31,453 nucleotides of DNA from a virus: IMG/VR virus record IMGVR_UViG_3300045922_001169, positions 1 to 31,453 of that record. One strand, written 5' to 3'. The position numbers and the translations under genes are program-made. How positions within the stretch are numbered: the stretch's first letter is position 1; each line of letters begins with the position of its first letter. A model generated the notes under the pieces. That model was not told the DNA's origin, did no database searches, and saw only the letters and a program-made list of their open reading frames with translations. Of this stretch, positions 1 to 31,453 are shown one piece after another.

Positions 1-228
1 GACTTTGTTCAATTCTTTTTTGACTTTTTGGTGCCATGAGGCAATTTTGGTCACTGGTACATCAAGCAATTCAGAGAGGCCACTTGAGTTGTTAATTACC
101 GCAAGAAAATCATCCCAGAAATCTTCACGCACGCCAATTCCTGTCCGTATGGCAGAACTAGCCTTGCTTTCGCTGGCGTTGCCTTTAGCGGCTTCCATAT
201 TTTCCCAAAGTTTCTGGAATGAAATCAT
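1..228 (-). CDS. Small phage protein, C-terminus cut by the window edge
   Basis: Reading the minus strand from the ATG at 228 gives 76 residues with no stop before the window ends, so the gene is partial. It starts MISFQKLWENMEAA and continues with a mostly helical, charged sequence. I do not recognise the family. The start lies 4 nt after the TAA of the preceding gene, with a weak purine-rich stretch (AAAGAG) as ribosome site, so the two are probably co-transcribed. The N-terminus SFQKLWENME fits the F-x-x-[LFWY] motif shared by several small proteins here, which resembles a T4 capsid-targeting sequence. Confidence 0.6.
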   Translation of the reverse strand, partial: MISFQKLWENMEAAKGNASESKASSAIRTGIGVREDFWDDFLAVINNSSGLSELLDVPVTKIASWHQKVKKELNKV

Positions 229-232
229 GCGA

Positions 233-460
233 TTACTCTTTTTCATTTTTTAAACAGGTTCCACTTTTCTTTTTTCGTCCTAGAAATAGCTTTTCAGGAT
301 CAAATTCCACTTGATCCGCCTTTTTGTCAGACGCAACATATTTGCTCCTAGCACCTGTGCGTCCGAAATCCAAGTCGGCATTGGAACGGTTATCCCAAAT
401 CTCGCCTGCACCTTCTGGTGAAGTTTTACTCAGCCATTCTTTAAATGAAAAATGGAACAT
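233..460 (-). CDS. Small hypothetical phage protein, possible internal head protein
   Basis: 75 residues, hydrophilic, beginning MFHFSFKEWLSKTSPEGAGE. No domain recognised. The SFKEWL block near the N-terminus matches the pattern seen in other small proteins of this window and resembles the T4 capsid-targeting peptide. There is no Shine-Dalgarno sequence; instead a TAAATA box ends 4 nt before the ATG (465-470), which predicts a leaderless transcript. It follows the 75-residue gene at 476-703 and precedes the partial gene at 1-228, all on the minus strand. Confidence 0.65.
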   Translation of the reverse strand: MFHFSFKEWLSKTSPEGAGEIWDNRSNADLDFGRTGARSKYVASDKKADQVEFDPEKLFLGRKKKSGTCLKNEKE

Positions 461-464
461 AGTT

Positions 465-472
465 TATTTAGT
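465..472 (-). promoter_or_regulatory. Late-promoter-like box abutting a start codon
   Basis: On the minus strand the sequence reads ACTAAATA, then AACT, then the ATG at 460. It matches T4 late consensus TATAAATA at 6 of 8 positions. With T4-like spacing, transcription would begin within a base or two of the start codon. Confidence 0.45.
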
Positions 473-475
473 CTT

Positions 476-703
476 TCAGACGCCTCTTTCCCTAATTTTT
501 AACCACTCTTCAAATGACTGTTTTTCCTTCTTTTTTCTTTCTGGAAGGCCGTCATGTTTCGTGGACGCAAAGTCTTCGGCGTCTTTCTTACTGATACCCT
601 TTGCAATTTTCTTAACTTCGGGACTGGCATCTTTCAATTTGCCCTTTTGGGCGGCATGAACCATACCAAATAACCTCTGTTGCGACTTGCTTTTAGCTGG
701 CAT
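476..703 (-). CDS. DUF3008-like small basic phage protein
   Basis: 75 residues, Lys-rich, beginning MPAKSKSQQRLFGMVHAAQK. This N-terminus is characteristic of the small DUF3008-type proteins found in many phages and some bacteria, whose function is unknown. A strong ribosome site (GGAGG) lies 5 nt before the ATG. A TCTAAATA box at 722-729 is placed to give a leader of about 13 nt. The C-terminus contains SFEEWLKIRE, the same kind of F-x-x-W-L block seen at the N-terminus of neighbouring proteins. Confidence 0.75.
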   Translation of the reverse strand: MPAKSKSQQRLFGMVHAAQKGKLKDASPEVKKIAKGISKKDAEDFASTKHDGLPERKKKEKQSFEEWLKIRERGV

Positions 704-721
704 AATAACCTCCGGTGTAGT

Positions 722-729
722 TATTTAGA
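722..729 (-). promoter_or_regulatory. Late-promoter-like box TCTAAATA
   Basis: The minus strand reads TCTAAATA, 7 of 8 matches to TATAAATA. The predicted start near 716 gives a short leader containing GGAGG. The box overlaps AATAAC (720-725), which can pair with GTTATT (704-709) next to the start codon. Readthrough transcripts could therefore form a 6-bp hairpin that transcripts from this box would lack. Confidence 0.45.
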
Positions 730-742
730 TAATACCAACAAA

Positions 743-772
743 AAAGGCCACAGGAATATTCCTGTGGCCTTT
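743..772. terminator. Bidirectional terminator, 30-bp perfect palindrome
   Basis: Two perfectly complementary 15-nt arms (743-757 and 758-772). On the minus strand they are followed by a run of T, which suits termination of the von Willebrand A gene ending at 811. It separates that gene from the small protein at 476-703. Confidence 0.75.
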
Positions 773-810
773 CTTTGCCCTAAAGCAAGCTGCTTATTAG
801 CAGCAAACGC

Positions 811-1743
811 TTATCTTTTTCCCCTTCGGCTTACTGTATTTACTACAGCAGGACCGAAATTTGAAGCGGCAAATCCCATTGCGGAATTGTCCGGGGAATC
901 GGTGGGTTCCCGATATTCCCATTGAACGCCGACTTTGTTGGAGAAGACGCCTTCCCCGGCACTGAGAACGACGTTCGAGTATTGCGGCTGTTTGCTGAGC
1001 AAATCACCCCAATTCGTCGGCCCGGCTGCAACCGCTTCGGCAACCAATGGAGCCTCGGTTACTTCCTGATCTTCGGTAAAGTCAGCGACCTTGCCGAGTT
1101 CGTCGCTCATGTAGTTGGCACAAGCCTTCTGACCACCGGCACGAGCAGCAAAATACTTTGCAGCACGTTTACGCTGATTCGCCATACCAGCCGTGGCCGA
1201 TCTGCTGTCAGCGTTGGACCAAGCCGCCACGTTGGACAGCGGAATTGCCGTTTCACGAGCAATCTTTTGGACGTACTCTTCGGTGCATCCCATGTAAGTA
1301 AACGTCCAGCGTCCGGTTCCACGGCATCCCTCAACAAGTTCTTTGAGGGCAGACGAGTTGTAATGCTTATCTTGGTTTGTATCGCCATCAGAAATGGTGA
1401 TAACCAGATAAGCGTTATTTTCGTCTTCGTGGTTGGTGGTGCTGAGCAACTTCTGGATTGTATAACCCATAGCGTCTCTCATGGCTGTAGCACCGCTCGG
1501 AACATAGTCCTTGTCGGACGCTTCCACAAGATCGTTGGCGTTCACATTCCAAAGATGCTCATAAACTTCGCCGTCGAAGGTCACAAGCGAGCAAAAGATT
1601 TCTTGATCTTTCGCATTTTGTTTCATTTGCTGGATTTGTTCGTTGAATCCAGAAATGGTTTGCTTTTTGGTTCCGGCCATCGAGCCGGACTTATCCAGAA
1701 TAATCGCAACATAGGTTCGTTCTTTATTTTTCTTTTTGGCCAT
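811..1743 (-). CDS. von Willebrand factor A domain protein
   Basis: 310 residues with an N-terminal VWA domain (about 8-190). The metal-ion-dependent adhesion site is complete: D17-x-S19-x-S21, T86 in SGATAMRDA, and D119 in TISDGD. VWA domains bind ligands through Mg2+; in bacteria and phages they occur in complex-assembly proteins and some conflict systems. The C-terminal third has no recognised domain. No signal peptide is evident, so the product is probably cytoplasmic or virion-associated. AAGGAA precedes the ATG. The TnpB element ends about 30 bp upstream, so expression may depend on readthrough from it or on a promoter I could not find. Confidence 0.8.
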   Translation of the reverse strand: MAKKKNKERTYVAIILDKSGSMAGTKKQTISGFNEQIQQMKQNAKDQEIFCSLVTFDGEVYEHLWNVNANDLVEASDKDYVPSGATAMRDAMGYTIQKLLSTTNHEDENNAYLVITISDGDTNQDKHYNSSALKELVEGCRGTGRWTFTYMGCTEEYVQKIARETAIPLSNVAAWSNADSRSATAGMANQRKRAAKYFAARAGGQKACANYMSDELGKVADFTEDQEVTEAPLVAEAVAAGPTNWGDLLSKQPQYSNVVLSAGEGVFSNKVGVQWEYREPTDSPDNSAMGFAASNFGPAVVNTVSRRGKR

Positions 1744-1752
1744 TGTTATGGT

Positions 1753-1772
1753 TCCTTTTCTCTTGAATGGAG
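1753..1772 (-). other. Predicted guide segment of the TnpB-associated RNA
   Basis: In IS200/IS605-type elements the reRNA (omega RNA) runs from the 3' end of tnpB through the right-end hairpin and takes its guide from the flanking DNA. Here that flank, on the minus strand just after GTTCAC, begins CTCCATTCAAGAG and overlaps the ribosome site of the VWA gene. The position is inferred from the family rule. Confidence 0.4.
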
Positions 1773-1803
1773 GTGAACTACCCCGCCGCTAAAGACGGCG
1801 GGG
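1773..1803 (-). repeat. TnpB element right end (palindromic hairpin)
   Basis: On the minus strand an 8-bp stem CCCCGCCG/CGGCGGGG with loop TCTTTAG is followed by TAGTTCAC. This is the usual form of an IS200/IS605 right end, and the tnpB stop codon (TAG, 1778-1780) lies inside it. The same GTGAACTACC...GGCTTCT frame recurs at 20362-20398. Confidence 0.75.
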
Positions 1804-3031
1804 CTTCTTGGCTCAACGACTCCAACTTGCTTACTTGAATGCCGTTGATTTTATTCAAAACACTCAAAAAAGTAGAGGTCGAAATCTCCCCAAGCGTAAC
1901 TTTCCTATGTTCCATAGGTAGTTGTTTCATTGCTTCATCACGAATGCAAATGGCTGATTTGGTATCCCGATCCAATTCATATCCGCATTCGCATTGATAC
2001 AATCTGTTTTCCAGCGTAATCGCATTTTTCTTTCCACAACTAGGACATAGCTTTGTTGATGGGAAAAACTTGTTCACTTCAAGTGGAGTTGCTGCCTTGT
2101 TCTTCAAGTCAGCGAGGATTGCTCCAATACCTGAAAATTGAACCTTCTTCCCATGATTGCCACTATGCCAAGCGTGAATACTCTCGTCTTGAAAACAGAC
2201 ATACCGATAATTACTCGTAATCGCATTAACCAGTTTTTGTCTTATATCAGTCCTGCGATTGGTTAGTTTTGCATATTCCTTTTGTCGTTTAAGTTGGTCT
2301 TTGCATTTATTGTTGGATTTTGACTTTTTCCCTCGTCGCATTATCTTTCTGTCCAATCGTCGCAATCGCTTGCTCGGTTGGACTTGAAACTTAACCTTCA
2401 CACCATTACTGAAAGTCAGTTGTGTCTCACAACCAAAATCAATACCAATCACTGAGTCAGGAATGTCTTTGACTTCTGGCGAGGTGTAGGTCGTGATATG
2501 AATGTAGTAATCGCCTGCCTTCCGTATCAATGTCGCACAAGCAATCTCACCTTCAATTTGTTCCAGTCCTCTCACTCGCATCCATTGCTTCATACCTTGA
2601 AGTCTCACTTTTCCATTACGGATATAGTAGGAATTGTTGAACTGCTTGAGTGGGATGGAGTTGATTTGTCCTTTGAACTTTAGTTTTCCAACCTTATGTT
2701 CTTTTTCTTTCAACGCACTCAAACTCATCAACGAACCAAACAATCTTGTTTTGATACCTTGCTTCATTTGAGAAGTCAGGACACTCAACTTTCGTGTTTC
2801 GTATTCTTCACCTACTTTGACTGGAACTTGCTTGACAGTCGTGTCGGCATCATTGATATTTTCGTGAGCAAGACAATAGTTGTAGAACCACTTGGCTTCC
2901 TTGAACAAATCATCTAAACGCTTCCGAGCAGATTTGCTCAAATGAGAGCGGTCAATCTTGGCTTCCACTACTTTACAGCATTGGGATTGTCTTTTTTGTT
3001 GAGTAAGTTTTCTTCGAGTGAATCTATTCAT
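1778..3031 (-). CDS. tnpB: TnpB RNA-guided nuclease (IS200/IS605 OrfB family)
   Basis: 417 residues from the ATG at 3031 (an in-frame GTG lies one codon earlier). TnpB proteins are RNA-guided DNA nucleases, ancestral to Cas12, that promote retention of their element. The RuvC-like site looks complete: D198 in VIGIDFG, E283 in CFQDES, and the DRD motif at 354-356. The zinc finger is C329-x2-C332...C347-x-C349. The basic N-terminal part (1-60) matches the RNA-binding region of the family. Length is normal and there is no frameshift, so it is probably active. No tnpA lies beside it, so the element would need a transposase supplied in trans. TATAAT lies just upstream of the start. DRDTKSA replaces the more usual DRDxNAA. 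Confidence 0.9.
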   Translation of the reverse strand: MNRFTRRKLTQQKRQSQCCKVVEAKIDRSHLSKSARKRLDDLFKEAKWFYNYCLAHENINDADTTVKQVPVKVGEEYETRKLSVLTSQMKQGIKTRLFGSLMSLSALKEKEHKVGKLKFKGQINSIPLKQFNNSYYIRNGKVRLQGMKQWMRVRGLEQIEGEIACATLIRKAGDYYIHITTYTSPEVKDIPDSVIGIDFGCETQLTFSNGVKVKFQVQPSKRLRRLDRKIMRRGKKSKSNNKCKDQLKRQKEYAKLTNRRTDIRQKLVNAITSNYRYVCFQDESIHAWHSGNHGKKVQFSGIGAILADLKNKAATPLEVNKFFPSTKLCPSCGKKNAITLENRLYQCECGYELDRDTKSAICIRDEAMKQLPMEHRKVTLGEISTSTFLSVLNKINGIQVSKLESLSQEAPPSLAAG

Positions 3032-3185
3032 CACTATTATATAGTGTTACCATAGTAAATTTATTTGGTGTATTTGAAAAAAGTGTCAGGCATCTTTTGG
3101 GCAATTTCTAATCGTGCGATATTTGTCCAGCTTGAACCAGTTTAGATTAGCGGCAGTCCTATTTTGCCTTAAATTAGTCCTAAGA

Positions 3186-3293
3186 CGGCGATTCATCCCA
3201 CTACCCTAAAGAGGTTTGCCTGCCTTGCTCGTTCGCTTCGCTCACGATCTACGACAGGCAAACTTGCTTACGCAAGTAGGGGCTTTCTCGCCG
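3186..3293 (-). ncRNA. Structured element resembling another TnpB-type right end or omega RNA
   Basis: A 108-nt segment with nested pairing: an outer stem CGGCGA/TCGCCG (3186-3191 with 3288-3293), a second stem CCCACTAC/GTAGGGG (3197-3204 with 3276-3282, one bulge), a 9-bp stem GTTTGCCTG/CAGGCAAAC (3214-3222 with 3255-3263) and a small hairpin CTTGC/GCAAG (3264-3275). On the minus strand it opens GGCGAGAAAGCCCC and closes GGGATGAATCGCC. I associate these motifs with IS200/IS605-type ends, from memory. It could be the left end of the neighbouring tnpB element or a remnant of a different one. Confidence 0.45.
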
Positions 3294-3300
3294 TGAAGCG

Positions 3301-3331
3301 GTAAAAGCCCCCGGCCATTATAGCCGGGGGC
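3301..3331 (-). terminator. Rho-independent terminator of the 312-residue gene
   Basis: A 9-bp GC stem (GCCCCCGGC at 3307-3315 with GCCGGGGGC at 3323-3331) is followed on the minus strand by TTTTAC. It lies just past the stop codon of the gene at 3354-4292. Confidence 0.75.
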
Positions 3332-3353
3332 CATATTGGACTACAATTTCAGC

Positions 3354-4292
3354 TTAGACTCTACGATAGGAATTTTGCGGACCCATTGCCCACATGACCC
3401 GCTTACCATCGTGGAAAGGACCGGGCTTTCCCCCGCTACCGCCACCCAACTCGATTTTGAGTTTGGGCAAATCGCCGGTCTTTTCCAATTCATCGAATTG
3501 GATAGATGCCTTGCGATAACGCTTGCGGAGTTTGCTCAGTGCGTCCGCTTCCATTACCATATCGAGAATATTGTGGGCAGTCTCGATATTCACTTGCAAT
3601 TCGCCTTCGTCCATTGCAACACGGACGAGTTGACGAATAGCGAGAGGAACACCTTCCCAGCTACGACCAGTCTGGTCACAAGTACCATCAGGACGGAGCG
3701 GGCGGTCCCGGTAAAGCGGATTTTCGTCGGCGTAGTTTTCGGGCAATTCACCAAGACGATATACTCGTTTGGTGGTGCCACCTACATCAACGTCTTCACG
3801 GCCCTTGTATCCACTCTTGATTTCCAAAAGCAATTTCAAGGTGGCTTCGACGTTGACAGCACGACCGTTATCGTAGACAATGAACGGTTCGTTCTTGGCA
3901 ATTTCTGCCAAGCGTTTGCCGACAGCACTGGAATAGTCTTCGGGATCGAAATTCTCAACAAGTTCCCTGACCGTCATCTTTTCGACCTTTTTAGTCGAGA
4001 CGGGACGCTTTTCTTCGGCGTCAGGCTTGTTGTTTCGGAAGACTTGAGCGATTTGCTTGGCCAAAACACGAGGCTTAATCGTTACCCCGTTTTGGACTTC
4101 GCCCGGAATGCAGGCCAAAATATCTTCGTGAGAAAGGTCGGCCAAACGAGACTCGTTCGTGCCGCCACTGGCCTTGAGACAAGAAATGAAGGCTTCGGGA
4201 TTTACAAAGCCGGGCTTACCTTCACCGCCGCAGGCTTCGTTGTGTTCACGCATCAGCGTGAGCGCAGAGTCGATCTTCGATTCGTAGGACAT
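3354..4292 (-). CDS. Hypothetical protein of 312 residues
   Basis: Starts MSYESKIDSALTLMREHNEACG, with a strong ribosome site (AGGAGG) before the ATG. The product is soluble and mixed alpha/beta with no signal or membrane segment. A central part (about 105-235) contains MTVRELVENFDPEDYSSAVG and VPLAIRQLVRVAMDEG, and the C-terminus has a Gly-rich stretch (GGGSGGKPG). I do not recognise the family. A long open frame on the opposite strand covers the same region, but this frame has the ribosome site, the promoter and the terminator. Its partner on the far side of the TnpB element is the VWA protein; the two may have been adjacent before insertion. Confidence 0.75.
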   Translation of the reverse strand: MSYESKIDSALTLMREHNEACGGEGKPGFVNPEAFISCLKASGGTNESRLADLSHEDILACIPGEVQNGVTIKPRVLAKQIAQVFRNNKPDAEEKRPVSTKKVEKMTVRELVENFDPEDYSSAVGKRLAEIAKNEPFIVYDNGRAVNVEATLKLLLEIKSGYKGREDVDVGGTTKRVYRLGELPENYADENPLYRDRPLRPDGTCDQTGRSWEGVPLAIRQLVRVAMDEGELQVNIETAHNILDMVMEADALSKLRKRYRKASIQFDELEKTGDLPKLKIELGGGSGGKPGPFHDGKRVMWAMGPQNSYRRV

Positions 4293-4374
4293 TTTCCTAC
4301 CTCCTTCTTCTAACTTCTTCTAACTTCTGTGGTTTCGGGAAACGATCCCATCGCACCACTCCTGCGATATTTGC

Positions 4375-4402
4375 ATTCTACCACGGCTTTCGCCGCTGTA
4401 AA
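4375..4402 (-). promoter_or_regulatory. Sigma70-like promoter for the 312-residue gene
   Basis: The minus strand reads TTTACA (4402-4397), a 16-nt spacer, then TAGAAT (4380-4375), giving a leader of about 75 nt. The spacer contains a CGGC-GAAA-GCCG hairpin. A 10-bp tandem repeat (TCTAACTTCT twice on the plus strand, about 4307-4328) lies in the leader. Confidence 0.5.
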
Positions 4403-4421
4403 GTCATCTCAACAAAAAGTT

Positions 4422-4637
4422 TTAAGATTCCGATTTGCGAATTTTTTGCACATCCAACATTGGGTTGACCATCTGGGCGTCTTCTGCAAAAGAATCGTAA
4501 ACTTTATCTAAATCCTCTTCGGAATGATTGCCGCAATGCCAAATGCTTGCGTTCTCTAGGTAAACTCCGCAGTTGAGTACGTTTTTCTTCGAGAACTTGG
4601 TAGCTTTGTTTTTGCAGCCGGGTACTTGACACTTCAT
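4422..4637 (-). CDS. Small putative zinc-binding protein
   Basis: 71 residues, MKCQVPGCKNKATKFSKKN at the start. Cysteines at 3 and 8, a later cysteine, and an HCGNH cluster suggest metal binding. No family assigned. It follows the adenine methylase by 22 nt. No clear ribosome site is present. A GATAAATA box at 4661-4668 would start an mRNA near 4655, and the first ATG on it opens a six-codon frame (MNESQQ) whose TGA overlaps this gene's ATG, so translation may be coupled. Confidence 0.5.
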   Translation of the reverse strand: MKCQVPGCKNKATKFSKKNVLNCGVYLENASIWHCGNHSEEDLDKVYDSFAEDAQMVNPMLDVQKIRKSES

Positions 4638-4659
4638 TGTTGAGACTCATTCATTATAG

Positions 4660-5463
4660 CTATTTATCGAAATTCTTCCAAATAATTTCTGTCTTCGTTG
4701 CTTTCGTTTTTTGTTGTGAGGCATGATTGGCCACCTTACGTTTACAAACTTTCCAGCCTTTATATAGCCTGTTGTACAACGGAGAACTGTACCCGCTTAT
4801 CATGACTTTTCCGGGGAATTTCTTGAGTGCGTTCGCCAAATCAATATGGTCGTCTTCGGTCATTTCAAATGAATACGCATTTTTACTGACTCTAGTATCT
4901 TGTAGATACGGCGGGTCCAGATACAAAAAAGTATTCTTCGAGCTAAAAGATTTGATGACTTCCAAAGCCGGTTTGTTGAAAATGAAAACTTCTTGAAGTT
5001 TCTCGCTCAAAAATGGCAAGCTCTTCAATGACGTTTCCCAAGCGTTTATATCACCCGGCTTTCCGCCTCTTTGACGATCTGACCAAGCAAAAGCCTTGCG
5101 AAGCCCGCCACGACTCATTCTACGAAGAATAAATTCGTTGACTGCGTGTTCGAGATAATCTTCAATTTGGTTCTTTTTCAAAGCTCTTTGGAAGGTTTCT
5201 TCGCAATATTTGCAAATTTTTAGACGACGCATAAATTCTGAAGGCTCGTCACGCAATGCACGGTAAATCTGGACGATTCCAGTGTCTATGTCGTTGATAA
5301 CTTCGATCTTTGATTTTGGTTTGTTAAAGAATACGTTGGCACCGCCACAATATGGCTCAACGTATGTCATATCCTCAAATCCTTCTGGGAAATTGTCTAT
5401 AATCCATTTCGCTAAGTAATACTTTCCACCGTGACACTTAATTGCCGGTCTGATCGTCTTCAT
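4660..5463 (-). CDS. dam: DNA adenine N6-methyltransferase, Dam/D12 class
   Basis: 267 residues from the ATG at 5463, chosen because AAAGGAAAG lies just upstream and the protein then begins MKTIRPAIKCHGGKYYLAKW as the family does; the frame extends 26 codons further. It transfers a methyl group from S-adenosylmethionine to adenine N6 in a short DNA target (often GATC, not determinable here). Visible motifs are motif I (KCHGGKYYLA), VEPYCGG, the recognition region around RRMSRGGLRKAFAW, and catalytic motif IV (YLDPPY). Phage Dam enzymes usually protect against restriction or mark phage DNA. It overlaps the 3' end of the upstream zinc-ribbon gene by 26 bp. Confidence 0.9.
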   Translation of the reverse strand: MKTIRPAIKCHGGKYYLAKWIIDNFPEGFEDMTYVEPYCGGANVFFNKPKSKIEVINDIDTGIVQIYRALRDEPSEFMRRLKICKYCEETFQRALKKNQIEDYLEHAVNEFILRRMSRGGLRKAFAWSDRQRGGKPGDINAWETSLKSLPFLSEKLQEVFIFNKPALEVIKSFSSKNTFLYLDPPYLQDTRVSKNAYSFEMTEDDHIDLANALKKFPGKVMISGYSSPLYNRLYKGWKVCKRKVANHASQQKTKATKTEIIWKNFDK

Positions 5464-5677
5464 TTGTACTTTCCTTTGCATTGCTTGGCGCTGCATGTAC
5501 GACTTTGCCACAAACTTCGCAAATAAAGTCAAAAGGGCCATAACCCTTTTTAGACCCTTCCCAAAACCAACCTAATTGGGGGTATTTTACATCGTGACAT
5601 TCAACACACAACACATTCATTTTTTGCTCGTCTTCGGGAATAGATTGATCTATCCAGAAATAACAGTCTTGTACCAT
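5438..5677 (-). CDS. Zinc-ribbon small protein
   Basis: 79 residues from the ATG at 5677, chosen because AAGGGAG stands 9-10 nt before it. An earlier in-frame ATG at 5707 has no ribosome site and overlaps a TATAAT. The protein has two CxxC pairs (C24/C27 and C53/C56), a zinc-ribbon pattern, and an acidic tail. The function is unknown; such proteins often bind nucleic acid or fold around zinc structurally. It is upstream of and overlaps the methylase, and diverges from the gene at 5729. Confidence 0.65.
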   Translation of the reverse strand: MVQDCYFWIDQSIPEDEQKMNVLCVECHDVKYPQLGWFWEGSKKGYGPFDFICEVCGKVVHAAPSNAKESTNEDDQTGN

Positions 5678-5728
5678 ATTTAGTGGCTCCCTTGAGTATA
5701 TATCCATTATAATTAGGAGAGTGAGAAA

Positions 5729-5962
5729 TTGACCAGAATTATTTCGAGAACAGCGTGTGTTAATCTGCAACGTATTGGCAAATCTACAGTTACGGCGATG
5801 TTGACTCCTCAATCGCCTGAGTACAATTTCTTGACGAACTTAGATGAGTCCCAATGGGACGTAATGAGTTTCAACCCGCACAATAGAGAGGTTTGTATAG
5901 TGATCTACAACCCTGCGGGGAATAAATTGATTTCTGTTGTTTTACCAAATATTAAGCCTTGA
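5729..5962 (+). CDS. Hypothetical small protein with a TTG start
   Basis: 77 residues. The only credible start is TTG at 5729, 8 nt after AGGAGA (5715-5720). The product begins MTRIISRTACVNLQRIGKST and has no recognised domain, signal or membrane segment. TATAAT on this strand (5708-5713) forms a palindrome with TATAAT on the other strand, in the gap between this gene and the divergent zinc-ribbon gene. It ends flush against the convergent gene at 5963. Confidence 0.6.
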   Translation: MTRIISRTACVNLQRIGKSTVTAMLTPQSPEYNFLTNLDESQWDVMSFNPHNREVCIVIYNPAGNKLISVVLPNIKP

Positions 5963-6217
5963 TTACGGCATTTTTTCATGGTGTTTGTAGGTCATTTTGC
6001 CATGATCTACCTTGCCGTCATCCTTCTTTGGCCCCATTTTCTGTAGGGCGTCGGCGGCTGTCGGCATGAAATATCCAGCCGGATAGTGGCTACGGATATA
6101 TCCATCAGGATAAGCCCAATGAGCTATACCCGCACGACGGAGCGCCGCCTCTGTAATTTCTTCGTACACAGGCAATTCTTTTTTGGTTTCACCACAAAAT
6201 TCGATAAATGTTTTCAT
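5963..6217 (-). CDS. Small phage protein with capsid-targeting-like N-terminus
   Basis: 84 residues, starting MKTFIEFCGETKKELPVYEE and ending in a His/Lys-rich tail (DHGKMTYKHHEKMP). The N-terminus is close to the T4 internal-protein targeting peptide that begins MKTYQEFIAEA. Its ATG overlaps the TGA of glutamate dehydrogenase (ATGA), so the two are translationally coupled. No catalytic domain is visible. It may be a virion component, but that rests only on the N-terminal resemblance. Confidence 0.65.
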   Translation of the reverse strand: MKTFIEFCGETKKELPVYEEITEAALRRAGIAHWAYPDGYIRSHYPAGYFMPTAADALQKMGPKKDDGKVDHGKMTYKHHEKMP

Positions 6218-7479
6218 CTTTGGAAGTATCCTTTGCTGCCCAGACAGATATTTGCATCATTGATTCGTTTTAGAGCCAACACATAAGCAGCCGTTCTGGG
6301 CGAAATTCCGTGTCTTAGGTGTAAACTCATAACCCGATTGGTTGCGTAATTCATCATTTCTTTTAGGTCCGAATCCACTTGTTGTAGGCTTCTTATCATT
6401 GCGGTTCTGTTTTGTAACCACTCAAAATAAGAAACAACCACGCCTCCTGCATTAGCTAAAATATCTGGAATTACAACTATTCCTTTTTCGTTCAAAATTG
6501 CATCGGCATCGTTCGTGGTTGGCCCGTTTGCCAACTCCAAAATTACCTTTGCTTTTACTTTTTCGGCATTATCTTTTGTTAACACATTTTCCACTGCCGC
6601 TGGAACGAGTATATCTACGTCCAAAGCCAACAATTCTTCATTGGTAATTGGAGTTCCTTCGCCCCACTCTTTGTGCCCATGCTCGTCCAGATGTTTTCTA
6701 CAAGCTGTTACATTTAAGCCGTTTTCGTGATATGTTGCACCGAACTCGTTTGACAGAGCAACGACCTTCAGGCCGCTTCTGAAGCATTTCTCGGCAAACC
6801 AATATCCTACTTTACCAAATCCCTGAATGGCAACTCGAATATCTTCCTTGTTAGAAGGAATATTCAATTTCGTCATATTGTTTTGGAGGATATTCTCAAG
6901 ACAGTAGTAGCCACCGTAACCTGTGGCAGAACTTCTACCTTCGATGCCTCCAAGAGCGACTGGTTTGCCCGTAATAATGTCTTTAGGGTGGCCGCTTTTA
7001 ATTCTCTTGTATTCGCTGTACATCCATCCCATGATTCGTTCGTCTGTATAAAGGTCTGGGGCTGGAACGTCTACATCGGGGCCAATAAAGTCAATCATGG
7101 CGGCGATATATGCTTTGCTTAATCTTTCTAATTCACGGTGGGATAATTTTGTAGCATCAACACAAATTCCACCTTTTGCTCCACCAAATGGAATTTTCAA
7201 GCAAGCACATTTGAAGGTCATCCACAAAGCCAATGCCTCGCAGTGTTCACGATCTACATGAGGGTGATAGCGAATTCCGCCTTTGAATGGACCGAGCGTG
7301 TTGTCGTACTGGCATCTATATGCCTTGTACATTTGAAGCGTCCCGTCATCGTGACGCATAGGAATAGTTACCGACAATGTTTTTTGTGGATATTGAAGAC
7401 GTTCCCAACTTTCGGGATCAATATCGGCGTATTCATAAGCAACTTCCAATTGCTTCTTGGCTTCATCAAGTATTGACAT
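6214..7479 (-). CDS. gdhA: Glutamate dehydrogenase, NAD(P)-dependent
   Basis: 421 residues, normal length for the hexameric family. It catalyses reversible reductive amination of 2-oxoglutarate with ammonia to glutamate. Substrate-binding and catalytic residues are in place: K66 (GPFKGG), K90, catalytic K102 (FGGAKGG) and D142 (PAPD). The C-terminal Rossmann domain begins around 212 with the QGFGKVG nucleotide loop, and the sequence ends in the usual helical region. Whether NADH or NADPH is used cannot be told. GAGAGGGG lies 7 nt before the ATG, but this site can be hidden in a 20-bp hairpin with a late-promoter box inside it. The gene is coupled by an ATGA overlap to the 84-residue gene. A complete, apparently functional GDH is unusual for a phage. 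Confidence 0.93.
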   Translation of the reverse strand: MSILDEAKKQLEVAYEYADIDPESWERLQYPQKTLSVTIPMRHDDGTLQMYKAYRCQYDNTLGPFKGGIRYHPHVDREHCEALALWMTFKCACLKIPFGGAKGGICVDATKLSHRELERLSKAYIAAMIDFIGPDVDVPAPDLYTDERIMGWMYSEYKRIKSGHPKDIITGKPVALGGIEGRSSATGYGGYYCLENILQNNMTKLNIPSNKEDIRVAIQGFGKVGYWFAEKCFRSGLKVVALSNEFGATYHENGLNVTACRKHLDEHGHKEWGEGTPITNEELLALDVDILVPAAVENVLTKDNAEKVKAKVILELANGPTTNDADAILNEKGIVVIPDILANAGGVVVSYFEWLQNRTAMIRSLQQVDSDLKEMMNYATNRVMSLHLRHGISPRTAAYVLALKRINDANICLGSKGYFQR

Positions 7480-7482
7480 GGA

Positions 7483-7540
7483 AAAACCCCTCTCACTAGA
7501 ATGGAATGGCTACCTTATTTATTCTAGTAAGAAGGGTTTT
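7483..7540 (-). promoter_or_regulatory. RBS-sequestering hairpin with an internal late promoter (T4 gene e type)
   Basis: The arms 7521-7540 and 7483-7502 pair over 20 bp with an 18-nt loop. On the minus-strand RNA every pair is Watson-Crick or G-U. On the plus strand three positions would be C-A mismatches, so the structure is made for the gdhA mRNA. The 3' arm contains its ribosome site (GAGAGGGG, 7494-7487). AATAAATA (7523-7516) spans the end of the 5' arm and the loop; T4-like spacing puts its start at about 7510, in the loop, giving an mRNA without the 5' arm. Confidence 0.65.
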
Positions 7541-7545
7541 AAGCG

Positions 7546-7566
7546 AATTCCATAAACTATGGAATT
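7546..7566. repeat. 9-bp perfect hairpin between genes
   Basis: AATTCCATA (7546-7554) and TATGGAATT (7558-7566) flank a 3-nt loop. It lies between the Pro-rich membrane protein gene and gdhA. There is no T run beyond it, so it is more likely an mRNA-processing or stability structure than a terminator. Confidence 0.4.
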
Positions 7567-7580
7567 ATTTGGCACAATCT

Positions 7581-7916
7581 TCAGCCGGGCCGACAACCGG
7601 GACAACTATCATCAATGTTCCGCCTAAATGGTCGTCTCTGCGGTTCTTGTGGTTGCGGCGGTGGTGTTGGCTGAGTTCTCGGTGGAACAGGATCAGCTTT
7701 TGGTGGAACGGGGTCCACTTTCGGCGGCGGATTTTCACTCTTCGGAAAATCCTGATTGTTTCTCCAACCGGGGTCTTCGTTTATCCAACTGTCAGACTTC
7801 TTTTCGCTATGCGGAAGAAATCTTGAGAAAAAACTTGGATTCGTCTTCTGTATATAGATAGTGGCATTGGCAAGTGCTAACAAAGCAACCATGCTGTAAA
7901 GGAAATTCCTATCCAT
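7581..7916 (-). CDS. Membrane-anchored proline-rich protein
   Basis: 111 residues. One hydrophobic segment (about 5-22, LYSMVALLALANATIYI) is followed by a hydrophilic, strongly Pro-rich region (65-95) with repeats such as PPKVDPVPPKADPVPP, and a short tail ending CPGCRPG. This is a bitopic or signal-anchored protein likely exposed outside the membrane; Pro-rich linkers often span the periplasm or cell wall. AGGAGG precedes the ATG. It diverges from the protease gene with only 25 bp between starts, so the promoters must lie inside the opposing genes. Architecture resembles the proteins at 15089 and 18454. Confidence 0.7.
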   Translation of the reverse strand: MDRNFLYSMVALLALANATIYIQKTNPSFFSRFLPHSEKKSDSWINEDPGWRNNQDFPKSENPPPKVDPVPPKADPVPPRTQPTPPPQPQEPQRRPFRRNIDDSCPGCRPG

Positions 7917-7941
7917 TTTGTCCTCCTAACAAGGGAAATTT

Positions 7942-8781
7942 ATGAAATACTTCTTGTGTACTTTCTTGCTTGCGCTAGTAATCCCCGTGACTCTATTTAG
8001 TGGGGAACCTGATAAAAAACTTCATGAAATGGGCTTGTACCCTACTGTCAAATTGTCGTTCCAAACTTGCGACTGCCCCGTTTGTCGAGCAAATCCCGAA
8101 GAAAACAAATCTGTTGGTAGCGGTGTAATTATTCGTTCAGAAAAATCTTCTGGACAAATTTTCAAAGATAAGTATGTGAATGTGGTATTAACTGCTTCTC
8201 ATAACATTGAACACGCAAAACCGCCCATCAAGATTATGGTCGGCAAATACAAAGATTGGTCAGAAATTGATGGTTTTGATGAATTCACATCGGTTGTATA
8301 CGAAAAAGAAAAAGATTTGGATATTGCTGTGATGCTCTTCGTCAGTGACAAGCAAATGCCGGTGGCTAAATTGGGAATAGATAAAAAACTTTATCTGGGT
8401 GATAAAGTTATCAGATTTGGTTTTGGACTTGGAGATGACATTCGTTTTGATGAAGGCAAAATCACGTCTGTAAAAACGACCATTCCAGCAGGCATGAAAG
8501 GCAAAGGCAGAATGAATGCCCACACTGTCTTTGGCGATTCAGGCGGTCCTGTTTACGACGATGAATATAACGTCATTGGTATTACCCACGCTATTCGTAG
8601 CAACGGCATGTCTCTACTTACAGAACAGAGCTATTTCGCCCGTGTCAGCGATATTAAAACGTGGAATGAATCCATAAATAACAGTGTAGGATTTGTATAT
8701 AAAGCATCGGATAAGCTGCCAAGTGCTATTTTATTTAATTTGTGGCTATCGGATCATCAAATAATTGGAGAGAAAAAATGA
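7942..8781 (+). CDS. Exported trypsin-like serine protease
   Basis: 279 residues. The N-terminus (MKYFLCTFLLALVIPVTLFS) is a signal peptide. A chymotrypsin/trypsin-fold protease follows: GSGVIIR, catalytic H87 in TASHNI, D127 in KDLDIAV, and S200 in GDSGGPV. The oxyanion motif GDSGG is intact, so the enzyme is probably active. A CDCPVC cluster (43-48) suggests a disulfide or metal site. AAGGGA precedes the ATG. The stop overlaps the start of the Gln/Pro-rich gene (ATGA), suggesting co-production. Exported phage proteases of this kind are rare; cleavage of a host envelope protein or of the neighbouring gene product is possible but unproven. Confidence 0.87.
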   Translation: MKYFLCTFLLALVIPVTLFSGEPDKKLHEMGLYPTVKLSFQTCDCPVCRANPEENKSVGSGVIIRSEKSSGQIFKDKYVNVVLTASHNIEHAKPPIKIMVGKYKDWSEIDGFDEFTSVVYEKEKDLDIAVMLFVSDKQMPVAKLGIDKKLYLGDKVIRFGFGLGDDIRFDEGKITSVKTTIPAGMKGKGRMNAHTVFGDSGGPVYDDEYNVIGITHAIRSNGMSLLTEQSYFARVSDIKTWNESINNSVGFVYKASDKLPSAILFNLWLSDHQIIGEKK

Positions 8782-10670
8782 GAACTTTTCTTGAAGTCAT
8801 AGAACAAAGAAAGACAAATAAAGTTGCCCACGAATGCTTTAGCTTGATGGTCGAGCGGGGTATTAACCCGGTAAAATACGTTCTTTGGCTTCAAGAAACT
8901 AATGGTCTGAGCAATCCCAATATTATTCGTGAAAGCCAAGAATGGCTTACTTTAGAACTAGAAGAAATCAATGAAAGTCAAATCGCTCATGATCTTGGTT
9001 GGGCCGCTGGAAGTTTGCCACGTTGGGGATTAGGAGCCTTGAAAAAAGGCTTGGGCTGGGCCGCTGACCAAGCAAGCAGTTTTCTCCAAGGTGGCGGACA
9101 AGGTTTAGGTCAGGGCGTTGACCAAGCATTTAGCCGAGGAGGTATTCAGGGAAGCCCTATGTCTCCTACAGGCTTTTATGATACAGAAACTGGTCATTAT
9201 GTTAAATGGGCGGGCGAAGGTGAACCGGACCCATCCAAAAAGGATCAATGGAAAACAGTTGACCATGCTGGCAATGAAATTCCACCTAATTCCCCACCAC
9301 CACAGCAACAGCAACCCGGACAACAAGGTGGACAGGGCGGGCAACAGAGTCAGAACGGTCCACCACCGCAACCGCAAACAGGTGGTTCACCCGAACAAAT
9401 GGTGCAAGCCGCCATTCAATCGTTGCAGGATTTGTCTAAAAGAGCCAATCGTCATGGGTCTAAATTACAACAAGCAAATATTCAGCAGATGTTGTTTAAT
9501 TTGATTCAAACATTGCAAGACCCGAACTCGATGGCTCAACAACAGCCTGCCGGTACTGTACCGCCAGTTCGTCAGCCGCAACCACAGCCTCAGCCGCAGC
9601 TTCAGCCACAACCACAGCCACAACCACAAACTACGACGCCACCACAACAACAAACGAGTTGGACGGATCATGGGTTTGGTGGAGTATTGCGAAAGAAACT
9701 TTATGAAGTGAGAATTAAGAATCTTGCTGATAACCTTGTAAGCGCTAAGATTGATCCCGAATTGTTCGTAGATTGGTACATCAATGAGGGCATGAACAGT
9801 TCTCGATTTGATGAAGATTTCCGTCAATGGGCACACGGTCTATGGGGCGGTGTTAAAGGTATGTTTAATGGCAAAGGATTTACTGGTGGCTGGAACGAAG
9901 TAGATGATGATTATGACCGAGAAGCAGCCGAAAATACACTAAAGGCAATTCTGCCTTTGATGGGTAAAAACCCTCAGTTGGATCAACAATTGCAAGGGGT
10001 GAATAAAGCTCTCCGTGATTTCTTGTGGAATCAACAGAATGCTCAAGGTGGACAACAAAATCAAAATGGACAAGGGGCACAGGACGGACAAGGCGGACAA
10101 CAAAATCAAAATGGTCCAGTAACGGGCGCTCAAGCTGGCGATCAAGGTAACGGTCCAGTAACCGGAGGCGATACTTCGCAACAAGATACTCAAAATGCTG
10201 TTCAAGCAGCCAATGATGCCGGTGCTAATACCCAAGACCCACAAGAAATGGTTGATGCTATAGTTCAAGACTTGCTAAAGCCAAAAAAGAAGGGAAGAAA
10301 GAGCAGCTATGAGCGACAAGTCCAAACTGCATTGCAGGCTGATCCGTCTCTAAAAGACAAAATAGCCGAGGAAATCAAACAACAACTAACAGCTACAGGG
10401 AAAATTGATTACAAGGTTGTTTTGGCTAAGTTGGGATTGCCAGCACAACAACCAGCAGTTACTCCGACAGATAATGGAGCCGGACCTGTAACTGATGCCA
10501 ATAAACAACCTCAACCGCAAAATCCTGATAGAAATTATGACCCAGATGAAGATACTTTAAGACGCTGGGGCATGGAAAATACAGAGGCTAAACCAACTCT
10601 AAATGAAGATGAAGCCTTTTTAAAGTCCATCTACGGCACGGGCAAGAAAAAGGCTATTTGGTTTAACTAA
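8778..10670 (+). CDS. Gln/Pro-rich modular protein, possible virion or internal head protein
   Basis: 630 residues from the ATG at 8778, chosen because it overlaps the protease stop as ATGA and follows GGAGAG; the frame extends 12 codons upstream. N-terminus MRTFLEVIEQRK resembles capsid-targeting peptides. A helical module at 16-44 (INPVKYVLWLQETNG) recurs at about 317-338 (IDPELFVDWYINEG), pointing to an internal duplication. Linkers at 172-204, 264-292 and 425-480 are Gln, Pro, Gly and Asn rich; the third carries a 20-bp exact DNA direct repeat (10050-10069 and 10095-10114). Gly-rich amphipathic helices occupy about 75-120. No enzymatic domain is visible. It could be a structural or internal virion protein. 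Confidence 0.8.
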   Translation: MRTFLEVIEQRKTNKVAHECFSLMVERGINPVKYVLWLQETNGLSNPNIIRESQEWLTLELEEINESQIAHDLGWAAGSLPRWGLGALKKGLGWAADQASSFLQGGGQGLGQGVDQAFSRGGIQGSPMSPTGFYDTETGHYVKWAGEGEPDPSKKDQWKTVDHAGNEIPPNSPPPQQQQPGQQGGQGGQQSQNGPPPQPQTGGSPEQMVQAAIQSLQDLSKRANRHGSKLQQANIQQMLFNLIQTLQDPNSMAQQQPAGTVPPVRQPQPQPQPQLQPQPQPQPQTTTPPQQQTSWTDHGFGGVLRKKLYEVRIKNLADNLVSAKIDPELFVDWYINEGMNSSRFDEDFRQWAHGLWGGVKGMFNGKGFTGGWNEVDDDYDREAAENTLKAILPLMGKNPQLDQQLQGVNKALRDFLWNQQNAQGGQQNQNGQGAQDGQGGQQNQNGPVTGAQAGDQGNGPVTGGDTSQQDTQNAVQAANDAGANTQDPQEMVDAIVQDLLKPKKKGRKSSYERQVQTALQADPSLKDKIAEEIKQQLTATGKIDYKVVLAKLGLPAQQPAVTPTDNGAGPVTDANKQPQPQNPDRNYDPDEDTLRRWGMENTEAKPTLNEDEAFLKSIYGTGKKKAIWFN

Positions 10671-11901
10671 TCTCTTTCAAGAACTCGTAAATCAAGTTGG
10701 CTTCTTCTTTGTTTATCACTAAAGAAGGACGCAATCGAATTGACCTTTCTCCGCAAGGAAGAAGGGTCATTTTCTTTTTGGCCTTATCCAAGAATTTGTT
10801 TCGTGCCTCACGGTCTTCAAGGTCAAAAGCAATCATCAATCCTTTACCACGCACATTTTCCAAAGGCAACTCTTGTAGTTTTTCAAGAAGATATTTGCCG
10901 ACCTTTCGAGCGTTATCCACCAACTTTTCTTCTTTGATGATTTCGTTGATGATGGTGAATCGAACCATATCAACGATGTTGCCGCCCCAAGTAGAATTGA
11001 TACGGCTTTGTACATTAAATACATTCTTTTCTGCTGTGTCGATTCTTTCAGTAGAACAGAAACCGCAAACTTGAGTCTTCTTGCCAAAGCAGATCATGTC
11101 AGGGACAATACCGAAGTGCTGATAGGCCCACATTTTGCCGGTCATGCCGATTCCAGACTGTACTTCATCTAGGATCAACATGGCCTGATATTTATCAGCA
11201 AGGATTCTCAAGCTCTGGATATATTCTGGACTAAAATGGTTATCACCTCCTTCGCCCTGTACGGGTTCCAGAATAATCGCTGCAACTAAATTCGTCTTGA
11301 GAGCTTTTTCGGCCTGCTCTAAACTTTCAGACTCAAGTTTGCGAGTTTCCTCCACAGCCGGAAATTTCAAAGCCGGGTTTATAATTCTAGTCCAATTGAA
11401 CTTAGGAAACAAATCCGTCTTGTCCGGCAATGTGTTCGTCAATGATAGTGTGTATCCACTTCTGCCATGAAATGCTTGCTTTAAGTGAATAACATCTAAT
11501 TTATTCGTGTAGGGTTCTCCGATTCCTAGTATGTTTGCTTTCCAGTCGAATGCTGCCTTCAAAGCATTCTCTACGCCCAATGCACCACCTTCAATAAAGA
11601 AGAAGTGTGAGAAGTCTTTGGCGATTGACGCAAACGATGTAATAAATTCCAAATACTCTGGGACGTACACATCAGAGTTTGCAACCTTGTGAAGTGCAGC
11701 TTGTACAAGCCGATCTTTTTGAGCAACCAACTTGGGATGATTCCAACCTAGAGCTTGACTGGCGTATTGTGAATCACAATCCAAGTATTCATTCCCCTTG
11801 CGATCAACTACCCAGACGCCTTTGCTCTTTGATACGTCAATTTCAAATGCGTCGTGAGTGAGAATATATTTGCTCAATTTCTTTTTCATTTTTAAATCCA
11901 T
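10663..11901 (-). CDS. lat: L-lysine 6-aminotransferase (class III, PLP-dependent)
   Basis: 412 residues. It moves the epsilon-amino group of lysine to 2-oxoglutarate, giving glutamate and allysine, which cyclises to piperideine-6-carboxylate. Family signatures are FIEGGALGVENALKAAFDWK (102-121), AFHGRSGY, the PLP-binding aspartate D245 in LILDEVQSG, and the Schiff-base lysine in FGKKTQVCG (K274 or K275), a motif specific to lysine 6-aminotransferases. Length is slightly under that of bacterial LAT enzymes but no core block is missing. The stop overlaps the convergent Gln/Pro-rich gene by 8 bp, and the start overlaps the upstream 109-residue gene by 10 bp. An alternative start is the ATG at 11889. 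Very unusual cargo for a phage. Confidence 0.88.
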   Translation of the reverse strand: MDLKMKKKLSKYILTHDAFEIDVSKSKGVWVVDRKGNEYLDCDSQYASQALGWNHPKLVAQKDRLVQAALHKVANSDVYVPEYLEFITSFASIAKDFSHFFFIEGGALGVENALKAAFDWKANILGIGEPYTNKLDVIHLKQAFHGRSGYTLSLTNTLPDKTDLFPKFNWTRIINPALKFPAVEETRKLESESLEQAEKALKTNLVAAIILEPVQGEGGDNHFSPEYIQSLRILADKYQAMLILDEVQSGIGMTGKMWAYQHFGIVPDMICFGKKTQVCGFCSTERIDTAEKNVFNVQSRINSTWGGNIVDMVRFTIINEIIKEEKLVDNARKVGKYLLEKLQELPLENVRGKGLMIAFDLEDREARNKFLDKAKKKMTLLPCGERSIRLRPSLVINKEEANLIYEFLKEIS

Positions 11902-12221
11902 CCAACTTTGCGTGCTTGATTAAGTTCTTCTATCGTGACTTTCCTTCCAAGAAAGTCTGATACAGAGGCGGTGAAGTGTTTTACAATATCGGCTTTTATT
12001 GCGTTGAGATATTGTGGCCCCATTTTCATTGCATCCAAAAAGTCATGCATATCAATGGACCAATCTAGCATTTCTCCATCAATAAAAATGGCGTGGCGAA
12101 TTTCGCCGCCCTTACCTTTTATCATACGAACTTCAAAACTTTTTTTACCGATTGGCACGGGAATTATTTGATATTGTGGAGGAATTCCTTCATCTGAGGG
12201 AAATTGGATAATATTGCTCAT
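11892..12221 (-). CDS. Hypothetical protein upstream of the aminotransferase
   Basis: 109 residues, MSNIIQFPSDEGIPPQYQII at the start, soluble, mixed alpha/beta, no recognised domain. A purine-rich site (AAAGGT) lies before the ATG. It overlaps the aminotransferase start by 10 bp, so the two are likely translated from one mRNA. The gene diverges from the SWIM-domain gene across a gap of about 35 bp. Confidence 0.65.
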   Translation of the reverse strand: MSNIIQFPSDEGIPPQYQIIPVPIGKKSFEVRMIKGKGGEIRHAIFIDGEMLDWSIDMHDFLDAMKMGPQYLNAIKADIVKHFTASVSDFLGRKVTIEELNQARKVGWI

Positions 12222-12246
12222 GTTTACCTTTTTAATCTGTCTCAGC

Positions 12247-12254
12247 CATAAATA
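12247..12254 (+). promoter_or_regulatory. Late-promoter-like box CATAAATA beside a start codon
   Basis: CATAAATA matches TATAAATA at 7 of 8 positions. It is followed by TGGGT and the ATG at 12260, so T4-like spacing puts the transcript start at that ATG. The earlier in-frame ATG at 12254 overlaps the box and is unlikely to be used. Confidence 0.5.
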
Positions 12255-12259
12255 TGGGT

Positions 12260-12784
12260 ATGAATCGCAATCTAAAAGAATCTTCTCTTCTCGACCTTTA
12301 TCAGAGTACAGTCGCAGCTTTTCCGAATACCCGAAAACGACAACACTCTATAGATACGATTCAGGTACAAGAAGTTGCTTTCACACCTTTTCTGGGGATG
12401 AGAACACTTTTTGTTCGAGGCAATGTCTTAAATGAAGAAAATGGCAATGCCTATACCCCCATAATTCTCTTTAAGGATGTAGTTTACCACCCCCAGAGAG
12501 AACAAGATGAATGGATTGAATTTGTTGCAAGTGACGGACGTAACTACGTCTTGGAAAGACTAGAAAGAGATGCCAATGATATTCTGGTGCGATGCAATTG
12601 CCCCGATTTTTACTGGCGGTTCAACTATTTCGATCATGAAGATCGTTCTCTCTATGGCCGAAAAAGAAGAAGATATGAAGCGGTGGCGGCTCCCGGTTCA
12701 GCCAATCCAAATCAAATGCCCGGCATGTGTAAACATTTGATTAAACTTTCTACAGCAATTAGAGATGCAGGAATCTTGGGGTAA
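12260..12784 (+). CDS. SWIM-type zinc finger protein
   Basis: 174 residues from the ATG at 12260. The C-terminal half has the SWIM pattern CxC-(n)-CxH: C112-N-C114 in VRCNCPDFYWRFNY and C157-K-H159 in MPGMCKHLIKL, with a basic stretch (GRKRRRY) in between. SWIM fingers bind DNA or proteins; proteins of this layout occur in T4-like phages with unknown function. No ribosome site is seen, and the adjacent late box predicts a leaderless mRNA. The next gene starts 1 nt after the stop codon. Confidence 0.75.
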   Translation: MNRNLKESSLLDLYQSTVAAFPNTRKRQHSIDTIQVQEVAFTPFLGMRTLFVRGNVLNEENGNAYTPIILFKDVVYHPQREQDEWIEFVASDGRNYVLERLERDANDILVRCNCPDFYWRFNYFDHEDRSLYGRKRRRYEAVAAPGSANPNQMPGMCKHLIKLSTAIRDAGILG

Positions 12785-12785
12785 T

Positions 12786-13343
12786 ATGGAACAAGAATTT
12801 AATCTAATGATTGAAAATTTCGACAAACTTGAAGGAGTCAAGGTTTTAGGAAGTGAGTTTGAGCCAAACACTTGGATTCATTTTGAATGTAATTCGCCTC
12901 AAATATTGGCCGCTTTGACGAGCCAAGTAGATGATGTAAACGACTTTGATTCTTGCAAAATACTGGTACTATCACATCCAGATGATCCAGAAAGAAATGC
13001 CTATCAGTTGATTTTCAATAACGACAAAGAAAAATACATTGGCATGTTGTCAAGAAAAGTCAAAAATTTAGCAGAAAATGGGTTGAAAAAAGCTAAGTTT
13101 CAAGAGCTTGGATTACCTGATTTGTCGCTCGTTACAATGAGACAAATGGCCACAGAATTAAAAAGTCGTCAAAATCTGTGTTTTGCTATGGTGTGGATGG
13201 AAGATAACGAGAAAGAAAATATCTCTATCGAAGGAAGTGGCAATCCCACTCAACTTGTCGGCCTACTTTCCAGAGGTTTGTACATGACCATTGAATGGTC
13301 TAACAAAAATATCAAATTCAAGCAACCACCAGAAGACAACTAA
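12786..13343 (+). CDS. Hypothetical protein
   Basis: 185 residues from the ATG at 12786; an in-frame ATG at 12765 would overlap the SWIM gene. The sequence is soluble and acidic (MEQEFNLMIENFDKLEGVKV at the start), with segments such as WIHFECNSPQILAALTSQV and PTQLVGLLSRGLYMTIEW that look like alternating strands and helices. I do not recognise a family. It immediately follows the SWIM gene and probably shares its transcript. It ends before the terminator-bearing region at 13374-13477. Confidence 0.65.
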   Translation: MEQEFNLMIENFDKLEGVKVLGSEFEPNTWIHFECNSPQILAALTSQVDDVNDFDSCKILVLSHPDDPERNAYQLIFNNDKEKYIGMLSRKVKNLAENGLKKAKFQELGLPDLSLVTMRQMATELKSRQNLCFAMVWMEDNEKENISIEGSGNPTQLVGLLSRGLYMTIEWSNKNIKFKQPPEDN

Positions 13344-13361
13344 TAAAAGTGTAATTTGGTG

Positions 13362-13477
13362 TATAAATAAACAAAGCGAGCCTGATGCAACGCACATCAG
13401 GCCCGCTTCGCTTAATTAGAAAGGCTAATTTAGGATGAGTTCTAAGGGCACTCCGTAAGGGGTGCCTTTAGTTTTTT
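13362..13477 (+). ncRNA. Candidate small RNA: late promoter, three hairpins, terminator
   Basis: A perfect TATAAATA (13362-13369) is followed by three consecutive hairpins. H1, 13374-13408, has a 14-bp stem with one mismatch around GCCTGATG/CATCAGGC. H2, 13414-13430, is AATTAG/CTAATT. H3, 13444-13469, ends in AGTTTTTT and acts as terminator. No open frame of note lies inside. An RNA of about 100 nt starting near 13375 would consist almost wholly of these hairpins. Alternatively they are merely the 3' end structure of the upstream gene and, on the minus strand, of the gene at 13476. Confidence 0.4.
13444..13477 (+). terminator. Rho-independent terminator
   Basis: The arms AAGGGCACTCC (13444-13454) and GGGGTGCCTTT (13459-13469) form an 11-bp stem with a GTAA loop, followed by AGTTTTTT. 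It ends transcription from the two genes at 12260-13343 or from the candidate small RNA. Confidence 0.75.
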
Positions 13478-13814
13478 ATAGCCCCTTCTTTACAACCGTC
13501 CAGTGAACAACTTCGCCGCTGCCACCAGTGATTGTGAAGTTCCATGTATCGGTGCTTGCTACCGCTGCCAATGCGACAGAAACGTATGGCACAGTTGTGC
13601 TAACACCAGTTAATTGAATGCAGTAGTCGCCTACAACGCCGGGAAGAGTAGGAATTTCAACAACGCCAGTCGTGCCAACGAGTGTTTCAGAACCTGCTGC
13701 AACTACTCTTGGGCCGATGAGCTTGTGAACTCCGAGGCTCATGTGTTCAGAACCCTTTTGATTTCCAGCAACGCTGCCGGGACCGCTAATACCTGTTACG
13801 CTAGATGCTCCCAT
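13476..13814 (-). CDS. Probable small virion protein
   Basis: 112 residues, rich in Gly, Ser, Thr and Val: MGASSVTGISGPGSVAGNQK at the start, then alternating hydrophobic strands (VGDYCIQLTGVSTTVPYVSVALA, in part) ending WTVVKKGL. The composition and beta-rich pattern resemble head decoration or tail proteins, but no family is recognised. AAGGAG lies 8 nt upstream of the ATG. The stop overlaps the T run of the opposing terminator; hairpin H1 of the neighbouring region may terminate this gene. Confidence 0.65.
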   Translation of the reverse strand: MGASSVTGISGPGSVAGNQKGSEHMSLGVHKLIGPRVVAAGSETLVGTTGVVEIPTLPGVVGDYCIQLTGVSTTVPYVSVALAAVASTDTWNFTITGGSGEVVHWTVVKKGL

Positions 13815-13931
13815 ATTTTTATCTCCTTATTTGAGTAACTTTTGAAAGTTCACATATAGCTATCCTTGAAGAAAATATTTTGCGTTCCTCCCTATATATG
13901 TTTGGATACATTTTTGCGAAAGGGTTAATAT

Positions 13932-14507
13932 ATGACATACGAGTACAGTCCGCAGCTAAAGCACAATCAGGCACAAGTTTTATACGGCACAATTTTGGGT
14001 GGTTCCTCGATTGTGAAACCCTCACAAGGCAAGAATTGTTATCTGGCCATGCGAGATAATGATCGACTTTGGCTAGAATATAAGATTAACGAACTCAAAG
14101 ATTATTTCAAAATGGACAATAATACGATAAAAAAAGACAAGAACACCTATCGTTGTTATTCCATTGCCTATCCGTTGTTTAATTCATATTACGACGAATT
14201 CTACAGAGATGGGAAGAAATTCATCGACCGAGAATTGCTAGAGAAGTTGAATGATGTGGCTTGGATGGTTTGGTTTGTGGATTCTGGCAAGAAGAGTAAA
14301 CGCAAAGCATATCTTCGCACGCACAAATTCGGAGAAGACGGAACCAAGTTGATTGCTGAATATTTCAACTCTTTGGATTGTGAGTGTGATTTCAAGCTGA
14401 CGAGAGGACGACATGAGATTGTGTTCACCCACAAAGGGTCAATCGAATTTATGTCTACTTTTGCCCACCGATTGCCCGAATTCATGTTGAAGAGATTTGA
14501 GGTTTGA
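13932..14507 (+). CDS. Freestanding LAGLIDADG-type homing endonuclease
   Basis: 191 residues. The first LAGLIDADG-like helix is QVLYGTILGGSSI (about 15-27), the second VAWMVWFVDSGKK (109-121), followed by YLRTHKFGEDGTKLIAEYF and a HEIVFTHKGSIEF strand typical of the DNA-binding sheet. The second motif keeps D117; in the first, the usual acidic residue appears replaced by Gly/Ser (ILGGSS), so catalysis may be altered. AAAGGG lies 7 nt before the ATG. Such genes spread by cutting genomes that lack them, usually near an essential gene. Confidence 0.75.
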   Translation: MTYEYSPQLKHNQAQVLYGTILGGSSIVKPSQGKNCYLAMRDNDRLWLEYKINELKDYFKMDNNTIKKDKNTYRCYSIAYPLFNSYYDEFYRDGKKFIDRELLEKLNDVAWMVWFVDSGKKSKRKAYLRTHKFGEDGTKLIAEYFNSLDCECDFKLTRGRHEIVFTHKGSIEFMSTFAHRLPEFMLKRFEV

Positions 14508-14532
14508 GAACGGACCCCGTAGGCCATACAAT
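14504..14532 (+). promoter_or_regulatory. Sigma70-like promoter overlapping a start codon
   Basis: TTGAGA (14504-14509), 17-nt spacer, TACAAT (14527-14532). The expected start is at about 14539, essentially on the ATG at 14538, so the phosphoesterase fragment would have a leaderless mRNA. Confidence 0.5.
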
Positions 14533-14537
14533 ATATC

Positions 14538-14747
14538 ATGTATGACTCATTGATTATCTCAGACTTACATCTTGGCAGTGAAGTTTGTCAGGCCAAAAAG
14601 ATCGAAAAGTTCTTGTCTGCTATCAAAGATCAGGAACTTCCGACCAAAGAATTGATATTGAACGGTGATGTATTCGATTCTTGGGACTTTCGCCGCCTCA
14701 AAAAGAACCATTGTACAGTTCCTTTGAGTTTGAGCAGAGCCGGATGA
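14538..14747 (+). pseudogene. Calcineurin-like phosphoesterase, N-terminal fragment
   Basis: 69 codons. MYDSLIISDLHLGSE (D-x-H metal motif) and LILNGDVFDSWDFRRLKKNH (GD motif) are the N-terminus of a metallophosphoesterase related to UDP-2,3-diacylglucosamine hydrolases. Full proteins run to about 240-280 residues and include GNHD and two later histidine motifs; all are missing. After KKNHC the frame runs into unrelated sequence and stops. A sigma70-like promoter reads into it. With the glycosyltransferase tail at 14871-15092 it looks like what remains of a two-gene locus after an internal deletion. Confidence 0.65.
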
Positions 14748-14810
14748 TCGTGTCATTTCCGACGATATGGTGTCGTTCCACTACGAGCATATCTCTATAT
14801 AGAGGGTCAA

Positions 14811-14838
14811 CCCTGATTTTCTGGTCTAAAAATCAGGG
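14811..14838. repeat. Hairpin within the decayed region
   Basis: CCCTGATTTT (14811-14820) and AAAATCAGGG (14829-14838) form a perfect 10-bp stem with an 8-nt loop, followed by ATTTTGGG. It could act as a weak terminator between the two gene fragments, or mark the deletion junction. Confidence 0.4.
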
Positions 14839-14870
14839 ATTTTGGGAGATTTTCCTTGAGGTTTCCATAG

Positions 14871-15092
14871 ATTTCCCCAGATTTCGGCTCAACTGTTCCC
14901 AACCCTGTAGAGGGGCCGGTAGATATTATTGGGGGCATTCCGGGTGTTGGTTGCTGTGATAACGATCTTCGCACTGCAATTGATGTGGCACTAAACACAA
15001 GCTCCGTACAAGCCTGCCAAGACTTAGCATCTAAGTATACTTGGGAAGCCTGCACGGAGCAGTTTTTGTCTAATTTAGCTGTTTACAATTAG
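14871..15092 (+). pseudogene. Glycosyltransferase, C-terminal fragment
   Basis: This frame is open from just after a TAG at 14868 to the TAG at 15090 (73 residues) but has no start codon or ribosome site. The tail reads GVGCCDNDLRTAIDVALN and then KYTWEACTEQFLSNLAVYN, which matches the C-terminal pattern of GT4-type glycosyltransferases (GVGVLDEDL-like block, then W-E-x-C/S-x-x-x-F-L-x-N-L). The N-terminal domain is absent. Same orientation as the phosphoesterase fragment. The 3' end overlaps the stop of the opposing gene at 15089. Confidence 0.5.
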
Positions 15093-15523
15093 CGAATGTC
15101 TAGGCGGAAGCCCGGTACTCTCAATTGGAATCCGCTTGGGCAGTGACGATCAAAATAATCGTGACAACCGGCACGGCGATCCCTTACACCCATCTGATAA
15201 CCAGACAAATACTCTGGACAATTATCACGGACAGGTAGACCGTTATATCCATCACGGTATCCGAACCAGAACTCATTCTTGTTGTGGAAATGAGCCGGTG
15301 GTGCCTGAATGTTGATGTTTACGCCTTCATTGTGATTTGGGCGTTGTGGTGGGCATGGCCGATTTGGGTACTGATTTGGGTACTGTGGGGCCATTTGTCT
15401 GCTAGGAGGACAGTGACCATTTTTGCAATGGTTGTCATCCAAGAGCCACTTCCCAGCGATTACGATGGCAATGAATCCTAAGATTCCTACTACGATTATG
15501 CCTACAGAATTGTTGTTGTTCAT
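15089..15523 (-). CDS. Membrane-anchored protein with C-terminal GYxDGYNG domain
   Basis: 144 residues. One transmembrane segment (7-27, VGIIVVGILGFIAIVIAG) leads into a Cys- and Pro-rich linker (33-75) and a C-terminal domain with FGYRDGYNGLPVRDNCPEYL and SGYQMGVRDRRAG. The same Gly/Tyr/Asp pattern occurs in the proteins at 18454 and 18821 and resembles the layout of ribosome modulation factor (GYxxGxxG...CPY...WLxGWxxxxxDR). TGGAGG precedes the ATG, and an AATAAATA box at 15550-15557 would give a leader of about 20 nt. Function unknown. Confidence 0.7.
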   Translation of the reverse strand: MNNNNSVGIIVVGILGFIAIVIAGKWLLDDNHCKNGHCPPSRQMAPQYPNQYPNRPCPPQRPNHNEGVNINIQAPPAHFHNKNEFWFGYRDGYNGLPVRDNCPEYLSGYQMGVRDRRAGCHDYFDRHCPSGFQLRVPGFRLDIR

Positions 15524-15549
15524 GTTTCCTCCATGTGAACGACTACAGA

Positions 15550-15557
15550 TATTTATT
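15550..15557 (-). promoter_or_regulatory. Late-promoter-like box AATAAATA
   Basis: On the minus strand AATAAATA matches TATAAATA at 7 of 8 positions, with a predicted start near 15544 and a ribosome site (GGAGG) in the resulting leader of the gene at 15089-15523. Confidence 0.45.
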
Positions 15558-15559
15558 CA

Positions 15560-15588
15560 TTGCTTTGAATATTTTCAAGCTCTATAAT
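15560..15588 (+). promoter_or_regulatory. Sigma70-like promoter overlapping a start codon
   Basis: TTGCTT (15560-15565), 17-nt spacer, TATAAT (15583-15588). The expected start is at about 15595, at the ATG (15594), which predicts a leaderless mRNA; no Shine-Dalgarno sequence is present. Confidence 0.55.
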
Positions 15589-15593
15589 GACGC

Positions 15594-16031
15594 ATGGCGA
15601 AATACCAAGAAAATTACTACATGCTCCAACTATTTGATAAGATAGGCAATCAAATAGCTCCGTTCGGCAGAATTAACTATCTTGTTTTGCCTAGAGTTGA
15701 GCAAGACTCACAGATGATTCATTCCATCGGATCGAAGAATTCCATGTATATTCCCGGCAGAACATACATGACAGATTTCAGTGCTTCATACGAAGACTTT
15801 GAAAGGAATGAGGGAGCCAAAAGTTTCTTGGCACACTTCTCTTATGAACCAAATCTGAATAAAAGATTTTGCGGAAGCGTTTTTTCTTCTAATCCAATGA
15901 AAATGTTAGCTTATTTTGACGATGCTTTTGTCAAGTCTATGGAAGTCAGGCCCGGCGAATTTGGTGATTTTATGCTAGACTTCTGTTTTGTTGTCAATGA
16001 TTTTGAATATTGTGACGGATTCATTAAATGA
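15594..16031 (+). CDS. Hypothetical protein, probably phage structural or accessory
   Basis: 145 residues, beginning MAKYQENYYMLQLFDKIGNQ, rich in aromatic residues (many F and Y) and likely beta-rich. No signal, membrane segment or known domain. The start codon is set by its promoter, since no ribosome site exists. It ends flush with the convergent gene at 16032 and diverges from the membrane-anchored gene at 15523. Confidence 0.65.
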   Translation: MAKYQENYYMLQLFDKIGNQIAPFGRINYLVLPRVEQDSQMIHSIGSKNSMYIPGRTYMTDFSASYEDFERNEGAKSFLAHFSYEPNLNKRFCGSVFSSNPMKMLAYFDDAFVKSMEVRPGEFGDFMLDFCFVVNDFEYCDGFIK

Positions 16032-16244
16032 TTAACGTGGTGGTGTCGCCGGGGCTGCGGGTGCAGCTACTCCTGCACCGCCTGCGGGGGCCGCTCCACC
16101 GGGACCACCGGCCACACCGGATACCGTAACGCTAGATGGTCCCCGGACTTGAGGCTTCTTGGGTTTGCTTTTCCCTTCCTCTGCTTTGTCGTCTGCGACG
16201 AAGCCGCCCTCTTTTATCAATACATAGTCTTTGAATTTCAGCAT
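16032..16244 (-). CDS. Small Ala/Gly/Pro-rich phage protein, possible internal head protein
   Basis: 70 residues: MLKFKDYVLIKEGGFVADDK, a Lys-rich middle (KSKPKKPQVRGPSS), and a low-complexity tail of Ala, Gly and Pro. N-terminal KFKDYVLIKE matches the targeting-like motif of other small proteins here. There is no ribosome site; TCTAAATA followed by AATC lies directly before the ATG (box at 16249-16256), predicting a leaderless mRNA. Confidence 0.6.
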   Translation of the reverse strand: MLKFKDYVLIKEGGFVADDKAEEGKSKPKKPQVRGPSSVTVSGVAGGPGGAAPAGGAGVAAPAAPATPPR

Positions 16245-16248
16245 GATT

Positions 16249-16273
16249 TATTTAGAGTTCTGCACCATAAATA
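16249..16273. promoter_or_regulatory. Divergent late-promoter-like boxes in a 33-bp gap
   Basis: Minus strand: TCTAAATA (16256-16249), then 4 nt, then ATG at 16244. Plus strand: CATAAATA (16266-16273), then AATT, then ATG at 16278. Both match TATAAATA at 7 of 8 positions and stand at the same distance from the start codon on each side. Confidence 0.55.
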
Positions 16274-16277
16274 AATT

Positions 16278-16475
16278 ATGCTACTTCTACTAAGCGATTA
16301 TATTTTGGACGACGAAGCAGAATACGTTTGCAGGAAAGAGGAATATGTTCCAACAAAATTTATTCCCGGCAAGTCTGGCAAATCTGCTATTTTGTCGCCT
16401 ATTACAGTCTGTAATCAAAACCTACTTGCAGAGATAAATAAAGAAGAATATCCTGATTGGGATAAAGGGGAATAA
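16278..16475 (+). CDS. Small hypothetical protein
   Basis: 65 residues, MLLLLSDYILDDEAEYVCRK at the start; acidic, no clear membrane segment beyond the first few leucines. No family recognised. There is no ribosome site; the CATAAATA box 4 nt before the ATG predicts a leaderless mRNA. Its TAA overlaps the ATG of the next gene (TAATG), so it is coupled to the virion structural gene. Confidence 0.6.
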   Translation: MLLLLSDYILDDEAEYVCRKEEYVPTKFIPGKSGKSAILSPITVCNQNLLAEINKEEYPDWDKGE

Positions 16476-17827
16476 TGGCTCAAAATGTCGTAATTAACAA
16501 AAATAAAACCAAAGGCGATACAATTGCTGCGGATTCTATTGCTGGTGTAAAACACCAACAAATGAAGATAGAATACGGCGACACTGGCACGGCTATTCAA
16601 GTTAGTGATGCAAATCCTTTTCCCGTTAGATTGGCCAATAATTTGGCTACGTCTGATGCGTCCATAGATGCTTTTGGTCGCCTCCGAGTCTCCGAGCCTT
16701 TCACTCTTTTTGACTCCAAGCAACTCTATGATAAACGGCCACTTCAATGGGTCGAATCTCTGACCGGAAGCGTATCAAGCACACACTATCCAAATCTTGC
16801 AGCCACACGCATGACGGTATCAACCTCATCTGGCGACAAAGTGATCCGTCAAAGCAGAATGTATATTCCCTATCAGCCGGGCAAATCATTTTTGGTCAAA
16901 ATGACAGGGGTGATGGGCAACATCAAAACTGGTGTTCGACAACGAATAGGGTTTTTTGATGCTCAAAATGGCTTGTTTTTTGAACAAAATGGAACTGCCT
17001 TGAGGGTCGTTAGAAGAAGTTACACAAGCGGTTCTGCCGAAGATACAGCCGTTGCTCAAAGCTCTTGGAACATCGACAAAATGGATGGTACAGGGGATTC
17101 TGGAATAACTTTGGATATGTCCAAAACTCAAATATTTGTAATTGATTTCCAATGGCTTGGAGTTGGTAGAGTAAGATTTGGATTCAGCATAAATGGCAAG
17201 CTATATTATGTACATGAAATGGTTCATGCTAATATCGAAACCAATGTGTATATTTCCAATCCTAGTTTGCCTTGCAGATATGAGATAGAAAATACATCTG
17301 CAACAGCTTCCTCTACCTACATGGACCACATTTGTGCATCTGTTGTGTCTGAGGGTGGCTACGCACTTAATGGCGTTTCTTTCAGCGTTGGTCGAGGGAT
17401 AGTTACCAAAACCATTCCTACATCATTAACTCCTCTTGTGATGGTGAGACTGCAATCGGCGTATAATCGGGCTTTGTTAAGCAATTTCTCGGTTGATATT
17501 TTGAATACAGGCAATTCCAACTTCCATTGGGCTTTATTGTTAAATCCAACTATTACCGGAGGCACTGCGGCTTCTTGGAATCCCGTAACCAACAGTTTTG
17601 CAGAGTATGACTTGGCTGCGACCGGGACGGTGAGCGGTGGATATGCGATCCACAGTGGGTATGGAGCTTCTGGTAACACCAAGCAGACCGTCAATCAAGA
17701 AATATTCTCTTCAATGATTGTGGCCGCAGATGTTGCGGGGACTTCCGATATATTGGTATTAGCTGCTCAAGTAACGACTGGCTCGGATGGTTTACTTGGC
17801 ACCATTGGGTGGCGAGAGTACCATTAA
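16475..17827 (+). CDS. Virion structural protein (tail or fiber associated)
   Basis: 450 residues, MAQNVVINKNKTKGDTIAAD at the start. The block DAFGRLRVSEPFTLFDSKQL (about 65-84) is a signature I associate with structural proteins of many large phages, often annotated as tail or virion proteins. The rest is beta-rich with Gly, Ser, Thr and Asn. There is no signal peptide or catalytic motif. GGGG lies just before the ATG, which overlaps the upstream stop codon. The 3' end overlaps the convergent channel gene by 36 bp. Confidence 0.75.
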   Translation: MAQNVVINKNKTKGDTIAADSIAGVKHQQMKIEYGDTGTAIQVSDANPFPVRLANNLATSDASIDAFGRLRVSEPFTLFDSKQLYDKRPLQWVESLTGSVSSTHYPNLAATRMTVSTSSGDKVIRQSRMYIPYQPGKSFLVKMTGVMGNIKTGVRQRIGFFDAQNGLFFEQNGTALRVVRRSYTSGSAEDTAVAQSSWNIDKMDGTGDSGITLDMSKTQIFVIDFQWLGVGRVRFGFSINGKLYYVHEMVHANIETNVYISNPSLPCRYEIENTSATASSTYMDHICASVVSEGGYALNGVSFSVGRGIVTKTIPTSLTPLVMVRLQSAYNRALLSNFSVDILNTGNSNFHWALLLNPTITGGTAASWNPVTNSFAEYDLAATGTVSGGYAIHSGYGASGNTKQTVNQEIFSSMIVAADVAGTSDILVLAAQVTTGSDGLLGTIGWREYH

Positions 17828-18190
17828 GTCTTTATTGACTTGAATTTCTGCATCTGGATGGAATCGTTTGACGATTTTGGAATAGATTACATAAAGCACA
17901 ATCGTTGTGATCGTGAATTCCAAGCCAGCCGCACAGAGCTTGCCAATTTCCAAATTCATACCATCAACGGGGGAGAGAATCATATTTCGCCAGTTACCAG
18001 TATTGGTTGCACTTACGAAATAATTGATGATAGGCATCAAGAGAGATTCAGAAATGGCCGTTACAAACTTTTGAACGACCGCAGCCAAAATCAGTGCTAG
18101 AGCGAGCGCCATCAGGTTTTTGTTGAAGGCAAACTTTTTGTACTCGTCAAGCTCTTTCTTTATTTCAGGCACTAAGTTTTTCTCTGGCAT
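17792..18190 (-). CDS. mscL: MscL-type mechanosensitive channel
   Basis: 132 residues, normal for MscL. A short N-terminal helix (IKKELDEYKKFA) leads into TM1 (about 24-55: FAFNKNLMALALALILAAVV, then KFVTAISESLLMP), a periplasmic loop (55-85), TM2 (about 86-107: GLEFTITTIVLYVIYSKIV) and a charged cytoplasmic tail. The conserved pattern F-x-x-(N/G)-N-x-x-x-L-A and the MP at the end of TM1 match. MscL opens under membrane tension and releases osmolytes; in a phage it could aid osmotic balance or lysis, which is inference. The start overlaps the upstream 63-residue gene by 26 bp. Confidence 0.8.
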   Translation of the reverse strand: MPEKNLVPEIKKELDEYKKFAFNKNLMALALALILAAVVQKFVTAISESLLMPIINYFVSATNTGNWRNMILSPVDGMNLEIGKLCAAGLEFTITTIVLYVIYSKIVKRFHPDAEIQVNKDLMVLSPPNGAK

Positions 18191-18356
18191 TGGCGATAAT
18201 TCTCAACAAAACTTTTTCCGAAAGATAAAGTGGAATAGGGATACCGGGAGCTTCCAAGACGTATTGCCCCCTATCCAACCTGACGATTTTGGCCTGAAAA
18301 ACAGTGCCATCGCCGTGTAACAGATTAACTGTTTCGCCTATTTCCATAACACTCAT
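18165..18356 (-). CDS. Small hypothetical protein upstream of the MscL-type gene
   Basis: 63 residues, MSVMEIGETVNLLHGDGTVF at the start, likely a small beta barrel from its alternating pattern (TVNLLHGDGTVFQAKIVRLD). No family assigned. GGAGG lies about 16 nt before the ATG, rather far, so the exact start (18356 or the ATG at 18347) is uncertain. Its 3' end overlaps the channel gene, so both probably come from one mRNA. Confidence 0.55.
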   Translation of the reverse strand: MSVMEIGETVNLLHGDGTVFQAKIVRLDRGQYVLEAPGIPIPLYLSEKVLLRIIANAREKLSA

Positions 18357-18453
18357 TGTCCAATTTTTCTTCCTCCGATCAATGCTTTTTGGGAAAGTTT
18401 TTGTTTTTGTCGAGTATATAAGGTAGAGGATCAGGACTCCACAGGAGGGAAAA

Positions 18454-18819
18454 ATGAAAGATAAAACATGGCTAGTTACATGCCTTATTCTTTTGGGGCT
18501 TTGCGGCTTTTATCTCTATATGAGACACAATTCGGCCTCGCCGCTGGCTCCCGTGATGGACTATAAACCGTCTCAGGAAAAAATATTTACAGAGCCAGTT
18601 AAGCCAGTTACCCCAGAACAACCATCTACACCTACTACGCCTCCTACGCCTCCTGTCCGCCCATCTACCACTTTTATGCGAGGATATTGGGACGGCTATA
18701 ACGGGACATGGCTCGGCCCGGTTCGTTGGCTCGCAAGCGACGATTATCGTCAAGGATGGAGTTTGGGAAATTCTGATCGTAAAAAGGGAATTAAACGGTA
18801 TCCACCCGAAATGAGGTAA
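18454..18819 (+). CDS. Membrane-anchored protein with C-terminal GYxDGYNG domain
   Basis: 121 residues. A signal anchor (6-24, WLVTCLILLGLCGFYLYM) is followed by a Pro/Thr-rich linker (about 45-70) and a compact C-terminal domain: RGYWDGYNGTWLGPV, then YRQGWSLGNSDRKKG. This is the same design as the protein at 15089 and shares the domain with the lipoprotein next door. AGGAGGG is well placed before the ATG; TATATAAG at 18415-18422 is a possible -10 region. The following gene starts 1 nt after its stop codon. Confidence 0.72.
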   Translation: MKDKTWLVTCLILLGLCGFYLYMRHNSASPLAPVMDYKPSQEKIFTEPVKPVTPEQPSTPTTPPTPPVRPSTTFMRGYWDGYNGTWLGPVRWLASDDYRQGWSLGNSDRKKGIKRYPPEMR

Positions 18820-18820
18820 C

Positions 18821-19219
18821 ATGAATAAGTATTTGCTCTTATGCCTATCTGCTATGGTAGGGTTCGCTATTGGTTGCTACGGCAGCAAACACGATACAGA
18901 GGTTAAAGGGATCAGTTATGATCTTAACCATGATATGTATTCTGGTTGCCCACGTTACCCAGCGGCTGATAAGCCACTGAAACTAAACAGTAGCATCATA
19001 GAAGACCCCGAAGCCATCAAGGAATCTTTGAATTCCAAGCCTTGTCTGATGACAATGCGAGTAAGCGAAGACTTCTTAAATGGCTACAGGGACAATCTCA
19101 ATGGTCGTAGACCACGAGCTTTCAATAGAACCCAAGAGTATGCCGATGGCTACAATTTGGCGGCTAAAGACATGCAAGAAGGTATTTCTCGCCGTCTCGA
19201 AGCTATTGTGCAGAAATAG
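18821..19219 (+). CDS. Predicted lipoprotein with GYxDGxNG-like domain
   Basis: 132 residues. N-terminus MNKYLLLCLSAMVGFAIGCY has a hydrophobic core and a lipobox-like AIGC, so C19 is probably lipidated. The C-terminal region (about 87-130) contains NGYRDNLNGRRPRAF and YADGYNLAAKDMQEG, a diverged copy of the domain in the gene directly upstream. GAGGT precedes the ATG. It ends flush with the convergent GMP reductase gene. Phage lipoproteins often serve superinfection exclusion; that is only a possibility here. Confidence 0.7.
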   Translation: MNKYLLLCLSAMVGFAIGCYGSKHDTEVKGISYDLNHDMYSGCPRYPAADKPLKLNSSIIEDPEAIKESLNSKPCLMTMRVSEDFLNGYRDNLNGRRPRAFNRTQEYADGYNLAAKDMQEGISRRLEAIVQK

Positions 19220-20239
19220 TTATTTGATCGAAGTACATCGCACAAAGGTGGTGCATTTGCTCAAATCCTTGAGCTTGCTTGCCCCTACATAGGCACAGGT
19301 TGATCTTAAACCACCCAAGATGTACTGAACGACTTCTCGAACAGGGCTTTTGTAGGGTACTGTTATGCAGTCGCCCTCAGAAGCTCTGTAGTCTGAAATA
19401 CCGCCACTATATTTATCCATAGCCTCTTTGCTGCTCATGCCGTAAAACTTGAGGTATTTCTTGCCGTCTTTTTCTGTCCATTCACCTTCGCATTCATCAC
19501 ACCCGGCGAACATGCCTCCAAGCATAACAAAGTCCGCACCAGCAGCAAATGCTTTGGCTACATCACCGGGAGTTTTGCAACCACCATCAGCACAAACAAG
19601 CCCGCCGAGGCCATGAGCGGCGTCAGCACATTCAATAATGGCACTAAGTTGTGGATAACCCACACCAGTAACAATCCGGGTATTACACACGCTGCCCGGC
19701 CCAATACCGATTTTTACAATATCCGCAGCCCCAGACAGCAGTAATTCCTGCACCATTTCAGGAGTTACGACGTTTCCGGCCATGACAATTGAATCTGGGA
19801 ATAATTCCCGAATTTCTTTTACTTTATTTTGGAAGAACTCGGTGTACCCATTGGCCACATCGACGCAAATATTTCTGATATTAACGCCACTTTCTCGAAT
19901 CTTTTTCAGCTTGTTTATATCGTCTTCCAAAATCCCGGTTGTGTAAAACGTGTATTTTGCAGCAGGGTTTTCTTCCCAAAAGTAAATCAATTTTTCCAAC
20001 TCGTAAAATTTGTGCAAACAGGTAAACATTTTGTTTGCAGCCAATTCTTTCGCCATCGACAGCGTTCCGACTGTATCCATGTTGGCGGCAATAATTGGAA
20101 CGCCGGATATTTCTTGTTTACTATTCATTCCCGTGTAAGTTCGGGTTAAATCAACCAGTTTGCGGCTTGCCATTTTAGATCGTTTGGGGCGAATAAGAAC
20201 GTCATCAAAACCCAGCTTGATTTCGTAGTCGATTTGCAT
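19220..20239 (-). CDS. guaC: GMP reductase
   Basis: 339 residues, close to bacterial GuaC (about 345). It reduces GMP to IMP with NADPH, releasing ammonia. Signatures: GFDDVLIRPKRS at the N-terminus, catalytic C185 in GIGPGSVCNTR, then TGVGYPQLSAIIECADAAHG, CADGGCKTPGDVAKAF, DFVMLGGMFAG and FYGMSSKEAM. GuaC-type features and the missing CBS domains argue against IMP dehydrogenase, which shares the fold. CGGAG precedes the ATG, and a TTGACC-N16-TACAAT promoter lies just upstream. Uncommon in phages; it could convert host GMP into adenine nucleotide precursors. Confidence 0.9.
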   Translation of the reverse strand: MQIDYEIKLGFDDVLIRPKRSKMASRKLVDLTRTYTGMNSKQEISGVPIIAANMDTVGTLSMAKELAANKMFTCLHKFYELEKLIYFWEENPAAKYTFYTTGILEDDINKLKKIRESGVNIRNICVDVANGYTEFFQNKVKEIRELFPDSIVMAGNVVTPEMVQELLLSGAADIVKIGIGPGSVCNTRIVTGVGYPQLSAIIECADAAHGLGGLVCADGGCKTPGDVAKAFAAGADFVMLGGMFAGCDECEGEWTEKDGKKYLKFYGMSSKEAMDKYSGGISDYRASEGDCITVPYKSPVREVVQYILGGLRSTCAYVGASKLKDLSKCTTFVRCTSIK

Positions 20240-20264
20240 TGTTTTCTCCGTAAGGGCCAGACAA

Positions 20265-20292
20265 ATTGTAAACGAATTTCTGGCTCGGTCAA
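20265..20292 (-). promoter_or_regulatory. Sigma70-like promoter of GMP reductase
   Basis: Minus strand: TTGACC (20292-20287), 16-nt spacer, TACAAT (20270-20265), giving a leader of about 20 nt that contains the ribosome site. Confidence 0.6.
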
Positions 20293-20308
20293 TCTGAGCT
20301 AAAGTTAT

Positions 20309-20337
20309 TTGCCCTTTTTGCCGATATACTTTATAAT
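20309..20337 (+). promoter_or_regulatory. Sigma70-like promoter reading into the solo right end
   Basis: TTGCCC (20309-20314), 17-nt spacer, TATAAT (20332-20337), start expected near 20344. It points toward the hairpins at 20362-20430 and the endonuclease gene beyond, so transcripts would be antisense to an RNA from the solo right end. Confidence 0.5.
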
Positions 20338-20361
20338 GACTTTATACTCAACCGAAAGGAC

Positions 20362-20430
20362 GTGAACTACCGCTCCCCTAAAGGGGAGCGGCTTCTGCTC
20401 CAACCAATAGCCCCCGCCTACGCCGGGGGC
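20362..20430 (-). repeat. Solo TnpB-type right end, possible omega RNA without tnpB
   Basis: On the minus strand AGAAGCC, a 9-bp stem CCGCTCCCC/GGGGAGCGG (20383-20391 with 20370-20378) and GGTAGTTCAC reproduce the right end of the intact tnpB element at 1773-1803: same flanks and same terminal GTTCAC, with a different but fully compensated stem. A second 7-bp GC hairpin (20410-20430) lies inside the element side. No tnpB frame is found in the next 300 bp. The flanking guide-equivalent would begin GTCCTTTCGGTTG at 20361. Confidence 0.6.
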
Positions 20431-20514
20431 TTTCGGCTCCAAAATGCGGTAAAAATGCTTGACCGTAAGAAACACCCTACCGATCCCCAAACCGTAAAAT
20501 CTGATATAAAATGA

Positions 20515-20656
20515 GAAACGATCAAGTATTAAAGAAGAACCACGCCATCTTTGGCCGGGGCATTGGTCGAAGATTATTCAAAGTATTGATTATTTTTAGA
20601 TCAAATATACCGTGATCTAGGAACGCCTTCAAGGGCAAAATAATTTCAAAATTATC
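20515..20656. other. Non-coding stretch with inverted repeats
   Basis: Upstream of the endonuclease promoter no gene is visible. It holds an inverted repeat TAGATCA (20597-20603) / TGATCTA (20613-20619), which could be an operator, and part of an AATTTCAA/TTGAAATT pair near 20642-20664. It may include decayed sequence of the element whose right end is at 20362. Confidence 0.35.
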
Positions 20657-20684
20657 TTGAAATTTGTTGATTGAATGCTATAAT
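20657..20684 (+). promoter_or_regulatory. Sigma70-like promoter of the homing endonuclease gene
   Basis: TTGAAA (20657-20662), 16-nt spacer, TATAAT (20679-20684); the ribosome site AGGAGA (20710-20715) follows before the ATG at 20721. Confidence 0.65.
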
Positions 20685-20720
20685 AAATCGTACATTAAAT
20701 TTAACTAACAGGAGATTTTC

Positions 20721-21872
20721 ATGTTTCTTTCTGAAATTCCAAAAACCGTCAAAACCACTACGCTTATCAAAATTAAATACGATTGTTGTGGCAAAGAACA
20801 TACTTTGAAGTACAAAGATGCTCAAAAGAACTTTGAAAGTAATGAAGGCAAACATATCTGCCGACCATGCTGGCTTAAAAACAACAATCCAGCGAAACGC
20901 AAAGAAGTTCAAGAAAAAATAAAAAAGACTAATCTTGAACGATATGGAACTTCAATAGCTCTGAATACAAAAGAAAATATTGTAGCCCGTGTGGAAAAAA
21001 TGTTTGGTACAGAAGAAGCCGTAAAAGAAATTGTTGCTAAACGTCGCAAAACTAATCGTAAAAAGTATGGCTCAGATCATCCTATGCAAAATGATGAAAT
21101 TAAAGCCAAACAACAAGCTGTTCTTATAGAAAAATATGGCACACACGTTCCACTTCAAAACAAAGAAGTAAAAGCTAAAATGCAAAAGACCGTATTAGAA
21201 CGATATGGCGTTACAAATGTTGTAATGATTCCCGAAGTTCGTGCAAAAATGGCAAAGACAATGTATGAAAATTATGGAGTCGAACATTATAATCACCTTC
21301 CTGAAATGAAAGACTATCTCCGTGAGAATTGCCCTCAGTGGCTCAAAGAAAGCTGGGAGTCTGGTGGTCCAATGAAGGGCATCACACGCCCAGAGGAATG
21401 GAATAAAAAGCAGCGTGAGACTGTTTCCAAAAGAATTCAAGAAGGACGTTGGAACGGAGGATTTCAATCAAATTGTCGTGGTCGCTACAACGCCAATAAA
21501 TGTAAAAAATCTAATCCGAGGTTTTTATCAAGTCTTGAATTACAACTGCACTACTTTTTGGACAATCACGAATCTGTTGAATGGTATGATTATGAGTGTT
21601 TGTCGATCCCTTACAACAAAGAGGATGGATCACAACATTTGTATTTTCCAGATTTTCTGGTAAAGTATTTTGGTGATCCTATAGTCCATATCATCGAAAC
21701 AAAAACATGGAAAGAAAAAGATTCCATAAATGTGCAGTTAAAGCAACAGGCGGCTATTGATTATGCTAACGAACATCAAATGACATACACGATCATGTTC
21801 GATGAGGATGTTATCACTCTTGGTTTAAATATAGAAGAACTTAAACGACTTGAGTGTGTTGTTCTTGGTTAA
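20721..21872 (+). CDS. Putative homing endonuclease, PD-(D/E)XK fold with modular repeats
   Basis: 383 residues. The N-terminus has a zinc-finger-like CC...HICRPC (22-50). Residues 60-200 contain YG-centred repeats (K-T-x-L-E-R-Y-G type; YG at 75, 116, 139, 162 and 185, the last four exactly 23 residues apart), like DNA-binding modules of phage homing endonucleases. The C-terminal part has SSLELQLHYF, FPDFLV (D311) and HIIETKTW (E326-x-K328), a PD-(D/E)XK nuclease site. Good promoter and AGGAG site. It lies beside the major capsid gene in opposite orientation, a typical freestanding homing position. The target is unknown. Confidence 0.75.
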   Translation: MFLSEIPKTVKTTTLIKIKYDCCGKEHTLKYKDAQKNFESNEGKHICRPCWLKNNNPAKRKEVQEKIKKTNLERYGTSIALNTKENIVARVEKMFGTEEAVKEIVAKRRKTNRKKYGSDHPMQNDEIKAKQQAVLIEKYGTHVPLQNKEVKAKMQKTVLERYGVTNVVMIPEVRAKMAKTMYENYGVEHYNHLPEMKDYLRENCPQWLKESWESGGPMKGITRPEEWNKKQRETVSKRIQEGRWNGGFQSNCRGRYNANKCKKSNPRFLSSLELQLHYFLDNHESVEWYDYECLSIPYNKEDGSQHLYFPDFLVKYFGDPIVHIIETKTWKEKDSINVQLKQQAAIDYANEHQMTYTIMFDEDVITLGLNIEELKRLECVVLG

Positions 21873-21887
21873 CTAATCTGTGAAAAC

Positions 21888-21925
21888 AAGAAGCCCGGCC
21901 ATTTCTGACCGGGCTTCTTTATTTT
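21888..21925. terminator. Bidirectional terminator between endonuclease and capsid genes
   Basis: AAGAAGCCCGG (21888-21898) and CCGGGCTTCTT (21909-21919) form an 11-bp stem, with TATTTTAT after it on the plus strand and TTGTTTTC on the minus strand. It serves the convergent endonuclease and capsid genes. Confidence 0.8.
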
Positions 21926-21962
21926 ATATTTGTCGTAAGTCCTTGTCTAGCAAGGCTTTCCG

Positions 21963-23399
21963 TCAAATGATGAAGTTTGCGATGCTCATACGAGCGTAGA
22001 ACTTAGCACCTTCACGCAGCAACTTCTTGCCATAGCGTGTGAGGATACCCTTGCGTGGGCAGAAGCTCTCTGGGTCCAATACAACCGGAGTTTGTGTCAA
22101 CGGTACATATGGACAGTAGAAGTAGCCCGAATCGAGGTAGGTATCGCCCTTGTAACCCATGAGCAACTGATTGCTTGGGAATAGTGGGTCTTTGTACAGT
22201 CTCCATCTGTTGTTGACAGTACCAACATACTGAATACCCAAGGAGTTTGTGAAAGTCTCGCTTGGAGCAGGTGCGAAGCCTGCTGTGGCTGTCTCGAACA
22301 TGGATGCTACTTCTGGGCTTGTTACGACCCAATTAGCACCACCACGGAGAGTCTTACGGTGAATTACGGCAGATACTTCTACCAACTTCACATACAACGA
22401 CTCATACTTTTCCTTAATCGTTTCGCCAAGGCTTGTGTTGAAGTCCCAAGCTGTTACCGTACCGGCATTGTCACGAAGGTCGCCCAATACTTCACGGTCG
22501 ATTTCAAGGTTGATTTCCTGAGCCAATACTGCTGTGAGTTCAGCTTCTGCGTCCAAGTTGTGTTGGGAACGTAGGTCTTGCTGAGCTTCATAGCTCCATA
22601 CGGCCTTGAGCTTACGGGTCTTGGCTGTAATATCTTCCGATTCTACGACCAAGTTAATCTCAGGCAAATCTTGCTGACATTCCATGTTGTACTCATAATT
22701 GATTACAACGTGGTTAGCGCCGGGGGCGTTATTCCATGTCAAGCTGAGTTCGCCAGTGTTGTTGTTCAAAGAGCCTGCTGTTGCCTTGTTTACAGGGGCA
22801 CCTACATCTGCGAAGGTGAAAGCACCTGCGGAGGAAACAACGAATGTTTGAACTGCTGTGGAACCATCATAGACAGTACCAGTTACAGTACCGGCCAAGA
22901 TTGGTGTGTGTTCGAGCGGAGCATACGTTGCCGATACGTCAGCACCATCGTCTACCGAAGTAGCTTCGCCTTGGATGAATTGGTGTGTGTACCAAATATC
23001 CAAGTTGGCTGTACCATCAGCACGTTGCATCAAGCTGTTGGCGTCATCGCCGGGGAATCCGCCGTTGTTGTCAGCACCACGGGTTGCGCCCTTGTTGCTG
23101 CTGTAACGGAAGCGGAGGTAGTACACCAAACCTGTTGGACCCAACAATGGCTGAACAGATACGATCTTGTTCGCAATAAGTTGTGGGTAGATACGACGGA
23201 CAAGAGGAATCGAAATTCTCTTGAACTGAGCAATATCGCTCGTATCTGTGCTGGCTTCATTTACCAGTCTTTGGTTTTCGAGAAGAACTGCTGTGGCAGA
23301 GCGGACGTATTTATCTTCGATGTTGTTCAAAAGACCAGTCTTTGCCCAGCGAGTTTCTAACTGCTTTGCTTCATTAAGAAATCTAGCATTTGCGTTCAT
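21963..23399 (-). CDS. Major capsid protein, T4 gp23 type
   Basis: 478 residues. MNANARFLNEAKQLETRWAK at the start, then ATAVLLENQRLVNEAST, a region conserved in gp23 homologues of T4-like phages; cleavage after E48 by the prohead protease is likely because the site has the hydrophobic-x-E form. Further gp23-like blocks are ISIPLVRRIYPQLIANKIV, YYLRFRYSS, and LTAVLAQEINLEIDREVLGD toward the C-terminal half. It forms the hexamers of the head shell. AAAGGA precedes the ATG. The gene follows the scaffold gene by 30 nt and ends at a bidirectional terminator. Confidence 0.93.
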   Translation of the reverse strand: MNANARFLNEAKQLETRWAKTGLLNNIEDKYVRSATAVLLENQRLVNEASTDTSDIAQFKRISIPLVRRIYPQLIANKIVSVQPLLGPTGLVYYLRFRYSSNKGATRGADNNGGFPGDDANSLMQRADGTANLDIWYTHQFIQGEATSVDDGADVSATYAPLEHTPILAGTVTGTVYDGSTAVQTFVVSSAGAFTFADVGAPVNKATAGSLNNNTGELSLTWNNAPGANHVVINYEYNMECQQDLPEINLVVESEDITAKTRKLKAVWSYEAQQDLRSQHNLDAEAELTAVLAQEINLEIDREVLGDLRDNAGTVTAWDFNTSLGETIKEKYESLYVKLVEVSAVIHRKTLRGGANWVVTSPEVASMFETATAGFAPAPSETFTNSLGIQYVGTVNNRWRLYKDPLFPSNQLLMGYKGDTYLDSGYFYCPYVPLTQTPVVLDPESFCPRKGILTRYGKKLLREGAKFYARMSIANFII

Positions 23400-23429
23400 A
23401 TTTTTTTATCCTTTGATAGTTAGAATCGC

Positions 23430-24323
23430 TTATTGTGTCTTTAATCCAGATAGGACCAAAAGTTGATCCATCTCGCTGCTTCCCGTGTTATATTCCGCTA
23501 TAACTTCGGTATCCTCAGCGACGTGTCCTCTCCCCGTTGCATTCTTCGCTTTTTCGATCTTTTCTTTCTGTTCTGTAATGACCTTAGCCTTCTTGTCTTC
23601 GGCTGTGGTCTTTGTAGCTTCTGTAATTACGGCTTCGGCTTGACGCTTCCACTCGTTGAGCTTTGTATTTTCTGTGGAAAGACGGATGTTGCGGGCTTCC
23701 ATAATCTTGAGTTGACCCTTCATCTCTTCCATCTGCTTGGAAACAGCTTCCAACTTCGAGCTTGTTACTACGTTGAAGTCAGCGTCTGTGAGATAGCTAG
23801 AAGTTACTTCCACAATCTTGTCCAAAGCGACCTTGTGTTCTGCCATGCGTGGGTCGTTCAATACTTCACGACGAGCTTGCTCGTAGATTTCTTGACCCTT
23901 GAATTGCAAGAACTGGTCTACCTTGTCAACAATGTAGTCCTTCATTTCTTGAAGTTTCTTGTCGTACTCTTCGTACATCTCAACTTCAAGTTGGTTGTTC
24001 TTCTCACGCTCTGCCTTCAACATCTGATAGGCTTCTTCATAGCCTTCCTGAAGTTGTGCATTGTACTCTTCGCCTTGTACCTCAAGACGGTTACGCAAAT
24101 CAGCAATGATTGCATATGCTTCTTCGTAACCCTTCTCTGCTGTCTTTTCGGCTTCAGCTAGTTCATTAGAAAGCTCGGAATAGGCTTCTTCAAGTTTCTC
24201 GTTGTATTCTTTTTCGAGAGTGGCCTTGGCCTGCTCCAACATCTTTTCAACCGAGCCTGCAACCTCATTGATTTCAGATTCAGGTAATAGCTTTTTTAGT
24301 GCTTCTACAATTTTATTATCCAT
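23430..24323 (-). CDS. Prohead scaffold/core protein, T4 gp22 type
   Basis: 297 residues, almost wholly charged coiled coil (about 20-260) with Tyr-containing EEAY repeats (YEEAYAIIADLRNRLE, YEEAYQMLKAERE). The C-terminus (GRGHVAEDTEVIAEY and DQLLVLSG) resembles gp22 proteins of T4-like phages. It would build the inner core that shapes the head and then be degraded by the prohead protease. Its ATG overlaps the protease stop (TAATG). Position between protease and capsid genes matches T4 gene order. Confidence 0.88.
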   Translation of the reverse strand: MDNKIVEALKKLLPESEINEVAGSVEKMLEQAKATLEKEYNEKLEEAYSELSNELAEAEKTAEKGYEEAYAIIADLRNRLEVQGEEYNAQLQEGYEEAYQMLKAEREKNNQLEVEMYEEYDKKLQEMKDYIVDKVDQFLQFKGQEIYEQARREVLNDPRMAEHKVALDKIVEVTSSYLTDADFNVVTSSKLEAVSKQMEEMKGQLKIMEARNIRLSTENTKLNEWKRQAEAVITEATKTTAEDKKAKVITEQKEKIEKAKNATGRGHVAEDTEVIAEYNTGSSEMDQLLVLSGLKTQ

Positions 24324-24994
24324 TAGCCTAACCTCGCTTTAATGTTGCTAGTTTGTTGTTCTATGATTCCACCCAAACAAGCGATAAGAGCTTCTTTATT
24401 TACCTTATTTATACTTCTACCTTCATTTTTAGTAGAAGAATTACTAAAATCACTTGTGTGGATTACATTTTCTTTGTGACCTACTACTTTCTCCTGAAAA
24501 GCAGCATGTGTGCTTGGGTCGGCTACAGCATCGAACGTAATAAGTTTGTAGCTTTCGCCAATGACAAAGACACCGTTCTCTTCTCTTCCATTCCCTACAC
24601 CACGGCTGCTAATACCTACTCGAACTCCATCGTTTAATAGAGCCTTGAGGATACGGCCTGCTGGTGTGTTCAAAATTTCTCCCTCACCCATCAGGTTATT
24701 TCCTTCCCACCACACATTTGTGACAATGTGAGATGCTTTCTCGAAGTGAATAACGCTATCTGTCGGGTGATCTAATTCACCTACTAGACCACGGGCCTTG
24801 ATGATTGGCGACAATTTCTTGACGTTCTCATCAAGGATGGAGTAGGGGTAAATTCTGTTGTTTTTATTTTTGGCTTCTGCTTCTTGGAACTTGCCCCTGA
24901 ATTTCGTTGTCCCCTTATCGGTTGACTCGTTGAGATTCAAGACAAAGCCGCCATCGGAGCAGCAGTCAATGAGTAACATATCTCTGCTGTTCAT
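24323..24994 (-). CDS. Prohead core protease, T4 gp21 type
   Basis: 223 residues. Visible elements of the phage prohead protease fold are NRIYPYSILDENVKKL, H76 in LVGELDHP, S129/S130 in VRVGISSRG, and TFDAVADPS, which provide the His, Ser and Asp expected for this serine protease family. It degrades the scaffold and trims capsid and internal proteins during head maturation. AAGGAG precedes the ATG, 8 nt after the upstream stop. The 3' end contains a perfect late-promoter box for the genes that follow. Confidence 0.9.
   Translation of the reverse strand: MNSRDMLLIDCCSDGGFVLNLNESTDKGTTKFRGKFQEAEAKNKNNRIYPYSILDENVKKLSPIIKARGLVGELDHPTDSVIHFEKASHIVTNVWWEGNNLMGEGEILNTPAGRILKALLNDGVRVGISSRGVGNGREENGVFVIGESYKLITFDAVADPSTHAAFQEKVVGHKENVIHTSDFSNSSTKNEGRSINKVNKEALIACLGGIIEQQTSNIKARLG
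24406..24413 (-). promoter_or_regulatory. T4-type late promoter TATAAATA upstream of scaffold and capsid genes
   Basis: On the minus strand TATAAATA matches the T4 late consensus exactly. It lies inside the 3' end of the protease gene, about 85 nt before the scaffold ATG, placing scaffold and capsid genes under extra late transcription. Confidence 0.55.
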
Positions 24995-25002
24995 TAGGCT
25001 CC

Positions 25003-26886
25003 TTATTTGTCAACAATTAAGTTATCGGACTTCATCTTGTAGCCGGTGCCACCTGTGCCACCAGCTTCTCCCGGTACATACGGATTCTTCAAGTTCGGCC
25101 ATGTGTCGCTAGACTGCCAACGGCTCCAATCATCATCTCCGTCCTTATCAGCACCCTTTTCGCCCTTCATGGTGTAATCACCGAATGGCTCAGGAACGTA
25201 AGGATTCTTCAACGAAGGATAGGTGCCTTCACCACCGATATTGCCCCAGCTACGGTTTCTCATTTCGTCATCCAAGTTGTTCTTGAAGGACTTGCCGTCG
25301 CTTACAGGAGCTTCGCTACCCCAATCACCAGTGTGATTGCTTGGTACTGCATCGTGTTGCTTTGCAGCCCAATTCATTCTTGGGTGGTCGCCATTTACAG
25401 TGTTATGTGTAGTGTTGGAAACATCCCAATCTTCTGCCGCACCATCAACATTAGCTTCAATCAACTCTTGCAAGTAATTTACAATTTGTTCGGCCAAGCT
25501 GAGGTTAGGCTGAGATTCACGATTTAGAATGGCTTCGCAGTCAGACATAAAGTCGGCTGTTTCTACCTTGGTTACTTCATCGCCGCTCTCGATAGCAATC
25601 TTGTGGATTTCGTGCAAAGCCTTGTAAAGATCAGAGAATACTCTCAAATCAGCGTTATCAGATTCATCAAGCTGTTTGTAGAACTTGTCTGCAACAGCCT
25701 TGAACTCCAAATAAGCGTCTTTGCATTCTTTGCATTCGCTAGTAATGTCGTGTCCGACGCCAGCTACAGTGGCAATCTTCTTAACACGATCTGTATAAGC
25801 GTGGTGTGCAGTTCTTAGAATGGCTTCTGCCATGAACGTGCATGTGTCATCATCGAAATTGGTAGCATTAGCCATTGAAAGGGCTTCTGCAATTTGTTGT
25901 GCCAATTCGTCTTGTGTTAGATAAAGTACGTTCGGCCATCTCGAAACAATTGCTTCGAGGGTTTCTTCTAGGGCAGAATTGTCAGAAATGTTGTTGTAAC
26001 GCTTCAAATCTGCCATTGCACGAACGAAAACTTGGTCTTCATTTACCTTCTTGGAACCGCTACGGAGAACCTTAACTTCGTGATCCAAAGTCTTCCAATT
26101 GAAGGAAAGAATCTTGCCTTCATTTCTCTTGCTGAGAGTTGGAATTGCTACGTCAGTAACATTGCCACGATCATCGGTGCGTACTGCGGAATCCTTGAAT
26201 ACAGGACCAAATTCCTTGTAATCTAGGTAATCAATTACATTCTCGCACATTACATTCCACTCGTTCATGTTCTTGACTTTACGAGCGTATGTGCGCCAAC
26301 GTGGATTCTTGCTGCCGCCGAGCTTCTTAGAAGCAACGCCTCTCTTACGAGCGATCTCTGCTTTCTTGCTGGGGGACAATTTCTTCAATGTCTTGAGTCT
26401 TTCACGGGTTCTCTTGGCAACTAATGTGCGGCTTTGCTTCTTGTGACGAAGCGGAGAGAACTTGCCGGTTGGCTTGGAAACGCTTACTTTGAAGCCTTCG
26501 CTTACCAACTCACGCTTGACAACCGGAGAATTGAAATATTCATCGAATAGGGAGTTTGCTTTGGCGTCGTTGTTTTCCAAAATGGCGTCTACCATTTGGG
26601 TCACGATACCGTGTGCTGCTTTTTTGCCCGATTCTTCCTCAATTACCAATTCTTCAATGTTTTCAAGAATTACTTGGTCGTTTTCTAGCTTGTAAACAGC
26701 GTGAATAAACGTGCCATCTGGTGTTTTGTATGTTACATCGTTCTCGCTGTAGCAGAATAATTCAACATCAACGCCTAAAGTCTTCCCTAGAACGTCTTCT
26801 GCTGCTATCAATTCTTCTTCTGCACGAGAGAGCGAACCTTCTTGAAGTTTGCCGAAGGCTTCAAAACTTATAAGTTTTCTTTTCAT
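25003..26886 (-). CDS. Large head-core-position protein
   Basis: 627 residues between portal and protease, where T4 has small core genes 67 and 68. N-terminus MKRKLISFEAFGKLQEGSLS carries the targeting-like motif. A strongly basic block at about 148-212 (SPLRHKKQSRTLVAKRTRER and onward) may bind DNA or the core. The middle is helical; the C-terminal 120 residues are Gly/Asp-rich with a repeated SLKNPYVP / NLKNPYVP unit. No enzyme motif is seen. A core or internal head role is inferred from position, the N-terminus and composition. GGGAG lies about 10 nt before the ATG; a GATAAATA box at 27006-27013 is a possible late promoter. Confidence 0.75.
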   Translation of the reverse strand: MKRKLISFEAFGKLQEGSLSRAEEELIAAEDVLGKTLGVDVELFCYSENDVTYKTPDGTFIHAVYKLENDQVILENIEELVIEEESGKKAAHGIVTQMVDAILENNDAKANSLFDEYFNSPVVKRELVSEGFKVSVSKPTGKFSPLRHKKQSRTLVAKRTRERLKTLKKLSPSKKAEIARKRGVASKKLGGSKNPRWRTYARKVKNMNEWNVMCENVIDYLDYKEFGPVFKDSAVRTDDRGNVTDVAIPTLSKRNEGKILSFNWKTLDHEVKVLRSGSKKVNEDQVFVRAMADLKRYNNISDNSALEETLEAIVSRWPNVLYLTQDELAQQIAEALSMANATNFDDDTCTFMAEAILRTAHHAYTDRVKKIATVAGVGHDITSECKECKDAYLEFKAVADKFYKQLDESDNADLRVFSDLYKALHEIHKIAIESGDEVTKVETADFMSDCEAILNRESQPNLSLAEQIVNYLQELIEANVDGAAEDWDVSNTTHNTVNGDHPRMNWAAKQHDAVPSNHTGDWGSEAPVSDGKSFKNNLDDEMRNRSWGNIGGEGTYPSLKNPYVPEPFGDYTMKGEKGADKDGDDDWSRWQSSDTWPNLKNPYVPGEAGGTGGTGYKMKSDNLIVDK

Positions 26887-27062
26887 ATTCGATGAACTCC
26901 CTGTATACTGGTTTGACTATGCTTAGCTAGAGCCATTCGGTTCGAGCCAAAAAGATTTACCTTCAAATGAACCATTGCTCCATCTATATATTAACTGGCC
27001 TGTAATATTTATCAGCCAATTTCGTTAATTGTCCCTGAGCGTTACTAAAAATCATTTGTCGC
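26887..27062. other. Divergent intergenic region
   Basis: This separates the minus-strand core-type gene from the plus-strand small-protein gene. It contains GATAAATA on the minus strand (27013-27006), a candidate late promoter giving a leader of about 115 nt. I see no gene or tRNA in it. Confidence 0.4.
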
Positions 27063-27104
27063 ATGTATATAAGTATGCAGAAACCGACGAAAAAGGAGAA
27101 AAAA

Positions 27105-27428
27105 TTGTTGTCATTTAGGCATTACGTCTCTTATCGAGAGAACAATTCAGACGACGACCACGGTTTTACCGGAGGGATTGATCGCAATCCGGTCGTTGGT
27201 GGCGACATTGCTCCGATTTCCGCAGCCCTTGCTAGAGCGCTCTCTACACATAAAAGTAAGACCATCGAACTTTTACGCAAACTTAACGACGACAAAATTA
27301 ACGCCATCCTCGACCAGATGAACGCTGATGAACTCAACAAGTCGTCATTTAGTAAGTCCCCCGACAGCATGGGTGGGGACGTTTTGGCACCTAATACAGC
27401 GGACGCTGCTAGTGGAGAAATGCCATAA
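27105..27428 (+). CDS. Small phage protein with TTG start and targeting-like N-terminus
   Basis: 107 residues from the TTG at 27105, chosen because AAGGAG (27093-27098) stands 6 nt before it; in-frame ATGs at 27063 and 27075 have no ribosome site. The product then begins MLSFRHYVSYRENNSDDDHG, which places SFRHYVSYRE at the N-terminus exactly like its counterparts. The rest is hydrophilic with a helix (ARALSTHKSKTIELLRKL) and an Asp/Asn-rich tail. No known domain. First gene of a plus-strand cassette inside the head cluster. Confidence 0.65.
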   Translation: MLSFRHYVSYRENNSDDDHGFTGGIDRNPVVGGDIAPISAALARALSTHKSKTIELLRKLNDDKINAILDQMNADELNKSSFSKSPDSMGGDVLAPNTADAASGEMP

Positions 27429-27473
27429 TTTTATCTCGCAAGATAATATTTTCATTTTGCTTATTCTGTAAGA

Positions 27474-27493
27474 TATATACACTCTGAGAGTGT
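27474..27493 (+). promoter_or_regulatory. Putative promoter and operator before the glycosyltransferase
   Basis: TATATA (27474-27479) is followed by the palindrome ACACTCTGAGAGTGT (27479-27493), where transcription would start. A repressor bound there would block initiation. The -35 region (TTCATT) is weak. Confidence 0.35.
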
Positions 27494-27520
27494 GTCCAAA
27501 TGCCATTCAGAAGGAGCTAG

Positions 27521-28438
27521 ATGAACCGTTTCTGCGCCATTACCGTGTTCTTTAACCCAGCTAAATTCAAATCGCTGCTATCGAACTATCATATTTTTGC
27601 GGATCAACTGCGAAGACAGGGCGTTCCGCTAATTACCGTCGAGTGTGCTTTCAACAACGACGAGTTTCAAATCCCGCTCGGTGAGGGTGTTCACCGATTA
27701 AGAAGTAATAGTGTGATGTGGCAAAAAGAGAGGCTGATAAATTACGGCATCTCCAAATTACCGCCCGATTGTGATTATTTCGGTTGGCTAGATTGCGACG
27801 TTCTTTTTTCTGCCGAAGATTGGGCCAAGCAAGCTGTTGACCGACTGCAAAAAGCCAATATTGTTCAGCTATTCAAAAAAGTGCATTACATGCCTAAAGG
27901 AATGTTGCACTACGATGGCACTAAAATAATGGCTATTCAAAGTGTGATTTGGCAAAAGGTAATTCATAAAAACTGGCTCGAACGTCGCCGTCGAAAAGAA
28001 TTACCTTTTTCTGTCCCCGGATTTGCTTGGTCTGCCAGAAGAGAAGTGTTTGAAGATATTGGAATTTATGACAAGAATATCGTAGGTAGCGGAGATACTT
28101 TCTTGGTCGATTGCTATCTCGATTCTTGGGATATACATGGTTTTGCTGCCAAGTTCACCGAACACATGAAGTCTGATATGTTGGATTGGTGTGCTGAATT
28201 GAAAAAGAAGAAGCCTGTCTTGGACTACATTCCAGTTGATATTCACCACTTATGGCACGGTAGCTTGAAGAATAGAGGCTACATGGATCGCCACGATATT
28301 ATTTTGAATTTTGACTACGATCCAAAAACTGACATTAAATTGGTAAATAATGTCTACGAGTGGGCAACTGATAAAACAGGAATGCACCAAGAAATACTAA
28401 AGTATTTCCATTCTAGAATGGAAGATGAGGAAGAATGA
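27521..28438 (+). CDS. Glycosyltransferase, GT-A fold
   Basis: 305 residues. FCAITVFFNPAKFKSLLSNY starts a GT2-like nucleotide-binding region; D91-C-D93 in FGWLDCDVLFS is the DxD metal site, and PGFAWSARREVFEDIGIYD plus VGSGDTF resemble the acceptor side. HLWHGSLKNRGY near the C-terminus is typical of related phage and bacterial proteins. It probably transfers a sugar from a nucleotide donor to a phage or host surface component, or to phage DNA; the substrate is unknown. AAGGAG precedes the ATG. The stop overlaps the next gene (ATGA). Confidence 0.8.
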   Translation: MNRFCAITVFFNPAKFKSLLSNYHIFADQLRRQGVPLITVECAFNNDEFQIPLGEGVHRLRSNSVMWQKERLINYGISKLPPDCDYFGWLDCDVLFSAEDWAKQAVDRLQKANIVQLFKKVHYMPKGMLHYDGTKIMAIQSVIWQKVIHKNWLERRRRKELPFSVPGFAWSARREVFEDIGIYDKNIVGSGDTFLVDCYLDSWDIHGFAAKFTEHMKSDMLDWCAELKKKKPVLDYIPVDIHHLWHGSLKNRGYMDRHDIILNFDYDPKTDIKLVNNVYEWATDKTGMHQEILKYFHSRMEDEEE

Positions 28439-28662
28439 AATTATTCAAAAAAGATACAAATGGTTGTAAGTGCGACGAGTGCTGCGGCCTCTATGAAAAA
28501 ATAGGCAAATACCTTCCAATGGCTCTGCCTATTTTGATCGTCTTTGTTGCTTTGTTGGAAATGTCCTTTTCGTCAGCCTTGATAGGTTTAGCGATCTGGG
28601 TTGTTTTGCATCAATTGCAAAAAGTCAACGAAAAGATAGAGAACGCTGGTCCTTGGTACTAA
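28435..28662 (+). CDS. Small membrane protein
   Basis: 75 residues. A short Cys-rich cytoplasmic N-terminus (CKCDECCG, 11-18) is followed by one long or two short membrane helices (about 28-60: MALPILIVFVALLEMSFSSA, then LIGLAIWVVLHQL) and a polar tail. The start overlaps the glycosyltransferase stop, suggesting the two act or are made together, for example as a membrane partner. No family recognised. The 3' end overlaps the convergent zinc gene by 4 bp. Confidence 0.65.
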   Translation: MKLFKKDTNGCKCDECCGLYEKIGKYLPMALPILIVFVALLEMSFSSALIGLAIWVVLHQLQKVNEKIENAGPWY

Positions 28663-28901
28663 AACCAATATTTTCGAGCAGTTTCCAGATTCTCTTCGGA
28701 GATAATATACCCCGAAGCGTCTCCCACTACTGAATCCACAGAACAGTAAGGGCATAATGCCGTTTCGCCTTCATCTGTATATTCCTTAATTTCATTCGCA
28801 GGAAATACTTTACAACAAGAATAACAACCAGCCTTGCCGGAAATACCCAGCAAGGCTTTGTTTTTCATAGAGAAGTGCGATAATTGTCTATATCCGATCA
28901 T
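28659..28901 (-). CDS. Small zinc-binding protein downstream of the portal gene
   Basis: 80 residues with two cysteine pairs, CYSC (26-29) and CPYC (50-53) in ALCPYCSVDSVVGD, a treble-clef or zinc-ribbon pattern that I recall in small bacterial and phage proteins of unknown role. The ATG overlaps the portal stop (TAATG); an internal ATG (residue 12) is an alternative. Coupling to the portal gene suggests a role in head assembly or packaging, but this is positional inference only. Confidence 0.65.
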   Translation of the reverse strand: MIGYRQLSHFSMKNKALLGISGKAGCYSCCKVFPANEIKEYTDEGETALCPYCSVDSVVGDASGYIISEENLETARKYWF

Positions 28902-31453
28902 TAGTCTCCTACGCTGCGATCACGGTCCTCATGGTCTTGCTCGGAAGAATAATCTTGAATTTCCAAATCGAATTTCTTTATGTCGTCTTCGCTTGGGTCT
29001 TCGAGTTCTTGACCTTGTGGTGGTTGTTGCCCTTCTGGGGCCGGTGGTGGATTTCCATCCATTGGTGGCGTATCTGGTGCGTCTGCGGCTGGCGGCGGGG
29101 CACCCATCGGAGGCCCACCGGCAGGCGGCATTCCGCCCATATCGGGTGATAGTTGCGGAGCAGGACCACCAGCTTCGGCTCCCAATTCTTGACCCGGTTG
29201 CTCTTGGCCGGGAATACCAACACCCAAAATTGCTGGGTTTTGTGCCACAATTTGTAGCTTCAAATCTTCCAACTTCTGTAGCTTCAAGCGTGCCAACATC
29301 TCTTCAATTTCGTCTTCCGAGAACTTCAATATCAATCTGTAAATGTCATAATCGGACATTAACTGACCGCTCTTGAGTGTGCCTGCATTTGCATATCGAG
29401 CAGTGATGACTTCGTTTCTGGACAACTCACGCCAATCAGATGGCGGGGTCATCTTGATCTTTAGGTCTTCATAAGACTCTTCTGGAAAACCTCTTAATTG
29501 AAGGTGTCTTTCGGCAATCTCCATCAGGCCATTTTCAAAATGCCCTTGCAATCTTTCAATCATGCGGGCAAACTTAACGTCCTGAGCAGACAAAGTAATT
29601 CTCGTAGCATTGGTATCTTCATTGGAAAGATAATTCTTCGGGAAGTTCAATGCTGTGAACAATTTATTACGGAAATAAATTGCGTCGTCAATTTCGCCCA
29701 AGTTTTGGGCACCGGGCAATGTCTCAATACGAGTATTGGCATTCGGACGAATAGGAATCCAGTAATCCTCGTCCGCTGCCGGTGGTTGCCATCTTTCTTC
29801 AACCTGATTGGCTCCCGGCACACCCTTGTTATTTGCAACTTTTCGCTTGCGGAATTGATCCTTCAAACGATCCAAGAATGCTTCTGCCTTAAATGGCGGC
29901 AATTGCCCCACGTCAATGTAGAATACTCTTCTTTCTGGGGCACGAGTCAAACGATACACCACCATCGCATCTTCCATCAACCGAAGTTGGTGGGCAGGCG
30001 AACGGGCCGGTTCAATAAGCGATTGACCATAAGGATAGAATGTCTTTCTATCATCACCAATTCTCATGTGGCAAATTTGAGTGGCAGCAAATCGAATAGC
30101 CACAGATTGGTTAAGTTCAGATTCTGTCTGGTCTATTACAGGGCCAGAAGTAATTGCTTTATAATCTGGGCCTTCTTTTGATTGCTGATACTCTACCAAC
30201 TTGCCTCGAATAGTTTCGATGCGATACATTGTTTCTGGCGGCAAAGGAATAAGTTTCAAAATGCCGTCAGATGGCTTATCTGGATTGATAACGTATTCTA
30301 AGAACCAGTCGCCGTTGATAAGTAGGTTCTTAAACCACTTCCAAGAGTGTTCGTTGAGATTTAGCATCTTGCGATGCTTCATTGTGAAGTTAAGCTCTTT
30401 TACAACTTCTTCGTTTTTGCACTCGATTTTGAATATGTCGCCATCTTCATTTTTCTGACAATTGTGTACGATAGCAGAATCCGTAGCAAAACACATATGC
30501 TTCTCTACAGACAAATCGTATACATCAATCTCTGGTCCTTCTATGATCCCTACAACTCTGCGGGAATCCCTGTTCTGGGCAAGCGATTTAACTTCTTTTA
30601 GAGAGAATCCTTGTTTCCGCATCCAGCTATCGGCTGTCTTCCAATCATGTCCTAATGTCTTCGCTATTTGGCGAACAGACAAATCGGCAGCAACCATACG
30701 AACAACTTTGTTGGCCTTTTCAAACTCCTCAGAAGTTTTTCCAGATTTCCAATCCTCAACAAATTGTCGTTCGTGAATCCAACCTTTGTTGTGTGTGTAT
30801 ATTCTTGGGTATTGACCCGTCTTCAGTTTGGTTAGTGCTTGATTGGCAGGCAGACGATAGAAAGGCATAAGTTCGTCGCCAAAAGACAACTCTCCACAGG
30901 TTGTCCACGTTCCATTACGCTTGAGAATTCTGTGATCTGGTGTCGCAGTCAGCTTTTGACCATTATCAAAAATGATTTCGACCGTCTTGGCCTTCTTGAC
31001 CAAACGTGGGTTAAATGCCCAACCTAGTGAGTAGTCTTTCTTCTGGAAGTCGTAGCAGTAAACCAAGAATCGTTCATCTTTTTTGTTCTTGGCGAGCCAT
31101 TCTAAGGTGAAGTATCCGAAAGGTGTTGCTACAGGAGTATCGCCAGCCAAACATGCTTCGTCGGCCATTACGGTAAGAGCCATTTCAATTTCTGGGACGT
31201 TTCTGAGTCTTTCGTATTCTTTATATCGCATGGTGCGATTGTTAAGACTCGTAGTGTCAATCATGTCATAGGTTTGACGTAGATTGACCATGCCGCTGGG
31301 ACCACCACCGCCAGCGAATTCTCCACCAATTTGCAGGGCATCGGCCTGTGAGACACCGGCACCCGAAAGCTCCTTTTTGTCCCTTCTTCTCGCCAATGCA
31401 TCTTTTTCACTGGCGTAAGTGAATAACTTGAAAAAATCTGACCAAATAGGCAT
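28901..31453 (-). CDS. Portal protein, T4 gp20 type, with an in-frame intein
   Basis: 850 codons; the start ATG is the last codon of the window. After removal of the intein (residues 101-331) the portal would be 619 residues. The N-terminal extein has TYDMIDTTSLNNRTMRYKEY and EIEMALTVMADEA; the C-terminal extein continues CQKNEDGDIFKIECKNEEVV, then WFKNLLINGDWFLEYVIN, EDAMVVYRLTRAPERRVFYI and NYLSNEDTNATRITLSAQDV, as in gp20 portals of T4-like phages. The last 120 residues are Pro/Gly-rich. It forms the dodecameric DNA entry ring at one head vertex and nucleates assembly. The stop overlaps the next gene's start. Confidence 0.93.
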   Translation of the reverse strand: MPIWSDFFKLFTYASEKDALARRRDKKELSGAGVSQADALQIGGEFAGGGGPSGMVNLRQTYDMIDTTSLNNRTMRYKEYERLRNVPEIEMALTVMADEACLAGDTPVATPFGYFTLEWLAKNKKDERFLVYCYDFQKKDYSLGWAFNPRLVKKAKTVEIIFDNGQKLTATPDHRILKRNGTWTTCGELSFGDELMPFYRLPANQALTKLKTGQYPRIYTHNKGWIHERQFVEDWKSGKTSEEFEKANKVVRMVAADLSVRQIAKTLGHDWKTADSWMRKQGFSLKEVKSLAQNRDSRRVVGIIEGPEIDVYDLSVEKHMCFATDSAIVHNCQKNEDGDIFKIECKNEEVVKELNFTMKHRKMLNLNEHSWKWFKNLLINGDWFLEYVINPDKPSDGILKLIPLPPETMYRIETIRGKLVEYQQSKEGPDYKAITSGPVIDQTESELNQSVAIRFAATQICHMRIGDDRKTFYPYGQSLIEPARSPAHQLRLMEDAMVVYRLTRAPERRVFYIDVGQLPPFKAEAFLDRLKDQFRKRKVANNKGVPGANQVEERWQPPAADEDYWIPIRPNANTRIETLPGAQNLGEIDDAIYFRNKLFTALNFPKNYLSNEDTNATRITLSAQDVKFARMIERLQGHFENGLMEIAERHLQLRGFPEESYEDLKIKMTPPSDWRELSRNEVITARYANAGTLKSGQLMSDYDIYRLILKFSEDEIEEMLARLKLQKLEDLKLQIVAQNPAILGVGIPGQEQPGQELGAEAGGPAPQLSPDMGGMPPAGGPPMGAPPPAADAPDTPPMDGNPPPAPEGQQPPQGQELEDPSEDDIKKFDLEIQDYSSEQDHEDRDRSVGD
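30461..31153 (-). other. Intein in the portal protein, HTH insert and no LAGLIDADG
   Basis: 231 residues, C101 to N331 of the reading frame. Splicing blocks: block A CLAGDTPVATPFGYFTLEWL, block B TATPDH (T171, H174), block F VVGIIEGPEIDVYDLSVEKH, and the C-terminal VHN followed by extein C332. All nucleophiles are present, so splicing should work. The segment between blocks B and F (about 195-298) has no LAGLIDADG motif; it carries a helix-turn-helix-like stretch, LSVRQIAKTLGHDWKTADSW. It may be a mini-intein that lost its nuclease but kept a DNA-binding part. Confidence 0.85.

Follow-up and report, generated by a model that had tools for sequence, protein, structure and literature searches.

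The window, as we call the whole 31,453-nt stretch analysed here, comprises positions 1–31,453 of IMG/VR record IMGVR_UViG_3300045922_001169 and is a fragment of that virus record. Matches in PHROGs to a portal, a prohead protease and a major head protein identify it as part of a T4-like phage; the major head protein shares 79% identity with its counterpart in LR756511, an uncultured phage of 595 kb, and the gdhA-bearing relatives of the window range up to 532 kb in size. Open reading frames and gene starts were our own calls, made without a trained gene finder. The gdhA gene lies on the minus strand (6214–7479, with its ATG at 7479) and encodes a complete glutamate dehydrogenase (GDH) of 421 residues, matching both Pfam ELFV_dehydrog and ELFV_dehydrog_N; the nearest solved structures are hexameric GDHs (e.g. 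1gtm and 2tmg). Upstream of it is a small proline-rich gene of 111 residues (7581–7916, minus strand), which is co-directional with gdhA in all synteny partners; the shared order is divergent protease, small gene, gdhA. A second, small inverted repeat (AATTCCATA/TATGGAATT; 7546–7566, minus strand) lies 3' of the stop codon of the small gene in the window and in its relative L002; L004–L007 have a different sequence, ATTCGCAGTTGCGAAT, at this place. Phage-carried metabolic genes are usually described in terms of their presence alone, and a literature search confined to open-licence papers returned none on the control of a phage GDH.

The gdhA leader contains a long hairpin on the minus strand: the 5' arm (AAAACCCTTCTTACTAGAAT; 7521–7540) and the 3' arm (ATTCTAGTGAGAGGGGTTTT; 7483–7502) form 20 pairs about a loop of 18 nt (7503–7520) in the centroid fold. 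The segment from 7546 to 7477 folds at −27.6 kcal/mol (z = −5.98), and none of 200 shuffles was as good, confirming that the hairpin before gdhA, first proposed in an earlier note on this DNA, is real. The same note had assigned the fold to the gdhA mRNA on the grounds that the opposite strand would have three C-A mismatches. A base-by-base reading gives two G-U pairs, and hence two such mismatches; moreover, the opposite strand itself gives a good fold (−23.2 kcal/mol, z = −4.2) and the outer stems of the related loci L003–L005 have few or no G-U pairs, so the argument from G-U asymmetry is weak. The minus strand is better supported by the positions of the ribosome site, the AUG and a U-tract.

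There is a single Shine–Dalgarno (SD) sequence for gdhA (GAGAGGGG; 7487–7494, minus strand), located entirely within the 3' arm. Its computed probability of being unpaired is 0.001 in a long RNA and about 0.17 in an RNA whose 5' end is at −31/−32, and the computed cost of opening it falls from 19.5 kcal/mol to 6.0–6.4 kcal/mol, although at ~6 kcal/mol the short RNA is still not fully open. From its position and the computed folding, the SD would be sequestered by the hairpin in a long transcript and freer in one without the 5' arm, in agreement with the earlier note on both points.

The comparison set comprised 24 viral gdhA loci from a first scan and one from a second scan with a group alignment, the sole addition being a distant gdhA (L074) without the hairpin. 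A hairpin occupies the same place in six relatives from huge T4-like phages (L002–L006 and L023; 81–93% GDH identity), and in all six the SD is paired within the helix. The leader of L023 (genome G013) is the same as that of L003, and L005 and L006 have an identical hairpin sequence; counting the window, the set contains just five different hairpin sequences, which fall into two main groups, and the number of independent changes is therefore small. The fold z-scores are −6.0 for the window, −5.2 for L002, −8.7 for L003, −4.4 for L004 and −5.6 for both L005 and L006. The hairpin is missing from eighteen more distant phage gdhA leaders; L007 (78% GDH identity; z = +1.0), which is the closest relative outside the hairpin group, and the other distant leaders have no such fold (z from −2.1 to +1.6), and L007 is also without the TAAATA box discussed below. 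The earlier note had held that gdhA homologues lacking both hairpin and box would speak against its proposal: L007 is one such homologue and tells in part against it.

The MAFFT alignment of the leaders shifts the 5' arm by two columns, and pairs were therefore compared by anchoring each arm. Between the window and L002 on the one hand, and L003–L005 on the other, two pairs of the outer stem are changed on both arms (T-A to G-C, and C-G to T-A), which are compensatory changes of the kind that the earlier note had suggested looking for; in the L003 stem, one further pair is inserted. Chimaeras joining the 5' half of the window or L002 to the 3' half of L003–L005 fold at only −6 to −11 kcal/mol, compared with −22 to −32 kcal/mol for the native leaders. 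The reverse chimaeras (5' half of L003–L005, 3' half of the window or L002) still reach −13 to −22 kcal/mol, as G-U pairs rescue them, and the specificity of the arms for one another is thus one-sided. The matched changes on both arms indicate that the structure is conserved while the letters vary, and the hairpin appears to be maintained as a structure, not merely as a string of letters. A scan of viral contigs for the common TACTAGAATANNNTAGG core returned 62 stretches, among which GDH was encoded only at the two known gdhA leaders, and hairpins with an AGTT loop, considered as a possible repeated element, showed no enrichment in these phages.

The stem runs into a terminator-like tract of uridines (U5 in the window; 7482–7486, minus strand), which doubles as the spacer between SD and AUG. 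Every member of the hairpin group has U5–6 directly after the stem, then one or two C, then the AUG. Hairpin energies of −21 to −30 kcal/mol, with five or six T in eight positions in all members, fall within the range of the terminators found between convergent genes of these phages, where strong hairpins number 38 as against 2 in 121 shuffled segments. By energy and U-tract, the stem and its U5–6 are indistinguishable from the phages' own intrinsic terminators, and the likeness to an intrinsic (Rho-independent) terminator extends to the strong stem leading directly into the uridines and to the location after a co-directional gene. Unlike in an ordinary intrinsic terminator, the 3' arm of the gdhA hairpin also provides the following gene with its SD, and the arm and loop contain a promoter-like box. 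In a genome-wide ranking of hairpins before gene starts, many of the top ones were terminators with a separate SD, or lay before probable wrong starts; where a strong terminator immediately precedes another gene, that gene has an SD of its own 3' of the U-tract, and gdhA stands out in having one sequence serve as both terminator arm and SD.

The promoter-like box, AATAAATA (7516–7523, minus strand), is of T4-late-like type and is present as the earlier note had described it. Its predicted RNA start rests on the placement of such boxes elsewhere: in this phage group, TAAATA lies exactly 10–11 nt before an ATG at 32 of 100 sense sites, but at only 1 of 49 antisense sites, and TACATA and TATATA peak at the same distance. 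Boxes at this spacing include those at 16244 (minus strand) and 16278 (plus strand), with others in G005, G002, G006, G008 and further genomes. We infer that TA(A/C/T)ATA is a phage promoter core from which RNA starts 10–11 nt downstream; together with the T4-type spacing, the boxes 10–11 nt before AUG suggest that there are leaderless mRNAs in huge T4-like phages. Applied to gdhA, the same spacing predicts a start at 7510/7511, consistent with the transcript from about 7510, free of the 5' arm, that had been proposed before. A TAAATA beginning in the interval from −48 to −33 is seen in 1.0% of random genes. However, among the seven hairpin phages, the AATAAATA box is found only in the window and L002: there is no TA(A/C/T)ATA box near the arm in L003–L006 and L023, where the arm reads TAGAATATTG or TAGAATAATG. 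A −10-like TAGAAT (7521–7526, minus strand; −47 in the window) is present at −46/−47 in all hairpin genomes tested, and this putative promoter element is the only start candidate seen in the members that are without an internal TAAATA.

The nearest upstream promoter-like box is a further TAAATA, within CTAAATA (CACTAAATA in most genomes), at 7994–7999 on the minus strand, where it lies 5' of the small gene and inside the divergent protease gene, which keeps the codons TA-TTT-AG at this place. It stands at −83 to −89 relative to the small gene in 7/7 genomes, and is a likely source of RNA running into the hairpin. Another sequence, ATAATGTA, was considered as a promoter motif and rejected, its upstream sites being mostly the ends of other genes or unrelated. 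A division into TAAATA as early and CTATATA as late was likewise dropped: it rested on very few annotated proteins, and a search outward from T4 genes gave a mixed picture, with TA(A/C/T)ATA at several structural genes.

On balance, we lean, by a little, towards the interpretation that, in a single lineage of huge T4-like phages, a terminator-like, SD-masking hairpin insulates gdhA from upstream transcription, and that translation needs RNA born inside the hairpin. RNA from the upstream gene would meet an intrinsic-terminator-like element, a long stem and then U5–6, at which it may terminate; any read-through RNA would carry a closed ribosome site, the 3' arm being the sole SD of gdhA. Most translation of the gene would in that case come from RNA starting within the hairpin and without its 5' arm: in the window and L002, the TAAATA box is suitably placed for such an internal start at 7510/7511, and for the other members the conserved TAGAAT would be the sole candidate. 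In this way, the hairpin would uncouple gdhA from the small upstream gene, with a presumed effect on GDH synthesis. A stronger form, in which a nested 64-nt hairpin combines the terminator of the upstream gene with the promoter and ribosome site of the downstream gene, such that translation comes only from RNA born inside it, is put forward tentatively and seems to us rather less probable than not. The U-tract could be a mere spacer between SD and AUG, which would count against the favoured interpretation. If that interpretation is correct, a structure-conserved control element sits on a phage metabolic gene, and a huge phage uncouples its GDH from the neighbouring genes and ties its translation to the point at which the RNA begins. 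The comparative set, in which five different leaders show matched changes in the stem and one close relative has no hairpin, makes the idea directly testable with reporters.

On another account, the hairpin does no more than terminate transcription of the small upstream gene, as an ordinary intrinsic terminator, and its overlap with the gdhA SD reflects compact packing without regulatory meaning. In energy, stem and U-tract it looks like a typical terminator of these phages, and it lies 3' of a co-directional gene; yet genes elsewhere that have a strong terminator just before them keep an SD apart from it, beyond the U-tract, and the gdhA SD remains in the arm in every member even though the stem letters have changed. 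We regard this account as improbable. Control of the leader by a protein or metabolite, with the hairpin responding for example to a nitrogen signal or to a translational repressor made by the phage, would make sense for a target like gdhA, and a conserved small second inverted repeat lies nearby. An Rfam scan of 7300–7800, however, gave chance-level matches only and no family above threshold, and the letters of loop and stem are too variable for a known binding site; we think such control very improbable, and 'riboswitching', the term used in the earlier note, is a misnomer given that no ligand-binding RNA family matches.

The earlier note had itself likened the leader to that of T4 gene e, with early read-through RNA silent, a late promoter in the hairpin giving translatable RNA and GDH held back until late in infection. 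Inhibitory leader hairpins are known for T4 e (lysozyme), soc, 49 and I-TevI (PMC3014915, which cites McPheeters et al. 1986), and stems that hide the ribosome site of Aeh1 mobE and T4 segB are cited in the same paper. The gdhA hairpin resembles the gene e-type leaders in keeping the SD of the long RNA inside a helix, and resembles mobE and segB as a cis-acting stem closing a ribosome site in T4-like phages, although those two are homing endonuclease genes. It differs from the gene e type in being on a metabolic gene, in its U-tract directly after the stem, for which that plan has no need, and in that the box is not conserved along with the hairpin, being absent from 5/7 hairpin genomes. The masking of the SD and, in the window and L002, the placement of the box for a start at 7510/7511 agree with the T4 plan, whereas the absence of the box from L003–L006 and L023 and the terminator-like stem with U5–6, a possibility that the earlier note had not considered, do not.

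As to timing, a gp55-like late sigma gene is present in G004, G005, G006, G008 and G013 (the hairpin phages among these being G004, G005 and G013), and TA(A/C/T)ATA boxes precede several structural genes or operon heads (terminase, the capsid operon, gp13 and gp25), so late transcription from TAAATA is plausible. Against this, in some genomes TAAATA is found ahead of gp46- and gp41-like replication genes too, and its time class is therefore not fixed; moreover, the nearest upstream box is of the same TAAATA class and, at 7/7 genomes, better conserved than the one in the hairpin. The contrast between early read-through and a late start is consequently an assumption, the silent early and active late gdhA RNAs find no support in the sequence, and we consider a T4 gene e-type timing switch unlikely.

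Several further observations concern neighbouring genes and related phages. In a 150-aa gene (phrog_12793) seen in two phages (L030:2829, minus strand, a region equivalent to G005 82829, and G013 81840), the SD lies in a strong stem that ends at the ATG, is near-identical in the two phages and has no U-tract; this leader is the cleaner candidate for masking of the ribosome site. Near the gp55-like gene (L146; G013 50233, minus strand) lies a hairpin that resembles a terminator and has TAAATA in its loop, where relatives have TAGATA. Within the window, a class III aminotransferase gene (10663–11901, minus strand), whose product is closest to L-lysine 6-transaminase at just under the curated cut-off, lies a few genes away from gdhA in most related phages that were inspected, and the two enzymes may form a nitrogen pathway. 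A TnpB-like RNA-guided endonuclease gene (1778–3034, minus strand) was not seen in the genomes of the related phages used for comparison. Finally, the portal gene (28901–31453, minus strand) contains an apparent in-frame intein, from CLAGDTPV... to ...IVHNC, and the PHROGs portal match begins only at residue 332 of its product.
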